64,000 nt of DNA from NCBI RefSeq assembly GCF_007992835.1, contig NZ_BKBA01000003.1:558001-622000 (forward strand), in the 5' to 3' direction. Both the position numbers and the translations under genes were made by a program. Source of the stretch: Knoellia locipacati (GTDB lineage Bacteria > Actinomycetota > Actinomycetes > Actinomycetales > Dermatophilaceae). The notes beneath the pieces were generated by a model that was given only the letters and a program-made list of their open reading frames with translations, made no database searches and was not told the DNA's origin. How positions within the stretch are numbered: the first letter of the stretch is position 1; the number at the start of each line of letters is the position of its first letter. Below are positions 1-64,000 of this stretch, one piece after another.

Positions 1-1230
1 TGGCGGGTGAGCTACTACTCCTACGGCGCCCTGGCCACGGACCGCTACCCACCCTTCAGCCTCTCCGAGGACCCGGACTACCCGGCGCACCTCGAGGTCG
101 ACTACCCCGAGCACCTCTCGCGCGGACTGGCCCTGGTGAAGTGGTGGCTGCTCGCCATCCCCCACTACCTCGTCGTCGGTGTGCTCATCGGCGGCGGCAC
201 GGCGGTCGCGTGGCAGGCGGACGACAACGGGCGCTGGGTCTTCGGGGGCGGGCTCGTGGGCCTGCTCGCGATCGTCGCCGCCGTGGTCGTCGCCTTCACG
301 GGCGCCTACCCACGCCCGCTCTACGACCTGCTGCTCGGGCTCAACCGGTGGGTGCTGCGCGTCGCGGCGTATGCCGGCCTCATGACGGACGAGTACCCGC
401 CGTTCCGTCTCGACCAGGGCCCGCACGAGCCCGACGGGCGCATGGTCCTGCGGTCGGGCGGTGCGCCCTCGGCCCGCGACGCCGCCCGGGCAGCCGGGTC
501 CCCCGGTGCCCCGGCGGCGGCCCCGCCACCGACGTCGTCCCTCCCGCCCAGGGGCGGCTGGGGTGCCGGCTCGGTCATCACGGTCGTCGTCGGCTGCGTC
601 GCGGCGCTCACCTCACTGGCTCTCGTGACCGGGGGCGTGGCCGCCCTCGTCGCGGACAACGTGGCGCGTGACGCCGACGGCTACGTCATGTCGCAGCCCG
701 AGAGGTTCACGAGCGACGGCAGCGCGGTCCTCTTCAGTGACCTCGAGCTCGACACGACCGGAGCGGGCTGGGTGCCGGAGCAGCTGATCGGCGACGTCCG
801 CGTCGTCGTGACACCGGCGGCCCCGGCCACCTCCACCTTCTTCGGGATCGGGCCCGCCTCCGACGTCACCGCCTACCTCCGCGGTGCCACCTACAGCGTC
901 GAGCGTGGTCCCGGTCTGACGCCGCAGCAGGTGACCGGCTCCACCACCCCGGTCGCGCCGACGACGGCGACCTTCTGGGACGCCTCGGTGACGGGAGCCT
1001 CCGATCAGGAGCTGAGCTGGTCGCCACGCGACGGGAGCTGGTCCGCGGTCCTCATGAACGTCGACGGCACTCCCACGGTGGCTGCGGACGTGGCCATCGG
1101 TGCGACCTTCCCCTGGCTGACCCGGCTCGGCGTGGGGCTGCTCCTCGGCGGTCTCGCCGTCGCGGTCCTCAGCGCGGCGCTCGTCGTCCTCGCCCTCCGT
1201 CAGGTCGGCGCCGGTGGGAGGCGGTCCTGA
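1..1230 (+). CDS. DUF4389 membrane protein, 5' end cut by the window
   Basis: The reading frame is open from base 1, so the protein begins outside the window. The fragment YSYGALATDRYPPF at the start resembles the later stretch ending in LMTDEYPPFRL, which suggests that an earlier DUF4389 copy precedes this one. The visible copy includes VDYPEHLSRGLALVKWW followed by two membrane segments. A Pro/Ala-rich linker, a third membrane segment, an extracytoplasmic domain of about 150 residues and a last membrane segment near the C-terminus follow. The function of DUF4389 is unknown. The stop overlaps the next start (TGATG), so the flavodoxin-like gene is probably translationally coupled. A GTG at base 7 could serve as a start, but the repeat resemblance argues against it. 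Confidence 0.8.
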   Translation, partial: WRVSYYSYGALATDRYPPFSLSEDPDYPAHLEVDYPEHLSRGLALVKWWLLAIPHYLVVGVLIGGGTAVAWQADDNGRWVFGGGLVGLLAIVAAVVVAFTGAYPRPLYDLLLGLNRWVLRVAAYAGLMTDEYPPFRLDQGPHEPDGRMVLRSGGAPSARDAARAAGSPGAPAAAPPPTSSLPPRGGWGAGSVITVVVGCVAALTSLALVTGGVAALVADNVARDADGYVMSQPERFTSDGSAVLFSDLELDTTGAGWVPEQLIGDVRVVVTPAAPATSTFFGIGPASDVTAYLRGATYSVERGPGLTPQQVTGSTTPVAPTTATFWDASVTGASDQELSWSPRDGSWSAVLMNVDGTPTVAADVAIGATFPWLTRLGVGLLLGGLAVAVLSAALVVLALRQVGAGGRRS

Positions 1231-1730
1231 TGACACACGCCTGGGTCGTCTACGAGTCGATGTTCGGCAACACCCGTGAGGTCGCGCAGGCCGTGGCCGA
1301 GGGTCTGCGCGAGGGCGCGCAGGTCGAGGTGCACGAGGTCTCGACGGCCTCGCCCCTGCCACCGGACCTCGACCTCCTCGTGGTGGGTGGCCCCACCCAC
1401 GCCTTCGGGCTCAGCCGGGCGTCCAGCCGCGACGACGCGGCCACCAAGGCGCACCGACCGGTCGAGTCGGCGACGATGGGCGTGCGCGAATGGCTCGCCG
1501 CACTCGACGGCGCGAGCGTGCCCACGGCATACGCGACGTTCGACACCCGGGTGAACCACCCCCGTCTGCCGGGCTCGGCCGCCAAGAAGGCGGCCAAGCG
1601 CCTGCGCCGGCTCGGCGGCACCGCGTCGGCCGACCCGCAGTCGTTCTGGGTCGAGGGCACCGAGGGGCCGCTGGTCGACGGTGAGCTGGAGCGAGCGCGC
1701 GGGTGGGGCCGAGCGCTCGCCCGTCGCTGA
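1230..1730 (+). CDS. Flavodoxin-like protein
   Basis: A 166-residue cytoplasmic protein. The N-terminus carries an FMN phosphate-binding loop typical of flavodoxins (YESMFGNTREVA), and VVGGPTHAFGLS fits the second flavin-contacting loop. Flavodoxin-fold proteins carry electrons or act as FMN-dependent quinone reductases; no partner can be named here. It shares one base with the upstream DUF4389 gene, so the two look like one transcription unit. The downstream gene is convergent. Confidence 0.85.
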   Translation: MTHAWVVYESMFGNTREVAQAVAEGLREGAQVEVHEVSTASPLPPDLDLLVVGGPTHAFGLSRASSRDDAATKAHRPVESATMGVREWLAALDGASVPTAYATFDTRVNHPRLPGSAAKKAAKRLRRLGGTASADPQSFWVEGTEGPLVDGELERARGWGRALARR

Positions 1731-1752
1731 CGCGTCGGTCAGCAGCTGCAGG

Positions 1753-2754
1753 TCACGGCGTCAGACGGCTGCCGGCCGGCACCGGGAACGGGTGGCCGAG
1801 GTTGGCGAGCCGTCCACGCACCTGGTTCTGCGCCTGGCAGTCGGTCGTGCAGGTCGTCGGCGGGTTGGCGACCTCCGTGGCGTCCTCCCCGGTGACGAAC
1901 CCCATCCGGCCGCCGCTGGCGACGTCCCACACCGACACCCCGCCGCAGTGGCGCACGCTCGGCGTGAGCGGGGTCGCGGTGTTGCAGGCGGGCTGGGGCA
2001 CGCGCGTCGCCACCTGCGAGCTGTCCCGGACGACGAACTTCGGTGAGAGGTCGTTGGCGATGTTGACGCGGGCCGTGACCTGGACGCAGAACTGCCCGGC
2101 CGGACCGGTCGTCGAGCTGGTGCAGCCCGAACCGAGGAACTGCCCGATCCGCGCCCGGAAGGTGGGGTTGTCGAAGTAGAACGGCGTGAGCCCCGGCGTC
2201 GCCGACCGGGCCAGCGTGTGGGTGATCCGCGTGGTGCCGCCGTCAGAGCGTTGGGGCTCCATCTGGAAGATGCCGCCCTGCGCGCAGTCCTTGGCCTGGA
2301 TCTTCATCGACAGCCCGTTGCCCGTGCGCTGGAGGCTGAGCTGCTCCTCGTCGAGCTCGACGGCGATCCCGCTGCCCAGGGTGAGGCCGCGGTGGTCGGG
2401 CACCTTGCTGGCATAGACCGGGGTGAACCGCCCGCCGGTGATGTCGAGCTCGTTGGCCGCGCCGGTGAACGCCTGGTCGAGCACCGCGAAGTCCGCGCTG
2501 CGCACCTCGAACTGGGTGTAGCGACCGCGCACCGCGAACGTGCTCCCCAGCCGGTCCGCCGGGATCGTCGTGCGGATGCGGTCCTTGCCCGAGGCGGCGA
2601 CGGTCGCCCCCGTCGTGAGGTTCACGAGGCGATAGCCCCCGTCGACACACCCCTTCGACGACGCGGCCCGTGCCGGGAGCGTGGCGCCGACACCTGCCGC
2701 CCCCAGTGCCGCGATGGCGAGGGCCACCCCGATGATGCGTGCTCTGCCTGCCAT
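1753..2754 (-). CDS. Secreted protein of unknown function
   Basis: A 333-residue protein with a clear Sec signal peptide: positive N-terminus, an Ala/Gly/Leu-rich core and LPARAAS near residue 30. The mature part holds several cysteines (GCTSS, PTTCTTDCQ), consistent with disulfides outside the cell. I see no catalytic motif and do not recognise the family. It is a single gene, convergent with the flavodoxin-like gene. A 15-bp inverted repeat lies 26 nt upstream of its start. Confidence 0.75.
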   Translation of the reverse strand: MAGRARIIGVALAIAALGAAGVGATLPARAASSKGCVDGGYRLVNLTTGATVAASGKDRIRTTIPADRLGSTFAVRGRYTQFEVRSADFAVLDQAFTGAANELDITGGRFTPVYASKVPDHRGLTLGSGIAVELDEEQLSLQRTGNGLSMKIQAKDCAQGGIFQMEPQRSDGGTTRITHTLARSATPGLTPFYFDNPTFRARIGQFLGSGCTSSTTGPAGQFCVQVTARVNIANDLSPKFVVRDSSQVATRVPQPACNTATPLTPSVRHCGGVSVWDVASGGRMGFVTGEDATEVANPPTTCTTDCQAQNQVRGRLANLGHPFPVPAGSRLTP

Positions 2755-2779
2755 GACTCTCTCCTCTGCTCGCTGCGTC

Positions 2780-2794
2780 GTGTGCAGGGCACAC
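2780..2794. promoter_or_regulatory. Inverted repeat upstream of secreted-protein gene
   Basis: GTGTGC-AGG-GCACAC is a perfect 6-bp inverted repeat with a 3-nt centre. It sits 26 nt before the start of the leftward secreted-protein gene. It could be an operator or a small 5' UTR hairpin; no regulator is recognised. Confidence 0.3.
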
Positions 2795-2847
2795 TCAACG
2801 GGGCGGAGAGTTCAGCCGACAACTGTCCATGGGTACTACGACCCCGG

Positions 2848-4281
2848 TCAGCCCCGCGGTGCGGTGAACCTCTGCAGGAAGGCCGAGAGCAGCTGCGCTG
2901 ACGCCTCTCGGGGCAGCGTCTCGATGAGCATGAGGACCGTCGTGAGGTCGAGGTCGCCTCCCGCTCGCGCACCGTCCGCGAGAGCCACAGGATCGGGTAT
3001 GCCGTTCTGCGACAGCGCTTCCGGGCTCGGCAGCGCGTGTCCTCGGACGGCGTCGGCCGCCGCGACGAGGGCGGGCACCAGCTCCCCGAGCAGGCCCTCG
3101 GTGACGGGCGTGATCGTCAGGTGCGCGGTGTGCGGCACGATGGTGCCGTCGGCCTGGGCCATCGCCGGCTGCCCCTGGAGGACGAACCCGCGTTCGGCGA
3201 CCCCGGCCACCCAGAGCAGCGGGTCGACCTGTCGGCCGGGCTCCACCGACTCGTCCGTGGCGACCGCCACGAGCGGCCCCTGCCGGTCGCCCTGCACGCG
3301 CAGCCCGTCGATGCCCTCGACCGCGGCGACCACCGCGGAGGTGGCGGCGACGACGCGTCGGGCGAGGACGGCATACCCGTCCTCGCCGAGGGTCTGGACG
3401 ACCGCCCACGCCGCGGCCAGCGACGTCGCGGACCGCGTGCCGAGCATCGTCGGGTTGACGACGGGGTAGCCGAGCCAGTCGGTGATGGCGAAGTAGCGGG
3501 CGAGGTCGAGCTCGCCGTCCGCGAAGAGCAGGAGCGAGGCGCCCTTGGGGACATAGCCGTACTTGTGGATGTCGGCGCTGATGCTGCTCACCCCACGAAC
3601 GCGGAAGTCCCACTGCGGCAGCGGATCTCCGCCGGCGGCCTCCCACCACGGCAGCACCCAGCCACCGACGCAGGCGTCGACGTGGCACGGGATGCCGGCG
3701 TCGGCTGCGGCCCCCGCGACCTCGGCGACGGCGTCGATCACGCCGTGCGGGTAGGACGGCGCGGAGACGACGACGAGCGCCACCTGCGGACCCAGTGCCT
3801 CGACGAGTGCCGAGGCCGGCGCGCGACCCGACTCGACGTCCACGGGGACGACGACGACGTCGAGTCCGAAGTAGTGCGCAGCCTTGTGGAACGCCGCATG
3901 CGTCGACGCGGAGAGCACGAGCCGCGGACGCCCGCTCCCGCCACGCCCCACCCAGAGGTCGCGCGCCGCCTTGACGGCGAGCAGGCAGCTCTCGGTCCCG
4001 CCGGAGGTCACCGAGCCCGTGGCGGTCGGGCCGTGCAGCATCGCCCGGCCGAACTCGACGAGGTCGGACTCCATGAGGGCGACCGACGGGAAGGTCGTCG
4101 GATCAAGGCCGTTGACCGGCTGCAGCAGCCGCATCGCCTGTGCCGCAACCTCATCGAGGTCCGCTCGACCGGAGTCGTAGACGTAGGACAGCACCCTGCC
4201 GCCGTGGGTGGGGGCGTCGTGCGAGCGGTAGGCCCGCAGCTGCTCCAGCACCTTGTCGGCGTCGCGTGACTCAGCGGCCAC
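2848..4281 (-). CDS. PLP-dependent decarboxylase / sphingosine-phosphate lyase-like
   Basis: A 477-residue group II PLP-dependent enzyme. TSGGTESCLLAVKAARD binds the cofactor phosphate, HVDACVGGW holds the Asp that contacts the pyridine nitrogen, and SADIHKYGYVPKG contains the Schiff-base lysine. Length and motifs fit amino-acid decarboxylases (glutamate, tyrosine, aromatic) and the related sphingosine-1-phosphate lyases; the substrate cannot be read from sequence. It starts with GTG and overlaps the upstream transporter gene by 11 nt, so a paired transporter/decarboxylase operon is likely. Confidence 0.85.
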   Translation of the reverse strand: MAAESRDADKVLEQLRAYRSHDAPTHGGRVLSYVYDSGRADLDEVAAQAMRLLQPVNGLDPTTFPSVALMESDLVEFGRAMLHGPTATGSVTSGGTESCLLAVKAARDLWVGRGGSGRPRLVLSASTHAAFHKAAHYFGLDVVVVPVDVESGRAPASALVEALGPQVALVVVSAPSYPHGVIDAVAEVAGAAADAGIPCHVDACVGGWVLPWWEAAGGDPLPQWDFRVRGVSSISADIHKYGYVPKGASLLLFADGELDLARYFAITDWLGYPVVNPTMLGTRSATSLAAAWAVVQTLGEDGYAVLARRVVAATSAVVAAVEGIDGLRVQGDRQGPLVAVATDESVEPGRQVDPLLWVAGVAERGFVLQGQPAMAQADGTIVPHTAHLTITPVTEGLLGELVPALVAAADAVRGHALPSPEALSQNGIPDPVALADGARAGGDLDLTTVLMLIETLPREASAQLLSAFLQRFTAPRG

Positions 4282-5590
4282 CGAGCACCACCTCCGGTTC
4301 TTCGTAGCGCCGCAGCGCCGTGATGGACACCAGCGCGAGCGCCGCCGGCACGAGCGTGAACGCCAGGCCGATCGCCCACTCTGCGCTTCGCGGCTGGGCG
4401 GCCGCGTCCCCGGTGCTCGACACGAACCCGCCGACGGCGAGCATCCCCAGGACGATCGCGGGGCCGAGCGCGAGGCCGGCCGTCTCGAGCGCGGTCCACA
4501 CCCCGCTCATCGCACCGCCCCGGGCCCTTCCCGCCTCCTCGATGACGTCGGGAAGCATCGCCAACGGGAAGAGCTGCATCCCGGCATACGCGATCCCCCC
4601 GACCGCGAGGGCGAGGACCGAGAGCCAGACCCAGCCGAGCACGAGCGCCGGGACCTGCACCACGCAGGCGAGGACGAACAACCACGAGGACGCGAGGTAT
4701 GCCGTCCGCTTGCCTCGCGCAGCCGCGTGGCGCTTCCACAGCGGCATGACGAAGAGCGCGGGTGCGACGACGGCGGCGAAGAGCACGCTCACCCACGACT
4801 GGGAACCGAGGAGGTAGGTCGCGACGTACTGGGCGGCGGCGAGCACGATCCCGGTCGCGAGCGCCTGGAGGACGAAGACGAGGAGCAGCGATCGGAAGCG
4901 CGGCAGGTCCCGCAGCGCGTCCAGCCCGGCTCGCAGCGTCGGCGGCTCACCATCGGAGTGGGCCACGCTCTCGTGACCTCGCAGGCTCGCGACGGTGGCG
5001 AGCATGCCTGCGGTGAGGGCGATCGCGGAGACGACGGCCATGACGAGGTAGCCCGTGCGACCACCGCCGAGGGCGTCGCGGACGGCGGGTGCGCCCGCGC
5101 CGAACGCGAGGATCGCGAGCGCGAGGACACCGACCCGCCAGGCCATCATCCGGGTGCGTTCGGTGTAGTCGCTCGTGAGGTCGGCCGGCGCGGCGATGTA
5201 GGGGACCTGGAAGAGGCTGAACGACGTGGTCGCGAGGACGAAGGCGACCACGACCCACAGCGCGGCGATGGCGGTCCCGACCTCGGAGGGCACGGCGAAC
5301 ATCGCGATGAACCCCACCGGAAGGGTGAGGGCGCCGAGGGCCATGAGGCGGTGCCGCGAGCCACGGGTGGCCACCTCGCGGTCGCTGCGGGCACCGATGG
5401 CCGGGTCGATGACGACGTCCCACACCTTGGGGACGAGCACGACGACGGCGGCGAAGGCGGCGGCGACGCCGAGCGTGTCGGTGAGGTAGTAGGCCAGGAC
5501 GAGACCCGGCAGGGTGCCGAAGCCGCCCGTCCCGACCGACCCTGCGGCATACCCCGCGGTCTGCGCACGCGTGAGGCGGTTCCGGGGCAT
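4271..5590 (-). CDS. MFS transporter, GPH/MelB-like
   Basis: A 439-residue membrane protein with about 12 hydrophobic segments. The stretch PKVWDVVIDPAIGARSD matches the cation-coupling loop of the glycoside-pentoside-hexuronide (MelB-like) transporters. The ATG at 5590 is preferred over longer in-frame extensions because a CATACT -10 box (5598-5603 on this strand) lies exactly 7 nt upstream, which gives a leaderless transcript. It precedes and overlaps the PLP decarboxylase gene, so it may import that enzyme's substrate or export its product; this is inference. Confidence 0.82.
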   Translation of the reverse strand: MPRNRLTRAQTAGYAAGSVGTGGFGTLPGLVLAYYLTDTLGVAAAFAAVVVLVPKVWDVVIDPAIGARSDREVATRGSRHRLMALGALTLPVGFIAMFAVPSEVGTAIAALWVVVAFVLATTSFSLFQVPYIAAPADLTSDYTERTRMMAWRVGVLALAILAFGAGAPAVRDALGGGRTGYLVMAVVSAIALTAGMLATVASLRGHESVAHSDGEPPTLRAGLDALRDLPRFRSLLLVFVLQALATGIVLAAAQYVATYLLGSQSWVSVLFAAVVAPALFVMPLWKRHAAARGKRTAYLASSWLFVLACVVQVPALVLGWVWLSVLALAVGGIAYAGMQLFPLAMLPDVIEEAGRARGGAMSGVWTALETAGLALGPAIVLGMLAVGGFVSSTGDAAAQPRSAEWAIGLAFTLVPAALALVSITALRRYEEPEVVLGGR

Positions 5591-5765
5591 GCACCGCAGT
5601 ATGTCTGGCCGCGGGTGCGGCAGGACGGCATTCGGCGCCTCGGGTCGACGGCCCACTCGACGTTCGTCCGCACAGAACCACCGTGGGCGGCACGGGTTTC
5701 GTCATTTCTCCACGGGGCTTGGTTCGGAGCCCTAACGTGACGGGTTCCATGGATGAGGAGTGCCC

Positions 5766-6434
5766 GTGACCCGCCGATTCAACCCTGCCCCCGGATGGCC
5801 GTTCCCTCCCAGCGGCTGGACCCCACCCGCAGGATGGCAGCCAGACCCCGCGTGGCCCCCCGCGCCGGCGGGCTGGGAGTTCTGGGTGGACGAGCAGCCA
5901 CTCTCGGGCCGAACGGTTCCAGCAGTCCCTGTGACCGCGGCCGCGCGCACCGCGCATCCCGTCCTGCGCCGGAAGACGACGGTGTCCTACGCGAGGGCGG
6001 GTGCGGTGCTGGCGGGCGCGCTCGTGCTCGGGGCTGCGGTGGGCGCCGGCGGCGCGAACGGGTCCGACGCCACCGCCATGGCGACGGCGCCCACCAGTCG
6101 ACCCAGCGTCTCCGTCTCGGTGTCGGTCGCACCGGCCCCGACGGTCACCGTGACGTCGACGCCGGAGCCCGCACCCACGGTCACGGTCACCTCGGCGCCG
6201 GTGCCCGCGCCGACGGTCACCGTCACCGCTGCACCGCGCGCGACGAAGGCCGCACCGCTGGTGGCACCACCGGCAGCGAAGAAGCCCGCCGCGCCCAAGC
6301 CCGCAGCACCCGCCACCGCGTACTACGCGAACTGCGCCGCGGCGCGCGCAGCTGGAGCGGCCCCCCTCTACCGAGGAGAGCCCGGCTACCGCTCGGGGCT
6401 GGACCGCGACAACGACGGAGTCGCCTGCGAATGA
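5766..6434 (+). CDS. Tryptophan-rich, Excalibur-domain membrane-anchored protein
   Basis: About 222 residues. The N-terminal 40 residues are Pro/Trp-rich (GWPFPP, GWTPPAGW, AWPPAPAGW). One membrane segment follows near residues 75-95, then a Thr/Val/Pro linker built from repeats of APTVTVTS, and finally a C-terminal Excalibur domain (calcium-binding-like DRDNDGVACE). The extracellular Excalibur domain is found in many surface proteins and nucleases, but no nuclease domain is present. GTG 5766 is chosen because GAGGAG at 5755-5760 is 5 nt before it; GTG 5760 overlaps that site. A TAACGT -10 box at 5733-5738 fits a short 5' UTR. Confidence 0.75.
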   Translation: MTRRFNPAPGWPFPPSGWTPPAGWQPDPAWPPAPAGWEFWVDEQPLSGRTVPAVPVTAAARTAHPVLRRKTTVSYARAGAVLAGALVLGAAVGAGGANGSDATAMATAPTSRPSVSVSVSVAPAPTVTVTSTPEPAPTVTVTSAPVPAPTVTVTAAPRATKAAPLVAPPAAKKPAAPKPAAPATAYYANCAAARAAGAAPLYRGEPGYRSGLDRDNDGVACE

Positions 6435-6443
6435 GCTCGTAGG

Positions 6444-6480
6444 GGTGTCCCGTCGCAACGTCCCGGGTGGACGGGACACC
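6444..6480 (+). terminator. Hairpin after Excalibur gene
   Basis: The 11-bp arms GGTGTCCCGTC (6444-6454) and GACGGGACACC (6470-6480) pair perfectly around a 15-nt loop. The hairpin lies 10 nt past the stop codon. There is no U-tract, which is usual for high-G+C actinobacterial terminators. Confidence 0.55.
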
Positions 6481-6554
6481 GGGCCCTGTCGGCGGGGACG
6501 CCGGGCGCACCACGGTGGGTGGCATCCAGCAACCGACACACCCAAGGAGTCGCC

Positions 6555-7280
6555 ATGAGCGCCACCATCACCAGCCCCACCTCCACCACCACCACGCCGA
6601 ACCGGATCGACACCACCGAGCCGGCGCCCGCGACCAGCCGCGGATGGGCCTTCACCGGCGTCGCCGCAGGCCTCGCCTCGATCATCGGCATCGGTGCCTC
6701 GATGCAGATCGACGCGGTCTACTCCCCCGACGCGGACGGCGACCCGGACAAGATCGTCGCCCGGCTCGGCGAGCTCGTGCCGCAGATCCTCGTCTTCCAC
6801 ACGGCGACGATGATCTCGGTCGTCCTCATGCTCGTCTTCGCCGCCGGCCTGCGCCGCCGGCTCGCCGACCAGCTCCCCAGCCGCAGCCTCCTGCCGGACG
6901 TCGCCGGCGGCGGTCTCGGACTCGTCGCGGTCGCCGGGCTGCTCGGCTCGGGCCTCACCACCGAGTTCGTCTTCGCGGTCTCCGACCCGAGCGTCGGACT
7001 CGTCCCGGAGTCGGCCGTGTTCTTCAACCACTGGGTCGGCACGATCCCGTGGCTGTGGGTCGGCGCCGGCGCCACCGGTGTCGCCGTCGCGATCAGCGCC
7101 CTGCGTCACGGCGCCATGTCGCGCTGGCTCGGCTGGGTCGGCGTCGTCCTCGGCGGGCTGACCCTCGTCCTCGGCGTCTCGCCGCTGCAGTACATGGCCG
7201 GCATGACCGGTCCGGTGTGGCTGTTCGTCACCGCCCTGGGCCTCGCCCTCGGCGACCGTGCCACTCGCCCGCGGGTCTGA
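6555..7280 (+). CDS. Multi-pass membrane protein of unknown function
   Basis: A 241-residue protein with a Ser/Thr-rich cytoplasmic N-terminus and about six hydrophobic segments. AAGGAG at 6544-6549 is 5 nt before ATG 6555, which decides this start over an upstream in-frame ATG. No catalytic motif is visible. It resembles hypothetical actinobacterial integral membrane proteins (DUF4386-like in general character, but I cannot assign it). It lies 47 nt upstream of a sensor kinase gene in the same direction, so it might belong to the same signalling unit. Confidence 0.7.
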   Translation: MSATITSPTSTTTTPNRIDTTEPAPATSRGWAFTGVAAGLASIIGIGASMQIDAVYSPDADGDPDKIVARLGELVPQILVFHTATMISVVLMLVFAAGLRRRLADQLPSRSLLPDVAGGGLGLVAVAGLLGSGLTTEFVFAVSDPSVGLVPESAVFFNHWVGTIPWLWVGAGATGVAVAISALRHGAMSRWLGWVGVVLGGLTLVLGVSPLQYMAGMTGPVWLFVTALGLALGDRATRPRV

Positions 7281-7327
7281 GAAAAGCCCGGAACCGCAGC
7301 ATGGACCGGCGCTATGGTGCCGACACC

Positions 7328-9280
7328 ATGAGCTCCCCCGACGCCCCTTCACGGGCGGGCCTGCCCCGGGCGGCCGCGGTCCTCGCCGCGGCCGCCTGGG
7401 GCACGGCCGTGCTCGCCGTGGCCCTCGTCGTCGCGGCCCGACCCGAGCTCGGTGAAGGCGTCTGGTTCTTCGTCGTCGACGTCGCCGTGGCGTGTGTCTA
7501 CGGGACGGTCGCGGCGCTCATCCTCTCTCGCCGGCCGCACCCCGTCGGCTGGCTCCTCGCACTCGCGGCCCTCGGCGGCGGGGTCGCCGCCCTCGGCTTC
7601 GGCTACCCCGCCCTCGCCGCGCAGCGACCCGGCCTCCCCGGCGCCGACCTCGTCTCATGGCTGCAGAGCACGGCGTGGGTGCCGGGGACGCTCGCCCTCT
7701 TCCTCGTCGTTCCTTGGCTCGTGCGCGACCACGCACTCGGCCACGCGAGGTGGGGCGTCGCCGCCGGCGCAGCCGTCACCGTTGGCCTGCTCGTCGCGCA
7801 GCTGGTCGAGGCGCAGGCGATCTTCCAGCTCCTGCTGGCGAGCGCGGTCGTCCTCGGTCTCGTGGCCGCAGCCGCGGTCGAGCACCGTCACCGACGCGGC
7901 CCAGTGGCCGAGCGCAACGGCCTCGGCTGGCTCGCCCTCGGCGCGGGGCTGCTCGCCCTCTCGTTCGTCCCTCTCCTGCTCCCCTACGGCTCGCTCCCCC
8001 TGCCGGTCTGGACCACCCCCGTCCTGCACCTGCTCTCCCAGGCGGTCTATCCCGCCGCGATCCTCGTCGCCGTGCTCCGCGGCCGGATGTGGGGCCTCCA
8101 GCTCGCGGTGAGCCGCACCGTCCTCGCCGGCCTCCTCACCGCCGTCCTCATCGCGGTCTACGTCGGCGTCACGGTCGTGGCGACCCGCCTCCTCCCCGGC
8201 GACGGGGCAGGTCTCGTCGGGGCAGGCGTCGTCGCGGTCGCGGTCCAGCCGACCCGGCTCTGGCTCGAGCGCCGCGTCCACCGGCTCGTCTACGGCGTCT
8301 CCGCGTCGCCCGACACCGTGGTCCGCCGCCTCGGCAGCCACCTCCGCCTCGCCGAGACCACCGACGACCTCCTGCGCGGACTGGCTGCCGACATCGGCGC
8401 AGCCATGCGCCTCGAGTCCGTGACCGTGTCCCTTCCCGACCGCGAACCGGTCGTCTGGGGTATGCCGGGTGCCCACCCCATGCGCGTCCCGCTCGCCCAC
8501 CGCGGCGAACCCGTCGGCGAGCTCGCCGTGACGCTGCCGGGCGGGGAGCGCCTCGGCTCGCGTGGTGAGCAGACCCTCGCCGACCTCGCCACCGTCGTCG
8601 CCACCGCTGCGGCAGTCACCCGCGCGGCCTCCGACGTCGACGACGCCCGGGCGCGGCTCTCGCGGGCCCGCCTCGAGGAGCGCCGCATCATCCGCCGCGA
8701 GATCCACGACGGCCTCGGGCCCTCACTGGCCGGGCTCCGCCTCGGGCTCCAGGGAGCACGCAACCTCATGGCCACCGACCCGCCCGCCGCTGCCGCCCTG
8801 CTCACCACCCTCCAGTCCGAGCTGGACCAGCGGGTCACCGACGTCCGCACCCTCTCGCACCACCTGCTGCCGCCCGTCCTCGACGAGCTGGGCCTCGCCG
8901 CGGCGTTGTCCGAGCTCGCCGCGAGGCACGCCGAGGACGGCGTCGAGGTCGCGCTCTCCCTCGGTCACGAGGACTCGCTCGACCCTCAGACTGCTGCCGC
9001 GGCATACGCGATCGTGTCCGAGGCAGTCACCAACACGTTGCGGCACAGCGGAACCCAGACCGCCCGGGTTGTCACCGCGAGCACCGCGGAAGGTCTGCGC
9101 GTCACCGTCGCGGACGACGGCCAGGGCATGCCCGAACGGGCACGCTCAGGGGTGGGCACCCGGTCGATGCGTGAGCGCGCCGAGGAGCTCGGCGGCAGCC
9201 TCGAGATCACGGCCCCGACGACCGGGGGCACGGTCGTCGACGCCCTCCTCCCGCACGCCTTGGCGGTGCGCCGTGGCTGA
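7328..9280 (+). CDS. Membrane sensor histidine kinase, NarL-system (HisKA_3) type
   Basis: About 650 residues. The first 300 residues contain 8 or more membrane segments. A GAF-like region follows around residues 340-430. The HisKA_3 helix (RRIIRREIHDGLGPSLAGL) carries the phosphorylated His, and a HATPase_c domain ends the protein, with N box SEAVTNTLRHSG and G box VADDGQGMPER. It should autophosphorylate and pass phosphate to the response regulator whose gene overlaps its stop by 8 nt. The signal sensed is not apparent. ATG 7328 begins a clean membrane segment, and TATGGT lies 9 nt upstream. Confidence 0.88.
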   Translation: MSSPDAPSRAGLPRAAAVLAAAAWGTAVLAVALVVAARPELGEGVWFFVVDVAVACVYGTVAALILSRRPHPVGWLLALAALGGGVAALGFGYPALAAQRPGLPGADLVSWLQSTAWVPGTLALFLVVPWLVRDHALGHARWGVAAGAAVTVGLLVAQLVEAQAIFQLLLASAVVLGLVAAAAVEHRHRRGPVAERNGLGWLALGAGLLALSFVPLLLPYGSLPLPVWTTPVLHLLSQAVYPAAILVAVLRGRMWGLQLAVSRTVLAGLLTAVLIAVYVGVTVVATRLLPGDGAGLVGAGVVAVAVQPTRLWLERRVHRLVYGVSASPDTVVRRLGSHLRLAETTDDLLRGLAADIGAAMRLESVTVSLPDREPVVWGMPGAHPMRVPLAHRGEPVGELAVTLPGGERLGSRGEQTLADLATVVATAAAVTRAASDVDDARARLSRARLEERRIIRREIHDGLGPSLAGLRLGLQGARNLMATDPPAAAALLTTLQSELDQRVTDVRTLSHHLLPPVLDELGLAAALSELAARHAEDGVEVALSLGHEDSLDPQTAAAAYAIVSEAVTNTLRHSGTQTARVVTASTAEGLRVTVADDGQGMPERARSGVGTRSMRERAEELGGSLEITAPTTGGTVVDALLPHALAVRRG

Positions 9281-9917
9281 CCTCACCGTCGCGGTCGTCG
9301 ACGACCACCCCGTCTTCCGGATGGGGATGGCCGGCCTCCTCGACTCGCTCGACGGCATCCGCGTCGTCGGACAGGCGAGCGACGCGGCGCAGGCCCTGGC
9401 CCTGCCCCTGTCCGAGATCGACGTCGTCCTCATGGACCTCAACCTCGGCGAGGACTCCGGCATCGAGACCACCCGCGAGATCGTCCGGCGCGACCCCGAT
9501 GCCCGCGTCCTCGTCGTGACGATGCGCGAGGACGACGACGCCGTCGCGTCGTGCATGCGGGTCGGGGCCCGGGGCTACCTGCTCAAGGGTGCGAGTCCCG
9601 ACGAGGTCGAGCGGGCCGTGCGTGCCGTCGCCAACGGTGACGTCATCCTCGGCTCGGCCGTCGCCGCGCGCGCCGTCACGGCACTGACATCGGGGCGCGC
9701 CGTGGCACGGGTCCCCTTCCCCGAGCTCACCGACCGCGAGCGCGAGGTGCTCGACCTCGTCGCCCGCGGGCACGACAACCTCACCATCGCGCGTCGGCTC
9801 GTCCTGTCACCCAAGACGGTGCGCAACGTCGTCTCCAACGTGCTCACGAAGCTCGCGGTCCGCGACCGGGCAGCCGCAGTCGTCCGGGCCCGCGACGAGG
9901 GCCTCGGGCTCGACTGA
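9273..9917 (+). CDS. NarL/LuxR-family response regulator
   Basis: A 214-residue two-domain regulator. The receiver domain has the acidic pocket VVDDHPVF, the phosphoacceptor Asp in VVLMDLNLG, and the conserved Lys in GYLLKGA. The C-terminal LuxR-type helix-turn-helix covers LTDREREVLDLVARG to VRNVVSNVLTKLAV. GTG 9273 overlaps the kinase gene by 8 nt, so the pair is coupled and surely cognate. The recognition part reads LSPKTVRNVV, close to standard NarL forms. Targets are unknown; the kinase gene itself or the upstream membrane protein gene are candidates. Confidence 0.92.
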   Translation: MADLTVAVVDDHPVFRMGMAGLLDSLDGIRVVGQASDAAQALALPLSEIDVVLMDLNLGEDSGIETTREIVRRDPDARVLVVTMREDDDAVASCMRVGARGYLLKGASPDEVERAVRAVANGDVILGSAVAARAVTALTSGRAVARVPFPELTDREREVLDLVARGHDNLTIARRLVLSPKTVRNVVSNVLTKLAVRDRAAAVVRARDEGLGLD

Positions 9918-9926
9918 CCGCGAAGG

Positions 9927-10637
9927 TCAGTGGGCTCGGGCGAGGTGCGCCACGACGTAGAGCACACCGAACGGGTCGCTCACCTCGCAGCTCGTGACAC
10001 CGAGCGCAGCGGCAGGGCCGGCCGCGCCCACGGCTGCCGCGAGCACCTGGAGCGGAGCCCGGCCGGCGACGAGGAGGTCGGCGCAGAGGTCCGGGTCGAG
10101 ATCGAGCAACCGGGCCAGGCCGTCCTCACCGGCGCCGCGGATCGCCTCGACGATCACCCCGTCGACCTCGTGCGAGCGTGGATCGAGGTGGCCGGGGGCC
10201 TTCTCGCTCCGCCGGGCGGAGCCGTCGGCCACGACGAGCAGCGTCGTGGGACGTGCCTTTGCGTCGCCACCCGGGGCAAGGACACTCCCCTGAGCGGCAC
10301 CCCCCGAGGTCACGTGGTCCGCTCGTTCGGCGACCTCGCGGCCCAGCGCGACGCACTCCTCCCGCGGCGCGTCCCACGCGACGGCGACGTGCTCGACCGA
10401 GAAGCCGACGTGGGTCTCGGCGAGCAGGTGGTCGGCCACCCGCGCCCCCAGTGCGGGGCGGGTGCTGCGCGGCTCGCGGTCGGTCGCGTGCACGACGACG
10501 ACATGGGCCGCCTTCGCCACGGCGTCCCGCACCGCTTCGACGCACCGCTCGAGCAGCCCGGGGGCCGCAGCAGTCCTCCCCTGGTACTCCGGCAGCAGCA
10601 GCGGGGCTCCCGGGACGATGACGACGTCGGTGATCAC
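9927..10637 (-). CDS. Class III extradiol dioxygenase-like (DODA/LigB-fold) alanine-rich protein
   Basis: A 236-residue Ala-rich protein beginning VVIVPGAPLLLPEYQG. The pattern resembles actinobacterial conserved proteins with a LigB/MEMO-like fold, a family best known for ring-cleaving dioxygenases. The metal-binding His/Glu set is not convincingly preserved, so enzymatic activity is doubtful. It is the last gene of the six-gene minus-strand operon; its GTG overlaps the folP2 stop by 4 nt (GTGA). Confidence 0.65.
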   Translation of the reverse strand: MITDVVIVPGAPLLLPEYQGRTAAAPGLLERCVEAVRDAVAKAAHVVVVHATDREPRSTRPALGARVADHLLAETHVGFSVEHVAVAWDAPREECVALGREVAERADHVTSGGAAQGSVLAPGGDAKARPTTLLVVADGSARRSEKAPGHLDPRSHEVDGVIVEAIRGAGEDGLARLLDLDPDLCADLLVAGRAPLQVLAAAVGAAGPAAALGVTSCEVSDPFGVLYVVAHLARAH

Positions 10638-11506
10638 GCGAGCCCCCGAGCGGTCCGGGCGGGCGGCAGGTCACCGGCGAGCACCGACACCATGTCGAGG
10701 ACCTGGCGGGTCTCGACCACCTCGTGCACGCGATAGATGTGGGCACCGTGCCACGCCGAGATCGCCGTCGCGGCGAGGGTTCCCGTCAACCGCTCACCCA
10801 CCGGCAGGTCCAACGACTCCCCGACGAAGTCCTTGTTGGACAGCGACACGAGCAGCGGCCAGCCCAGCGCGACGAGCTCGTCGAGCCGGCGGGTCACCTC
10901 GACCGAGTGCCACGTGTTCTTGCCGAAGTCGTGTGCCGGGTCGATGACGACACGGTCGCGCGAGACCCCCACCGACACGGCACGGTCGGCCTGCCTGACG
11001 AGCGACTGCACGACGTCGGCCACCACGTCGTCGTACTCGATGCGGTGCGGGCGGGTGCGGGGCGTCACGCCACCGGTGTGCGTGCAGACGACGGCCGCGT
11101 CGAACTCGGCCGCCACCTCGACGAGCTCGGGATCGGCACCGCCCCACGCGTCGTTGAGGATGTCGGCACCGGCCTCGAGCACCGCGCGGCCCACGGACGC
11201 GCGCCACGTGTCGACGCTGATGAGCAGGTCGGGGTGCTCGGCGCGGACCGCGGCCACGAAGTCGACGACCCGCTCCTTCTCCTCGTCGGCCCCGATCTCG
11301 ACACCGGGCGCGGCCTTGATGCCACCGATGTCGACGATGTCCGCCCCCTGCTCGACGACCTGCCGGACCCGGTCGAACGCCGCGCCCTCGCGCCAGGTCG
11401 CGCCCTTGTCGTAGAACGAGTCCGGGGTGCGGTTGACGATGGCCATGACCAGCCGGGCACGCGAGTCGTACTCGCGGCTCCCGAGACGGAAGGTGAGGTC
11501 GCTCAT
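10634..11506 (-). CDS. folP2: Dihydropteroate synthase-family protein, FolP2 type
   Basis: A 290-residue TIM-barrel protein of the DHPS family, which normally joins p-aminobenzoate to dihydropterin pyrophosphate. The pterin-site loop reads AIVNRTPDSFYD where true DHPS has NVTPDSFSD; NRTPDSFYD is, as I recall, the form seen in mycobacterial FolP2, reported to lack DHPS activity. Its placement beside gpgS matches the mycobacterial folP2-gpgS pair (Rv1207-Rv1208). ATG 11506 overlaps the gpgS stop by 4 nt. A role linked to glucosylglycerate or lipopolysaccharide metabolism has been guessed from context; folate synthesis is less likely. Confidence 0.85.
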   Translation of the reverse strand: MSDLTFRLGSREYDSRARLVMAIVNRTPDSFYDKGATWREGAAFDRVRQVVEQGADIVDIGGIKAAPGVEIGADEEKERVVDFVAAVRAEHPDLLISVDTWRASVGRAVLEAGADILNDAWGGADPELVEVAAEFDAAVVCTHTGGVTPRTRPHRIEYDDVVADVVQSLVRQADRAVSVGVSRDRVVIDPAHDFGKNTWHSVEVTRRLDELVALGWPLLVSLSNKDFVGESLDLPVGERLTGTLAATAISAWHGAHIYRVHEVVETRQVLDMVSVLAGDLPPARTARGLA

Positions 11507-12489
11507 CGTGCGTCCGCCGACGGCATACGGAGGCTGTCGGCCGGAGGCCGCTCGCCGGTCGCCACGTCGGTGACGCGCGGCTCGAAGCCAGCGGTCCCCC
11601 GGGCGTACTGGGTGAGCGAGACCGTCGACCCCGCGTCGTCGCCACCAGCCCCACCGACGCCACCACCCCGGCGACGGTCCGCTGCGGCGAGCACCTGAAC
11701 TGCCATGAGGCCGAGCGTGTCATGCCGGTGGTGGCGATGGGTGCGGCGGCCGAGGTCGACCTGCGCGATCCCGTCGGCGCCGAAGCGGTCGAACGTGTCG
11801 ACGAGCGCCGCGATCTCGACGCCGTAACCCACGGGCACGGCATACGACGCGAGGGCCTCGCGCCGGATCGCCCACTCGCCCGAGAGCGGCTGGACGATGC
11901 CGGCGAGGCCGGGGCGGTGCAGCGCGAGCCACGGGCGGGCGACGAGCTCGGTGACCCGACCGCCGGTCTCCTCCTCGCGCCCGGTCGCGTCGATCATCGG
12001 CCGGTCGTAGACGGCCTTGACGAGCTGGACGGCGTCGTCGGTGAGCAGTGGTGCGAGCAGGCCCGTGACGAAGTGCGTGCCCCAGTCGACGAGGTCCGCG
12101 TCGACGAAGACGACGAGATCGCCCGACGTGACGTGCTGCGACTTCCAGAGCGCCTCGCCCTTGCCGGGGACCGACCCGAGGTCGGGTCGGATCTCGTTGG
12201 CGGAGAAGACTTGCGCACCCGCCGCGCGCGCGACGTCGGCGGTGCGGTCCGTCGAGTCGGAGTCGATGACGACGACCTCGTCGACCAGCCCGCTCCCGTC
12301 GGCGCGGACGAAGTCGGCGATGATCCGCTCGACGACCGCGGCCACGGTCGACTCCTCGTTCTTGGCGGGGACGACGACGGAGACCGTCCGGTCGCCCTTG
12401 CGCTCGAGCAGCCCCTCGGCGGTCCAGTCCGAGGCCCGGTATGCCGGCCCGTGCAGGACGTGGGACCCAAGCCCGCCCATCGTGCTCAC
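11503..12489 (-). CDS. gpgS: Glucosyl-3-phosphoglycerate synthase
   Basis: A 328-residue GT-A fold glycosyltransferase (GT81-like). It uses an NDP-glucose donor and 3-phosphoglycerate to start glucosylglycerate and, in mycobacteria, methylglucose lipopolysaccharide synthesis. VVVPAKNEESTVAAVV binds the nucleotide sugar, VFVDADLVDWGTHF carries the metal-binding DxD, and PLSGEWAIRREAL is a conserved acceptor-loop motif. The last 60 residues contain a Gly/Arg-rich low-complexity stretch. It starts with GTG in a GTGA overlap with the enoyl-CoA hydratase-like gene. Confidence 0.88.
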   Translation of the reverse strand: MSTMGGLGSHVLHGPAYRASDWTAEGLLERKGDRTVSVVVPAKNEESTVAAVVERIIADFVRADGSGLVDEVVVIDSDSTDRTADVARAAGAQVFSANEIRPDLGSVPGKGEALWKSQHVTSGDLVVFVDADLVDWGTHFVTGLLAPLLTDDAVQLVKAVYDRPMIDATGREEETGGRVTELVARPWLALHRPGLAGIVQPLSGEWAIRREALASYAVPVGYGVEIAALVDTFDRFGADGIAQVDLGRRTHRHHRHDTLGLMAVQVLAAADRRRGGGVGGAGGDDAGSTVSLTQYARGTAGFEPRVTDVATGERPPADSLRMPSADAR

Positions 12490-13253
12490 GCGCCGAAGGT
12501 CGGTCGTCGCTTCTCACGGAAGGCCGTGAGCCCCTCGACGAAGTCGGGGGTGCGCAGGAGGTCGTGCTGCCCGGACTCCTCACGCTCGATCGTCGCGTCA
12601 AGGTCGAGCGCGGCCGCGGTGATCGCCGCGGCGGTGAGCGCCGTCCCTCGTGGGGCCAGCGCCGCGAGGTGCGACGTCAATGCCTCGGCGCGGGCCGAGA
12701 ACTCCTCTGCCGCAACGGACTCCGAGACCAGGCCCCACTGGGCTGCAACGGCACCGGACAGCTTCTCGCCGGTCAGGGCGAGTCGCAGCGCTCGCGCCCG
12801 GCCGATGTTGGCCACGACGAGCGCCGTCGCGCCACCGTCGGGCATGAGTCCCAGTGCGCCGAAGGCGAGGACGAGCCTGGCGTCGTCTGCGACGAGGACG
12901 TAGTCGGCGGCGAGGGCCATCGACAGCCCGGCGCCGGCAGCCACCCCGGGGACGAGCGCCAGGACGGGCGTCCCGGCCTCGATCACCGCCCGGCTCACGG
13001 CTCCGACCCCGCGCAGCGTCCCGTCGAGGTCGCCCTCGTCGAGGTGGACGGAGAGGTCCGCGCCGGCACAGAACGCCCGGCCCTCACCCGAGAGGACGAT
13101 GACGCGCACGGCCGGGTCGGCGTCGAGCGAGCGCACCCCGGCTGCGGCGGCGTCGAGCATCGCGACGTCGACGGCGTTGAGGCGGTCCGGTGCGGCCAGC
13201 ATGACGTGGCCGACGGCCCCGTCGGTGCGCACGACGACCGACGCCTCGCTCAT
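12486..13253 (-). CDS. Enoyl-CoA hydratase/isomerase family protein
   Basis: A 255-residue crotonase-fold protein. Oxyanion-hole segments are FCAGADLSVHL and PGVAAGAGLSMALAADY, and the family signature continues through LVLAFGALGLMPDGGAT. The second catalytic Glu of classical hydratases appears replaced (GLMPDGGAT where hydratases often have GLxPGxGGT), so the precise reaction is uncertain (hydratase, isomerase or thioesterase-like). ATG 13253 overlaps the doxX-like stop by 4 nt. Confidence 0.85.
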   Translation of the reverse strand: MSEASVVVRTDGAVGHVMLAAPDRLNAVDVAMLDAAAAGVRSLDADPAVRVIVLSGEGRAFCAGADLSVHLDEGDLDGTLRGVGAVSRAVIEAGTPVLALVPGVAAGAGLSMALAADYVLVADDARLVLAFGALGLMPDGGATALVVANIGRARALRLALTGEKLSGAVAAQWGLVSESVAAEEFSARAEALTSHLAALAPRGTALTAAAITAAALDLDATIEREESGQHDLLRTPDFVEGLTAFREKRRPTFGA

Positions 13254-13795
13254 GCGGTCGCCTTGCTCTCGTTGGGGCGGTACGACGTCGCGAGCAGCCC
13301 CGCCGCGGCGAGCACACCACCGACGAGGGCGAGGGCGCCCCAGCCGAGCCCGGCGAGGTCCAGACCGAGCGCGTTGTCGAGCGACCAGCGCCCGGGCCCG
13401 AGCACCGCGAGGGCGACGGCGACGATCGCGACGAGCACGACGTACTCCCAGCCACCCTTGAAGATGAAGTAGCCCTTGCCCCGGTGGTCGGTGAGCGCGG
13501 CGACCGTCATGAGGCCGACGAACGCCATCGCGCCGAGCGCGTTGAGCAGGCCGAGGGTGACGATGACCCCCGCCCCCATCTCGGTGAAGGCCGCGACGCG
13601 GGCGTGCAGCCAGCCGGGCCGCAGCCCGAGGGACTCGAACCACCCCGCCGTGCCGGCCAGCCCACCCTGCACCTTGTTGAGCCCGTGCAGGACGAGCATC
13701 GGGCCGAGCGCGAGGCGGATGACGAGGGAGGCGACGTCGAGCTCGGTCGAGCTGACCGCGGTGGCAGCGGCGGCAGCGGTCACGACGGCGCTCAT
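13250..13795 (-). CDS. DoxX-family membrane protein
   Basis: A 181-residue protein with four membrane segments. [17 protein letters not shown] followed by [10 protein letters not shown] is the DoxX/SURF4-like signature. DoxX proteins have been tied to oxidoreductase complexes and redox stress, but their chemistry is unclear. ATG 13795 overlaps the fgd stop by 4 nt and is chosen over a long Arg-rich upstream extension that is the shadow of fgd. Confidence 0.85.
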
Positions 13796-14814
13796 GCCGG
13801 CGACCCCACGGTGAGCTCCCGCAGGCCCGGCACGACCTGCTCGGTGAAGGTCCGCAGGAAGCGCTCCTGGTCGCCGCCCGGGCCGTGGAAGACGAGGTGG
13901 TCGAATCCGAGGTCGGTGTACTCCTTGACCGCCGCGACGACGTCCTCCGGCTCCGACGCGACGATCCAGCGCTGCGCGACCTGCTCGATGGGCAGCTCGT
14001 CGGCGGCCTTCTCCATCTCGGCGGGACTGTGGATCGAGTGCTTCTGCTCGGCGGTGAGCGACAGCGGCGCCCAGAAGCGGGTGTTCTCGAGCGCGCGGTC
14101 GGCGTCCGGGTCCCACGAGAGCTTGATCTCGATCATCCGGTCGACCGAGCCGGGCTCCTTGCCGGCCTTCGCCGTGCCCTCGGCGACGGCGGGCAGCAGC
14201 TTGTCGGCATAGAGCTCGCGCCCCTTGCCCGAGGTGCAGATGAAGCCGTCACCGGACCGGCCGGCATACCGGGCGACGAGCGGGCCGCCCGCGGCGACGT
14301 AGACGGGCACGGGCTCGTCCGGGCGGTCGAAGATCCGCGCGTCCTCGGTCCGGTAGTACTCACCCTCGAAGGTCACCGACTCCTGCGTCCACAGCTCACG
14401 CATGAGCGTCACCGACTCGCGCAGCCGCGCGAACCGCTCCTTGAACTCGGGCCAGCCACTCTCGGGCACCGAGCCGACGGCGACCTCGTTGAGCGCCTCA
14501 CCGGTCCCGACGCCGAGCATGATCCGCCCCGGTGCGAGGCAGCCGAGCGTCGCGAACGTCTGCGCGACGACCGCCGGGTTGTAGCGGTAGGTCGGCGTCA
14601 TCACCGAGGTGCCGAGCAGCACCCTCTCGGTGCGTGCCGCGACCCACGACAGCCACGCGATCGAGTTCGGGGCGTGACCGCCCTCGAGCCGCCAGGGCTG
14701 GAAGTGATCAGAGATCGTCACCGAGTCCAGTCCCAGCTCCTCGGCGAGGACGGCGTAGCCCGCCAGCTCGGAAGGGGCGAACTGCTCTGCCGAAGCCTTG
14801 TAGCCGATGCGCAT
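13792..14814 (-). CDS. fgd: F420-dependent glucose-6-phosphate dehydrogenase
   Basis: A 340-residue luciferase-like TIM barrel. Diagnostic stretches of FGD are present: [25 protein letters not shown] (with the active-site His and Trp), [21 protein letters not shown] and [16 protein letters not shown]. The enzyme oxidises glucose-6-phosphate and reduces F420, the main source of F420H2 in mycobacteria. ATG 14814 is used because GAGAGGA lies 7 nt upstream; the ATG at 14832 adds only six residues. It heads the six-gene operon, and a CACTAT -10 box (14843-14848 on this strand) faces the lipoprotein promoter. Confidence 0.92.
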
Positions 14815-14852
14815 GCCGCCATCCTCTCCCATGCCGGTGCCATAGTGGATTC

Positions 14853-15287
14853 GTGCCCTCCCACCTGCACGGATGCCGTATGCCGGCCCGGCTCGTCGCG
14901 CTTCCGCTCGCCGCCACGCTGCTCCTCACCGGCTGCGCGGGCCGCGGCTCCGCCGAGGACGACGCGGTCGGTGACACCGCCACGACGTTCCTCGCTGCCG
15001 CTGCCTCCGCACCCCAGTCCGGGTGCGACCTCCTCGCCCCCGCGACGCTCGACCAGCTGAGGTCCGACGACGAGGACTGCGGCGACGCCGTGTCCGCGGC
15101 CGCCCCGAAGGGAGACATCGCCTCGACGCCGCCGACCATCCAGGTCTACGGGCGCGACGCCATGGTCCGGTGGGCCGACCAGACCCTCTTCCTTGCCAGG
15201 TTCGACGACGGCTGGCGGGTCACCGCTGCCGGGTGCAAGCCCCGCGGCGAGGACCTCCCCTACGACTGCACGATCGAAGGACGGTGA
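14853..15287 (+). CDS. Small lipoprotein
   Basis: A lipoprotein of 135-144 residues with a signal peptide ending in the lipobox LLLTGC, so the mature protein is anchored by Cys outside the membrane. GTG 14853 is supported by a CATAGT -10 box at 14841-14846, 6 nt upstream (leaderless). The internal ATG 14880 would give a more classical 19-residue signal peptide and is a real alternative. Mature cysteines occur in QSGCDLL, EDCGD, AGCKPRG and YDCTIEG, suggesting disulfides. The fold resembles small secreted NTF2-like lipoproteins, but this is uncertain. Confidence 0.75.
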
Positions 15288-15376
15288 GCGGGATGCGGTG
15301 GTCCTTCGTCGGGTGGATGCTCTTCATCGTGTTCGGGCTCGCGTGGTGCCTTGCGATGGGGGTGCTGGCCCGATGA
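15284..15376 (+). CDS. 30-residue single-pass membrane peptide
   Basis: The frame starts with GTG in a GTGA overlap with the lipoprotein stop and ends in an ATGA overlap with the DUF6766 gene. It encodes [18 protein letters not shown] followed by a few more hydrophobic residues, one membrane helix. The two tight overlaps support real, coupled translation. The function is unknown; it may be an accessory subunit of the DUF6766 protein. Confidence 0.55.
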   Translation: MSGMRWSFVGWMLFIVFGLAWCLAMGVLAR

Positions 15377-16044
15377 GGCGGCTGCGCGACCACGGGCTCG
15401 CCCTCGTGTTCGGCGGGCTCCTGCTCATGGCCCTCGTCGGGCAGGCGCTCTGGGGGCTGGCCGGCGTCAACGGCGACGCCCGCGACAAGGGGCTGCAGAC
15501 GATCGGCCTCGGCGAGTACCTCACGTCCTCGAGCTTCGCCGTCGACATCGCCGAGAACTGGCAGTCCGAGTACCTCCAGTTCCTGCTCTTCATCCTGCTC
15601 ACCGTGTGGTTCGTCCAGAAGGGCTCACCGGAGTCCAAGCCCCTGGACAAGACCGGCAGGGAGAGCGACGAGGACCAGAAGGTCGGGCGCTGGGCGCAGC
15701 CCGACTCGCCGAGGTGGGCCGTCGTCGACGGGTGGCGGCGATCGGTGTACTCGCACTCGCTCGGGCTCACCATGCTCGTGATCTTCGTCGGCTCGTGGAG
15801 CGCCCAGTTCATCGCCGGCCACGCCTCCCACAACTCCGAGCTCATCCGCGACCTCAAGGCGCCGGAGGGCTGGGGCCAGTACGCCCTCGACCCCGACTTC
15901 TGGAGCCGGACCCTGCAGAACTGGCAGTCGGAGTTCCTCGCCGTGGCGACGATGGTGGTCTTCTCGATCTACCTGCGCGAGCGGGGGTCGCCCGAGTCCA
16001 AGCCGGTCGGTGAGCCGCACGGGTCCACCGGCGTCGAGGGGTGA
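15373..16044 (+). CDS. DUF6766 family membrane protein
   Basis: A 223-residue protein with four membrane segments in two similar halves. Each half ends with a Trp-Gln-Ser-Glu motif (ENWQSEYLQF; QNWQSEFLAV), a membrane helix and then an RGSPESKPV or KGSPESKPL tail. The internal duplication is clear by eye. The family is common in actinobacteria and some alphaproteobacteria; the function is unknown. It is coupled to the 30-residue peptide and the lipoprotein gene. Confidence 0.8.
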   Translation: MRRLRDHGLALVFGGLLLMALVGQALWGLAGVNGDARDKGLQTIGLGEYLTSSSFAVDIAENWQSEYLQFLLFILLTVWFVQKGSPESKPLDKTGRESDEDQKVGRWAQPDSPRWAVVDGWRRSVYSHSLGLTMLVIFVGSWSAQFIAGHASHNSELIRDLKAPEGWGQYALDPDFWSRTLQNWQSEFLAVATMVVFSIYLRERGSPESKPVGEPHGSTGVEG

Positions 16045-16069
16045 GCAGGAGGCTGGCCCACACCACCCA

Positions 16070-16098
16070 TTGACCGCGCCGGAGCGCCGGCGGACTCT
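16070..16098 (+). promoter_or_regulatory. Promoter of Ddn-like gene
   Basis: TTGACC (16070-16075) and GACTCT (16093-16098) are separated by 17 nt. AGGAGG at 16105-16110 and ATG 16119 follow. The arrangement fits a housekeeping (SigA/HrdB-type) promoter. Confidence 0.5.
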
Positions 16099-16118
16099 GG
16101 GCTCAGGAGGTGCCGGTC

Positions 16119-16589
16119 ATGGTGATGTCCCGCTCGATGATGGCCCGCGGCAATGCGATCGGCGTGTGGATGCACCGGGCGTTCCGGGGGCGTCTCGACG
16201 GCGGCGGCAAGGTCGGGGGCGTCCTCATGCTCACCTCGCCGGGGCGCCGCACCGGGCTTCCGCGCTCGACCATGGTGCGCTACCTCGAGGACGGCGGGGC
16301 CTACCTCGTGTGGGGCACGGGCAGTGGCTCCACCACCGAGCCGGACTGGTTCCGCAACCTGCGCGAGACCGACGAGGCCACGATCGAGATCGGGACCCGG
16401 GCCCAGCGGGTGCGCCCCGAGGTGCTCGAGGGGTCGGACCGCGACACCGTGTGGCTGTCCACCGTCCGGGCGCAGATCCCGGGCGTCGAGAAGTACGAGA
16501 AGCGCTCCGGGCGGACGATCCCCGTGGCGCGGCTGCACCCCGTGGGGCCACGGGTGGACGCGGCGGACGGTCCCCGGCGGCGCGACTAG
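16119..16589 (+). CDS. Nitroreductase/deazaflavin-dependent oxidoreductase (Ddn-like)
   Basis: About 156 residues of the split-barrel F420H2-dependent reductase family (Ddn-like). Recognisable parts are GVLMLTSPGRRTGLPRSTMV, which includes the phosphate-contacting TxGRxTG-type motif, and EPDWFRNLRETDEATIEIG. Such enzymes use F420H2 to reduce quinones or xenobiotics. ATG 16119 is preferred over GTG 16110 because AGGAGG ends at 16110, 8 nt before it. It lies 1.3 kb from fgd, which would regenerate F420H2. Confidence 0.85.
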   Translation: MVMSRSMMARGNAIGVWMHRAFRGRLDGGGKVGGVLMLTSPGRRTGLPRSTMVRYLEDGGAYLVWGTGSGSTTEPDWFRNLRETDEATIEIGTRAQRVRPEVLEGSDRDTVWLSTVRAQIPGVEKYEKRSGRTIPVARLHPVGPRVDAADGPRRRD

Positions 16590-16668
16590 CCTGTAGGCGT
16601 GCGTGAGACCCACGCCGAGCACCCGCTGCACCATCTCGCAGCCCCACCCTGACAAAGGAGTCACCACC

Positions 16669-17781
16669 GTGACCGCGTCGTCCGTCACCGCCCCGGTAGC
16701 CGCCGCCCACGACCCGCTCGACACCTCCGGACACGAACAGGTCGTCCTCTGCTCCGACCCGCAGTCCGGACTGCGCGCGATCATCTCGATCCACGACACG
16801 TCGCTCGGCCCGGCGCTCGGCGGCACGCGGTTCTATCCGTACGCCAGCCACGACGAGGCCCTCGCCGACGTCCTGCGGCTCTCGCGCGGCATGTCCTACA
16901 AGAACGCCGTGGCGGGCATCCCCCACGGTGGCGGCAAGGCCGTGATCATCGGCGACCCGAGCACCGACAAGACCCCCGAGCTGCTGCGCGCGTTCGGCCG
17001 GTTCGTCGAGAGCCTCGGCGGTCGCTACGTCACGGCGTGCGACGTGGGCACCTACGTGCAGGACATGGACGTCGTCGCCGAGACGACGCGCTTCGCCACC
17101 GGTCGTTCACCCGAGAACGGCGGCGCGGGTGACTCATCGGTCCTCACCGCGTTCGGCGTCTTCCAGGGCATGCGCGCTGCGGCCCAGCACCTCTGGGGCG
17201 AGCCCACGCTCAAGGGGCGCCGCGTCGGCATCGCCGGTGTCGGCAAGGTCGGCCGGATCCTCGCGGGCCACCTCGTCGAGGACGGCGCCGAGGTCGTCGT
17301 CACCGACGTCAACGCGGCCGCCGTCGAGGCCCTCACCGCGACCCACCCCGGCATCGAGGTCGTCGGCGACGTTGCCGCCCTCGTCCGCAGCGACATCGAC
17401 GTCTACGCCCCCTGCGCCCTCGGTGGCGCGCTCGACGACGACACCGTCGACGTCCTCAGGGCCCGCATCGTCTGCGGTGGCGCCAACAACCAGCTCGTGA
17501 CCGAGGGTGACGGCGGGACCGCCGACCGACTCGTCGCCCGCGGCATCACCTACTGCCCCGACTTCCTCGTCAACGCCGGCGGCGTCATCCAGGTGAGCGA
17601 CGAGCTCCTCGGCTTCGACTTCGACCGCGCCAAGCGGGGCGCGACCGCGATCTTCGAGCACACCCTCGAGGTCCTCGAGACCGCAGACGAGCGTGGCGAG
17701 AGCCCGGCCGCCGCGGCCGACCACATCGCTGAGAAGCGCATGGCCGCCGGGTCCTCGACGATCTGGCTCCCCCAGCGCTGA
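16669..17781 (+). CDS. Leucine/valine/phenylalanine-type amino-acid dehydrogenase
   Basis: A 370-residue NAD-dependent dehydrogenase of the Glu/Leu/Phe/Val family. The substrate domain has [13 protein letters not shown] and the catalytic lysine region [14 protein letters not shown]. The Rossmann domain has [14 protein letters not shown] and a downstream Asp (VVVTDVNAA) that favours NAD. It deaminates branched-chain or aromatic amino acids. GTG 16669 follows AAAGGAG by 8 nt. Its position near a DUF3073 gene and purM/purF echoes the Streptomyces vdh region, so valine dehydrogenase is the best guess. A perfect hairpin follows the stop. Confidence 0.85.
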
Positions 17782-17806
17782 CCCCCGCCCCCACCGGCTG
17801 CACGCA

Positions 17807-17850
17807 CGTATGCCGTGTGCCCACCTCCCGAGGTGGGCACACGGCATACG
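17807..17850 (+). terminator. Perfect 21-bp hairpin built from the GTATGCCG octamer
   Basis: The left arm (17807-17827) starts CGTATGCCGTGTGCC and the right arm (17830-17850) ends GGCACACGGCATACG. All 21 positions pair, leaving two central bases. It begins 26 nt after the dehydrogenase stop and should act as a terminator, although there is no U-tract. Both outer ends of the stem are copies of the genome-wide octamer, in opposite orientation. Confidence 0.7.
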
Positions 17851-17945
17851 CCGCTGATCGGGCTCTCGTTGCGCCCACGGTGAACATTCTCTGCGGACAC
17901 GGTCCCGCGACGCCGACCCGTGCGCGGAAACACCCCGGGCTGATG

Positions 17946-18062
17946 TAGCGTTGACCCCACGACACACACACGATTCCCGGGACCACAGCTTGCTTGGGAT
18001 GACCCCCTTCGGGGCCGTCCCATCGGGTATGTCGCCCGGCAGACGCACAAGGGGGTCTCGCC
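17946..18062 (+). promoter_or_regulatory. Structured leader of the DUF3073 gene with possible RBS sequestration
   Basis: TAGCGT at 17946-17951 is a plausible -10 box, giving a 5' UTR of about 105 nt. Within it GACCCCCTT (18001-18009) is perfectly complementary over 9 nt to AAGGGGGTC (18049-18057), which contains the ribosome-binding site of the gene starting at 18063. The same C-tract can instead pair locally with GGGG (18011-18014), in a stem continued by TGGGA (17995-17999) and TCCCA (18018-18022). The two pairings exclude each other, so the leader could switch translation. This is inference from complementarity only. Confidence 0.45.
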
Positions 18063-18257
18063 ATGGGGCGCGGCCGAGCAAAAGCCAAGCAGACCAAGGT
18101 GGCACGGGAGCTCAAGTACTACAGCCCCGACACCGACCTGAGCTCGCTTGAGCGCGAACTCCACGGGAGCGCACCCTCGCTGCCGTCGACTCGGGTCGCC
18201 GAGTCCGACAGCGACGAGGACGACGACTACGACAAGTGGGCCAGCGGGCGTCGTTGA
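18063..18257 (+). CDS. DUF3073 protein
   Basis: A 64-residue protein starting GRGRAKAKQTKVARELKYYS, the hallmark of DUF3073, with an acidic tail (DSDEDDDYDKW). The basic N-terminus and acidic C-terminus suggest an RNA- or nucleoid-associated role; no function is established to my knowledge. In Streptomyces a homologue lies between purM and vdh, and here it also sits between a vdh-like gene and purM/purF. AAGGGGG lies 7 nt before the ATG. Confidence 0.88.
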   Translation: MGRGRAKAKQTKVARELKYYSPDTDLSSLERELHGSAPSLPSTRVAESDSDEDDDYDKWASGRR

Positions 18258-18343
18258 CGTCCTCCTGATCGCTCGTCCCTTCTGCGCATGACACCGTGCG
18301 CCGTGTGCCTGATGCCGACCCGGTATCTGACATGCTCACGGGC

Positions 18344-19837
18344 ATGACTGACGTGCGCACTGCCGACGCCGCCAAGCGGCTCGGCGTCGAGACCACCGGC
18401 ATCGAGATCATCGACGAGTCGGCCCGCACCGCGGCCCCTCGCGACCTCTTCTGGCCCTGGTTCGCCGCCAACGTGTCGGTGTTCGGCATCTCCTACGCCG
18501 CCTTCGTGCTCGGCTTCGGCATCTCCTTCTGGCAGGCCGTCGCCGTGACCGTCGTGGGCGTGGTCGTGTCGTTCGCCCTCTGCGGCATCATCGCCCTCGC
18601 CGGCAAGCGGGGCTCGGCGCCGACCATGGTGCTCTCGCGCGCCGCCTTCGGGGTCAAGGGACAGAAGGTGCCGGGCGTCATCTCCTGGCTCACCTCGATC
18701 GGCTGGGAGACGTTCCTCGCGATTCTCGCCGTCCTCGCGACCGCGACGATCTTCGACCGCCTCGGCTGGGGTGGGGGGACCACGACCAAGGTCATCGCCG
18801 CCATCGTCGTCGCAGCGATGATCGTCCTCGCGGCCGTCGCGGGCTACCACGTCATCATGCGGATGCAGTCGGTCCTCACGTGGGTCACCGGCGCCATCAC
18901 GCTGCTCTACGTCGCCATGACCGTCCAGCACGTCGACTGGTCGGCGGTCTCGAGCCTGCCCTCGGGCGACATCGGCGCGGTCATCGGCGCCCTCGTCCTC
19001 GTCATGACCGGCTTCGGCCTCGGCTGGATCAACATCGCCGCTGACTGGTCCCGCTACCAGCGCCGCGATGCCAGCGGTGCCGCCATCGTCGGCTGGAACA
19101 CCTTCGGCGGGGCCCTCGCCCCGGCCCTGCTGGTCTGCTACGGCCTCGCCCTCGCCGGCTCCGACAAGGACGTCCTCACGGGCATCGGCGCGGACCCGAT
19201 CGGCACCCTCGCCACCCTGCTGCCCACGTGGGTGCTCGTGCCCTTCCTCCTCGCCGCGATCCTCTCGCTCGTCTCGGGCGCCGTCCTCGGCATCTACTCG
19301 TCCGGACTCACCCTGCTCTCGCTCGGCGTGCGGATCCCCCGCCCGATGGCGGCCCTCGTCGACGGCGTCATCCTCACCCTCGGCACGTTCTACGTCGTCT
19401 TCGTCGCCCAGAGCTTCATCAACCCGTTCCAGTCCTTCCTCATCACCCTGGGCGTGCCGCTCGCCTCGTGGGCGGGGATCATGATCGCCGACATCGCGCT
19501 GCGCAAACGCGACTACGACGACGACGCCCTGTTCGACTCCTCCGGCCGCTACGGCGCCTTCGACTGGGTGTCGATCGGGACGATGGTCGTCGCCTCGGTG
19601 CTCGGCTGGGGCCTCGTGGTCAACAACTTCGCCGACGACGCGACCTGGAACAACTGGCAGGGCTTCCTCCTCGACCCGCTCGGTCTCGGCACGTTCGTCG
19701 AGGACCCGGCCGGCTCGTACTGGGAGGGCACGTTCGCCTACGCCAACCTCGGCGTCCTGCTCGCCCTCGTGCTCTCGTTCGTCGTCACCTATGTCGCGCG
19801 CCGTGGGAAGGTCACTCGCCAGGAGCAGTCCGCGTGA
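18344..19837 (+). CDS. NCS1-family purine/pyrimidine (cytosine/allantoin) permease
   Basis: A 497-residue transporter with about 12 membrane segments. The NCS1 signature is visible in FWPWFAANVSVFGISYAAF, WNTFGGALAP and NIAADWSRYQRR. These transporters import cytosine, allantoin, hydantoins or related bases. ATG 18344 lies 7 nt after CATGCT (18331-18336), a possible leaderless -10 box. Its stop overlaps the GTG of an isochorismatase-like hydrolase gene (GTGA), so the hydrolase may act on the imported compound or its product. Confidence 0.88.
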   Translation: MTDVRTADAAKRLGVETTGIEIIDESARTAAPRDLFWPWFAANVSVFGISYAAFVLGFGISFWQAVAVTVVGVVVSFALCGIIALAGKRGSAPTMVLSRAAFGVKGQKVPGVISWLTSIGWETFLAILAVLATATIFDRLGWGGGTTTKVIAAIVVAAMIVLAAVAGYHVIMRMQSVLTWVTGAITLLYVAMTVQHVDWSAVSSLPSGDIGAVIGALVLVMTGFGLGWINIAADWSRYQRRDASGAAIVGWNTFGGALAPALLVCYGLALAGSDKDVLTGIGADPIGTLATLLPTWVLVPFLLAAILSLVSGAVLGIYSSGLTLLSLGVRIPRPMAALVDGVILTLGTFYVVFVAQSFINPFQSFLITLGVPLASWAGIMIADIALRKRDYDDDALFDSSGRYGAFDWVSIGTMVVASVLGWGLVVNNFADDATWNNWQGFLLDPLGLGTFVEDPAGSYWEGTFAYANLGVLLALVLSFVVTYVARRGKVTRQEQSA

Positions 19838-20406
19838 GCACCGCGGGAGCCCTCCCGACCGTGCCCGTCGACGAGGTCGAGCCGCTCGAGGACGAGTGGC
19901 TCGTCGTCATCGACCCCCAGGCCGTCTTCGCCGACCCCGCGACCAGCCCGTGGGGCTCACCGATGTGGGCGGAGACGGTGCCGCGCATCGGTCGTCTCGC
20001 GACGGCATACGAGGGTCGGGTCGTCGTGACGCGGTTCGTCGCGGACCCGGGGCTCGGCGGGTCATGGGCCGACTACTACGACGACTGGCAGTTCGCGCTC
20101 GTCCCGGGGACGGACCCCCTGTATGCCGTGGTGCCCGAGCTCGTGGACCTCGCCGACCACGTCGTCACCGAGCCGACGTTCGGCAAGTGGACGCGGGGGC
20201 TGCGCGCGGTCATCGGTGAGCAGCCGAGGCTCGCGCTCGCCGGTGTCGCCACCGACTGCTGCGTCATCTCCACCGCGCTGCCGGCAGCCGATGCGGGTGC
20301 GAGCGTGCGCGTCGTGGCCCAAGCCTGCGCCGGGTCGACCCTCGCGATGCACGAGCAGGCGCTCGGCGCGATGAGCATGTTCGCCCCGCAGGTGACGATC
20401 GTCTGA
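19834..20406 (+). CDS. Isochorismatase-like cysteine hydrolase
   Basis: A 190-residue hydrolase of the isochorismatase superfamily. The catalytic triad is visible: Asp in VVIDPQAVF, Lys in TFGKWTRGL and Cys in AGVATDCCVISTAL. Members hydrolyse amides such as nicotinamide, ureidoacrylate or N-carbamoyl compounds. The coupling to an NCS1 permease gene favours a role in nucleobase or hydantoin breakdown, but the substrate is not proven by sequence. Confidence 0.85.
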   Translation: MSTAGALPTVPVDEVEPLEDEWLVVIDPQAVFADPATSPWGSPMWAETVPRIGRLATAYEGRVVVTRFVADPGLGGSWADYYDDWQFALVPGTDPLYAVVPELVDLADHVVTEPTFGKWTRGLRAVIGEQPRLALAGVATDCCVISTALPAADAGASVRVVAQACAGSTLAMHEQALGAMSMFAPQVTIV

Positions 20407-20411
20407 GCCCG

Positions 20412-20435
20412 GGCGTCCTTGGCTCAGAGGACGCC
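20412..20435. terminator. Bidirectional hairpin between convergent genes
   Basis: GGCGTCC (20412-20418) and GGACGCC (20429-20435) form a 7-bp stem around a 10-nt loop. It spans the junction of the hydrolase gene and the leftward membrane-protein gene, so it could end both transcripts. Confidence 0.4.
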
Positions 20436-20789
20436 GGTGACCGCGAGCACGACGGCGCCGACGACCACACCGAGCAGCCCTGCCGTGACGCCGACCGCCC
20501 TCGCAGCCACCGCCTCCCCGCGCGCCAGCAGCGCCGCGGCACCCAGCCCGACACCCCACCCGCCGACGAGGCCGGGGATCGTGCTGACGGCGAGACCACC
20601 GACGTCGACCGACCCGACGTCACGCGCCGCGATCGCCTCGATCGTGGAGCCGACGAGCCACGCGGCCACGACGACGAGGGCCAGGTAGGCCGCGAGCACG
20701 ACCGTCGCGAGCGCGAGGACGCCGACCGACCAACGCCGGGCCACGCGCGGTGCGGTGGGGACGGGGCTCGGGTCGATCGCGACGGTCAC
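20424..20789 (-). CDS. Small membrane protein of unknown function
   Basis: A 121-residue protein with three or four hydrophobic segments, the first being LALATVVLAAYLALVVVAAW, and a Gly-rich middle (GLVGGWGVGLGAAALLARG). I do not recognise the family. It lies downstream of purM in the opposite direction to the hydrolase gene and is separated from purM by 48 nt. Confidence 0.65.
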   Translation of the reverse strand: MTVAIDPSPVPTAPRVARRWSVGVLALATVVLAAYLALVVVAAWLVGSTIEAIAARDVGSVDVGGLAVSTIPGLVGGWGVGLGAAALLARGEAVAARAVGVTAGLLGVVVGAVVLAVTGVL

Positions 20790-20837
20790 CCTCAGATGAT
20801 GGACGCCACCGCCGCCCCGTGTCCTGAGGTCGGCTGC

Positions 20838-21959
20838 TCAGGCCGGGTGCGAACCGACGACCTGGACCGAGCCGCCGTCGACGCCCTTGGCGCCTTGGAC
20901 GACCTCGATGCCGTCCTCGACCCGGGCACTCTCGAGCGCCGTGACCTCACCCATCGTCCACGCGGTCAGGCCGCGGCCGGCGAGGGTGCGGACGGCGAGG
21001 TCGACCTGGTCGGCGGGCAGCATCGCCACGAAGCCGACCCCCATGTTGAGGGTGCGCTCGATGTCGGCCTGCGGGACCTGGCCGAGTCGCTGGACGGTCG
21101 AGAAGACCGGGGGCGGCGTCCACGTCGAGCGGTCGACGCGGGCGAAGACCTGGCTCGGGAGGACGCGGGCGAGGTTGGCCGCGAGCCCTCCACCGGTGAC
21201 GTGCGACAGCGCGTGCAGGTCGATGCCGTCGGTGCGGATGAGCTCGAGCAGGTCGAGCGAGTAGACGTGGGTGGGCTCGAGCAGCTCCTCGCCGAGCGTG
21301 CGGCCGAACTCGTCGACGTGCCGGTCGAGCTGCCAGCCGGCGTGGGCGACCACCTTGCGGACGAGCGAGTAGCCGTTGGAGTGCAGGCCCGAGCTCGCAA
21401 TCCCGAGCACGACGTCACCCGGCTGCACGCGCTGCGGGCCGAGGACGTCGGCGTGCTCGACGACACCGGTGGCGGCGCCCGCGACGTCGTACTCGTCGGG
21501 GTCGAGCAGGCCCGGGTGCTCGGCCGTCTCGCCTCCCACGAGGGCGACACCGGCCTGCTCGCAGGCCCGGGCGATGCCACCGACGATGGCGGCGATGCGC
21601 TCGGGGACGACCTTGCCGGTCGCGATGTAGTCGGTCATGAAGAGCGGTTCGGCGCCACAGACGACGATGTCGTCGACGACCATGCCGACGAGGTCGAAGC
21701 CGATCGTGTCGTGCTTGTCGAGCGCCTGGGCGATGGCGACCTTGGTGCCGACCCCGTCGGTGCTCGTCGCGAGGACCGGGCGCTCCATCCGGGCGATCGC
21801 GCTGGCGTCGAACATGCCCGCGAAGCCACCGAGCCCCCCGAGGACCTCGGGTCGGGTCGCCCGGCGCACGTCGGCCTTCATGAGCTCGACGGCCTTGTCA
21901 CCCGCCTCGACGTCGACTCCGGCCGCGGCATAGGTGATCTGTTCGCCCTGGTCACTCAC
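20838..21959 (-). CDS. purM: Phosphoribosylformylglycinamidine cyclo-ligase (AIR synthetase)
   Basis: A 373-residue enzyme that closes FGAM to aminoimidazole ribotide with ATP. Family motifs include TYAAAGVDVEAGDKAVE, VLATSTDGVGTKVAIA, FDLVGMVVDDIVVCGAEP, ALVGGETAEHPG and SHVTGGGLAANLARVLP. GTG 21959 is supported by a TAGGCT -10 box (21967-21972 on this strand) 7 nt upstream, giving a leaderless transcript separate from purF even though only 16 nt lie between the two genes. Confidence 0.95.
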   Translation of the reverse strand: MSDQGEQITYAAAGVDVEAGDKAVELMKADVRRATRPEVLGGLGGFAGMFDASAIARMERPVLATSTDGVGTKVAIAQALDKHDTIGFDLVGMVVDDIVVCGAEPLFMTDYIATGKVVPERIAAIVGGIARACEQAGVALVGGETAEHPGLLDPDEYDVAGAATGVVEHADVLGPQRVQPGDVVLGIASSGLHSNGYSLVRKVVAHAGWQLDRHVDEFGRTLGEELLEPTHVYSLDLLELIRTDGIDLHALSHVTGGGLAANLARVLPSQVFARVDRSTWTPPPVFSTVQRLGQVPQADIERTLNMGVGFVAMLPADQVDLAVRTLAGRGLTAWTMGEVTALESARVEDGIEVVQGAKGVDGGSVQVVGSHPA

Positions 21960-21975
21960 GTCGGCCAGCCTAGGG

Positions 21976-23550
21976 TCAGGGACGGCGGACGGCCTCGGCC
22001 GCCCCGCCCGATGCGGTGACCGACACGCGGTCGACGTCGAGGGTGCCGGTCTCGGTCGCGTCGGTGATGCCCTCGTCGACGGGGAACTCGAGCTCGAGCA
22101 GCCCCTTGCCGAGACGGTCCGAGGACGGGAGCTCGATCGGGTAGGTCCCGGTGAAGCACGCCGAGCACAGCCGCTCGGGCTCCTGCTCGGTCGCCGCGAT
22201 CATCCCCTCCTCGGAGATGTAGCCGAGCGAGTCGGCGCCGATCGAGTTGCAGACCTCCTCGACCCCGATGCCCGTGGCGATGAGCTCGGCCCGGGTCGCG
22301 AAGTCGATGCCGTAGAAGCAGGGCCAGCGCACCGGCGGCGACGAGATGCGGACGTGCACCTCTGCCGCCCCGGCCTCACGCAGCATCCGGACGAGCGCCC
22401 GCTGGGTGTTGCCCCGCACGATCGAGTCGTCGACGACAATGAGGCGCTTGCCCTTGATGACCTCGCGCAGCGGGTTGAGCTTGAGCCGGATGCCGAGCTG
22501 GCGGATCGTCTGGGACGGTGCGATGAACGTGCGGCCGACGTAGGCGTTCTTGACCAGGCCCTGCCCGTAGGGGATGCCCGACTCCTGCGCGTAGCCGATC
22601 GCTGCCGGCGTGCCCGACTCCGGCGTCGGCATGACGAGATCGGCCTCGACGGGGTGCTCGCGCGCGAGGGTGCGGCCCATCTCGACCCGGGCCTCGTGGA
22701 CGACACGGCCGTTGATGGTGGTGTCCGGTCGCGCGAGGTAGACGTACTCGAAGACGCAGCCCTTGCGGTCGGTCTCGGCGAAGCGCTGCGAGCGCAGCCC
22801 GTCCTCGTCGATGGCGATGAGCTCGCCGGGCTCGACCTCGCGGATGAACGACGCACCGACGATGTCGAGCGCCGCCGTCTCGGACGCGACGACCCAGCCC
22901 CGCTCGAGGCGACCCAGGACGAGGGGACGGATCCCCTGCGGGTCGCGGGCGGCATACAGGGTGTGCTCGTTCATGAAGACGAAGCAGAAGGCCCCGCGCA
23001 GCTTGGGCAGGACCTCGAGGGCGGCGTCCTCGACGGTCCGGTCGGGGTCGGCGGTGAGCAGGGCGGTGACGAGCGCGGTGTCGGTCGTGTTGCCGCGGCC
23101 GATCTCACCGCGGTGGCGGGCCTCGCCGGTGGCCTCGTCGACGAGGTCGCGCAGCTCGGCCGAGTTGATGAGGTTGCCGTTGTGGGCCAGGGCGAGGGTG
23201 CCGCCGTCATGACCGCCGAGCGTGGGCTGGGCGTTCTCCCAGGTGGAGGCGCCGGTGGTCGAGTAGCGGCAGTGCCCGATCGCGAGGTGACCCTTGAGCG
23301 AGCCGAGCGACCGCTCGTCGAAGACCTGTGAGACGAGCCCCATGTCCTTGTAGACGAGGAGGCGGCGACCGTCGCTCGCGGCGATGCCGGCGGACTCCTG
23401 CCCGCGGTGCTGCAGGGCGTAGAGCCCGTAGTAGGTCAGCTTGGCGACGTCCTCGCCGGGAGCCCAGACCCCGAACACGCCACAGGCGTCCTGGGGGCCC
23501 TTCTCGCCGGGCATGAGGTCGTGGGTCAGTCGTCCGTCTCCGCGTGCCAC
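21976..23550 (-). CDS. purF: Amidophosphoribosyltransferase
   Basis: A 524-residue enzyme that commits PRPP to purine synthesis. A short propeptide precedes the nucleophilic Cys in DACGVFGVWAPGEDVA, and YALQHRGQESAGIA and GHCRYSTTGAS are glutaminase motifs. The PRPP site is IVVDDSIVRGNTQ. Cys residues in CVFEYVYLARPD, PCFYGID and CSACFTGTYP fit the [4Fe-4S]-containing, propeptide-processed class. GTG 23550 has GACACT (23557-23562 on this strand) 6 nt upstream, a leaderless arrangement; an ATG 33 nt inside is an alternative. Confidence 0.95.
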   Translation of the reverse strand: MARGDGRLTHDLMPGEKGPQDACGVFGVWAPGEDVAKLTYYGLYALQHRGQESAGIAASDGRRLLVYKDMGLVSQVFDERSLGSLKGHLAIGHCRYSTTGASTWENAQPTLGGHDGGTLALAHNGNLINSAELRDLVDEATGEARHRGEIGRGNTTDTALVTALLTADPDRTVEDAALEVLPKLRGAFCFVFMNEHTLYAARDPQGIRPLVLGRLERGWVVASETAALDIVGASFIREVEPGELIAIDEDGLRSQRFAETDRKGCVFEYVYLARPDTTINGRVVHEARVEMGRTLAREHPVEADLVMPTPESGTPAAIGYAQESGIPYGQGLVKNAYVGRTFIAPSQTIRQLGIRLKLNPLREVIKGKRLIVVDDSIVRGNTQRALVRMLREAGAAEVHVRISSPPVRWPCFYGIDFATRAELIATGIGVEEVCNSIGADSLGYISEEGMIAATEQEPERLCSACFTGTYPIELPSSDRLGKGLLELEFPVDEGITDATETGTLDVDRVSVTASGGAAEAVRRP

Positions 23551-23605
23551 ACTCCCAGTGTCCCACGATCTCGCGGGACCCCGACCGCGGTGCCGCCCTG
23601 CGGAC

Positions 23606-23632
23606 CCATCCGTCGCGGGCACCGCTCCGAAT
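23606..23632 (+). promoter_or_regulatory. SigK-type promoter of the molybdopterin oxidoreductase gene
   Basis: CCATCC (23606-23611) and CCGAAT (23627-23632) are 15 nt apart, with ATG 23641 8 nt after the -10. The elements match, as I recall it, the mycobacterial SigK consensus CCATCC/CCGAAT. An identical pair precedes the fasciclin gene, and sigK itself lies 2.5 kb downstream. Confidence 0.75.
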
Positions 23633-23640
23633 GGCTTGGC

Positions 23641-25227
23641 ATGGACGCTCCCGTTCCTCCGTCGCAACCCCGCTGGCCGTATGCCGTCAGCGGCCTCCTC
23701 GCCGCGGCCGCCGGTGCCGCGGCCGGTCACCTCGTGGCCGCTCTCGTCGCCCCCGAATCCTCGCCCGTGCTCGCTGTGGGCTCGCAGGTCATCGACGCGA
23801 CCCCCACCCCCGTCAAGGAGTGGGCCGTGCGCACGATGGGGACGAACGACAAGCCGATCCTCATCGGCAGCGTCGCGGTCGTCACCCTGCTGCTCGCGAC
23901 GGTCGCCGGGCTCGTGTCCCGCAAGCGGCCCCTGCTCGGCCGGCTCGTCATCGTCGGCCTCGCGGCCCTCGCTGCTGCCGCCGCGGTGCTCCGGCCCACG
24001 GCCGGCCAGCTCGACGTCGTCCCCGGCCTCGTCACCGGACTCGTCGGTGTCGGGGCCCTGGCCCTGCTGCTCTCACGCATTCCCAAGGCGCAGGCCGCCG
24101 GGGTCGCGCAGACCGCACGGCCCGAGAGCCCGACCGACCACAACGCGCGGGGGACCGGCGAGCCCGTCACGAGCGGGCGACGCACCTTCCTCCTCGCCGC
24201 GGGTGGGACTGCGGTCGGCGCCGCCGCCGTCGGTGCGCTCGGCCAGAAGCTCACCGCCGAGGCCATCTCGCCGTCGACCATCACGCTCCCCGCCCCCTCC
24301 CAGACCCTCGCCCCGCTCCAGGCGGGCATCGAGGGCAAGGTCAAGGGACTCGCTCCCTGGCGCACGCCCAACAAGGACTTCTACCGCATCGACACCGCCC
24401 TCGTGATCCCCCGGGTCGACGTCGACTCGTGGAAGCTCACCATCGACGGGTCCGTCGACAAGCCGTTCAGCATCGACTTCGCCGAGCTCTCGGGCATGGA
24501 CCTCGTCGAGAAGGACATCACGATGTGCTGCGTGAGCAACGAGGTCGGCGGCCCCTACATCGGCGGAGCCCGCTGGCTCGGTGTCCCGGTGCGGCAGCTG
24601 CTCGAGCGGGCTGGTGTCCGCGACGACGCCGACCAGATCCTCAGCACGTCCGTCGACGGCATGACCATCTCGACGCCGGTCCAGGCGCTCATGGACGACC
24701 GCGACGCGTTGGTCGCCATCGGCATGAACGGCGAGCCGCTCCCCCGCCGCCACGGCTACCCCGTGCGACTCGTGACCCCCGGTCTCTACGGCTTCGTCGG
24801 CTCGACCAAGTGGCTCGAGCGCCTCACCGCGACGACGTACGCCGCCAAGAAGGCCTACTGGACCGAGCGCGACTGGGCCATCGACGGACGGATCCTCACC
24901 CAGTCGAGGATCGACACCCCTCGCGGCCTGGCCAACCTCAAGGTCGGCGAGAACGTCATCGGCGGTGTCGCCTGGGCCCAAGGCCGCGGGATCGCCAAGG
25001 TCGAGGTCCGGATCGACGAGGGCCCATGGCAGGAGGCCACGCTCGGCCCCGACGCCAACGTCGACTACTGGCGGCAGTGGTACTTCCCGTGGAAGGCGAC
25101 CGCGGGCCGGCACGAGCTCACCGTCCGCGCCACCGACCTCACCGGTGCGGTCCAGACCGACAAGCGCGCCGAGCCCTTCCCCCGCGGCGCTACGGGCTGG
25201 CACTCCATCCCCGTCCTCGTCGACTGA
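23641..25227 (+). CDS. Membrane-anchored molybdopterin-dependent oxidoreductase (sulfite oxidase-like)
   Basis: A 528-residue protein. Four membrane segments (about residues 14-37, 72-92, 101-118, 127-145) are followed by a twin-arginine-like segment GRRTFLLAAGG and a periplasm-side oxidoreductase domain. Cys296-Cys297 in DITMCCVSNEVGGPYIGG supplies the Mo ligand of the sulfite oxidase fold; a dimerisation domain follows to the end. The substrate is unknown. The SigK-type promoter and the following fasciclin, sigK and rskA genes mark it as part of the SigK module. An intrinsic terminator follows. Confidence 0.87.
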   Translation: MDAPVPPSQPRWPYAVSGLLAAAAGAAAGHLVAALVAPESSPVLAVGSQVIDATPTPVKEWAVRTMGTNDKPILIGSVAVVTLLLATVAGLVSRKRPLLGRLVIVGLAALAAAAAVLRPTAGQLDVVPGLVTGLVGVGALALLLSRIPKAQAAGVAQTARPESPTDHNARGTGEPVTSGRRTFLLAAGGTAVGAAAVGALGQKLTAEAISPSTITLPAPSQTLAPLQAGIEGKVKGLAPWRTPNKDFYRIDTALVIPRVDVDSWKLTIDGSVDKPFSIDFAELSGMDLVEKDITMCCVSNEVGGPYIGGARWLGVPVRQLLERAGVRDDADQILSTSVDGMTISTPVQALMDDRDALVAIGMNGEPLPRRHGYPVRLVTPGLYGFVGSTKWLERLTATTYAAKKAYWTERDWAIDGRILTQSRIDTPRGLANLKVGENVIGGVAWAQGRGIAKVEVRIDEGPWQEATLGPDANVDYWRQWYFPWKATAGRHELTVRATDLTGAVQTDKRAEPFPRGATGWHSIPVLVD

Positions 25228-25285
25228 GGCGCGACCGCCTCGTCACCGCCCCACCACCTCACCTGTTCCGGCTGGTCCGGCACAC

Positions 25286-25329
25286 GCACTGTCCGGCCCG
25301 GAGATGTTCCGGGCCGGACAGTGCTTTTT
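25286..25329 (+). terminator. Intrinsic terminator after the molybdopterin oxidoreductase gene
   Basis: Arms of 17 nt (25286-25302 and 25308-25324, starting GCACTGTCCGG and ending CCGGACAGTGC) pair perfectly around the loop GATGT. A run of five T (25325-25329) follows, the only classic U-tract terminator in the window. Confidence 0.9.
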
Positions 25330-25393
25330 GCGTGACCGGCGGGACAGGGTGCGGACGGCATACGAAGAAAGTTGGAAAAGGTTGCACGAGAAC

Positions 25394-25420
25394 CCATCCG
25401 CCTGGCACGCAGCACCGAAT
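25394..25420 (+). promoter_or_regulatory. SigK-type promoter of the fasciclin gene
   Basis: CCATCC (25394-25399) and CCGAAT (25415-25420) are again exactly 15 nt apart. The fasciclin ATG is at 25456 with ACAGGAGA before it. The match in both hexamers and spacing to the promoter at 23606 is the best evidence that both genes are SigK targets. Confidence 0.78.
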
Positions 25421-25455
25421 CACGGTTGTCATCCACCCCCACACAGGAGACGATC

Positions 25456-26103
25456 ATGAAGCTCACGCACCGCCCCGCAGTCCTCGCCCTCGCCCTCGCC
25501 CTGCCCCTCGGCCTCGCGGCCTGTGGCAGCTCGGACGACACCAGCTCGGACACCGCGGCCAGCTCGTCCACCTCGGAGTCCATGAGCCCGTCCGCGAGCG
25601 CCTCCGAGTCGCCGTCCGACGCGATGATGGACAAGCCCTTCGGCGCGGCCTGCAGCCAGGTGCCCGCCACCGGCGCTGGCTCCTTCGACGGCATGATGAC
25701 CGCCCCGGTCGCCACCGCCGCGAGCGCCAACCCGCTCCTGTCGACCCTCGTCACCGCGGTCAAGTCCGCCGGTCTCGTCGACACGCTCAACAACGCCCCG
25801 GAGATCACGGTCTTCGCCCCGACCAACGACGCGTTCGCCGCCGTCCCGAAGGCGACGATGGACTCCGCGATGGCCGACCCCAAGGGTCTGCTGACCAAGG
25901 TCCTCACCAACCACGTCGTCGAGGGCAAGATCGCTCCCGACAAGCTCGCGGGTGAGCACAAGACCCTCGGCGGAGGCACGATCACCGTCGCCGGCAGTGG
26001 CGAGAACTTCACCGTCGGTGAGGCCAAGGTCATCTGCGGCAACGTCCAGACCGCCAACGCCACCGTCTACATCATCGACGGCGTTCTGCTCCCGGCTTCC
26101 TGA
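25456..26103 (+). CDS. Fasciclin (FAS1) domain lipoprotein, MPT70/MPT83-like
   Basis: A 215-residue lipoprotein. The signal peptide ends in LGLAACGSS (lipobox), followed by a Ser/Thr-rich spacer. A single FAS1 domain carries the conserved H1 motif ITVFAPTNDAFAAVP and ends LTNHVVEGKI to YIIDGVLLP. In mycobacteria the similar MPT70 and MPT83 are the main SigK-dependent products. The ATG has ACAGGAGA 7 nt upstream. It sits 33 nt before sigK. Confidence 0.9.
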   Translation: MKLTHRPAVLALALALPLGLAACGSSDDTSSDTAASSSTSESMSPSASASESPSDAMMDKPFGAACSQVPATGAGSFDGMMTAPVATAASANPLLSTLVTAVKSAGLVDTLNNAPEITVFAPTNDAFAAVPKATMDSAMADPKGLLTKVLTNHVVEGKIAPDKLAGEHKTLGGGTITVAGSGENFTVGEAKVICGNVQTANATVYIIDGVLLPAS

Positions 26104-26136
26104 CCGGCGAGCACCCCGAGGGGAACGTAGGCAATC

Positions 26137-26739
26137 ATGGTCATCATGGCAGCGGTCGGTAGTGGAGATGAGTCCTTGCCGACCGCTGCCGTGGGGCCGG
26201 ACCTCGGGAGCCTGCTGACGCGGTCGGCGCGTGGCGACGAGGGCGCGTTCGCCGAGCTCTACGACGCCACCGCCGCACGGCTCCACGGTCTCGTCGTCCG
26301 GGTCGTCCGCGACCGGGCGCAGAGCGAGGAGGTCACGCAGGAGGCGTTCCTCGACATCTGGACGCACTGCACCCGCTTCGACCCCGCCAAGGGGTCACCG
26401 CTCTCGTGGATGCTCACCATCGCGCACCGCAAGGCCGTCGACCGGGTCCGCTCGGCCGAGGCCAGCAAGGCGCGCGAGGTGACCTACGAGGTCACGACCA
26501 CCGAGCGCGAGCACGACTCGACGCTCGAGAAGGTCGAGGTGCGCCTCGACCAGCAACGGGTGCGTAGGGCCCTGGCCACGCTCACCGACACGCAACGTGG
26601 CGCAGTCGAGCTGGCCTACCTCGGCGGCCACACGCACACCGAGGTGGCAGCGCTCCTCGGCATCCCGCTCGGGACCGCGAAGACACGGATCCGAGACGGA
26701 CTCATTCGACTTCGAGACACCTTGGAGGTGACGGCATGA
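26137..26739 (+). CDS. sigK: ECF RNA polymerase sigma factor SigK
   Basis: A 200-residue sigma-70 family member with region 2 (GDEGAFAELYDATAARLHG, then EEVTQEAFLDIWTH) and region 4 (LTDTQRGAVELAYLGGHTH, then LGIPLGTAKTRIRDG). FDPAKGSPLSWMLTIAHRKA is close to the mycobacterial SigK. Its stop overlaps the rskA start (ATGA). ATG 26137 and ATG 26146 are both possible starts. The neighbouring fasciclin and molybdopterin oxidoreductase genes carry the promoters it should read; sigK itself has no such promoter and is probably reached by readthrough from the fasciclin gene, giving positive feedback. Confidence 0.88.
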   Translation: MVIMAAVGSGDESLPTAAVGPDLGSLLTRSARGDEGAFAELYDATAARLHGLVVRVVRDRAQSEEVTQEAFLDIWTHCTRFDPAKGSPLSWMLTIAHRKAVDRVRSAEASKAREVTYEVTTTEREHDSTLEKVEVRLDQQRVRRALATLTDTQRGAVELAYLGGHTHTEVAALLGIPLGTAKTRIRDGLIRLRDTLEVTA

Positions 26740-27548
26740 ACCCAGACACGCACGCCCTGGCCGGCGCGTATGCCGTCAATGCGGTGACCGACGACGAGCG
26801 TCGCTCCTTCGAGACCCACCTCGACCTGTGCGCGGACTGCCGCGCCGAGGTCGCGGAGCTGCGGGCCGCGGCAGCCACGCTCACCTCCGACGTCGAGCTG
26901 GCTCCCCCGCCGGCGCTGCGCGCGTCGGTCCTGGCCGCGGTCTCGCAGACCCGCCAGCTCTCCCCGCTCGAGCCCCCCGCCGCCGCGTCGCCCCCCGGGT
27001 CGAACGGGCCGGATGCGGCCGCCGAGCCGCTCGCGTCCCTTCCCGCCACCGCGTCCGTCGACGGTTCGCCGGCGGACGGCGACGAGCTCGCTGCCCGCCG
27101 CAACCGACGAGGTCTGCGCCCGTGGCTCGCCGCCGCCGTGGCGGCAGCCGTCATCACCATCGGTGGTGTCGCGTGGCAGCCCTGGGAGGACTCGCCCAGC
27201 CAGCTCACCGCCACCGAGCAGGTCCTGCGGGCCGACGACGCCCAGCGTCTCGAGCTGCCGATGGGCTCCTCCGAGATCACGCTCGTGCGGAGCCGTGCCG
27301 TCGGGCGGGCGGTCTTCCTCGCCGACGCCATGCCGACCCCGCCGTCGGGCAAGGCCTACCAGCTCTGGTTCGACGTGCCCGGCCGCGGCATGGTGAGCGC
27401 CGGGATGATCCCCACGTCCGGTCACGCCGTCACGGTGCCCCTCGAGGGCGACGCCAGGACCGCGACCGGCGCCGGCATCACGCTCGAGCCCGAGAACGGC
27501 TCCGAGCACCCGACCTCCGACCCGGTGGCCCTCTTTTCCTTCACCTGA
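26736..27548 (+). CDS. rskA: Anti-sigma-K factor, RskA family
   Basis: A 270-residue protein. The N-terminus has an anti-sigma zinc-finger-like motif HLDLCADCRAEVAEL, here with the His-x3-Cys-x2-Cys pattern. One membrane segment (about residues 130-150, ending before WQPWED) leads to an extracytoplasmic RskA domain including ADAMPTPPSGKAYQLWF. It should hold SigK inactive at the membrane until cleaved by regulated proteolysis. It starts inside the sigK stop (ATGA). Confidence 0.9.
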   Translation: MNPDTHALAGAYAVNAVTDDERRSFETHLDLCADCRAEVAELRAAAATLTSDVELAPPPALRASVLAAVSQTRQLSPLEPPAAASPPGSNGPDAAAEPLASLPATASVDGSPADGDELAARRNRRGLRPWLAAAVAAAVITIGGVAWQPWEDSPSQLTATEQVLRADDAQRLELPMGSSEITLVRSRAVGRAVFLADAMPTPPSGKAYQLWFDVPGRGMVSAGMIPTSGHAVTVPLEGDARTATGAGITLEPENGSEHPTSDPVALFSFT

Positions 27549-27575
27549 CCAGGCTGGTCCCGGCTGGTCCCGGGT

Positions 27576-27602
27576 GGGCCCGGTCCCGTCGGGGCCGGGC
27601 CC
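27576..27602 (+). terminator. Hairpin after rskA
   Basis: GGGCCCGGTCCC (27576-27587) pairs with GGGGCCGGGCCC (27591-27602) with a single G-U wobble and a 3-nt loop. It lies 28 nt after the rskA stop. Just upstream is a short direct repeat of GGCTGGTCCC. Confidence 0.6.
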
Positions 27603-27651
27603 GGGTCCAAGATCCCCCGTGGCGGCCCGGCCGCGGTGGACAATGGCGGTC

Positions 27652-28617
27652 ATGCGCTACGCACTCACGGGAGCCACCGGGTTCGTCGGTGGGGAACTCA
27701 CCCGACAGCTCGTCGAGGCCGGTCACGAGGTCGTCGCCCTCGTCCGGACTCCGAGCAGGGCAGACGCCCTGACCGCCCTCGGGGTGGAGCTCGTCGAGGG
27801 CGACCTCGACTCGGACGAGGCCCTCGACCGGCTGCTCGACGGCGCGGACGGGCTGTTCCACGTCGCCGGGTGGTACCGCCTCGGTGACCGCGACACCTCC
27901 GCGGGCCGCCGGGTCAACGTCGAGGGCACCCGCAACGTGCTGTCCGCGGCCCTGCGCGCGGGCACGCCCAGGACCGTCTACACGAGCACGCTGGCGATCA
28001 ACTCCGACACCGGCGGCGCGATGCGCGACGAGACCTACCGGCACACCGGTGACCACCTCACGGAGTACGACCGCACCAAGGCGCAGGCGCACGAGATCGC
28101 GCACGAGCTCTTCCGCCGCGGGCTCCCTGTCGTCACCGTGATGCCCGGCGCCGTCTACGGCGCCGGTGACACCTCGCAGGTCGGCGAGCTCTTCGCCCAG
28201 GTGGTCGCCGGGCGACGGGTCCAGGTGCCCGGTGGTGGCGGCACCCTCATGTGGGCGCACGTCGGCGACGTCGCACGCGGGCACGTCCTCGCCATGGAGC
28301 GCGGCGTCCCCGGCGAGGACTACATGCTCGCGGGCGAGCCGGCGACCCTCGCGGGCGTGCTCCAGCAGGTGGCGACCATCGCCGGCACCAGGGGGCCGAT
28401 GCGCGTGCCGGCCACCCTCATCCGGCTCACCGAGAAGGCCATGACGCCGGTGGCCAAGGTCCTGCCGGTCCCCGCGACCTACTCCCCCGAGTCGCTGCGG
28501 GCCTCGCTGGCGAGCTACACCGGCTCCCGGGCCAAGGCCGAGCGCGACCTCGTCTGGCAGTGCCGCCCCCTGGTCGAGGGTCTGCGCGAGACCGTCGCAG
28601 CGCTGCGCGCCGACTGA
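27652..28617 (+). CDS. NAD(P)-dependent epimerase/reductase (extended SDR)
   Basis: A 321-residue Rossmann-fold protein with ALTGATGFVGGELTRQL binding the dinucleotide. It resembles dihydroflavonol reductase and hopanoid-associated sugar epimerase groups. The Tyr-x3-Lys catalytic pair is in TEYDRTKAQAHEI. ATG 27652 follows GACAAT (27639-27644) by 7 nt, a leaderless arrangement. The substrate is unknown. Confidence 0.85.
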   Translation: MRYALTGATGFVGGELTRQLVEAGHEVVALVRTPSRADALTALGVELVEGDLDSDEALDRLLDGADGLFHVAGWYRLGDRDTSAGRRVNVEGTRNVLSAALRAGTPRTVYTSTLAINSDTGGAMRDETYRHTGDHLTEYDRTKAQAHEIAHELFRRGLPVVTVMPGAVYGAGDTSQVGELFAQVVAGRRVQVPGGGGTLMWAHVGDVARGHVLAMERGVPGEDYMLAGEPATLAGVLQQVATIAGTRGPMRVPATLIRLTEKAMTPVAKVLPVPATYSPESLRASLASYTGSRAKAERDLVWQCRPLVEGLRETVAALRAD

Positions 28618-28651
28618 CGCGCGCCCGGCGCCGGAGTCCCAGCGCCCGGAC

Positions 28652-28837
28652 TCAGGTGTGGTGGCGGCCGCTCAGCGCGAGGCTCAGGCCGAGCACGGCG
28701 ACGACCGGACCGATGACCGCCCAGAGCGTGACGCCGGACATGACGCTGCCGCCCACGACACCGAGTCCCTGCAGGGTCCAGAGCAGCCCGATGCCCACGA
28801 GCAGGCCACCGATGACCATGCGGAGCCGGCGGCTCAT
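28652..28837 (-). CDS. 61-residue membrane protein
   Basis: Two hydrophobic helices (IGGLLVGIGLLWTLQGLGVV; LWAVIGPVVAVLGLSLALSG) with a basic N-terminus and His-rich end. It resembles small actinobacterial two-TM proteins of unknown function. It lies downstream of another small membrane protein gene on the same strand. Confidence 0.65.
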   Translation of the reverse strand: MSRRLRMVIGGLLVGIGLLWTLQGLGVVGGSVMSGVTLWAVIGPVVAVLGLSLALSGRHHT

Positions 28838-28866
28838 GACGTCACCTCGGCGCTCATGCCCGGACC

Positions 28867-29115
28867 TCAGCGGTTGCGGCGTTCGGAGAGCGTCTCGACG
28901 AGCACCGAGACACCGGCGGCGAGGAGCCCGACGACGATCGCGCCGAGGATGCCGAGGTAGCCCACGGACGTCGAGGTGGAGTACTCACCGGCGGTCGTGC
29001 GGGCCGACGACTCGAGCCCACGGTAGACGCCGAGGAAGCCACCGAGCGCGAACCCCACCACGGCGCCGATGATGAGGACACGGAGGTGGTTGGGGCGGCG
29101 GATCTCGGGGTTCAC
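28867..29115 (-). CDS. 82-residue two-TM membrane protein
   Basis: After a short cytoplasmic start (NPEIRRPNHLRVL) come two membrane helices separated by a Ser/Thr-rich loop (SSARTTAGEYSTSTS). GTG 29115 is chosen because a TAGCGT -10 box lies 7 nt upstream on this strand, a leaderless layout; longer starts would run into the neighbouring LLM gene. The function is unknown. Confidence 0.6.
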   Translation of the reverse strand: MNPEIRRPNHLRVLIIGAVVGFALGGFLGVYRGLESSARTTAGEYSTSTSVGYLGILGAIVVGLLAAGVSVLVETLSERRNR

Positions 29116-29125
29116 GGGCACCACG

Positions 29126-29986
29126 CTACTTCGCTGAGGCAGCGGCGACGACACCGGAGGCGACGGCTTCGAGCGTCGCGAGCGAGCCGGCATACGGGGC
29201 CTCGGGTCGTGGCCAGTGGGTGATCGTGTCGGTGAAGCCGAGCGCGGCGGCGCGCCCCGTCATCTCCTCGTAGACGCCGACCGACTCGAGCGAGAACTGG
29301 GGTGAGGCGTCGAGCAGCAGGTAGCGGTCGATCCCGGCGGTGCCCTCGAGGGCGTCGAACCTCTCGACCAGCCCCGCCACGCCGGCCCACCACGCGTCCA
29401 CCGTCTCGGCGCCGCCCGGGCCGGTCGTCACCCACCCTTGGCCGTGCTGCGCAGCCAGCCGCAGCGAGCGGGGCCCGTTGGCGGCCACGACGAAGGGCAC
29501 CCGGTCGCGGACCGGACCCGGCAACGTGCGGGCGTCGCGGACGGCATACCACTCGCCGTCGTGGTCGACGTGGTCCTCGCGCAGGAGGCGGTCGAGGAGC
29601 GGGACGTACTCGTGGAAGCGGTCGACGCGCGCCTTGACCGGGTGCGCCTCCCCCAGGACGGCGGAGTCGAGGTCGCCACCGGTGCCGAGACCGCAGAGGA
29701 AGCGCCCGTCGGACAGGTCGTCGAGGGCGAGGACGTCGCGCGCGAAGACGTAGGGGTGGCGGAAGTTCGGCGACGTGACGAAGGTGCCGAGCCCGATCGT
29801 CGAGGTCACGCCGGCGGCCGCCGCGAGCGTCGGCACCGCGGGGAACCACGTGCTGTCCGGGAGCCCACCCCAGACGAGGTGGTCGTAGACCCAGGCGTGC
29901 GCGAAGCCCATCTCCTCGACGGCCCGCCATCGCGGACCTGCCTCGCGCCAGGGCAGGTCGGGGAGGATCGAGATCCCGTGTCGCAC
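29126..29986 (-). CDS. LLM-class F420-dependent oxidoreductase
   Basis: A 286-residue luciferase-like TIM barrel. Recognisable parts are MGFAHAWVYDHLVWGG, IGLGTFVTSPNFRHPYV, GRFLCGLGTGGDLDS and PFVVAANGPRSLRLA. The family includes F420-dependent dehydrogenases and reductases, and the cofactor choice (F420 or FMN) cannot be fixed from sequence. It is next to, and probably co-transcribed with, the SCP-like gene 1 nt upstream. Confidence 0.83.
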   Translation of the reverse strand: MRHGISILPDLPWREAGPRWRAVEEMGFAHAWVYDHLVWGGLPDSTWFPAVPTLAAAAGVTSTIGLGTFVTSPNFRHPYVFARDVLALDDLSDGRFLCGLGTGGDLDSAVLGEAHPVKARVDRFHEYVPLLDRLLREDHVDHDGEWYAVRDARTLPGPVRDRVPFVVAANGPRSLRLAAQHGQGWVTTGPGGAETVDAWWAGVAGLVERFDALEGTAGIDRYLLLDASPQFSLESVGVYEEMTGRAAALGFTDTITHWPRPEAPYAGSLATLEAVASGVVAAASAK

Positions 29987-29987
29987 G

Positions 29988-30371
29988 TCAGGTCACCTTC
30001 TCGAAGTCGTCGAACAACGGCAGGTATGCCGTGAGGTCGGCTCGCGTGCCGCTGACCCGCAGACGTCCCTCGCCGGCGGCCGTGGCGGGGTCGAGGGTGC
30101 CCGCGGCGAGCCCGAGCCAGGTGTCGGCGTCGGTCTCGATGACGTTGGGCGGGGTGCCGCGCCGGTGCTGGAGCCCCTCGATGCACTGGACGACCCCGAA
30201 GGGCGGCACCCGCACCTCGACGCTGCGCCCGGGAGCGCGGATCCCGAGCTCCTCGAGGGTGAAGCGCACGGCCATCGCCGTCGTCGTCCGGTCGCTGGCG
30301 GCCGGGTCGGCGACCCAGGCGGTGAGTGCCGCGTGACCTGCGGCGACGGGCACTCGGCGACGGGACGGCAT
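29988..30371 (-). CDS. Sterol-carrier family protein (SCP2-like)
   Basis: A 127-residue protein with an SCP2-like beta-sheet region (VEVRVPPFGVVQCIEG) followed by ETDADTWLGLAAG and RLRVSGTRADLTAYLPLFD, typical of actinobacterial sterol-carrier family proteins. In Streptomyces a homologue neighbours purF. Its presence here, 7 kb from purF, may be a remnant of that arrangement. The start codon overlaps a copy of the GTATGCCG octamer. Confidence 0.75.
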   Translation of the reverse strand: MPSRRRVPVAAGHAALTAWVADPAASDRTTTAMAVRFTLEELGIRAPGRSVEVRVPPFGVVQCIEGLQHRRGTPPNVIETDADTWLGLAAGTLDPATAAGEGRLRVSGTRADLTAYLPLFDDFEKVT

Positions 30372-30418
30372 ACCGGCATCGTAGGTCGAGCCACCGACGG
30401 TCCGGGAGGCGGCGGACT

Positions 30419-30451
30419 CTTCACCCGGACGTCATAAATAGTTATGCAGAG
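30419..30451 (+). promoter_or_regulatory. AT-rich, possible PHO-box-like site before the 5'-nucleotidase gene
   Basis: Three consecutive 11-nt units start CTTCACC, CGTCATA and GTTATGC, loosely matching the GTTCACC-type direct repeats bound by actinobacterial PhoP/RegX3. Only the first unit is a good match (6 of 7). An inverted repeat CATAA-ATAG-TTATG (30433-30446) overlaps them. The segment is strikingly AT-rich for this genome and lies between divergent genes. Confidence 0.3.
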
Positions 30452-30542
30452 GCAGAGACTTCCTCGGCGCACTGCGGCAACATGGGCCGGGTTGCCGAGC
30501 CCCTGCCGGTGACGATCCATGCGGTTCTCACCCGGAGGCACC

Positions 30543-32582
30543 ATGAAGCACGGCAGCACGCTCGCTGCGGTCACGACCGGCCTGCTCCTCGCCGGCACGA
30601 CCTCGATGATGGCCGGCAGCTCGGCATCGGCGGCGACCAACATGAACGGCGGGCCGCTCCCCGCGGGCACCACGCCCATCAACATCCTCAACCTCAACGA
30701 CTTCCACGGCCGCATCGACACCGATGGCAAGGGCACGTTGGGCAAGAACTTCGCCTGCACGATCCTCACCCAGCGTGAGTCCCTCGGTGCGGCGAACACC
30801 CTCACCCTCGGCGCCGGCGACCTCATCGGCGCCTCGCCGTTCACCTCGGCCATCCAGGACGACGCCCCGACGCTCGACTTCCTCGACGCGATCGGCATGA
30901 ACGCGTCGTCCGTGGGCAACCACGAGTTCGACAAGGGCTACGCCGACCTCACCCAGCGCGTCGAGCAGCGCGCCGACTTCGAGTACGTCGGGGCCAACGT
31001 CTTCCTCAAGGGGACCCAGACGCCGGCGCTCAAGCAGTACGAGTCCTACACCGTCGGTGGCGTGCGCGTCGCCGTCATCGGTGGCGTCACCAAGGACACC
31101 CCCAACCTCGTCGCCGGCGAGGGTGTCGCGAACCTCGACTTCATCGACCCCGTCGACGGCGTCAACCGCGTGGCCGCCCAGCTCACCGACGGCAACCCCG
31201 CCAACGGCGAGGCCGACGTCATCATCGCCGAGTACCACGAGGGTGGCCCCTACTCCTCGACGACCGGCACCCTGGCCGACCAGCTCGCCGTCCCTGTCTT
31301 CGCCCACCTCGTCAACGACACCTCGCCCAAGGTCGCGGCCATCCTCCAGGGCCACACCCACCAGGCCTACGTCTACGACGTGCAGATCCCCGGCGAGGCC
31401 TCGGGCCAGACCCGTCCGGTCCTCCAGACCGGCCAGTACGCCGCCGCCGTCGGCAAGATCCAGCTCGGCTGGGACCCCACCGCCAAGAAGGTCACGGCCT
31501 ACAACGCGGCCAACATCCCGGCGATCGCCCCGTCGCCGGCGTGCCTCGCGAACCCGACCTACCAGGCCGCGTCGAAGATCATCGACGACGCCATCGCCTA
31601 CGCCGCGCCCATCGCCGCGCAGCCGGTCGGCAAGATCACCAAGAGCATCACCCGTGACGGCGCGGACGACCGCAAGCGCGAGTCGGCGCTGTCCAACCTC
31701 ATCGCCCAGCAGTACGTCGAGTCCCTCAACGCCCCGGGCCGCGACCTCGGCGTCGACATCGGCGTGATGAACCCCGGTGGTGTCCGCACGGACCTGCTCT
31801 ACGGCACCGACGGCACCGTGACGTTCGCCCAGGCCGCCACGGTCCTGCCGTTCGGCAACAACCTCAAGGCCGCCGACTACACGGGTGCCCAGTTCAAGCA
31901 GATCCTCGAGGAGCAGTGGCAGCCCGCCGGCGCGTCCCGCCCGTTCCTCGCGCTCGGCATCTCCAAGAACGTCACCTACACCTACGACCCCAACCGGGCC
32001 CAGGGTGACCGGATCACCGGCATCTACATCGACGGCAAGGCCATCGACCCGGCCGGCGTCTACACGATCGCGTCCTCGTCCTTCCTCATCACCACCACGG
32101 GGGTGGCGCCGGACAACTTCGGCACCTTCCTCAAGGGGACAAACTACCGCGACTCAGGCCTCGTCGACCAGAACGCCTTCGTCGACTGGATCGGTGCCAA
32201 CAGCCCGGTCTCGCCGCCGCTGGTCCAGCACGGTGTCGGCGTCCTCGCCGCCACCGTTACGGGTGGCAAGAACGAGTCGAAGACCTTCACCCTGCGCCTC
32301 GAGGGCTTCGACCTCGCCGGCGCATCGGCGGTGGCCAACACCTCGGCCACCGTGTCGCTCGACGGCGTGACGTTCGCGAACGTGCCGATCACGACGACCC
32401 GGGTCCCCGCGCCGCCGTCGCCGTCGCGTGACGGCGTCCTCGACGCGAGCTTCTCGCTCACCAAGCAGCAGCTCCTGCCCTGGACCAAGGGCAACGGCCA
32501 CCGCGACGTCCCGGTGACGCTCAGGGTGACCGCCAAGGAGACCGGCACCACGGCATACGTGCCGGTGACGATCAGCAAGTAG
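30543..32582 (+). CDS. Secreted 5'-nucleotidase / metallophosphatase
   Basis: A 679-residue secreted enzyme with a Sec signal peptide cleaved near SSASAA. The metallophosphoesterase domain has the metal ligands in LNLNDFHGRID, GAGDLIGASPF, GNHEFDKG and LQGHTHQAY. The C-terminal 5'-nucleotidase domain holds MNPGGVRTDLL and the substrate-binding region. It releases phosphate from nucleotides outside the cell. ATG 30543 follows CGGAGG by 4 nt. There is no cell-wall sorting signal at the C-terminus, so the protein is probably free or loosely bound. A terminator follows. Confidence 0.92.
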   Translation: MKHGSTLAAVTTGLLLAGTTSMMAGSSASAATNMNGGPLPAGTTPINILNLNDFHGRIDTDGKGTLGKNFACTILTQRESLGAANTLTLGAGDLIGASPFTSAIQDDAPTLDFLDAIGMNASSVGNHEFDKGYADLTQRVEQRADFEYVGANVFLKGTQTPALKQYESYTVGGVRVAVIGGVTKDTPNLVAGEGVANLDFIDPVDGVNRVAAQLTDGNPANGEADVIIAEYHEGGPYSSTTGTLADQLAVPVFAHLVNDTSPKVAAILQGHTHQAYVYDVQIPGEASGQTRPVLQTGQYAAAVGKIQLGWDPTAKKVTAYNAANIPAIAPSPACLANPTYQAASKIIDDAIAYAAPIAAQPVGKITKSITRDGADDRKRESALSNLIAQQYVESLNAPGRDLGVDIGVMNPGGVRTDLLYGTDGTVTFAQAATVLPFGNNLKAADYTGAQFKQILEEQWQPAGASRPFLALGISKNVTYTYDPNRAQGDRITGIYIDGKAIDPAGVYTIASSSFLITTTGVAPDNFGTFLKGTNYRDSGLVDQNAFVDWIGANSPVSPPLVQHGVGVLAATVTGGKNESKTFTLRLEGFDLAGASAVANTSATVSLDGVTFANVPITTTRVPAPPSPSRDGVLDASFSLTKQQLLPWTKGNGHRDVPVTLRVTAKETGTTAYVPVTISK

Positions 32583-32611
32583 TCCCTGCTCGACGGGACC
32601 AGCAGCATCCG

Positions 32612-32646
32612 AGCACCCCCTGCGCCGCCACGGCGCAGGGGGTGCT
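32612..32646 (+). terminator. Terminator after 5'-nucleotidase gene
   Basis: AGCACCCCCTGCGCCG (32612-32627) pairs perfectly with the reverse complement at 32631-32646 around a 3-nt loop. The start of the next gene lies only a few bases downstream, so the 3' arm also carries that gene's ribosome-binding AGGGGGT. Confidence 0.75.
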
Positions 32647-32651
32647 TGTCT

Positions 32652-33455
32652 GTGGGGGTGGACGACCTCGAGCTCGAGCAGGACGGCGACGTCACGTGGA
32701 TCCGCGTGGGTGGCCACGCCCAGTCCGCCGTCGACCTCGGCGACCCCCTCCACCTCGTCTTCGAGTACGTCCAGCAGCTGGCGCTGTGCATCGACTCCGT
32801 GTTCGCCCAGCCGGCTCCCCTGCGGGTGACGCACGTCGGCGGAGCCGGACTGAGCCTGGCGCGCTGGGTGCACGCGACGCGTCCGGGCTCGCCCCAGATC
32901 GTCCTCGAGCCGGCGGTCGCGATGACCGAGCTCGTGCGCCGGGAGATCCCGCTGCCCCGGGGCCACCGGATCCGGGTGCGGCCGCAGACCGGCGAGGTCG
33001 GCGTGGCGGGACTCGCCTCCGCGAGTGCAGACGTCGTGGTCCTCGACGCGTATGCCGGAGGCCAGGTCCCCGCCTCCCTCACCACGGTCGAGTGGCTGGG
33101 GGAGGTCGCGCGGGTCCTCGCGCCGGGAGGGGTGTTCCTCGCGAACCTCGGGGACCGACCGGGACTCCGGTATGCCGCACGCGTCGCCTCGGGTGCCCGG
33201 GCCGCGCTGGGACCGGGCGCGCAGACGGCATACGTCGGCTTGCACCAGGTCCTCAAGGGCAAGGGGTTCGGCAACGTCGTGGTCGCCGCGTCGCGGGAGT
33301 CGCTGCCGCTGGACGCGATGCGCCGCGCCGCGGCCCGGCAGCCGCTGCCGACAGGAGTGGTGGCGCCGAGCGAGGTGCTGGCCCGTGCCGGTGGGGCCTA
33401 CCCGTTCAGCGCCGAGCTCGGTGACACCGCTGAATCGCCTGCTCCGCCGGACTGA
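32652..33455 (+). CDS. Spermidine synthase-like / SAM-methyltransferase-fold protein
   Basis: About 267 residues. VTHVGGAGLSLARWVHATRP and DVVVLDAYAGGQVPASLTT are the cofactor-binding and catalytic regions of spermidine-synthase-like Rossmann proteins. The family includes many actinobacterial members without proven polyamine activity. The start is uncertain: TTG 32646, GTG 32652 or GTG 32658. GTG 32652 is preferred because AGGGGGT is about 8 nt before it. The ribosome-binding site lies inside the preceding terminator stem, so translation may depend on whether that stem forms. Confidence 0.75.
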   Translation: MGVDDLELEQDGDVTWIRVGGHAQSAVDLGDPLHLVFEYVQQLALCIDSVFAQPAPLRVTHVGGAGLSLARWVHATRPGSPQIVLEPAVAMTELVRREIPLPRGHRIRVRPQTGEVGVAGLASASADVVVLDAYAGGQVPASLTTVEWLGEVARVLAPGGVFLANLGDRPGLRYAARVASGARAALGPGAQTAYVGLHQVLKGKGFGNVVVAASRESLPLDAMRRAAARQPLPTGVVAPSEVLARAGGAYPFSAELGDTAESPAPPD

Positions 33456-33465
33456 CGAGCACGGC

Positions 33466-33531
33466 TTGTCGGGACCACCTCGCGTCGTCGGGAGTGAAGG
33501 TGGTGGCGACGACGCAGCCTTCCCCCGACAA
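33466..33531. terminator. Two-part hairpin between convergent genes
   Basis: An outer 8-bp stem (TTGTCGGG 33466-33473, CCCGACAA 33524-33531) encloses an inner 9-bp stem (GCGTCGTCG 33482-33490, CGACGACGC 33507-33515). It fills most of the gap between the rightward methyltransferase-like gene and the leftward 65-residue gene, so it probably ends both. Confidence 0.55.
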
Positions 33532-33542
33532 CCAGCGCGGCG

Positions 33543-33740
33543 TCAGGCCGCGTCGGCCTCGCGGGCCAGACGCGCTGCACGGGCGGCCTCGACCTTGGCC
33601 TGGCGGCGGCGCTTGAGCCGCATCTGCGGGTCGTCACCGGCGCCGAGCTGGGCAGGGCCGAAGACCTCCCACATGGCGAACTGGATGCGGTAGCCGAGCC
33701 GGTAGCCCAGTGACAGTCCCTCGTTCTCGGGCTTGCGCAT
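33543..33740 (-). CDS. 65-residue basic protein of unknown function
   Basis: It begins MRKPENEGLSLGYRLGYRI, followed by FAMWEVFGPAQLG and a basic Arg/Lys/Ala-rich helix. ATG 33740 has AAAGG a few bases upstream. It is divergent from the OhrR-type regulator gene and shares a 60-nt control region holding repeated GTGCAC sites. No known domain is evident, but this kind of short protein next to regulators is common in actinobacteria. Confidence 0.65.
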   Translation of the reverse strand: MRKPENEGLSLGYRLGYRIQFAMWEVFGPAQLGAGDDPQMRLKRRRQAKVEAARAARLAREADAA

Positions 33741-33751
33741 CGCGGCCTTTC

Positions 33752-33781
33752 TTTGTGCACCAATGGTTTGTGCACTCACAA
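33752..33781. promoter_or_regulatory. Putative OhrR-type operator
   Basis: TTTGTGCAC occurs twice, at 33752 and 33767, 15 bp apart, and the second copy is part of the inverted repeat TTGTG-CACT-CACAA (33768-33781). The site is centred between the divergent 65-residue gene and the MarR/OhrR gene, where an autoregulating MarR protein would bind. The operator sequence differs from the Bacillus OhrR box, so this is inference. Confidence 0.5.
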
Positions 33782-33800
33782 TAGCACCGAAGGACCTAGA

Positions 33801-34277
33801 ATGGGACCCGTGACGACGTCCAAGACCAGCACCGTGCCCGCCGGCACCGACCTGCTCGCCCTCGACCGCCAGGTCTGCTACGCCCTCGCGGTCGCCTCGC
33901 GCAACGTCATCGCGCTCTACAAGCCGCTGCTCGCGCCCATGGGACTGACCCACCCGCAGTACCTCGTCATGCTCGCGCTCTGGGAGGAGGCACCCCTCAC
34001 GGTGAGCGAGCTCGGGCGGCGGGTGAGCCTCGACCCCGGCACCCTGTCCCCGCTGCTCAAGCGCCTCGAGTCCAGCGGCCACATCACCCGCGGTCGCGAC
34101 CCCCACGACGACCGCGCCCTCGCCGTGGCCCTCACGCCGTCCGGCGCGCGGCTGCGCAGCCGCGCCGAGAAGGTGCCGCCCGCGATCCTCGAGCGCCTCG
34201 GGATGGAGCTGGCCGAGCTCGAGGACCTGCGCGACGGCCTCACCCGCCTCATCGCCGCGGCCCGCTCGACCCCCTGA
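33801..34277 (+). CDS. ohrR: MarR-family regulator, OhrR-type peroxide sensor
   Basis: A 158-residue winged-helix protein. The N-terminal LLALDRQVCYALAVASRN contains the reactive Cys of OhrR (compare LENQLCFLLYASSR in Bacillus), followed by LTHPQYLVMLALWEE, LGRRVSLDPGTLSPLLKRLE and the wing GRDPHDDRALAVALT. OhrR represses ohr and related genes until the Cys is oxidised by organic peroxides. No ohr gene is in the window. ATG 33801 follows GAAGGA by 6 nt, which decides it over an upstream ATG that overlaps the operator. Confidence 0.85.
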   Translation: MGPVTTSKTSTVPAGTDLLALDRQVCYALAVASRNVIALYKPLLAPMGLTHPQYLVMLALWEEAPLTVSELGRRVSLDPGTLSPLLKRLESSGHITRGRDPHDDRALAVALTPSGARLRSRAEKVPPAILERLGMELAELEDLRDGLTRLIAAARSTP

Positions 34278-34310
34278 CGCCTTGACGCCTTGACGCCTTG
34301 ACGCCTTGAC
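34275..34310. repeat. Tandem repeat of TGACGCCT
   Basis: Four full copies of the 8-mer TGACGCCT plus a half copy run directly from the ohrR stop codon. The repeat is a likely length-variable site. It is followed by a 28-bp hairpin. Confidence 0.85.
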
Positions 34311-34333
34311 CCGACGGTCCTCGGCGACGTGCT

Positions 34334-34399
34334 CAACTCGCCAATTCCTCCTCTCCGCCACACACGGTGAGGTGGCGGAGAGGAGGAATTGGTGAGTTG
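34334..34399. terminator. Bidirectional terminator hairpin, 28-bp stem
   Basis: The left arm (34334-34361) starts CAACTCGCCAATTCC and the right arm (34372-34399) ends GGAATTGGTGAGTTG; 27 pairs are perfect and one is a G-T wobble. The loop is 10 nt. It lies between the converging ohrR and purL genes, and the inner AATTCC part is AT-rich for this genome. Confidence 0.8.
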
Positions 34400-34412
34400 G
34401 TCACGGCACGAG

Positions 34413-37400
34413 TCAGCCGATGAAGGTGCGGGCGTTGCGGAACATCCGCATCCAGGGCGAGACGTCCTCGATCCGCCCGTCCGTCCACGACATCTGCGCG
34501 TTGCGCTGGACCCGCTCCGGGTGCGGCATCATCGCGGTGAACCGGCCGTCCGGGGTGGTCACCGCGGTGAGCCCGTCCGGTGAGCCGTTGGGGTTGGACG
34601 GGTATGCCGTGGCGACGCGACCGGAGTTGTCGACGAACCGCGCCACGCGGTGCACCGCCGCCTCGTCACCGCGCGCCGAGAAGTTCGCGAAGCCTTCCCC
34701 GTGGGCGACGGCGATCGGGATGTGCGAGCCCGCCATGCCGGAGGTGAAGATCGACGGCGACTCGAGGACCTCGACGAGCGAGAGCCTCGCTTCGTACTGC
34801 TCGGACCGGTTGCGGGTGAACCGCGGCCACGCCTCGGCCCCGGGGATGAGGTCGGCGAGAGCGGCGAACATCTGGCACCCGTTGCAGATGCCGAGCCCGA
34901 ACGTGTCGGGGCGGTGGAAGAACTCGGAGAACTGCTCGGTGAGCCGGTCGTTGAACAGGACCGAGCGCGCCCAGCCCTCACCCGCACCGAGGGTGTCGCC
35001 GTAGGAGAACCCACCACAGGCCACGAGCCCGACGACGTCGGACAGCGAGGCCCGGCCGGTCTGGAGGTCGGTCATGTGGACGTCGTAGGTCTCGAACCCG
35101 GCGCGGTGGAACGCGTAGGCGGTCTCGACGTGCGAGTTCACCCCCTGCTCGCGCAGGATGGCCACCCGTGGGCGGGCGCCCAGGTTGAGGAACGGCGCGG
35201 CCACGTCGTCGGTCGGGTCGAAGGTCGTCGTGACGTGCAGCCCGGGGTCGTCGTCGGAGCCGAACGCCGCGTGCTCCTCGTCGGCGCACTCGGGGTTGTC
35301 CCGCAGCGCCGAGATGCGCCACGACACCTCGTCCCAGGCCCGAGCGAGGTCGGACAGCGGCTCGTCGATCGACACCTCGCCGTCGATGTTGACCGTGACC
35401 TGCCGCTCGGGGTGGGTGCCACCGACGACGGTCGCGAGTGCGCCCACCCCCGCGGACACGAGCACCTCGAGAACGTCGGCGACCGCGCCGGAGGGAACGC
35501 CGAGCACGGCACCGAGTTCCTCGGTGAACAGCTGCTCGACCGAGTCGACCGAGACCTCGACGCCGAACCCGCTCGCGAACGCCATCTCGCACACGGTCGC
35601 CCAGAGGCCGCCGTCGGAACGGTCGTGGTAGGCGAGCAGCAGCCCACGAGAACGCAGCTCGTGCACCGCACGCGCGAGTGCCACGAGCCGCGACGGATCG
35701 TCGAGGTCGGGCACCTCGCCACCGAACGCGCCGGACACCTGAGCGAGCATCGACCCGCCCAGCCGGTTCGCACCGGCGCCGAGGTCGATGAGGACGAGTG
35801 CGGAGTCGGGCTGGAGCTGCGGCGTGAGGGTGCCGCGCATGTCGGGGAGAGCGGCGAACGCCGACACGACGAGGGACACCGGCGACGTCACCTGCTTCGC
35901 CTCGCCCGATGCCGGGTCCGTCCACCGGGTCCGCATCGACATCGAGTCCTTGCCCACCGGCACGGAGATGCCCAGCGCCGGGCACAGCTCCATCGCGACG
36001 GCCTGCACGGTGTCGTAGAGAGCGGCGTCCTCGCCGGTCTCGCCTGCGGCGGCCATCCAGTTGCACGAGAGCTTGACCGACGACAGCGACGCGATCGGTG
36101 CCGCGAGCAGGTTGGTGAGGGCCTCGCCGACGGCCATCCGACCGGAGGCGGGAGCGTTGACGGCAGCGAGCGGCATACGCTCCCCCGAGGCCATGGCCTC
36201 GCCCGCGAAGCCCGCGTGGTCCGCCAGCGTGACCGCGACGTCGGCCACCGGGACCTGCCACGGACCGACCATCTGGTCACGGTGCGTGAAGCCACCGACC
36301 GTGCGGTCACCGATCGTCACGAGGAACCGCTTGCTCGCGACCGTGGGGTGGCGAAGGACGGCGTATGCCGTGTCCCGCACCGCGACCGAGCTCACGTCGA
36401 GCGCGTCGCCGGTCCACTCGACGCGGCTCACGTCGCGGGTCATCCGCGGCGGCTTGCCGAGCAGCACCTCCATCGGCATGTCGATCGGGACGTCCGCGTC
36501 GGACTCGCCCGCGACGAGCAGCTGGGCGTCGTCTGCGGCGACCCCGATGACCGACAGGGGGCACCGCTCGCGCTCGGCGAAAGACTCGAGCAGCTCGAGC
36601 GACTCGGGTGCGATGGCGAGGACGTAGCGCTCCTGGCTCTCGTTGACCCAGATCTCCTTGGGCGCGAGGCCGGACTCCTCGAGGGGCACGGCAGAGAGGT
36701 CGAAGCGGGCACCGAGCCCGGCGTCGTCGACGAGCTCGGGGAAGGCGTTGGAGAGGCCGCCGGCACCGACGTCGTGGATCGCCAGCACCGGGTTGTCCGG
36801 GCCGAGGCTCCAGCAGTGGTTGATGACCTCCTGCGCGCGCCGCTCCATCTCGGGGTTGCCGCGCTGGACGGAGTTGAAGTCGAGCTCGGCGGCGTTGTCG
36901 CCGGAGGCCATCGAGGACGCGGCTCCACCGCCGATGCCGATGCGCATGCCCGGCCCACCGATCTGGATGAGCAGGGTGCCGGCGGGGAAGCGGACCTTCT
37001 CGGTCTGGTCGGCGCTGATCGAGCCGAGGCCACCGGCGCTCATGATCGGCTTGTGGTAGCCGCGGCGCACGCCGTCGACGGTCTGCTCGTAGACGCGGAA
37101 GAAGCCGCCGATGCCGGGCCGGCCGAACTCGTTGTTGAACGCCGCGGCGCCGATCGGACCCTCGACCATGATGTCGAGCGGCGACGCGATGTGGTCGGGC
37201 GCGCCGTAGGTCTCTGCCTCCCACGGCTCGTCGGTGCCGGGCAGGTGGAGGTTCGACACGACGAACCCCGTGAGCCCGGCCTTGGGCGCGGAGCCGCGGC
37301 CGGTCGCACCCTCGTCGCGGATCTCGCCGCCGGCACCCGTGGCGGCACCGGGGAACGGCGAGATCGCCGTCGGGTGGTTGTGCGTCTCGACCTTCATGAG

Positions 37401-38303
37401 GACGTGGACGTCCTCCTCGCGCGCGACGTAGGCGCCGGGCCCGTCACCGCGCTCGGGCAGCCAGCGCTCGATCCGGCCGCCCTCCATGACCGAGGCGTTG
37501 TCCTTGTAGGCGACGACCGTGCCCGCGCCCGCCACGGACTCGGTGTGCCGGATCATCCCGAAGAGGCTCTTGACCTGCGGCTCGCCGTCGACGACGAAGT
37601 CGGCGTTGAAGATCTTGTGCCGGCAGTGCTCGGAGTTGGCCTGCGCGAACATCATGAGCTCGACGTCGGTGGGGTTGCGCTGCAGCCCGGTGAACGACTC
37701 CGCGAGGTAGTCGATCTCGTCGTCGGACAGAGCCAGCCCGTATGCCGTGTTCGCACCTTCCAGCGCCGCGCGGCCACCGCCGAGCACGTCGACGTGCTCC
37801 ATCGGCTCGGCCTCGCGCTCGTCGAAGAGGGCGGTGGAGGCGTCCCGCGTGGGGAGCGCGGTCTCGGTCATCCGGTCGTGGAGGACGGCGGCGACGACTC
37901 CCCACGCGTCACCGGTGAGCTCGACGCCTTCGACGGTGAACTCGGTGACCCGCTCGACGCGGCGCAGGTCGATGCCGCAGTTGTGCGCGATGTCGGTGGC
38001 CTTGCTCGCCCACGGCGAGATGGTGCCGAGCCGGGGCCCGACCACGACGGTGGTCCGCGGGCCCTCGGTGGGTGAGTCACCGGCATACGGGTCGCCGTAG
38101 GTCAGGAGGCGCTCGACGGTGGCGCGGCCGTCCTCGTCGAGGGGCTCCTCGCTCGCGACGAGGTGGACCAAGCGCGCGGTGACTCCGGTGACGGACGGCT
38201 CGACCGCCTGCAGGCGGGCGAGGAGCGCACGTGCCCGGAACGGTGACAGCGCGGACCCGCCGTCGACGGTGGTCAGGGCGAGCTCGTGGGACGAAACCAT
38301 CAC
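34413..38303 (-). CDS. purL: Phosphoribosylformylglycinamidine synthase, single-chain type
   Basis: A 1296-residue enzyme that converts FGAR and glutamine to FGAM. It has the full E. coli-type layout: N-terminal PurS-like domain, linker, FGAM synthase core ([39 protein letters not shown]) and a C-terminal glutamine amidotransferase with nucleophile Cys in [12 protein letters not shown] and His in VAHGEG. Most actinobacteria use three separate proteins (PurS, PurQ, PurL). The start is GTG 38303 (GGAG 7 nt upstream) or ATG 38300. A TAGCCT -10 box lies at 38342-38347 on this strand. Confidence 0.95.
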
Positions 38304-38377
38304 TCAGGGACTCCGTGGGGGATGCGGCTGGGCCGGGTCACAGGCTACTGGGCGCCCCGGCGGACCCCGAAACCCGC

Positions 38378-39061
38378 TCAGCGGGTGAAGACCGCCCGCC
38401 AGCACGGGTAGCCCACGAGCGCGTCGTCCTGCACCACGGAGACCTCGCTCAGCCCGTGGCGGGTGAAGGACCGGATCTCGTCGGCGGTGAGCAGCCACGG
38501 CGGGCCCGCGCCGTCGTCGTCGGCCGGCAGCACCCCGTGGATCGCGACGAGCGTTCCGCCCGGTGCCACGAGGTCGGCGACGGCGCGCACGGTCTGCTCC
38601 CGCATCGCCGGCGGCAGGGCCTGGACGGTGTAGACGTCGACGACGAGGTCGAAGCCGTGGCGCCACTCGCCGGGGAGCTCGAAGAGGTCGGCGACCCGGT
38701 AGTCGACGGCCGAGCCGGGGCGGCGCGCCCTCGCGGTGCGGATGGCGGTCGGCGACAGGTCGAACCCGGTCGTGTCGAACCCCAGCGAGGCGAGGTGCTC
38801 GGCGTCGGCTCCCAGCCCGCACCCGACGACGACCGCGCTGCGACCCTCACCACGCACCGTGGGCCCGCCAGGCACAGCGCCCTCGCGGGTCCAGGCCTCG
38901 AGCAGCGGCTGGGGCTCCGACCGGTCCCAGGCCATCGTCACCTCGCCGGACTCGCCGGCGGCGTAGAGCTCCTCGAACCACCCGGTCGGGTCGCCCCGGC
39001 CCACGCTCGCGTGGGCCAGCCGGTCGGCCTCGCCCTGCCACCCCCGCGGCTCGGAGCCCAT
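38378..39061 (-). CDS. SAM-dependent methyltransferase
   Basis: A 227-residue class I methyltransferase. SAM binding is shown by AVVVGCGLGADAEHLASLG, FDLSPTAIRTAR and YRVADLFELPG; the end carries VVQDDALVGYPCWRAVFTR. It resembles thiopurine/thiol methyltransferase-like proteins of actinobacteria; the substrate is unknown. It starts 4 nt after the purC stop, so it is co-transcribed with purC. Confidence 0.8.
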   Translation of the reverse strand: MGSEPRGWQGEADRLAHASVGRGDPTGWFEELYAAGESGEVTMAWDRSEPQPLLEAWTREGAVPGGPTVRGEGRSAVVVGCGLGADAEHLASLGFDTTGFDLSPTAIRTARARRPGSAVDYRVADLFELPGEWRHGFDLVVDVYTVQALPPAMREQTVRAVADLVAPGGTLVAIHGVLPADDDGAGPPWLLTADEIRSFTRHGLSEVSVVQDDALVGYPCWRAVFTR

Positions 39062-39065
39062 GGCG

Positions 39066-39941
39066 TCAGAAGGTCCGGCCGGTGAGGCGCTCATAGGCCT
39101 CGACGTACTTGGCCCGGGTCCGCTCGACGACGTCGGCGGGCAGCGCCGGCGGCGCCTCGCCGGACGACTTGTCCCAGCCGCTCTCCGCCGAGAGCAGCCA
39201 CTCGCGGACGAACTCCTTGTCGAAGCTGGGCTGGGTGTGGCCCGGCTCCCACTGGTCGGCGGGCCAGAAGCGCGACGAGTCGGGGGTGAGGACCTCGTCG
39301 GCGAGCACGAGCCCACCGGAGGCGTCGAGCCCGAACTCGACCTTGGTGTCCGCGATGAGGATGCCCCGCTCCCCCGCGATCTCGTTGCCGCGGGCGAGGA
39401 TGCGCGTCGTGAGGTCGCGCAGCCGGGCGGCCATCTCGGTCCCGACCTCGGCCTCGACCGCCTCGTAGGACATCGGCTCGTCGTGCTCCCCCATCGGCGC
39501 CTTGGTCGACGGCGTGAACAGCGGCTCCTCGAACCGGTCGCCGTCGCGCAGCCCCTCGGGCAGGGCGAGGCCGCTCACGGTGCCGTCGGCGAGGTACTCC
39601 CGCAGGCCACCACCGGTGAGGTAGGCCCGCGCCACGCACTCGACCGGCACCATGTCGAGGCGCTGGACGAGCACCGCGCGCCCCGCCACGACCTCGGGCA
39701 CGTCGGTCGAGACGACGTGGTTGGGCACGAGGTCGGCGAGCTGGTCGAACCACCACAGCGAGAGCTGGGTGAGGACGGCTCCCTTGTCCGGGATCGGCGG
39801 GTCGAGGATGAAGTCGAACGCCGAGATCCGGTCCGATGCGACGAGCAGCAGCTGGTCGTCACGACCCTCCGGCGCGTAGAGGTCGCGCACCTTGCCGGAG
39901 TAGAGGTGCGTGAAGCCGGGGATCTCGAGCGGCGTCGTCAT
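39066..39941 (-). CDS. purC: SAICAR synthase
   Basis: A 291-residue enzyme that joins aspartate to CAIR with ATP. Family motifs include LYSGKVRDLYA, LLLVASDRISAFDFIL, PVECVARAYLTGGGL and GILIADTKVEFGLD, with DEVLTPDSSRFWP near the end. This longer form (about 290-300 residues) is common in actinobacteria. ATG 39941 has GAGAAT 7 nt upstream on this strand, consistent with a leaderless transcript. Confidence 0.95.
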   Translation of the reverse strand: MTTPLEIPGFTHLYSGKVRDLYAPEGRDDQLLLVASDRISAFDFILDPPIPDKGAVLTQLSLWWFDQLADLVPNHVVSTDVPEVVAGRAVLVQRLDMVPVECVARAYLTGGGLREYLADGTVSGLALPEGLRDGDRFEEPLFTPSTKAPMGEHDEPMSYEAVEAEVGTEMAARLRDLTTRILARGNEIAGERGILIADTKVEFGLDASGGLVLADEVLTPDSSRFWPADQWEPGHTQPSFDKEFVREWLLSAESGWDKSSGEAPPALPADVVERTRAKYVEAYERLTGRTF

Positions 39942-39972
39942 GCGGCCGATTCTCGCAGCCCCGACCGCGCTG

Positions 39973-40425
39973 TCACGCCCGGGCGGCGGAGGGCCAGCGC
40001 TGGGCACCGGGGCCGTCGGCGGCGTGGGAGTCATCGGCGTTGTAGATCGGGCACGACGTCACCGAGAGGCAGCCGCACCCGATGCAGTCGGTGAGCCCGT
40101 CACGCACCCGGGTCATCGCCTCGATCCGCTCGGTGAGCGCGTCGTGCCACGCCGCGGACATCCGGGCCCAGTCGCGCTTCGTGGGCGGATGGTCCGCAGG
40201 GAGCGTCGCGAGCGCCTCACCGATCTCGGCCAGGCTCAGCCCGAACCGTTGCCCTGCGCGCACCACGGCGATCCGGCGGAGCGTATGCCGTGCGTAGCGG
40301 CGGTGGTTCCCGGCGTTCCGCACGCTCTGGATGAGTCCGCGCTCCTCGTAGAACCGGACGGTGGGGACGGAGACGCCGCTGCGCGCGGCGACCTCCCCGA
40401 TCGGCAGCAGGTCGTCCTTGTCCAC
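39973..40425 (-). CDS. soxR: Redox-sensitive MerR-family regulator SoxR
   Basis: A 150-residue regulator. The MerR helix-turn-helix reads IGEVAARSGVSVPTVRFYEE, and the C-terminus has the [2Fe-2S] cluster motif CIGCGCLSVTSC (C-x2-C-x-C-x5-C) that defines SoxR. Redox-cycling compounds oxidise the cluster and activate target promoters. GTG 40425 lies 6 nt after TAGGCT (40432-40437 on this strand), a leaderless gene. It is divergent from an MFS exporter gene, with a SoxR box between. Confidence 0.95.
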   Translation of the reverse strand: MDKDDLLPIGEVAARSGVSVPTVRFYEERGLIQSVRNAGNHRRYARHTLRRIAVVRAGQRFGLSLAEIGEALATLPADHPPTKRDWARMSAAWHDALTERIEAMTRVRDGLTDCIGCGCLSVTSCPIYNADDSHAADGPGAQRWPSAARA

Positions 40426-40441
40426 GTCCGCAGCCTACGGC

Positions 40442-40472
40442 TTGATCTCAAGCGGGCTTGAGATATGAGGAT
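40442..40472 (+). promoter_or_regulatory. SoxR box and promoter of the MFS exporter gene
   Basis: A perfect 20-bp palindrome (40445-40464) is ATCTCAAGC-GG-GCTTGAGAT, close to the known CCTCAAG...CTTGAGG SoxR box. It overlaps TTGATC (40442-40447) and is followed by GAGGAT (40467-40472), a spacing of 19 bp as expected for MerR-type activation. ATG 40480 is 7 nt after the -10. Confidence 0.8.
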
Positions 40473-40479
40473 GCCGCCC

Positions 40480-41892
40480 ATGACCTCGACAGCCACCGCC
40501 GCACCCGAGCGGCTCTTCAGCTCCCGGCACCTGCCGGTGGCGACAGGGATCATCGCCCTCGTCACGCTCGGCGCCTTCGAGAACCGGGCCGTCATCAGCA
40601 TCATGCCGACGGCCACGCGGGCCCTCGACGGGCTGGCATGGTTCGGGGCGGCCAACGCCGCGTCGATGGTGACCTTCATGGTCGCCGTCGCCGTCGCCGG
40701 CCGGTGGGTGGACCTGGTGGGCTCCCGCACGGTGCTGCTGGCCGGGCTCGCGACGTTCGCCGTCGCCCAGGCCGTCACGGCCGCCGCTCCCTCGATGGCG
40801 GTCTTCGTCGCGGGCCGGGGCCTGTCCGGGGTCGCCGAGGGCCTCATCGACGTCTCCACCCTCGTCTTCGCGGCGCGGGCGCTGCCGGAGCACCTGCGCG
40901 CCAAGGTCTTCGCGACCTTCGCTGCGGCGTGGATCCTGCCCAGCCTGCTCGGTCCCGGCGCCGCCGGAGCCGCGGAGGCCCTCGTCGGCTGGCGGCTCGT
41001 CTTCCTCCTGCCGTCCGCGCTCCTCGTGCCGGCCCTGCTCCTGCTCCTGCCGGCCCTGCGCCGGGCCGACGTCCGGCGGGTCGACGACCCGGCCACCACG
41101 GTGCCGGAGGCAGGCACCCCGGCCCCCGTCGGCCCGGCGGTCGGGCTCGCCACGGCGGTCGCGCTGCTCAGCGTCGGCGGTCCCCTCGCGTTCGACGGCG
41201 GGGACCACCACCTCGCCGGCCTCCTCACCCTCGCCGTCGGCGCCCTCGCGCTCGTCGCGACGGTCCGCGCGGCACTGCCGGCCGGGACGCTCACCGCAGC
41301 ACACGGCGTACCGGCCGTGGTGGCCCTTCGGACCCTGCTCGTCGTCGCGTTCGGTGGGATCGGCGGCTACCTGCCGCTCATGCTCGACGTGACCCACGAC
41401 GTCGGGCCGGCGCTCGCCGGGATCAGCCTCAGCATCACCGGTGTCTTCTGGGCCGTGGGCTCGGCCGTCCACGGTCTCGACGCCGTCCAGCACCGGCTCG
41501 ACGCCGCGGCCCGAGTCCGTCTCGGGCTCGCGCTCATCGCCCTCGGCGGCGTCGGCCCCCTCCTCCTGTCGCTCGGGGTCCTCGAGCTCGTCCCCGGCCT
41601 CGCCGGCTGGGCCCTCGCCGCGACGGGCATGGGTCTCGCGTCGCCGAGCCTGGCCACCGAGATCTTCACCCTCGCCCCACCGCGCGAGCAGGGACAGGCG
41701 ACCGCCGCCTCCCAGATCGGCGCCAGCCTCGGCAGCGCCCTGACGACGGCCGGCGGCGGCGCGCTCATCGCGGCCCGCCACGACACGCTCGACGGGGGCG
41801 TCTTCGCACTACTCATCGGTACCTCGGTCGCGGCCGCCGTCCTCGCCCTCACCCTCACGCAGCGGCTGCGCGCCGAGCCGCCCAGCAGGTGA
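40480..41892 (+). CDS. MFS exporter under SoxR control
   Basis: About 470 residues with 12-14 membrane segments. NRAVISIMPTATRALDGLAWF and RGLSGVAEGLIDVSTLVFAAR are typical drug:proton antiporter regions. SoxR-controlled exporters in actinobacteria commonly remove redox-active compounds. ATG 40480 is favoured by its spacing from the 19-bp-spacer promoter; ATG 40465 and 40471 lie in frame upstream. Confidence 0.85.
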   Translation: MTSTATAAPERLFSSRHLPVATGIIALVTLGAFENRAVISIMPTATRALDGLAWFGAANAASMVTFMVAVAVAGRWVDLVGSRTVLLAGLATFAVAQAVTAAAPSMAVFVAGRGLSGVAEGLIDVSTLVFAARALPEHLRAKVFATFAAAWILPSLLGPGAAGAAEALVGWRLVFLLPSALLVPALLLLLPALRRADVRRVDDPATTVPEAGTPAPVGPAVGLATAVALLSVGGPLAFDGGDHHLAGLLTLAVGALALVATVRAALPAGTLTAAHGVPAVVALRTLLVVAFGGIGGYLPLMLDVTHDVGPALAGISLSITGVFWAVGSAVHGLDAVQHRLDAAARVRLGLALIALGGVGPLLLSLGVLELVPGLAGWALAATGMGLASPSLATEIFTLAPPREQGQATAASQIGASLGSALTTAGGGALIAARHDTLDGGVFALLIGTSVAAAVLALTLTQRLRAEPPSR

Positions 41893-41937
41893 CCGGCAGG
41901 TGTCGCGAGCACCCCCGGGGCTGGCACACTCCGGTGC

Positions 41938-42525
41938 ATGCTCACGTCCCGCGACCTGTCGCTCATCGCGATCTTCACCGGCGTCATCGCCGCGCTCGGC
42001 CTCGTGCCGGCCGTCGCCCCGTTCGGTGGAGCCGTGCCGATCACCGCGCAGTCGATGGGCATCATGCTCGCCGGCGCCATCCTCGGCGCGAAGCGCGGTG
42101 CGCTGTCGGTGCTGCTCTTCCTCACGCTCGTCGCCATCGGCCTCCCGCTGCTCTCCGGTGGTCGCGGCGGTCTCGGGGTGTTCGCCGGCCCGAGCGTGGG
42201 CTACCTCGTCGGCTTCCCCGTCGCCGCGTTCCTCGTCGGCCTGCTCACCGAGCGGATCGGCCGCCCCTACCGGCTGCCCCTCGGCGTCATGGCCAACATC
42301 CTCGGCGGGGTCCTCGCGCTCAACGCGATCGGCATCGTCGGCATGGCGCTCGTCCTCCACGTGGGCCTCGTCAAGGCGACCACGCTGGCGGCGGTGTTCA
42401 TGCCCGGCGACGTCGTCAAGGCCGTCCTCACGGCGTTCGTCGCCGCGGGCGTCCACGCGGCCTACCCCGGCCTCATCCCCTCGCGGGCCGATCGGCGGAC
42501 CCCGGTCGACCGCGTGCCCGCCTGA
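41938..42525 (+). CDS. bioY: Biotin transporter substrate-binding subunit BioY
   Basis: A 195-residue S-component of an ECF transporter with about six membrane segments. ITAQSMGIMLAGAILGAKRG and FAGPSVGYLVGFPVAAFLVG are BioY signatures. It binds biotin and is energised by BioM/BioN, which follow directly. CACACT lies 7 nt before ATG 41938, so it may be leaderless. Confidence 0.93.
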   Translation: MLTSRDLSLIAIFTGVIAALGLVPAVAPFGGAVPITAQSMGIMLAGAILGAKRGALSVLLFLTLVAIGLPLLSGGRGGLGVFAGPSVGYLVGFPVAAFLVGLLTERIGRPYRLPLGVMANILGGVLALNAIGIVGMALVLHVGLVKATTLAAVFMPGDVVKAVLTAFVAAGVHAAYPGLIPSRADRRTPVDRVPA

Positions 42526-42539
42526 CCCTCCCCGCCACC

Positions 42540-43235
42540 GTGCCCGAGATCCGCGTCACCGAGGTCAGCCACGCCTTCGGCGACGGTCCGGCCCGGAGGC
42601 TCGTCCTCCGTGACGTCGACGTCACCCTCACCGAGCACCGGGTCGGGATCGTCGGCGCCAACGGCTCGGGCAAGTCGACCTTCGTCCGCCTCCTCAACGG
42701 CCTCGTCCACCCCGACTCGGGCACCGTGACCATCGACGGACGTGACACCGTGCGCGACGGGCGCGAGGTCCGACGGCGCGTGGGCTTCTGCTTCACCGAC
42801 CCCGACGCGCAGATCGTCATGCCGACCGTCGCCGAGGACATCGCCTTCGGGCTGCGTCGGCGTGGCCTGAGCAAGGACGAGGTGAGGGCGCGCACCGCGG
42901 CGGCGCTCACGGCATACGGGCTCGACGGCCACGCCGACCACCCGGCCCACCTCCTCTCGGGTGGCCAGAAGCAGCTCCTCGCGCTCGCCAGCGTCCTCGT
43001 CACCGAGCCCGACCTCCTCGTCCTCGACGAGCCCACGACGCTGCTCGACCTGCGCAACGCCGAGATGGTCCGCCGTCTCGTCGACGGGCTCGCGCAGCAG
43101 GTCGTCCTCGTCACCCACCACCTCGACCTGCTCGACGGCTTCGACCGGGTCCTCGTCTTCGACGAGGGGCGCATCGTCCATGACGGCTCCCCGGCCCACG
43201 CCGTCGCGGCCTACCGCACACTCGTCGCACGCTGA
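42540..43235 (+). CDS. bioM: ECF transporter ATPase BioM
   Basis: A 231-residue ABC ATPase. Walker A is GANGSGKST, the Q-loop region is FCFTDPDAQIVMP, the signature is LLSGGQKQLLALA, and Walker B is LLVLDEPTT. It hydrolyses ATP for biotin uptake. GTG 42540 begins 14 nt after the bioY stop. The stop overlaps the bioN ATG by 1 nt. Confidence 0.92.
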   Translation: MPEIRVTEVSHAFGDGPARRLVLRDVDVTLTEHRVGIVGANGSGKSTFVRLLNGLVHPDSGTVTIDGRDTVRDGREVRRRVGFCFTDPDAQIVMPTVAEDIAFGLRRRGLSKDEVRARTAAALTAYGLDGHADHPAHLLSGGQKQLLALASVLVTEPDLLVLDEPTTLLDLRNAEMVRRLVDGLAQQVVLVTHHLDLLDGFDRVLVFDEGRIVHDGSPAHAVAAYRTLVAR

Positions 43236-43843
43236 TGGCGCTCACCGCGGTCCCGCTCTTCCTCCCGGGCAGCTCGCCGGTCCACCGCCTCGGTGCCGGC
43301 GCCAAGCTGCTCGGGCTCCTCGGCACCGGCGTGGCCCTGGCGGTCTGGCGCTCACCGTGGCAGGTCGGGCTCGCCCTCGCGCTCGTCCTTGCCCTGCATG
43401 CCGTCGCTCGCCTGCCGCTGCGCGTGCTCGGGCGTCAGGTGGTCGGGCTCGCCTGGGTCGCCGTGCCGCTGCTCGTCGTCCAGTGGGTCCTCGCGTCGTG
43501 GCAGACCGGCGTCGGTGTCGTCGGGTCCTTCGTCTCGCTCGTCCTCCTCGCCGGGCTCGTCACCGTCACGACCCGGACCACGGCGATGGTCGACGTCGTC
43601 GTGAGGGTCTGCGGCTGGCTGCGACGGTTCGGCGTCGACCCGGAGCGGGTGGGGCTCATGCTCGCCCTGGGCATCCGGTCGGTGCACGTCGTCCTCGGCC
43701 TGGCCCAGGAGGTGCGGGAGGCGCAGTACGCGCGGGGGCTGCGGTCGAGCCCGCGTGCGTTCGCGGTGCCGCTCCTCGTCCGGTCGCTCCGTCACGCCGA
43801 CCGCCTCGGCGAGGCGCTGAGCGCCCGCGGCGTCGACGACTAG
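43235..43843 (+). CDS. bioN: ECF transporter transmembrane subunit BioN
   Basis: A 202-residue EcfT-type subunit with five or six membrane segments and the two coupling-helix motifs containing Ala-Arg-Gly (AQYARGLRSSP and ALSARGVDD). It links BioM to BioY. The TGATG overlap with bioM indicates coupled translation and completes the bioYMN operon. Confidence 0.92.
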   Translation: MALTAVPLFLPGSSPVHRLGAGAKLLGLLGTGVALAVWRSPWQVGLALALVLALHAVARLPLRVLGRQVVGLAWVAVPLLVVQWVLASWQTGVGVVGSFVSLVLLAGLVTVTTRTTAMVDVVVRVCGWLRRFGVDPERVGLMLALGIRSVHVVLGLAQEVREAQYARGLRSSPRAFAVPLLVRSLRHADRLGEALSARGVDD

Positions 43844-43860
43844 CCCGGACGGCCCGGGCC

Positions 43861-44307
43861 TCAGACGACGCAGAACTCGTTGCCCTCGGGGTCGGCCATG
43901 ACGACGTGGTCGAGGCGTCCGTCGTCGCCGACGTCCTCGCGCAGCGACCGCGCGCCGTGGGCGACGAGGTCGGCCTCGGTGGCGCGGATCCGGGTCTCGC
44001 GCAGCGCCTGGTCGACGTGGCGACCGCCGCTGACCTTGACGTCGAGGTGGACGCGGTTCTTGACCGTCTTGGGCTCGGGCACCTTGAGGAAGCTGATGGA
44101 CGGGCCCTCGCCGGTGGCCGGCCGGATCGTGGCCCCGTCGCCCCACTCGTCCTCGGGGACGCCGTGGTCGGTGAGGAAGCTCGGCCAGTCGTCCCAGCCC
44201 TGCGGCGGCGGCGCCTCCACGTAGCCCAGGGCGCGGCACCAGAACCGCGCCACCACCTGCGCGTCGGCACAGTCGACGGTGATGCCCAGCTGCGGGTGCT
44301 CGCTCAT
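43861..44307 (-). CDS. VOC/glyoxalase-like protein
   Basis: A 148-residue protein with the VOC fold (LGITVDCADAQVVARFWCRALGY and DPEGNEFCVV), as in actinobacterial VOC proteins that bind small ligands or act as hydrolases. ATG 44307 is 6 nt from TAGGTT (44314-44319 on this strand). It is divergent from the LLM oxidoreductase gene across 46 nt. Confidence 0.83.
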   Translation of the reverse strand: MSEHPQLGITVDCADAQVVARFWCRALGYVEAPPPQGWDDWPSFLTDHGVPEDEWGDGATIRPATGEGPSISFLKVPEPKTVKNRVHLDVKVSGGRHVDQALRETRIRATEADLVAHGARSLREDVGDDGRLDHVVMADPEGNEFCVV

Positions 44308-44313
44308 CCGCCC

Positions 44314-44347
44314 AACCTAGGCCCGGCCCCCGACACCTCCGTAGGGT
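44314..44347. promoter_or_regulatory. Back-to-back leaderless promoters
   Basis: TAGGTT (minus strand, 44314-44319) serves the VOC gene, 6 nt from its ATG, and TAGGGT (44342-44347) serves the LLM gene, 6 nt from ATG 44354. The two promoters must overlap in the 46-nt gap, so the -35 region of each falls on the other promoter and they should compete for polymerase. Confidence 0.6.
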
Positions 44348-44353
44348 TGGTGC

Positions 44354-45283
44354 ATGGACTTCCGGATCTTCACCGAGCCCCAGCAGGGTGCGACCTACGA
44401 CGACCTCCTCACCGTCGCCCGCACCGCCGAGGACGCCGGGTTCGACGCGTTCTTCCGGTCCGACCACTACCTCCACATGAGCGGCGACGGTGGCGCCGGG
44501 CCGACCGACGCCTGGGTCACGCTCGCCGGTCTCGCCCGCGACACCACGAGGATCCGGCTCGGCACCCTCGTCACCGCTGCGACCTTCCGCTTCCCGGGCC
44601 CGCTCGCCATCGCCGTGGCGGGTGTCGACCAGATGTCTGGTGGCCGGGTCGAGCTCGGCATCGGTGCGGGCTGGTTCAAGGGTGAGCACACGGCATACGG
44701 GATCGACTTCCCCGACGTGCGCGAGCGCTTCGACCGCCTCGAGGAGCAGCTCGCCGTCATCACCGGGCTGTGGGCGACCCCGGCGGGCCGGACCTACACG
44801 CACGACGGGTCGCACTACCCCATGGTTGACGCGCCGGCCCTCGCCAAGCCGGTCCAGGAGGGCGGGGTGCCGATCATCGTCGGTGGCTCCGGCAAGCGGC
44901 GGACTCCCGCCCTCGCCGCGCGCTACGCGTCCGAGTTCAACGCCGCGTTCCAGTCGCCCGAGGAGTCGCGCGTGCTCTTCGAGCGCGTCCGCGCCGCGTG
45001 CGAGGAGCGGCGCCGCGACCCCGACGAGCTGACGATGTCGGCCGTGGGGGTCCTCTGCCTCGGCGACGACGAGGCGACCCTGGCCCGTCGCGCCGCGGCC
45101 CTCGGCCGGGACGTGGGCGAGCTGCGGCGCAACGGGTTCGCCGGGTCGAGCGACGAGGTGGTCGACCGGATCGGTCGCTACGCCGAGGCCGGTGCGACCC
45201 GCCTCTACTTCCAGGTCCTCGACCTCGCCGACCTCGACCACGTCGAGGAGCTGGCCTCGACGGTCCTGCCGCAGGTCAGCTGA
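44354..45283 (+). CDS. LLM-class F420-dependent oxidoreductase
   Basis: A 309-residue luciferase-like protein beginning MDFRIFTEPQQGATYDDL, the style of the TIGR03560 F420-dependent group, with GRVELGIGAGWFKGEH and PIIVGGSGKRRTPALAA. The substrate is unknown. The leaderless ATG is 6 nt after TAGGGT. Its end overlaps the convergent purD stop by 8 nt. Confidence 0.83.
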   Translation: MDFRIFTEPQQGATYDDLLTVARTAEDAGFDAFFRSDHYLHMSGDGGAGPTDAWVTLAGLARDTTRIRLGTLVTAATFRFPGPLAIAVAGVDQMSGGRVELGIGAGWFKGEHTAYGIDFPDVRERFDRLEEQLAVITGLWATPAGRTYTHDGSHYPMVDAPALAKPVQEGGVPIIVGGSGKRRTPALAARYASEFNAAFQSPEESRVLFERVRAACEERRRDPDELTMSAVGVLCLGDDEATLARRAAALGRDVGELRRNGFAGSSDEVVDRIGRYAEAGATRLYFQVLDLADLDHVEELASTVLPQVS

Positions 45284-46556
45284 CGGCGATCTCGTCGCGC
45301 GAGGCCTTGAGCGCGATGTCGGTACGGTGGTGCGACCCCTCGAGCCCGATGAGGTCGACCGCGGCGTAGACGCGCTCGCGGGCTTCCGCGAGGTCGGCGC
45401 CCGTCGCGACGACCGACAGGACCCGTCCGCCCGCGGAGACGAGCGTGCCGCTCTCGTCGAGCGCCGTGCCGGCGTGGAGCACGTATGCCGTCGGCACGCC
45501 CTCAACGTCGCCGGTGCCCGAGATGGGGTCGCCGGTGCGCGGGGTCCCCGGGTAGTTGTGCGAGGCGACGACGACGGTGACGGCGTGGTCGTCGGACCAG
45601 CGCAGCGTGTCGTACTCGTCGAGCCGCCGAGTCGCCGCCGCCTTGAGCAGCCCGCCGAGCGGGGTGAGGAGCCGGGCGAGGACGACCTGCGTCTCGGGGT
45701 CGCCGAAGCGGGCGTTGAACTCGATGACCCGCGGACCCCGGCTCGTCATGGCGAGCCCGATGAAGAGGACGCCGACGAACGGCGTCCCCCGGCGACCCAT
45801 CTCGTCGATCGTGGGCTGGGCCACCCGGGCCACGAGGTCGTCGGCGAGGCCGTCGGGAGCCCAGCCGAGCGGGCTGTAGGCGCCCATGCCACCGGTGTTG
45901 GGGCCGGCGTCGTCGTCGCCGACGCGCTTGAAGTCCTGGGCCGGGGTGAGCGGGACGACGGTCACGCCGTCGCTGAGGACGAAGAGCGAGACTTCGGGTC
46001 CGTCGAGGAACTCCTCGACGACGACCTGGCCGTCCTCCTTGGCGAGACAGGCCTCGGCGTGGGCCAGTGCGGCGTCGCGGTCGTCGGTGACGACGACACC
46101 CTTGCCGGCGGCGAGGCCGTCGTCCTTGATGACGTAGGGCGCGCCGAACGCGTCGATGGACTCGGCCACCTCGTTGACGGTGGTGCACAGGTGGGCGAGC
46201 CCGGTGGGCACCTCTGCCGCGGACATGACCTCCTTGGCGAAGGCCTTGCTGCCCTCGAGCCGAGCGGCCTTCGCCGAGGGCCCGAAGACGTCGAAGCCGC
46301 TGTCCCGCAGCACATCTGCGACGCCGGCCACGAGCGGAGCCTCGGGTCCGATGACGACGAGGTCGACCCGGTGGCGCTGGGCGACCTCGAGGACGGCCCC
46401 GGCGTCGGTGGCGTCGGCCAGCGGCTCGCACAGGGCGATCGTGTCGATGCCGGGGTTGCCCGGCGCGGCCACGACGGCGTCCACGGCCTGGTCGGCGACG
46501 AGGCTGCGGACGATGGCGTGCTCGCGGGCACCTGAGCCGATGACGAGGACCTTCAT
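45276..46556 (-). CDS. purD: Phosphoribosylamine-glycine ligase (GAR synthetase)
   Basis: A 426-residue ATP-grasp enzyme that makes [47 protein letters not shown] and [15 protein letters not shown] are family motifs. ATG 46556 is preferred to an Arg-rich upstream extension. TAGGCT (46565-46570 on this strand) lies 8 nt upstream, indicating a leaderless or near-leaderless transcript separate from the other purine genes. Confidence 0.95.
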
Positions 46557-46847
46557 GGGCGCCAAGCCTAGGGCGGCAGGGGCGACGCGCAGACGGCAGT
46601 CCGGTGGACGGCATACGCCGTTATGGGTGGGGACAAAGGTGTGGGCGCGACGCGCCCGGGGAGCAGGGGGGTACCCCCGGGTGCGCCGCGCCCGCTCACG
46701 CGGCACTCACGGTTGGGGGGAACCGGAGGCTCTGCGTGAACGTCGACGAGGTCGACGTGGACCACCATGACACGCGGTTCACCGTTCATTCAAACCAAAC
46801 GGCGGCGGGTTCCTGACAATGTCGTGATCCCGCCATAGTCTGGGTGC
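46557..46847. other. Intergenic control region between purD and the LuxR-type regulator gene
   Basis: This 291-bp gap contains a GTATGCCG octamer copy at 46610, a GGGCGCG/CGCGCCC pair, a 12-bp palindrome GGGGGTACCCCC (46667-46678), and a perfect 8-bp inverted repeat ACGTCGAC-GAG-GTCGACGT (46740-46758). An AT-richer stretch with GTTCACCGTTCATTC (around 46778) and the LuxR-gene promoter follow. Two short overlapping frames here have no convincing start signals. Confidence 0.5.
46813..46841 (+). promoter_or_regulatory. Promoter of the LuxR-type regulator gene
   Basis: CTGACA (46813-46818) and TAGTCT (46836-46841) are 17 nt apart, and GTG 46848 lies 6 nt after the -10. This is the best complete housekeeping promoter in the window and predicts a leaderless mRNA. 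Confidence 0.75.
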
Positions 46848-47837
46848 GTGAGCGTGCCCGATGTCCGCCTCGCCATCGACGAGCTGACCACCCGCGTCTA
46901 CCTCCTGCTGCTGCGCCAACCGGCTCCCCGCCGCAGCGCGCTCCTGCGCGAGGGTCTCACCGAGGACGAGGTCACCGCGGCCCTGGCCAACCTCGAGGCG
47001 CGCCACATGGTCAACGCGACCCGGCGCGACGTCATCGAGGTCTATCCGCCCGACACGACGCTGCCGGCGTGGGCCGCCGACCTCGAGCGACAGGCGCGCA
47101 CGACCCGGTCGGCCGTCGAGGGCCTGACCCACATGTACAACGAGGCGAGATCCGGTGTGGCGGGCGCCTCCACGAGCCGCGACGTCGCCATCCTCGACAC
47201 CCTCGAGGAGGTGGAGACGGCCTACTTCCGCGCCGCGCGGCGCGCCGAGAGCCGGTGCGTGCGGCTCATCGCGCGCAGTGCCCGGATGGACGAGATGGTC
47301 ATCCACCACCCCGACGCCATCGTCCTCGCCCACAGCAGCGTCACGAGCCCGACGCTCGAGCGCCAGGTCGTCTTCGAGCAGTCGATCCTCGAGGTCGAGG
47401 GAGCCTTCAGCGCGCTCGAGGCCATGCGGGCTGACGGCATCGACGTGCGCCTCACCCCACACCTCGCCTTCTCGGTCCTCGCCGTCGACCGCAACACGGC
47501 CGTGATCGACATCACCCACCTCGACTCCGGCGGCGGCTCGCTCTACGTCCAGCAGCGCCAGCTGGCCGGCGCGCTCATGGACATGTGCCTCGGGCTGTTC
47601 GCGCTGAGCACTCCCCTGCCGCGCACCCCGCGCGGCAGGGCCCTCGCCCGGCTCACCGACCGGGACGGGCAGATCCTCGCCCTCCTCGCCGCCGGGGCCA
47701 GCGACCTCACCATGGCCCGCCAGCTCGGGATCTCGCAGCGCACGGTCGAGCGCCGCGTCCGCACGATCATGGTCGAGCTCGGCGCGACGACCCGCTTCCA
47801 GGCGGGGGCCATCGCCGGTCGCCGCGGCCTCATCTGA
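46848..47837 (+). CDS. LuxR-type regulator with TrmB-like N-terminus (orphan)
   Basis: A 329-residue protein. The N-terminal 60 residues look like a winged-helix TrmB-type domain (AIDELTTRVYLLLL to LANLEARHMV), a phospholipase-D-like middle follows, and the C-terminal LuxR helix-turn-helix has DLTMARQLGISQRTVERRV. No receiver domain is present. A similar protein is encoded at 51619-52425. Target genes are unknown; neighbouring HelD or purD are candidates. Confidence 0.8.
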   Translation: MSVPDVRLAIDELTTRVYLLLLRQPAPRRSALLREGLTEDEVTAALANLEARHMVNATRRDVIEVYPPDTTLPAWAADLERQARTTRSAVEGLTHMYNEARSGVAGASTSRDVAILDTLEEVETAYFRAARRAESRCVRLIARSARMDEMVIHHPDAIVLAHSSVTSPTLERQVVFEQSILEVEGAFSALEAMRADGIDVRLTPHLAFSVLAVDRNTAVIDITHLDSGGGSLYVQQRQLAGALMDMCLGLFALSTPLPRTPRGRALARLTDRDGQILALLAAGASDLTMARQLGISQRTVERRVRTIMVELGATTRFQAGAIAGRRGLI

Positions 47838-47965
47838 GGCCCGGCGCCGCGAACCGTGACGATGGGGCCGAGCCTGCAGTGGCAGGCCCTGCGCACGCGT
47901 AGACTCATTCCTTCCGTGCGCTCCGCGCACCACACCCACGTCGCTCTGCAGGGAGGGCTTCGACC

Positions 47966-50179
47966 GTGACGACCACGCGCCCCGGTGCCACTGACACCTC
48001 GGCGGACGTCGCCCGCGAGATCGCGTTCGAGCAGGCTCACGTCGACCGCGTCTACGCCGAGCTCGAGAAGGCGTCCGCGCGCGCCTCCGAGGTGGAGAAG
48101 GACGGCATCGCCCGAGGACGTTCGAGCCGCAGTGGCGAGGTGCGCGACGAGGAGCTCACCGGGCTCTTCGAGCGCGACGCCCTCGTCTACGCCGCCGCCA
48201 AGCGCCGGTCCGCCATCGAGAAGCAGTACGAAGGCCTGGTCTTCGGCCGCCTCGACCTCGGGGACGTCGACACCCCCGCCGCCGAGCGCGACGTCCGGCA
48301 CATCGGCCGCCTCGGCGTGCGCGACGACGACTACGAGCCGCTCGTCATCGACTGGCGCGCCCCCGCGGCGTCGGCGTTCTACCGCGCCACCCCCGTCGAC
48401 CCGATGGGAGTCCTGCGACGACGGGTGCTGCGCTGCAAGGGCGCCAGCGTCATCGGCGTCGAGGACGACCTCATGGTGCCCGAGGCACCGGACGACATCG
48501 TCGTCGTCGGTGACGGCGCCCTCATCGCGGCCCTGACCCGCAGCCGCGGCCGCCAGATGCGCGACATCGTCGCCACCATCCAGCGCCACCAGGACGAGGC
48601 GATCCGAGCACCCTCACGCGGCGTCACCGAGATCACCGGTGGCCCCGGCACCGGCAAGACCGTCGTGGCGCTGCACCGTGCGGCCTACCTCCTCTACTCC
48701 GAGCGACGGCGCTTCGAGTCCGGCGGCATCCTCGTGGTCGGCCCCTCGGCGGCCTACACGGCATACATCGAGCGTGTCCTGCCCTCGCTGGGCGAGGACA
48801 GCGTCTCGCTGCGCGCCCTGGGCGACCTCGTCGACGGGGTGACGGCCACCCGTCTCGACCCGCCCGAGGTCGCCGCGGTCAAGGGTTCGCTGCGCATCCG
48901 GCGGCTGCTCTCCCGTGCGGCGTCCCGGCCGCCCGAGGGCGCGCCGTCGCAGCTGCGCGCGTTCATCAACGGGCACGCAGTGCGGCTCGAGGAGTCCGTC
49001 CTGCACCGCATCCGGCGCCAGATCCTGCGCTCCAGCCAGCACAACGTCGCCGCCAAGCACGCCCGTGAGGAGCTCGCCCAGGAGGCGTGGCGCTCGGTGC
49101 GCCAGGGCGACCGCGACGAGTTCTTCGACGCGTTCGACAGCTCGCGCGACGTCGACGAGTTCGTGGACTCCTGGTGGCGCCAGCTCGACCCTCGCGAGGT
49201 GCTGCTCACCCTCGCCGACACCGACCACGCCTACCGTCTCGCCCGCGGCGTCCTCGACCAGGAGGAGGCCGCCGCGCTGGCCCACTCGCTGCGCGAGGCG
49301 CTCTCGCTCGGCACGTGGTCGGTCGCCGACGTCGCCCTCATCGACGACCTCTCCGCCCGGCTGGGCCAGGTCCAGGCGCCCGAGGCCGAGGAGCGCGGCT
49401 TCTACGACATCGAGGAGTTCGACGACCTCGCGTCCTACGGCGTCCTCGACGTCCGGGCCGGTGTCGACCGCCGCGTCACGCCCACCGCGAGCCAGAGCGT
49501 CGTCACGCCCACGGACGCGCGCGAACGCCTGCTGCACGGCCGGATCGAGCGCGCGTCCGGCTCCGCCCACGTGCTCGTCGACGAGGCGCAGGACCTCTCC
49601 CCGATGCAGTGGCGGACCCTGGCCCGTCGCGGCCGCAACGCCTCGTGGACCGTCGTCGGCGACGCCGCGCAGGCCTCGTGGGGCGACCTCGAGGAGGCGC
49701 GGACAGCCCGGCTCGAGGCCTACGGCTCGCACGCGGTGCGCGGGTTCCACATGGACACGAACTACCGCAACGCCCGCGAGATCTTCGACTACGCCCGCGA
49801 CGTCATCCTGCCGCTGGTGCCGGACGCCGACATCCCGGCAGCGGTGCGCGAGACCGGCGTCGAGCCGGTCGACACCGTCGTCGAGCCGCCACCCGTGGCC
49901 TCGGTCGAGTCGGCCGTCGACGAGCTGCTCGGCGAGGTCGAGGGCTCGATCGCGGTCATCACGCCGATGCGCTGGGCCGACCGGCTCACGCACCTCGAAG
50001 GCGCCGGCGACGGACGCGTCCAGGTCATCGACCCGCTGTCGACCAAGGGCCTCGAGTGGGACGCGACCGTGGTCGTCGACCCCGACGCGATCATCGACGA
50101 GTCACCCGGTGGGGTGCGCGTCCTCTACGTCGTGCTCACCCGCGCGGCGCACCGCATGACGGTGCTCCGCCCGGGCTGA
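47966..50179 (+). CDS. helD: HelD-like RNA polymerase-recycling helicase (UvrD/Rep fold)
   Basis: A 737-residue SF1-type ATPase with coiled-coil N-terminus, Walker A at 225-232 (GGPGTGKT), Walker B VLVDEAQDLSPMQW, and later motifs STKGLEWDATVVVDPD and LYVVLTRAAHRM. VIDWRAPAASAFYRATP before Walker A is a HelD hallmark. Actinobacterial HelD proteins free RNA polymerase from DNA and can protect it from rifampicin. GTG 47966 follows GGGAGGG by 8 nt, and a TAGACT -10 box lies about 50 nt upstream. A paralogue is encoded at 58458-60470. Confidence 0.85.
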   Translation: MTTTRPGATDTSADVAREIAFEQAHVDRVYAELEKASARASEVEKDGIARGRSSRSGEVRDEELTGLFERDALVYAAAKRRSAIEKQYEGLVFGRLDLGDVDTPAAERDVRHIGRLGVRDDDYEPLVIDWRAPAASAFYRATPVDPMGVLRRRVLRCKGASVIGVEDDLMVPEAPDDIVVVGDGALIAALTRSRGRQMRDIVATIQRHQDEAIRAPSRGVTEITGGPGTGKTVVALHRAAYLLYSERRRFESGGILVVGPSAAYTAYIERVLPSLGEDSVSLRALGDLVDGVTATRLDPPEVAAVKGSLRIRRLLSRAASRPPEGAPSQLRAFINGHAVRLEESVLHRIRRQILRSSQHNVAAKHAREELAQEAWRSVRQGDRDEFFDAFDSSRDVDEFVDSWWRQLDPREVLLTLADTDHAYRLARGVLDQEEAAALAHSLREALSLGTWSVADVALIDDLSARLGQVQAPEAEERGFYDIEEFDDLASYGVLDVRAGVDRRVTPTASQSVVTPTDARERLLHGRIERASGSAHVLVDEAQDLSPMQWRTLARRGRNASWTVVGDAAQASWGDLEEARTARLEAYGSHAVRGFHMDTNYRNAREIFDYARDVILPLVPDADIPAAVRETGVEPVDTVVEPPPVASVESAVDELLGEVEGSIAVITPMRWADRLTHLEGAGDGRVQVIDPLSTKGLEWDATVVVDPDAIIDESPGGVRVLYVVLTRAAHRMTVLRPG

Positions 50180-50220
50180 CACCCGGCCCGACGCCCACCC
50201 CCACCCCGGCGCAGCGGCCG

Positions 50221-51522
50221 TCAGTCGAGGAGGGCGTGGCGCTCGATGATCTCGTGACGGCCGGGGCCGACACCGATCGCCGAGACGCGGGCACCGATGA
50301 GCTCCTCGACCCGCAGGACGTAGGCCTGGGCGTTGGCGGGCAGGTCCTCGAAGGTGCGGCAGCCGGAGATGTCCTCCCACCAGCCGTCGAGCTCCTCGTA
50401 GATCGGCGTCGCGTGGTGGAAGTCGCTCTGCCCCACCGGCATCTCGTCGTGGCGCACGCCGTCGACGTCGTAGGCCACGCAGATCGGGACCTTGGGCAGC
50501 CCGGTGAGGACGTCGAGCTTGGTGATGACGAAGTCGGTGACGCCGTTGATCCGGGTCGCGTAGCGGCCGATGACGACGTCGAGCCAGCCGCAGCGACGCG
50601 GGCGTCCGGTCGTCGTGCCGTACTCGGCGCCGGTCTTGCGCAGGAACTCGCCGTTGTCGTCGTCGAGCTCGGTCGGGAACGGACCCTCGCCCACACGCGT
50701 CGTGTAGGCCTTGAGGATCGCGATGACACGCGAGACGCGGGTCGGTGGGATGCCGGAGCCGGTGCAGGCGCCACCGGCCGTCGCCGACGACGACGTCACG
50801 AACGGGTAGGTGCCGTGGTCGACGTCGAGCAGCGTCGCCTGGCCGGCCTCGAGGAGGACGTTCTGGCCCTCGTTGAGCGCCTTCTCGAGCACGAGCGCGG
50901 TGTCGGCGACCATGGGACGCAACCGGTCGGCATACGAGAGCAGCTCCTCGACCACACGGTCGGCCTCGGCTGCGCGGGTGTTGTAGATCTTGACGAGCAC
51001 CTGGTTCTTGAGCGCGAGGGCCGCGTCGACCTTCTGGCGCAGGATGCCCTCGTCGAAGATGTCCTGGATGCGGATGCCGACGCGGTTCATCTTGTCGGCG
51101 TAGGTCGGGCCGATGCCGCGACCGGTGGTGCCGATCTTGCGGGCGCCGAGGAAGCGCTCGGTGACCTTGTCGAGGGTGCGGTTGTAGGGCGCGATGACGT
51201 GCGCATTGGCACTGACGAGCAGCTTGCTCGTGTCGACGCCGCGGGCGTTGAGGCCGTCGAGCTCCTCGAAGAGCACCTCGAGGTCGACGACGACGCCGTT
51301 GCCGATGATCGGCGTGACGCTCGGCGTGAGGATGCCGGAGGGAAGGAGGTGCAGGGCGTACTTCTCGCGCGAGCCGTCCTCGGCCTCGATGACGACCGTG
51401 TGGCCTGCGTTGTTGCCTCCGTTGAACTTGACGACGTAGTCGACGTCCTCGCCCATGAGGTCGGTGGCCTTGCCCTTGCCTTCGTCGCCCCACTGGGCTC
51501 CGACGAGCACGATTGCCGGCAT
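50221..51522 (-). CDS. purA: Adenylosuccinate synthetase
   Basis: A 433-residue GTP-dependent enzyme converting IMP and aspartate to adenylosuccinate. The N-terminal [18 protein letters not shown] is the GTP/P-loop signature, with [14 protein letters not shown] next and [17 protein letters not shown] further on. ATG 51522 follows GGAAGGA and is chosen over an Arg-rich extension. Its place near DUF3151 and fba mirrors the mycobacterial purA-fba region. Confidence 0.96.
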
Positions 51523-51618
51523 GCGGTTGTCCTTCCCTGCGCGGCCGGTGCCGCGCGTGCGTGACATGCGAGGAGCCCGGCGCGTGGCGTTCGCGACGGG
51601 CCCCTGATCGGTCCCAGC

Positions 51619-52425
51619 CTATCGGGTATGCCGTCCGCCCACCGATGCCGTCGGCCGGGAGGTCGCGAGCGAGGCGCCGAGCTGGAAGCGGGTGTCGACG
51701 CCGTGGATGGACATGAGCGCCGCGATCCGGCGTCGGACGGTCCTCAGCCCGACCCCGAGGAAGCGGGCGATGGCCTCGTCCTTGAGGCCCATGCCGAGCA
51801 GCTCGACGAGGCGCTCGTCGCCGGGACCGCTCGCGGCGTACGGCACGGCGTGCGAGTGCTCCCACGCGAGGTCGAAGTAGGCAGCGAGGGTCGAGATGAG
51901 CAGCGGGTCGCGGATGAGGACGTAGCCCGACGCGACGTCACCCCACCCGCGCAGCGCCACCGCCCCGACGTCGCCGAAGACGGCGTACTCGGACCCGACC
52001 TCGGGCAGGAGGCGCTGCTCCTCGCCGACCGTCGACCACGAGCGGAGCCACTGCAGGCCCTGCGGGGTGTCGAGCGCCTGCGCCGGGTAGATCGTCCTCT
52101 GGACGTTGCCGGCGGCGATCCACTGCTGGTTGTCGCGCATCGTCGCGTCGTCGAGCGCGGGGCCGGCGTCGACGACCATGACGAGGTTGCGCAGGATGCC
52201 GCTGGACTCGTGGATGAGGCGCTGGACGACGGTCGGCGCCATGTCGTCGCTGATCGGCTCCACACCCGGCGTCGGACCCGCCGGTGAGGAGTCCCCGAGC
52301 CGGCCGAGAAGGTCTCGCACCTGCCGCAGGTCACGCTGCCGCTCCTCGATGCGGGAGTCCTCGCGGTCGAAGTACTCCTCGAGCAGCCGACCCGGCGAAG
52401 TGGCGTTCCCTGAGGTCAGCGCCAT
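51619..52425 (-). CDS. LuxR-type regulator (orphan), paralogue of the one at 46848
   Basis: A 268-residue protein with an all-helical N-terminal region, a central sensor-like region (SEYAVFGDVGAVALRGWGD) and a C-terminal LuxR-type helix-turn-helix (DEAIARFLGVGLRTVRRRI) followed by DTRFQLGA, matching TTRFQAGA in the regulator at 46848. ATG 52425 begins after AAAGGG. An inverted repeat 24 nt upstream could be its operator. Targets are unknown. Confidence 0.75.
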   Translation of the reverse strand: MALTSGNATSPGRLLEEYFDREDSRIEERQRDLRQVRDLLGRLGDSSPAGPTPGVEPISDDMAPTVVQRLIHESSGILRNLVMVVDAGPALDDATMRDNQQWIAAGNVQRTIYPAQALDTPQGLQWLRSWSTVGEEQRLLPEVGSEYAVFGDVGAVALRGWGDVASGYVLIRDPLLISTLAAYFDLAWEHSHAVPYAASGPGDERLVELLGMGLKDEAIARFLGVGLRTVRRRIAALMSIHGVDTRFQLGASLATSRPTASVGGRHTR

Positions 52426-52449
52426 GTCACACCCTTTCGTGCACAACGG

Positions 52450-52467
52450 TTGGCAGGATGCTGCCAA
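52450..52467. promoter_or_regulatory. Inverted repeat upstream of orphan LuxR-type gene
   Basis: TTGGCAG-GATG-CTGCCAA is a perfect 7-bp inverted repeat 24 nt upstream of the leftward LuxR-type start. A TTAGGT-like -10 box lies just beyond it. An operator for autoregulation is plausible. Confidence 0.4.
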
Positions 52468-52585
52468 TGGCACCTAAGTGTCGCAGAAACCTGTGAACTC
52501 GTTGCATGATGGGCGCGACACCCGACGTGGCAGGGGACACGCGGACGTCGACGCGCTTCGGCGCGGTGCTCCCTGGCAGGGGCTG

Positions 52586-52621
52586 GAGAAGGGCTCGGAC
52601 CTGGTGGTCCGAGCCCTTCTC
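52586..52621. terminator. Terminator hairpin after DUF3151 gene
   Basis: A 16-bp perfect stem (52586-52601, starting GAGAAGGGCTCGG; 52606-52621) with loop TGGT. It lies 50 nt past the end of the leftward DUF3151 gene and ends the fba-DUF3151 transcript. Confidence 0.75.
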
Positions 52622-52671
52622 TCATGGATGCTGCAGGTGCGGCGGGCGCGCGCGTGGAGCGCCGCCCGGCG

Positions 52672-53076
52672 TCAGAGCCCGAGCTCGCGCGCCCCTGTCG
52701 TCGACGAGTCGCGCAGGAAGTCGGCGCAGCGCCGTTCTTCGTCGTTCTCGCCGATGAGCCCGGCCGCCCGCGAGAGGACGGCGAGCGAGCGGAGGAAGCC
52801 GCGGTTGGGCTCGTGCTCCCACGGCACCGGCCCCTGGCCGCGCCAGCCGTTCTTGCGAAGCGAGTCCAGCGCCCGGTGGTAGCCCGTGCGCGCGTAGGCG
52901 TATCCCTCGACGGTGCGGCCGTCGGCGAGGGCGTCCTCGGCGAGGGTCGCCCACGCCAGCGAGGACGTCGGGTTGGCCGCCGCGACCTGGTCGGGGGCGA
53001 CGCCCTCGTCGAGGAGCCGTGCCGCCGGGTCGACGGGCAGGCGGGTCTCGGGGATGCCGAGGAGGTTGTCGGTCAT
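52672..53076 (-). CDS. DUF3151 protein
   Basis: A 134-residue protein recognised by TDNLLGIPETRLP, AANPTSSLAWATLAEDAL, VEGYAYARTGYHRALD and LRKNGWRGQGPVPWEHEPN. The helical repeats look TPR-like. It commonly neighbours fba in actinobacteria, as here with an 8-nt gap from fba, but its function is unknown. Confidence 0.88.
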   Translation of the reverse strand: MTDNLLGIPETRLPVDPAARLLDEGVAPDQVAAANPTSSLAWATLAEDALADGRTVEGYAYARTGYHRALDSLRKNGWRGQGPVPWEHEPNRGFLRSLAVLSRAAGLIGENDEERRCADFLRDSSTTGARELGL

Positions 53077-53083
53077 GTCGTCC

Positions 53084-54115
53084 TCAGGCCTGGTGGGTGC
53101 CGGCGGAGCGGAGGTTCTCGCAGGCCTCGATGACGCGACGGGCCATCGCGGCCTCGGCCTCCTTGCCCCAGGCGCGCGGGTCGTACTGCTTCTTGTTGCC
53201 GACCTCGCCGTCGATCTTGAGGACGCCGTCGAAGTTGCGGAGCATCCACTCGGCGACGGGGCGGGTGAAGGCGTACTGGGTGTCGGTGTCGACGTTCATC
53301 TTGACGACGCCGTAGTCGACGGCTGCCGCGATCTCCTCCGCGGTCGAGCCGGAGCCGCCGTGGAAGACGAGGTCGAACGGGCGACCGTCGGCGCCGAGCC
53401 CGAGCTCGCCGGCAGCGGCCTCCTGCGCGGACTTGAGGATCTCGGGACGCAGCTTGACGTTGCCCGGCTTGTAGACGCCGTGGACGTTGCCGAAGGTCAG
53501 CGCGGTGAGGTAGCGGCCCTTCTCGCCGGCGCCGAGCGCCTTGATGGTGGCGACGGCGTCCTCGGGCGTCGTGTAGAGCTTCTCGTTGATCTCGTTGGCG
53601 ACACCGTCCTCCTCGCCACCGACGACGCCGACCTCGATCTCGAGGATGACGTTGGCGGCCTTGCAGGCCGCGAGCAGCTCCTCGGCGATCTGGAGGTTCT
53701 CGTCGAGCGGCACGGCCGAGCCGTCCCACATGTGGCTCTGGAAGATCGGCAGGCCGCCGGCCCTGACGCGCTCGGTGCTGGCCGCGAGCAGCGGGCGCAC
53801 GAAGCCGTCGAGCTTGTCCTTGGGGCAGTGGTCGGTGTGGAGCGCGATGTTGACGGGGTAGTTCTTCGCGACCTCCTCGGCATAGGCGGCGAGCGCCTTG
53901 GCGCCGGTGACCATGTCCTTGATCGTCGAGCCCGAGGCGTACTCGCCGCCACCGGTGGAGACCTGGATGATGCCGTCGCTGCCGGCCTCGGCGAAGCCGC
54001 GGATCGCCGCGGTCACCGTCTGGCTCGACGTGATGTTGATGGCCGGGTAGGCGAACGAGCCGCTCTTGGCCCGGTCGAGCATGTCGGCGTAGATCTCGGG
54101 AGTTGCGATGGGCAT
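53084..54115 (-). CDS. fba: Fructose-bisphosphate aldolase, class II
   Basis: A 343-residue zinc aldolase of glycolysis and gluconeogenesis. Zinc and substrate residues are in ALHTDHCPKDKLDGFV, FGNVHGVYKPGNVKL, LVFHGGSGSTAEEI and KMNVDTDTQYAF. It is co-transcribed with the DUF3151 gene. Confidence 0.96.
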   Translation of the reverse strand: MPIATPEIYADMLDRAKSGSFAYPAINITSSQTVTAAIRGFAEAGSDGIIQVSTGGGEYASGSTIKDMVTGAKALAAYAEEVAKNYPVNIALHTDHCPKDKLDGFVRPLLAASTERVRAGGLPIFQSHMWDGSAVPLDENLQIAEELLAACKAANVILEIEVGVVGGEEDGVANEINEKLYTTPEDAVATIKALGAGEKGRYLTALTFGNVHGVYKPGNVKLRPEILKSAQEAAAGELGLGADGRPFDLVFHGGSGSTAEEIAAAVDYGVVKMNVDTDTQYAFTRPVAEWMLRNFDGVLKIDGEVGNKKQYDPRAWGKEAEAAMARRVIEACENLRSAGTHQA

Positions 54116-54217
54116 GGGATCTCCTTGTCGAAGGGGCGGAGCCGGTTCTCCTCCGATCCTTCCACGCAGGGGCCCCGCGGCGACAGCGTCCCCGTCGACC
54201 GACGCGGCGGCGCCGGG

Positions 54218-55447
54218 TCAGGGGCCGAGCTCGTCGCGACGGCCCTCGAGGTGACGTCGCTCGATGTCGTTGTCGCAGAGCGAGATCGACTCGCTCAGAG
54301 CGGCGCGGGCCTCGACGACGTCACCGGCCCGGGCCAGCAGCTCGCCGCGCACGGCCGGCAACCGGTGGCCGGCCATCACCACGCCGTCGAGCAGCGCCAG
54401 CCCGGCGCGCGCCCCGTCCGCCTCGGCCACGGCCACCGCCCGCGCGACCCGGACGGCAGGTGAGGGCGAGACCTGCTCGAGCACGGCATACAGGCTCGCG
54501 ATGCGGTCCCACCGCGTGTCACCGGGAGTCGGGGCACTCGCGTGCTCGGCCGCGACGAGGGCCTGGAGGCGATAGCTGCGCGCGAGAGGTGACGACGGCG
54601 CCGGACCGCTGTCGGTCTCGGCGAGCAGGGCGAGCGCCCGCTCGATCTCGTCGTGGTGCCAGCGCCCGCGGTCCTGGTCGGCGAGGAGGACGAGCGCGCC
54701 GTCGGGACCCACCCGGGCGTCGCGACGCGAGTGCTGGAGGGTCATGAGCACGACGAGGAACGCGAGGGTGTCGTTGGGCCGCAGCCGGTGCGCGACGTCG
54801 GCGAGCCGGATCGCCTCGCCGGCCAGCTCGGCGCGCAGGAGGTCGGGCCCGCTCCCGGGCGCGTAGCCGGCCGTGAACGCGAGGTATGCCGTGTGCGCGA
54901 CGACGTCGAGCCGCTCGCCGATCGCGTCGGTTCCAGGGATGGCGAAAGGGATGCCGGCCGCGACGATCTTCTTCTTGGCCCGGGTGATGCGGGCGGCCAT
55001 CGTCGTCTCGGGGACGAGGAAGAGCCGCGCGATGTCGGCGGTCGACAGGCCCATGACGAGGCGGAGCGAGAGCGCGCTCGCGCCCTCGGGCGGCAGGGCC
55101 GGGTGGGCGCACATGAGGACGAGCCGCAGCAGGTCGTCGTCCACGACGGACCCGTCGTCGACCATGACACCCTCCTTCGGTCGTCGTTCGGCCTCGACGG
55201 TGAGCAGCGGCTCCTTGCGCGCGGCCATGGCCTCGGCGCGCAGCCGGTCGAGGATGCGCCGACGGGCCGCCGTGACGAGCCAGCCGGCCGGGTTGTCCGG
55301 CGTGGCCGCGTCGGTCCACGTCGCCTGTGCCGTGGCGACCGCCTCGCCGAGCGCGTCCTCGACGAGGTCGATCCGTCGGAACTGCGCGAGGAGCAGGGCG
55401 ACCAGGCGGCCCCACTCCTCGCGCACCACGCGCTCGAGGGGAGTCAC
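54218..55447 (-). CDS. ECF42-type RNA polymerase sigma factor with C-terminal extension
   Basis: A 409-residue sigma factor, far longer than a plain ECF. Region 2 is RIDLVEDALGEAVATAQATW, region 4 is LSLRLVMGLSTADIARLFLV followed by PETTMAARITRAKKKI. A helical C-terminal extension of over 200 residues (DUF6596 plus TPR-like) follows. ECF42 sigma factors are characteristically linked to DGPF proteins; three are encoded directly upstream, with GTGA coupling to the last. No anti-sigma gene is present, so the extension may sense the signal. Confidence 0.9.
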   Translation of the reverse strand: MTPLERVVREEWGRLVALLLAQFRRIDLVEDALGEAVATAQATWTDAATPDNPAGWLVTAARRRILDRLRAEAMAARKEPLLTVEAERRPKEGVMVDDGSVVDDDLLRLVLMCAHPALPPEGASALSLRLVMGLSTADIARLFLVPETTMAARITRAKKKIVAAGIPFAIPGTDAIGERLDVVAHTAYLAFTAGYAPGSGPDLLRAELAGEAIRLADVAHRLRPNDTLAFLVVLMTLQHSRRDARVGPDGALVLLADQDRGRWHHDEIERALALLAETDSGPAPSSPLARSYRLQALVAAEHASAPTPGDTRWDRIASLYAVLEQVSPSPAVRVARAVAVAEADGARAGLALLDGVVMAGHRLPAVRGELLARAGDVVEARAALSESISLCDNDIERRHLEGRRDELGP

Positions 55448-55812
55448 CCGACCTGCCTGCCCGAGGAGTCGAGCTCGACCACGGAGCGGATCTCGACGGC
55501 ATACGCCGGCGGGAGGAGGGACGCGGCCTCGATGGCGACGTCGAGGTCGGGGAGCTCGACGTCGTAGTAGCCGCCGACCATCTCGACCGACTCGGCGAAC
55601 GGGCCGTCGGTGAGGACACGTGCGCCGTCGCGGTGGCGGACCGTCGTGGCCGTGTCCGCCCCGGCGAGCGGTGCACCCGAGATCTTGCGACCGCGCTCGT
55701 CGACGAAGCGGTCGAAGGCGGCGTGCCCGTCGACGTAGCCCTGGCGCTCCTCGGCGGTGGCCGACTCCCAGGCGCCGGGCTCGTAGGCGATGAGCAGGAG
55801 GTAGCGCCTCAT
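55444..55812 (-). CDS. YCII/DGPF-domain protein
   Basis: A 122-residue YCII-fold protein with the DGPF signature (VLTDGPFAESVEMVGGYYDV). The start overlaps the previous DGPF gene stop (ATGA) and its stop overlaps the sigma factor start (GTGA), so it is coupled on both sides. The role of DGPF proteins is unproven; they are the standard partners of ECF42. Confidence 0.9.
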   Translation of the reverse strand: MRRYLLLIAYEPGAWESATAEERQGYVDGHAAFDRFVDERGRKISGAPLAGADTATTVRHRDGARVLTDGPFAESVEMVGGYYDVELPDLDVAIEAASLLPPAYAVEIRSVVELDSSGRQVG

Positions 55813-56171
55813 GACGCCCGGTCCTCGTCGGTGACGACCGGCCGGACCTCGATGCCGTCGCCGAGCTCGGCGAGCATGCGGCAGCACTCCATGAGGTCGT
55901 CGAGGTCGTCGGTGCGCACCTGGTAGAACCCGCCGACGCTCTCGGCCGACTCGGCGAACGGGCCGTCGGTGACCGGTCCCCCGCCGGCCCGGATCGTTTT
56001 CGCGGTGCTCGTGCGGTGCAGCTCCGCGCCGCCGGTCACGGTGTGGCCACGCTTCTCGAGCTCCTCCCCGAAGCGGCCGTAGACGGCATACCCGGCGGCT
56101 CGTTCCTCGTCGGACATGGTGGTCCACCATCGGTCGGCGTCCCCGACGATGAGCACGACGTACTCCTTCAT
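55809..56171 (-). CDS. YCII/DGPF-domain protein
   Basis: A 120-residue protein with TDGPFAESAESVGGFYQV and start MKEYVVLIVGDADRWW. It is coupled to the next DGPF gene by ATGA and lies 15 nt after the first. Similar in fold and motif to its two neighbours, but clearly diverged, so this is an old triplication rather than a recent one. Confidence 0.9.
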   Translation of the reverse strand: MKEYVVLIVGDADRWWTTMSDEERAAGYAVYGRFGEELEKRGHTVTGGAELHRTSTAKTIRAGGGPVTDGPFAESAESVGGFYQVRTDDLDDLMECCRMLAELGDGIEVRPVVTDEDRAS

Positions 56172-56186
56172 GGCGATTCCCTTCTC

Positions 56187-56534
56187 TCAGACCAGGTCGC
56201 GGAACTCGATGAGCTCGCCGCGGGCGGCGAACTCGGTGCAGATGCGCCGGAGGTCGGCTTCGTCGTCGGTCTCGACCAGGTAGAAGCCGACGACCTGCTC
56301 GGCGGACTCGGTGAAGGGGCCGTCGGTGACGATCGCCCCTCCCGAGCCGTCGGGACGCATCGACGTCGCCTCGGCCGAGGGCCTGAGCGGGCTCGTCACG
56401 AGCACGGTGTGCCCGCCCGACGCGAGGTCGGCGTGGAACTGCTCGTGCGACCGCATGCCCTTCTCGTGCTCCTCGGGTGGCAGCTGGGCCCACTCCGCCT
56501 CGGGTGCGGGCAGCAGCAGCAGGTGGCGACTCAT
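56187..56534 (-). CDS. YCII/DGPF-domain protein, first gene of the ECF42 operon
   Basis: A 115-residue protein with VTDGPFTESAEQVVGFYLV. ATG 56534 is chosen because GAGCTC/GAGGAG-like purines lie just upstream and because the longer form would be Thr/Arg-rich. It is preceded at 56589-56615 by a promoter matching the ECF42 consensus. Confidence 0.87.
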   Translation of the reverse strand: MSRHLLLLPAPEAEWAQLPPEEHEKGMRSHEQFHADLASGGHTVLVTSPLRPSAEATSMRPDGSGGAIVTDGPFTESAEQVVGFYLVETDDEADLRRICTEFAARGELIEFRDLV

Positions 56535-56588
56535 CGGTGAGCTCCTCGTGGTCGTGGTGGCGAGGCGCGAGCGCGACCTCACCCCCGT

Positions 56589-56615
56589 GACGAGCGAACC
56601 ACAAAGGAATCGACA
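56589..56615 (-). promoter_or_regulatory. ECF42-type promoter of the DGPF/sigma operon
   Basis: On the minus strand TGTCGA (56610-56615) is followed after 17 nt by CGTC (56589-56592). The reported ECF42 consensus, as I recall it, is TGTCGA in the -35 and CG(A/T)C in the -10, so this operon is likely autoregulated. Confidence 0.65.
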
Positions 56616-56702
56616 TCCGTGGTCGAAGAACTCGGCGTATGCCGTCCGCTCCCCTTGGGTGGCGTGCCGACCGGGCGCTGCCCACCCCTTCGGCCGGCCC
56701 GC

Positions 56703-58382
56703 TCAGAAGGGGATGGCGTCGGTCCCGACAGCCGGCTTCCGGGGTCGCGTGGGGAGGTCGATGTGGACGGTGACCTTGCGTCCGGTACGCCGGTGGCGGA
56801 CCCGGCCGGTGTGGAGGTCGGCGTGTGGGAGCGGTCCGGAGATGAGGCGTCCTCGGGCGTCCCAGACCTTCGGGTGGGCTCGGGGTTCCAGGGGGATGGT
56901 TTCGTGGTCGAGGAGGGCGGCGAGCTCGTCCTCGAAGGTGGAGCGCTGCGTGGCGGGTCCGGTCGGTGGCGCGTGGGTGGGCGCCGTCGACGCGGCGGTT
57001 GCGGAGCGTGTGGCGGTGGCGAGGTGGAGGTGGTCCACGGGCCAGGTGGTGTGTTCGCGTCCGGTGGGGTCGCGCCAGGTGATGGTGCGGTCGGAGTGCA
57101 GGCGCAGGGTCCAGCCGGGTCGTTGCTTGATCCGGTGGTGGTGTCGGCACAGGGCGATGAGGTTGGCCGCGCTGGTGGGTCCGAGCGGCCAGGGCCGGAC
57201 GTGGTCGAGGTCGCAGAGGCGTGCAGGGGTGGAGCAGCCGGGGAACCGGCACGACCCGTCGCGCAGCCTGACGAGCCGGGCCATGCCGGCGGGGATCCGG
57301 TAGGCCTCGCTGGCGTCGCTGCCGGAGGCGCTGGCGGCACGGCGGGTGCGGCCGGAGGCGAGGGAGGCGGGTACGTCCCCGGACAGCAGCGCACCGGTGG
57401 CGGGGTCGCACACGAGTTCACGGTCGCGACCGACACTGCGATCGGCGGCGGCGAGGGCGTCGTCGACCCAGGCGCGGGGGACGAACGTCGTGCCGGGCGC
57501 ACCGAGCCCACCGACCTCGACCAAGCCGTTGCCCGTGTCCTCGCATGCGGAGTCGCTCGCGTCGTTGCTGCTGGTCGTCGGGGCGGGTTCGTCGGTGGCG
57601 GCGCGGGTGGTGTGGAGGACGATGGACACGTCGCTGTGGTCGAGGACGAGCTCCATGAGGGCGTCGGCACGCGCGACCTCGAGGGTGGGCGCGGACCCCT
57701 CACGGACCTTGCGTCGGGCGAGCTCGGTGACCGCGGCCCACGCGGCGCGCGACTGCTCGACGAGGAACTCACCACGCCACGCGTCGGTGCCGTGGCTGCC
57801 CACCCGCCGGGTCAGCCCCCGGCGGGAGCGTTCATCGGCGGCGCGCGCAGCGACGGCGTCGGGGTCCACGATCGCCGCAGCTCGGGCCAGGAGACGGCGC
57901 AGCGGCCCAACGGTCAGACCGCCCCACCGGGGAGCGACCAGCCCGATGACCGCCGCGGCGGACTGCGCGCACAGGTACTCGGTCTCCTCGGTCACGGCTG
58001 CGGCGCGTTGCTCGTCGAGGTCCCCGCCGGCCATCGCGTCCACGACCTCCGGGGTGCGGGTCAGCTGGTCGATGGCCTGGCTGACCCGTCGTGACGCGAC
58101 GTGCACCGACACCCCCATCCGCGGTGCGGCGAGCTCGGGAGCATCCATCCGCTGGTGGCCGAGCCCGTGGTGGACCTCGAGCGTCGAACCGTCCTCGAGC
58201 AGGTGCGGCTCACGCGCCGACAGGTGCGCCAACGCCACCGCCTGCCGCGCCGACGCCGCATCCTTCTCGCGTTGAGCGGCCTCGATGACCTCGAGCAGCT
58301 CCTGCGTCCCTAGCCCCTCCACCTCGGCGAGCAGCACGGCATACCGGCTCTCGTGGGCGGCAGACGCGGAGGTGGCTTCCAT
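56703..58382 (-). CDS. DUF222/HNH endonuclease-like protein (13E12 family)
   Basis: A 559-residue protein. The N-terminal DUF222 region includes VHHGLGHQRMDAPELAAPRMG, and a HNH motif near residue 400 reads DGSCRFPGCSTPARLCDLDH, then PWPLGPTSAANLIALCRHHH. In mycobacteria such 13E12 proteins are among genes with LexA-type SOS boxes. ATG 58382 follows TAAGAT (58389-58394 on this strand) by 6 nt, a leaderless start, and a near-perfect SOS box overlaps that promoter. Confidence 0.9.
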   Translation of the reverse strand: MEATSASAAHESRYAVLLAEVEGLGTQELLEVIEAAQREKDAASARQAVALAHLSAREPHLLEDGSTLEVHHGLGHQRMDAPELAAPRMGVSVHVASRRVSQAIDQLTRTPEVVDAMAGGDLDEQRAAAVTEETEYLCAQSAAAVIGLVAPRWGGLTVGPLRRLLARAAAIVDPDAVAARAADERSRRGLTRRVGSHGTDAWRGEFLVEQSRAAWAAVTELARRKVREGSAPTLEVARADALMELVLDHSDVSIVLHTTRAATDEPAPTTSSNDASDSACEDTGNGLVEVGGLGAPGTTFVPRAWVDDALAAADRSVGRDRELVCDPATGALLSGDVPASLASGRTRRAASASGSDASEAYRIPAGMARLVRLRDGSCRFPGCSTPARLCDLDHVRPWPLGPTSAANLIALCRHHHRIKQRPGWTLRLHSDRTITWRDPTGREHTTWPVDHLHLATATRSATAASTAPTHAPPTGPATQRSTFEDELAALLDHETIPLEPRAHPKVWDARGRLISGPLPHADLHTGRVRHRRTGRKVTVHIDLPTRPRKPAVGTDAIPF

Positions 58383-58388
58383 GAACAG

Positions 58389-58414
58389 ATCTTACTCGAA
58401 CACGCGTTCGAGTA
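58389..58414 (-). promoter_or_regulatory. LexA/SOS box overlapping the HNH gene promoter
   Basis: A 22-bp perfect palindrome (58393-58414) has arms TACTCGAAC and GTTCGAGTA around ACGC. Its core CGAAC-ACGC-GTTCG matches the Gram-positive SOS box CGAACRNRYGTTYG. It touches the -10 box TAAGAT (58389-58394), so LexA binding would block transcription. Confidence 0.88.
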
Positions 58415-58457
58415 GCAAGGGTTGTCCACAGCGAATTCCACTCAGCCACAGCGGAAC

Positions 58458-60470
58458 TCAGCCGCCGGCGAGCGCCTCCGGCAGCGGACGGGCGTGGACC
58501 ACGGTGAGGTCGGAGACGGCGCGGGTGAGAACGACGTAGAGGCGCCGCAGCCCCGTGCGCACGTCCGGCTCGGCCGCGGCGATCTCGGCCGGCTCGAGGA
58601 CGAGGACGTGGTCGAACTCCAGACCCTTGGCGACGGTGGCCGGGACGAGGTCGACCTGGTGGTCGACGTCGCCATGAGTCGCCCCCAGCGTGCCGTGCTC
58701 GATGCCCGCCTTCGCCAGGGCCGCGGACATCTCGGCGACGCGGGCGTCGGGGACGATGACGCCGACGCTCCCCTCGAGTCCGCGCAACCGGTCCACCTGC
58801 GCCACGAGGGTGCCCGCGAGGTCGCCGGGTGCCGCCTCCACGAGGTCGAGCTGCCCGGGGTTGTCACGCACCGACTGCGGCGCCGCCAGTCCCGGGGCGG
58901 CCTCGGGCAGCAGCTGGGCCGCAAACTCGATGACGCTGGCCGGGACGCGGAACCCGCGTCGCAGCTCGGAGACGACGCCCTCGGGCTTGCCGAGGTGCCT
59001 CAGGCTCTCCTCCCACGACGCCGTCGACCACGGGGTCGTGCCCTGCGCGATGTCGCCGAGGACGGTCGCCGCACCCGTCGAGCACCGGCGGCCCACTGCC
59101 CGCAGCTGCATCGGCGAGAGGTCCTGGGCCTCGTCGAGCACGACGTGGCCGAGGCTCGGGGTGCGGTTGAGCAGGTCACCGAGCTCGTCGAGCAGCCACG
59201 TGTCGGCCAAGCTCCACTTCACCGATCCGGCTGTGCGAGAGGGCTTCTCCCACAGGAGCAGCTGCTGCTCCTCTGGCGTCAGGATCCCCTCGGCCGCCGC
59301 CGCGAGTGCATCGGCATCCGAGAGCAGCCGGTGCAGCAGGCGACGGGCGTCGACCTTGGGCCAGAGGGACGCGGCATACGCCTTGACGGGAGCGCTGCGC
59401 GCGACGGCGTCCTGGACACGGTCGTCGGGGTACTCACCCAGCGCCTCCATCCGGACGAGGACGGCGTGCGCGAGCCGCTGCGGGAGCAGCTGGCGGGCGG
59501 CGTCGTATCGGATCTCGCGTCCCGCGAGCCCGTCGACGAGCGGGGCGATGTCGTATGCCGGGACGCGCCACCTGCGGGACCCGCGCGGCACGACCATCGC
59601 CTCGTCCGGTGGCACGAGGTGCGACCACACCGCCCGGTGAAGGACCTGCGCCATGCGGGCGTCGCCCTTGAGCCGGGCCACCTCGGTGGCCTCCGTGGCG
59701 CGCACGGGGACCGAGGCGGTGAGCGCCTCGATGCTCGTGTGCTTCACCTCGACCTCGCCGAGGGTGGGGAGGACGGCACCGATGTGCTCGAGGAAGGCCT
59801 CGTTGGGTCCGATGACGAGGACGCCGCTGCGGCTCAGCCGCTCCCGGAAGGCATAGAGGAGCCACGCCGCGCGGTGCAGGCCCACGGCGGTCTTGCCGGT
59901 GCCGGGCGCCCCCTGGATGCAGACCGTCGTCGTCGCGTCGACGCGCACGAGGGCGTCCTGCTCGGGCTGGATGGTCGCGACGATGTCGCGCATGGGTCCG
60001 ACGCGGGGCCGCTCGATCTCGGTCGCGAGGATCTGCGACTTCGCGTCCGGCTCGGCCGCGTCGAGGAGGTGCTCGTCCTCCATCGCGGTGATCCGGCCGT
60101 GGTCGTAGCCGAAGCGGCGTCGCAGCCGGACCCCGAGCGGGTCGGCGTGCGAGGCCCGGTAGAACGTCGTCGACACCGGTGCGCGCCAGTCGATGACGAG
60201 CGGGTCACCCGTGTCGTCGGTGACGTGGCGGCGGCCGATGTACCAGCGCTCGTCGGTGTCGAGGTCGACCCGCCCGAAGAAGAGCGCGGTCGTCGGGTCG
60301 TCCTCGAGCGAGCGGGCGCGTCGCCAGAGGGTCTCGGCCAGGGCCTCCGCGGAGACGGCGTTGCCGCTCTGCACGTCGAGGGCCAGGGTGCGTTCGCGCA
60401 TCCGCGCCAGCTCGGCGCGGGCGGTCGCGAGGTGGGTGCGTTCTTCGGTGAGCTCCTCATGAGTGGGCAT
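58458..60470 (-). CDS. Second HelD-like helicase
   Basis: A 670-residue SF1-type ATPase with coiled-coil start, HelD motif PLVIDWRAPVSTTFYRAS, Walker A with Lys at about 193 (QGAPGTGKTAVGLH), Walker B HVVLDEAQDLSPMQL, then VAKGLEFDHVLVLEP and LYVVLTRAVSDLTVVHARP. It is a diverged relative of the protein at 47966, shorter and with a different middle. Actinobacterial HelD proteins come in several groups (HelD, HelR); which this is cannot be decided here. A TAGGCT -10 box lies about 50 nt upstream of ATG 60470. Confidence 0.83.
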   Translation of the reverse strand: MPTHEELTEERTHLATARAELARMRERTLALDVQSGNAVSAEALAETLWRRARSLEDDPTTALFFGRVDLDTDERWYIGRRHVTDDTGDPLVIDWRAPVSTTFYRASHADPLGVRLRRRFGYDHGRITAMEDEHLLDAAEPDAKSQILATEIERPRVGPMRDIVATIQPEQDALVRVDATTTVCIQGAPGTGKTAVGLHRAAWLLYAFRERLSRSGVLVIGPNEAFLEHIGAVLPTLGEVEVKHTSIEALTASVPVRATEATEVARLKGDARMAQVLHRAVWSHLVPPDEAMVVPRGSRRWRVPAYDIAPLVDGLAGREIRYDAARQLLPQRLAHAVLVRMEALGEYPDDRVQDAVARSAPVKAYAASLWPKVDARRLLHRLLSDADALAAAAEGILTPEEQQLLLWEKPSRTAGSVKWSLADTWLLDELGDLLNRTPSLGHVVLDEAQDLSPMQLRAVGRRCSTGAATVLGDIAQGTTPWSTASWEESLRHLGKPEGVVSELRRGFRVPASVIEFAAQLLPEAAPGLAAPQSVRDNPGQLDLVEAAPGDLAGTLVAQVDRLRGLEGSVGVIVPDARVAEMSAALAKAGIEHGTLGATHGDVDHQVDLVPATVAKGLEFDHVLVLEPAEIAAAEPDVRTGLRRLYVVLTRAVSDLTVVHARPLPEALAGG

Positions 60471-60526
60471 GACGAAGTCGTCTCTCCTGAGCTCAGGTCC
60501 GATGGGGGGAAGAGACAGCCTAGAGG

Positions 60527-61147
60527 TCAGGAGGGCCTTTGGTCGAAGACATGGCGCCGGACCCACGCGTGCATCGCGACCGCAGCGGCCGCGCCGGCGT
60601 TGATCGAGCGGGTCGACCCGAACTGCTCGATGTGCAGCGTGGCCTCGCACTCCGCCCTCATCGCCGCGGACAACCCGGGGCCCTCCTGCCCGAAGACGAG
60701 CATCGCGTGGCGCGGGAGGTCGTAGGTCTCGAGCGCCCGGCTGCCGGGAAGGTTGTCGATCCCGATGAGCCGTATGCCGTGTGCCCCGGCCCACGTCGCG
60801 AGGTCACCCGGGGTGGGGTGGTGGTGCTCGTGCTGGTAGCGGTCGGTGACCATGGCGCCGCGCCGGTTCCACCGCCGCCGGCCGATGATGTGGAAGGCGG
60901 CGGCGCCCATGGCGTTGGCGGTGCGCACCACGGAACCGATGTTGAAGTCGTGCTCCCAGTTCTCGATCGCGACGTGGAAGTCGTGCCGACGCGTGTCGAG
61001 GTCGGCGACGATCGCGTCGTGCCGCCAGTAGCGGTAGGCGTCGACGACGTTGCGGCGGTCGCCGTCACGCATCAGGTCCGGGTCGAGCCGCTCGTCGTCT
61101 GGCCACGGCCCCTCCCACGGTCCGACACCGACCTCGTCGCCGCTCAC
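60527..61147 (-). CDS. SpoU/TrmH-family RNA 2'-O-methyltransferase
   Basis: A 206-residue SPOUT-fold enzyme. Motif 1 is DFNIGSVVRTANAMGAAAF, motif 2 MLVFGQEGPGLSAAMRA and motif 3 GSTRSINAGAAAAVAMHAW. It should methylate ribose in tRNA or rRNA; the exact nucleotide is unknown. GTG 61147 is the start. Confidence 0.9.
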   Translation of the reverse strand: MSGDEVGVGPWEGPWPDDERLDPDLMRDGDRRNVVDAYRYWRHDAIVADLDTRRHDFHVAIENWEHDFNIGSVVRTANAMGAAAFHIIGRRRWNRRGAMVTDRYQHEHHHPTPGDLATWAGAHGIRLIGIDNLPGSRALETYDLPRHAMLVFGQEGPGLSAAMRAECEATLHIEQFGSTRSINAGAAAAVAMHAWVRRHVFDQRPS

Positions 61148-61180
61148 GAGGTCGCGGCATCTCGGTTGCTGCTGTCGGTC

Positions 61181-61690
61181 ATGGGCACCACGATGTCAGG
61201 CATGGGACAGCTGCTGGACGAGAGGGACACCTACGCCGACTACCTGGGCAGCCGACGCGAGCTCTTCGTCCTCAAGTGCGAGGGGCTCACGCCCGAGCAG
61301 CTCGCCCTGCGGTCGGTGCCACCGTCGTCGATGTCGCTGCTCGGGATGGTGCGCCACCTCGCCGAGGTCGAGCGGGGGTGGTGGCGCCGCACCCTCGACG
61401 GCGGCCGGCCCGAGCGGTTGTGGGGTCCGCCGCGCCGGGACGACGACTGGAACGGCGCCGTCGGCACCCAGGAGTGCGTCGACGAGGCGTGGTCCGCGTG
61501 GCGCGAGGAGGTGGCGTTCGGCGAGCAGTGGCTCGCGGCTCACGACGACATGGGTGCCGTCGTCGACGGCGGCCACCACGGGCAGCTCAACGTCCGCGAC
61601 GTCGTCGTCCACCTCATCGAGGAGTACGCCCAGCACCTCGGCCACGCAGACCTGCTGCGCGAGTGCATCGATGGCCGCACCGGCCACTAG
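61181..61690 (+). CDS. DinB/DUF664-family protein
   Basis: A 169-residue helical-bundle protein. GMGQLLDERDTYADYLGSR leads to MVRHLAEVERGWWRR (first metal-binding His) and RDVVVHLIEEYAQHLGHADLLRE (two further His), the DinB/YfiT three-His pattern. Such proteins often act as mycothiol- or bacillithiol-dependent transferases; the partner thiol here is expected to be mycothiol. ATGs at 61181, 61193 and 61202 are possible starts. Confidence 0.83.
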   Translation: MGTTMSGMGQLLDERDTYADYLGSRRELFVLKCEGLTPEQLALRSVPPSSMSLLGMVRHLAEVERGWWRRTLDGGRPERLWGPPRRDDDWNGAVGTQECVDEAWSAWREEVAFGEQWLAAHDDMGAVVDGGHHGQLNVRDVVVHLIEEYAQHLGHADLLRECIDGRTGH

Positions 61691-61694
61691 CGCC

Positions 61695-61979
61695 TCAGTG
61701 GTTGCGGAGCGCGTCGATGAGCTCGTCCTTGCTCATCGACGACCGCCCCTCGATGTCGAGCTCCCTGGCACGCTCGCGCAGCTCCTCGACCGTGCGGTCC
61801 TCGTAGTCCTGCGCCGCACCGCCGCGCTCCCCCATCTCGGAGCGTGACGTCGCCGCGGCGGCGTTCGAGATCCGCGCCGCCTTCTCCTTGCTCGCGCCGT
61901 CGTCACGCAGCTTCTCGTAGAGCTCCGGGTCCTTGATGCTCGGTCCCGGGTCCTTCGAACCGCTCTTTCCCGTGGGCAT
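61695..61979 (-). CDS. DUF7218/Rho N-terminal-like small protein
   Basis: A 94-residue hydrophilic protein. DPELYEKLRDDGASKEKAARISN and VEELRERARELDIEGRSSM are followed by SKDELIDALRNH, similar to the Rho N-terminal (SAP-like) nucleic-acid-binding fold. It is a single gene convergent with the DinB-like gene. Confidence 0.8.
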   Translation of the reverse strand: MPTGKSGSKDPGPSIKDPELYEKLRDDGASKEKAARISNAAAATSRSEMGERGGAAQDYEDRTVEELRERARELDIEGRSSMSKDELIDALRNH

Positions 61980-62018
61980 GGCTCCTCCTCGAGGTCGGTG
62001 ACGTGCGGGTCCTGCCGA

Positions 62019-62756
62019 CTATTGCACCTTCTCCCACCCACGCTTCTGGGCGCGGGTGCCCGTTCCGCGGCCGGGTCGCTCGTCCCGGCTCCGGTAGACG
62101 ATCCAGGGACGGGTGAGATAGCCCAGCGGCGCCGAGAAGACGTGCACGAGACGGGTGAACGGCCACATGGCGATGAGCGTGAAGGCGAGGAACGCGTGCA
62201 GCCTGAACCCGACCGGAGCAGCCGCCATGAGGCTCGCGTCCGGCTGGAACCAGAAGATCTGCCGGAACCACGGCGAGACGCCGTCGCGGTAGTTGTACTC
62301 ACCGCCGATGGTGAACAGGCTGCCCGCCACCGTGTTCCACATGCCGAGGACGATCACGGTGCCCAGCACGGCATACATGACCTTGTCGTTGACCGTCGTC
62401 GCCGAGAAGACCGGGCCGACCGTCCGGCGGCGGTAGACGAGGATCGCCAGGCCGACGACCGCGGCGATGCCCGCCGGGATGCCGCCGGCCAGTGCGATGA
62501 CGTGGTACGCCTCGTGGCTCAGGCCGACGGCATCGGTCCAGTCCTGCGGGAAGAGCAGGCCGAGGACGTGACCGCCGACCACGCCGAGCATCCCGAAGTG
62601 GAAGAGGGGGCTCCCGATGCGCAGCAGCCGGCTCTCGTAGAGCTGCGAGCTGCGCGTCGTCCAGCCGAACTTGTCGTAGCGGTAGCGCCAGACGTGCCCG
62701 ACGACGAAGACCGCGAGGCAGATGTAGGGGTAGATCACCCACAGGAAGGTGCTCAT
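62019..62756 (-). CDS. narI: Nitrate reductase gamma subunit (cytochrome b)
   Basis: A 245-residue membrane protein with five segments. Haem ligands fit His in VVGHVWRYRYDKFGW, SPLFHFGMLGVVGGH, GFRLHAFLAF and FTRLVHVFSAPLGY. It passes electrons from menaquinol to NarH. Co-transcribed after narJ (ATGA overlap). Confidence 0.93.
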   Translation of the reverse strand: MSTFLWVIYPYICLAVFVVGHVWRYRYDKFGWTTRSSQLYESRLLRIGSPLFHFGMLGVVGGHVLGLLFPQDWTDAVGLSHEAYHVIALAGGIPAGIAAVVGLAILVYRRRTVGPVFSATTVNDKVMYAVLGTVIVLGMWNTVAGSLFTIGGEYNYRDGVSPWFRQIFWFQPDASLMAAAPVGFRLHAFLAFTLIAMWPFTRLVHVFSAPLGYLTRPWIVYRSRDERPGRGTGTRAQKRGWEKVQ

Positions 62757-63481
62757 CGCCGGGCCCCGATCGTGACGGGAACGGGACCCGGACCGGCGGG
62801 GCCGCTGTCCGGTTCGGATCCGGGGCGGGCATAGGGGGCGTCCATCTCGGTGGAGAGGCCGACGAGCTCCTCGGGCGGGCCCTCGGCGACGAGCCGGGCC
62901 AGCGCCTCCTCGTCGTCGCCCACGAGCCGGGGCAGGGTCGCCCGCAACGCGTCGACGACGTCGAGCCACGGCGAGCGCCGCTCGCTCAGCGCCAGCCGGA
63001 GCAGCTCGATGCCGACACGGTGGTCGTTGAGCAGTCGCCACGCGACCCCGGCGTCGACGCTCGCCCCGAACTCGAGGACGACGGTGAGGTGGTCGGGCAG
63101 CTCGGCGTCCTCGTCGGTGAGCACTCCCCCGGCGCGGCGGTAGTCCTGCTTGATCCGGACCAGCGCGGCACCCCGGTTCCGGGTGTCGCCGTGCAGGTAG
63201 TAGGTGAGGTGCAGGCAGCACCGGCGGGTGACGTCGAACGTGTCGACGTAGGCGCGCTGCAGCTCCTCGAGATCCGCGGACGCGACGTGGGCGAGGAAGC
63301 GGGACAACGGCATACGGACGTCGTCGGGGAGTCCGGCGACCGCGTCGGTGAGCATGGGCACCCGCCCGACCAGGGTCTCGTCCGGGTAGTCGAGGAGCAG
63401 CGAGACGACCTGCCAGGCCGTCGCCTGCGCGGGCGCGCCGAGCCGCGAGGAGGACCGGCGGTGCCGGTTCCACGGCATCAC
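62753..63481 (-). CDS. narJ: Nitrate reductase molybdenum cofactor assembly chaperone
   Basis: A 242-residue helical chaperone with LLLDYPDETL, LEELQRAYVDTFDVTRRCCLHLTYYLHGDTR and the DEDAELPDHLTVVLEF region. It assembles the Mo cofactor and Fe-S clusters into the nitrate reductase before membrane attachment. GTG 63481 overlaps the narH stop (GTGA). Confidence 0.93.
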   Translation of the reverse strand: MMPWNRHRRSSSRLGAPAQATAWQVVSLLLDYPDETLVGRVPMLTDAVAGLPDDVRMPLSRFLAHVASADLEELQRAYVDTFDVTRRCCLHLTYYLHGDTRNRGAALVRIKQDYRRAGGVLTDEDAELPDHLTVVLEFGASVDAGVAWRLLNDHRVGIELLRLALSERRSPWLDVVDALRATLPRLVGDDEEALARLVAEGPPEELVGLSTEMDAPYARPGSEPDSGPAGPGPVPVTIGARR

Positions 63482-64000
63482 GAGCCCGACTCCTCGGCCT
63501 CGTCCTCGCCCGGCCGGTCGGCGCGCGACGTCGGGAACATCCCGTCGGGCGCGCCCTTGCCGTCCCAGTTGAGGAGGTTGACCCGGCCGGCCGAGCTGCC
63601 GCCGCCCACCAGGGTCTCCGACGTCTGGCGCTGCTGCAGCATGTGGAAGTTCTCGATCGCGACGGGCGTGGCGTTGCCGCGGCCCGAGCCCTCGCCGAAC
63701 GGCCCCGAGATGTCGAGCAGCTCGTCGTCGTAGCCCGTCACCGGGCAGTCGGTGGCGAGCTCCTCGAGCCCGTGCGCCTGCTCGGCGTGGGCCGTGGGGA
63801 TGACGTAGCGCTCGTCGTACTTCGCGAGCGCCAGCAGCCGGAACATGTCGTACATCTCCTCCTCCGTCATGCCGACGGCAGCGGGGATGTGCGCCTGCGG
63901 GTCGCGCCCGAGGTTGATGTCGCGCATGTAGGAGCGCATCGCGGCGAGCTTGCGGAGCACGGCGTCGACCGGCCCCGTGTCGCCGGCGGTGAAGAGGTTC
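63478..64000 (-). CDS. narH: Nitrate reductase beta subunit, C-terminal fragment
   Basis: The frame runs off the window end, leaving only the last 173 residues of NarH. TAGDTGPVDAVLRKLAAMR, RDINLGRDPQAH, YDMFRLLALAKYDERYVIP and the tail FHMLQQRQTSE are NarH C-terminal. The Fe-S ferredoxin part lies outside. Together with narJ and narI this is the end of a narGHJI respiratory operon, read leftwards. Confidence 0.93.
   Translation of the reverse strand, partial: NLFTAGDTGPVDAVLRKLAAMRSYMRDINLGRDPQAHIPAAVGMTEEEMYDMFRLLALAKYDERYVIPTAHAEQAHGLEELATDCPVTGYDDELLDISGPFGEGSGRGNATPVAIENFHMLQQRQTSETLVGGGSSAGRVNLLNWDGKGAPDGMFPTSRADRPGEDEAEESGS

Follow-up and report, generated by a model that had tools for sequence, protein, structure and literature searches.

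A probable autoregulated SigK/RskA regulon in Knoellia locipacati with a membrane molybdoenzyme among its predicted targets

A cluster of four genes in the actinobacterium Knoellia locipacati very probably belongs to an autoregulated SigK/RskA regulon, the targets of which would be a membrane-anchored molybdoenzyme, a transcription unit that encodes a fasciclin lipoprotein together with SigK and RskA themselves, and a divergent set of lipid genes located elsewhere on the chromosome (see below). This is the best explanation that we can offer for the gene identities, the promoter-like sites, their conserved spacing, the gene order and the pattern of autoregulation, all of which were read from sequence. 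The cluster lies in a stretch of 64,000 nucleotides (contig NZ_BKBA01000003.1, positions 558,001 to 622,000 of the forward strand; hereafter, the window), and has the following features, numbered from the first letter of the window:

23606..23632, + strand: predicted SigK-type promoter of the molybdoenzyme gene, consisting of CCATCC (23606-23611), a 15-nt spacer and CCGAAT (23627-23632); exact match
23641..25227, + strand: molybdopterin oxidoreductase, membrane-anchored, 528 aa; Pfam PF00174 (Oxidored_molyb), alignments, structure model and fold
25286..25329, + strand: hairpin resembling an intrinsic terminator, 3' of the molybdoenzyme gene; 18-pair stem at 25286-25324, then TTTTT
25394..25420, + strand: predicted SigK-type promoter of the fasciclin-sigK-rskA unit, consisting of CCATCC, a 15-nt spacer and CCGAAT; exact match
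25445..25449, + strand: Shine-Dalgarno-like AGGAG of the fasciclin gene, read in the sequence
25456..26103, + strand: fasciclin (FAS1) lipoprotein, MPT83-like, 215 aa; Pfam PF02469; lipobox LAAC with C23, identified by reading
26137..26739, + strand: sigK, ECF sigma factor, 200 aa; NCBIfam NF007228 above cut-off, PDB 4nqw
26736..27548, + strand: rskA, membrane anti-sigma factor, 270 aa; Pfam RskA_C and NCBIfam NF052375, both above cut-off

The four gene identities given in a first-pass annotation of this DNA (molybdopterin oxidoreductase, fasciclin protein, ECF sigma factor and RskA_C protein) were upheld by Pfam. The hairpin with its T-run sets apart two transcription units, one made of the molybdoenzyme gene and the other of fasciclin-sigK-rskA. 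The ATG of the molybdoenzyme gene stands 8 nt past the end of the -10 hexamer of the first site; the fasciclin gene has a leader, with AGGAG preceding the ATG at 25456. The sigK gene starts 33 nt past the fasciclin stop codon and, as the first-pass annotation had it, is not preceded by any SigK-type site of its own at this locus. The rskA gene overlaps sigK by 4 nt, so that a cognate RskA is encoded directly 3' of sigK, and the second unit has the composition of the mpt83-sigK-rskA cassette, i.e., a fasciclin lipoprotein gene with a SigK-type site, directly 5' of sigK-rskA. Conservation of this arrangement was examined at the best 80 of 590 confirmed loci of the enzyme, which were fetched with an alignment of the window enzyme and 23 relatives. 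The epimerase gene at 27574-28617 was considered as a further member of the module and dropped, because among the best 80 of 590 enzyme loci a relative of it (E up to 1e-25) is confined to the locus of Knoellia flava; the gene is not conserved with the cluster.

The two sites had been described as identical promoters. Their hexamers are indeed identical, both are on the + strand and both have spacers of 15 nt, but the spacer sequences differ. The hexamers are those of what we take to be the mycobacterial SigK consensus. The pattern CCATCC-N(14-17)-CCGAAT has two matches in the 64-kb window, for which 100 dinucleotide shuffles gave a mean of 0.00, and the same two are the only matches in the complete 3.59-Mb genome, where the reversed pattern has none; the many random matches that the first-pass annotation had named as evidence against its proposal did not appear. 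Hexamers as short as these, in a GC-rich genome, might be suspected of matching by chance, all the more as 149 of the 248 genomes of the order contain the pattern at least once and many contain it several times, a count in which real and chance matches are pooled. This suspicion is, however, countered by the conservation of the sites in relatives and ruled out by the shuffles, none of which produced a match, together with the reversed-pattern search of the genome, leaving chance with a negligible probability. A SigK-type site is also found 5' of the fasciclin gene in some relatives. A text search on both hexamers and SigK found no paper about SigK promoters, Veyrier 2008 being outside its reach.

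The identity of the sigma factor, given in the first-pass annotation as SigK, is confirmed by its score of 256.9 bits with the NCBIfam SigK model NF007228 (cut-off 226) and by its best solved relative, SigK of Mycobacterium tuberculosis (PDB structure 4nqw, E 2.1e-47). The second-best PDB match, 2q1z, is RpoE, presumably from Rhodobacter sphaeroides. The -10 sequences recognized by different ECF groups are alike, which lends some credit to the idea that the hexamers are used by another ECF sigma factor and that SigK is merely adjacent; there are 13 further matches to SigK in the same genome at E up to 0.001, and the association of the site with SigK is only a trend where sigK is distant. Yet the closest of the other sigma factors is 35% identical to SigK, sigK itself carries the site at a number of loci where it is not behind a fasciclin gene (8 of 14, see below), and one study describes SigK sites as highly conserved in Actinobacteria and located 5' of mpt83 (PMC7509140). 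We consider use by another sigma factor very improbable.

As to gene neighborhoods, a fasciclin gene is found within about 8 kb of the enzyme gene at 40 of the best 80 of 590 loci, a SigK relative at 32 and an RskA relative at 31 (E up to 1e-6). In a second set, which comprises the enzyme loci of 28 of 30 relatives (a fragment at the edge of a contig and a weakly matching locus were left out), the site precedes the enzyme gene in 19 of the 25 relatives that have a SigK relative (E 7.3e-33 or better; 18 found by script and one, L041, by eye) and in none of the three that do not (p=0.03); six SigK-bearing relatives are without the site. The loci with no sigK nearby, among the best 80 of 590, were compared separately (49 of 50 loci from 48 genomes, with L093 left out, a site being defined by a score of at least 10, and one genome, with L088 and L104, present in both groups). 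At E <1e-45, a SigK relative is encoded by 24 of 27 with the site and 15 of 22 without it (p=0.09), and at 1e-30 by 26 of 27 and 17 of 22, respectively (p=0.08); neither threshold was planned, 1e-30 being the limit of the search and 1e-45 having been picked after the results. The link between the site and a distant SigK is a trend and no proof, and the presence of the two across genomes is only loosely associated. With this looseness, the control of both genes by SigK, as it had been proposed, is supported by sites that occur nowhere else in the genome and are retained in relatives.

The most regular trait of the molybdoenzyme promoter is its distance to the start codon. The best C[CA]ATCC-N15-17-[ACG]CGAA[CT] site was recorded at each locus in the 330 nt upstream of the homology match, and the distance from the site to the next in-frame start was asked separately. 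Among the best 80 of 590 enzyme loci, this distance is 7 nt 50 times and 8 nt twice. The resulting 52 of 80 are to be compared with the other ORFs of these loci that have 200 codons or more, where 9 of 740 show such a distance; when a score of at least 11 out of 12 is required, 46 of the 80 enzyme loci are left, and none of the 740 ORFs; this control is similar but not identical, in that its 330-nt stretch sits at the open start of the ORF rather than at a homology match. It was added because a control with 57 shuffled motifs (mean 3.7 of the best 80 of 590 loci, and 28 for one of the shuffles) was partly spoiled by shuffles that are near-copies of the motif. No site at 7-8 nt is found in 28 of the best 80 of 590 loci, seven of which have a site scoring at least 11 out of 12 at another distance. 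In the genus of the window, represented by nine loci of the second set, the 8-nt spacing is seen in eight; in the ninth, L041, examined by eye, a site scoring 11 out of 12 is followed at 7 nt by an in-frame ATG. The site occurs in, among other genera, Phycicoccus, Nocardioides, Streptomyces, Arthrobacter, Microbacterium, Amycolatopsis and Kribbella.

In leaderless genes of actinobacteria, 7 nt from the end of the -10 element to ATG or GTG place the purine of the start codon at the expected point of initiation. Because an in-frame start stands 7-8 nt past the site, the natural reading is that the enzyme promoter is conserved and that its mRNA is probably leaderless. An alternative would be that the SigK promoters are real, but that transcription begins a few bases 5' of the start codon and yields a very short leader in place of a true leaderless start. 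This alternative would fit the difference between the window and most loci of its genus, which have a spacing of 8 nt, and the other loci, which have 7 nt; with two such distances, the point of initiation may shift by one or two bases. Since 50 of the best 80 of 590 loci have exactly the 7 nt that bring the start codon to the initiation point, we regard a short leader as improbable and retain the leaderless start as the preferred interpretation.

The first-pass annotation had suggested that transcription reads through from the fasciclin gene into sigK and creates a positive feedback, and the comparison of loci supports this suggestion. Of the best 80 of 590 loci, 16 have the fasciclin gene directly 5' of sigK; in none of these does sigK itself carry a site at a score of at least 11, and the fasciclin gene has the site in 13; where sigK is placed elsewhere, it has its own site in 8 of 14 loci (p=0.0005 for the difference). 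Because sigK goes without a site behind the fasciclin gene and often has one otherwise, the autoregulatory loop seems to be kept by either route, own site or read-through. Of all fasciclin genes near the enzyme at the best 80 of 590 loci, 18 of 40 have a site scoring at least 11 out of 12 and 22 have none; many of the latter stand close 3' of the enzyme gene and may be read from the enzyme promoter.

Further candidate targets came from a search of the same genome with a relaxed motif, which gave nine sites, against two for the reversed pattern. Two of the nine, at C3:540655-540733, lie beyond the window, 41 kb upstream of the cluster. They are back to back, and the distance from the end of each to a start codon is exactly 7 nt, this being the ATG of a gene for an FAD amine-oxidase-like protein in one case and the GTG of a gene of CMAS type in the other. 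The divergent block also contains genes for DUF1365, a second CMAS-type protein and DUF1295, and we take its families to be those of Rv0449c-Rv0446c. The lipid locus has the variant hexamer CAATCC, which could serve another ECF sigma factor. As for other relaxed matches in this genome, L146 is 6 nt before an ATG, and L145, L147, L148 and L149 were discarded, as inspection by eye found no fitting gene start. Among 18 loci with strong matches to the FAD oxidase, own genome included, 16 have a site scoring at least 11 out of 12, with the 7-nt distance in eight. When the exact site followed by N7 and RTG was searched for in the whole class, it was found in 54 of 296 genomes, and one match to the reversed pattern was seen. 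Thirty loci out of 63 class-wide matches listed were followed to their genes: 12 lead to the molybdoenzyme (2), the FAD oxidase (3), DUF1365 (5), sigK (1) and a DipZ-like protein (1), and the other 18, which include two groups that each consist of almost the same sequence from related genomes, run into no known regulon gene. The DipZ-like target is a DsbD/AhpC-TSA protein.

The switch itself appears to be built differently from its mycobacterial counterpart. The positions of C133 and C183 of M. tuberculosis SigK are occupied by A and T in this SigK, and in 31 sigK-rskA pairs (the window and 30 pairs from the best 80 of 590 loci) an equivalent of C133 is found in none and an equivalent of C183 in 19. 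As one study puts the two redox cysteines at 94% of ECF18 and 56% of ECF19, they do not strictly define SigK; the same study reports that the cysteines of mycobacterial SigK play a role in its activation by RskA, and that a Nocardia SigK devoid of cysteines functions independently of such activation (PMC7509140). RskA of the window, in a further difference from the mycobacterial pair, has an N-terminal zinc-type motif, HX3CX2C, which occurs in 27 of the 31 pairs overall (window and best 80 of 590 loci). It scores 83.2 bits with RskA_C (cut-off 29.4), 187.9 with the anti-sigma model NF052375 (cut-off 100), 26.2 with zf-HC2 (cut-off 22.2) and 20.5 with RskA_N (cut-off 27). The switch here may rest on the zinc-type motif rather than on cysteines of the sigma factor.

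The molybdoenzyme was modeled by AlphaFold with a pLDDT of 85.9, the linker at 151-176 being poorly predicted. Five membrane helices were judged by eye from the sequence and the model. In a pattern search, 81 of 81 sequences (the window and the best 80 of 590) have a twin arginine before the fifth helix, R180-R181 here, and alignment column 180 gives 80 of 81, in agreement with the earlier description of a Tat-like membrane enzyme; C297 is invariant in the same 81 sequences. The structure has the sulfite oxidase fold, made of a molybdopterin domain with a cysteine ligand and a C-terminal Ig-like domain, and the catalytic domain is superimposed on sulfite oxidases and SorA with a Z score of about 32 across roughly 300 residues; structure entries with Z about 20 are presumably YedY/MsrP. 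The label "sulfite-oxidase-type" thus stands as far as the fold is concerned and falls as regards the named families: scores with the NCBIfam models are 123.1 bits for SorA (cut-off 600), 93.6 for SorT (570), 114.3 for SoxC (420) and 49.1 for MsrP (207), and assignment to an ordinary sulfite dehydrogenase or to MsrP was rejected. What the enzyme shares with SorA, SorT, SoxC and MsrP (YedY) is the fold and the molybdenum-ligand cysteine. In SorA, however, the cysteine loop is CSGNSRG, as opposed to CVSNEVGG here, and the arginine of SorA is absent.

In its layout, the enzyme resembles the dual Sec/Tat family of Sco3746, a likeness judged from its published description: that family has five membrane helices, a twin arginine directly before helix 5 and a C-terminal molybdopterin domain, and the helices of Sco3746 insert into the membrane without Tat, while a reporter is carried out by Tat (PMC5449189). 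The histidines in helices 2-4 that are predicted to hold two hemes in Sco3746 are not conserved in the present family, where the most frequent His column within residues 56-147 is occupied in 10 of 81 sequences (the window and the best 80 of 590).

It may be asked whether such an enzyme is, in some lineages, a mere bystander under SigK, i.e., an ordinary sulfite dehydrogenase or a housekeeping envelope oxidoreductase that has no task in common with the fasciclin protein. The fold of sulfite oxidase and SorA (Z about 32), the many loci among the best 80 of 590 that have neither site nor cluster, and the separate transcription units of the two genes in the window would all be expected of a bystander. 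Against it are the fasciclin gene within about 8 kb at 40 of the best 80 of 590 loci, the site retained at many of these loci with sigK elsewhere, and the SorA model score of 123 bits, compared to a cut-off of 600. On balance, we find a bystander role unlikely, and favor the view, hinted at in the first-pass annotation, that the molybdoenzyme and the fasciclin lipoprotein may share an extracytoplasmic task.

From this material we infer the transcription starts, the signal and the substrate of the system as follows. RskA, a membrane anti-sigma factor, would keep SigK inactive until an envelope signal frees it. SigK would then fire the molybdoenzyme promoter, giving a message that probably begins at the start codon, without a leader; the fasciclin promoter, from which read-through would yield more SigK, as positive feedback, and more RskA, as a brake; and the divergent pair 41 kb away, which would drive the FAD-oxidase/DUF1365 and the cyclopropane-synthase-type/DUF1295 lipid genes. 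The products are predicted to work on the membrane and outside of it, by lipid modification, as a surface lipoprotein, and as a Sec/Tat-assembled molybdoenzyme that would probably repair or detoxify oxidized components of the envelope. The likeliest signal would be oxidation, by singlet oxygen or lipid peroxides, of the membrane or of the envelope, because the gene content overlaps with the RpoE regulon (see below) and because in M. kansasii two fasciclin genes, mpk83 and mpk70, are reported to be induced by light (PMC9861118, where the stimuli of SigK-RskA are called obscure).

The cassette of SigK, RskA and fasciclin is already known. The mycobacterial mpt83-sigK-rskA locus, as treated in PMC7509140 and PMC10540498, likewise has a fasciclin lipoprotein gene, sigK and rskA in a row and a site 5' of the fasciclin gene, and the mycobacterial regulon shares with the one proposed here the autoregulation by way of a promoter located upstream, a synthase of UfaA1 type and a DipZ-like target, the last being found elsewhere in the order in our case. 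In K. locipacati, by contrast, the lipid genes stand 41 kb off as a divergent block, and a molybdoenzyme with a start-proximal site is added. The molybdoenzyme would be a widespread target of SigK in actinobacteria. Our literature search found no recognized link of SigK to a molybdoenzyme and no fixed start-proximal promoter, with Veyrier 2008 and NAR gkaa1229 outside its reach.

The other system of comparison is RpoE-ChrR (ECF11) of R. sphaeroides, whose regulon table lists the fasciclin gene RSP_1409, CfaS and the lipid genes RSP_1091/RSP_1090 (PMC7074977); furan fatty acids and the core RpoE regulon are covered by PMC6852236 and PMC7380195. RpoE, the second-best PDB match noted above, belongs to a different ECF group and responds to singlet oxygen, and RskA of the window scores 21.9 bits, in its N-terminal part only, with the ChrR-type anti-sigma model TIGR02451 (cut-off 124.5). 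By analogy, SigK/RskA could be the actinobacterial counterpart of RpoE-ChrR, answering envelope photo-oxidation or lipid peroxidation by membrane rebuilding, display of the fasciclin protein, and repair or detoxification by the molybdoenzyme, with several leaderless targets that have one class-wide spacing; we put this forward as a tentative idea, with less than an even chance of being correct. Membrane rebuilding would, in that case, be the part of the FAD oxidase and of the cyclopropane/furan-type lipid enzymes.

The SigK regulon is legible in an environmental genus, where lipid genes, a fasciclin lipoprotein and a molybdoenzyme make up a candidate for an older set of targets, and this set points to a stress for SigK-RskA that can be tested. 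With the fixed spacing of 7 nt between promoter and start codon, the targets of SigK could be predicted sharply in other actinobacteria; the same spacing suggests that leaderless messages may be the systematic product of a stress sigma factor. For the molybdoenzyme, the proposed regulon would provide a regulatory context.

In the window (21976-23730) the purF gene adjoins the gene for the membrane molybdopterin oxidoreductase, and the same adjacency recurs in Knoellia flava and two Phycicoccus loci (L063, L066 and L068), so that the chromosomal place of the cluster seems to have been retained in these loci. The zinc-type motif HX3CX2C is found in RskA in 27 of the 31 sigK-rskA pairs, including the window protein (26736-27548); equivalents of the redox cysteines of M. 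tuberculosis SigK occur in 19 pairs for C183, and in none of the 31 for C133. Alternative redox designs may exist.

Elsewhere on contig C3 of the source genome (G000), the following SigK-like sites are located:

G000 C3:540655-540733, outside the window: divergent pair of SigK-like sites (L144, L150)
G000 C3:828940-828967, minus strand: CAATCC-N16-GCGAAC (L146)

The divergent pair precedes the window cluster by 41 kb and is flanked by an FAD-oxidase/DUF1365/CMAS block on one side and a CMAS/DUF1295 block on the other, and each site lies exactly 7 nt upstream of a start codon. At L146, an ATG follows the site after 6 nt and opens a frame leading into a secreted-looking protein, a possible further SigK target.

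A DsbD/AhpC-TSA (DipZ-like) gene from another member of the order (L218) has the exact SigK-type site 7 nt upstream of its ATG, a parallel to dipZ of the mycobacterial SigK regulon. The same spacing separates an exact site from the ATG of a NUDIX protein gene in another genome of the class (L247). By eye, this protein may be an isopentenyl-diphosphate isomerase, which, if true, would suit carotenoid or light stress.
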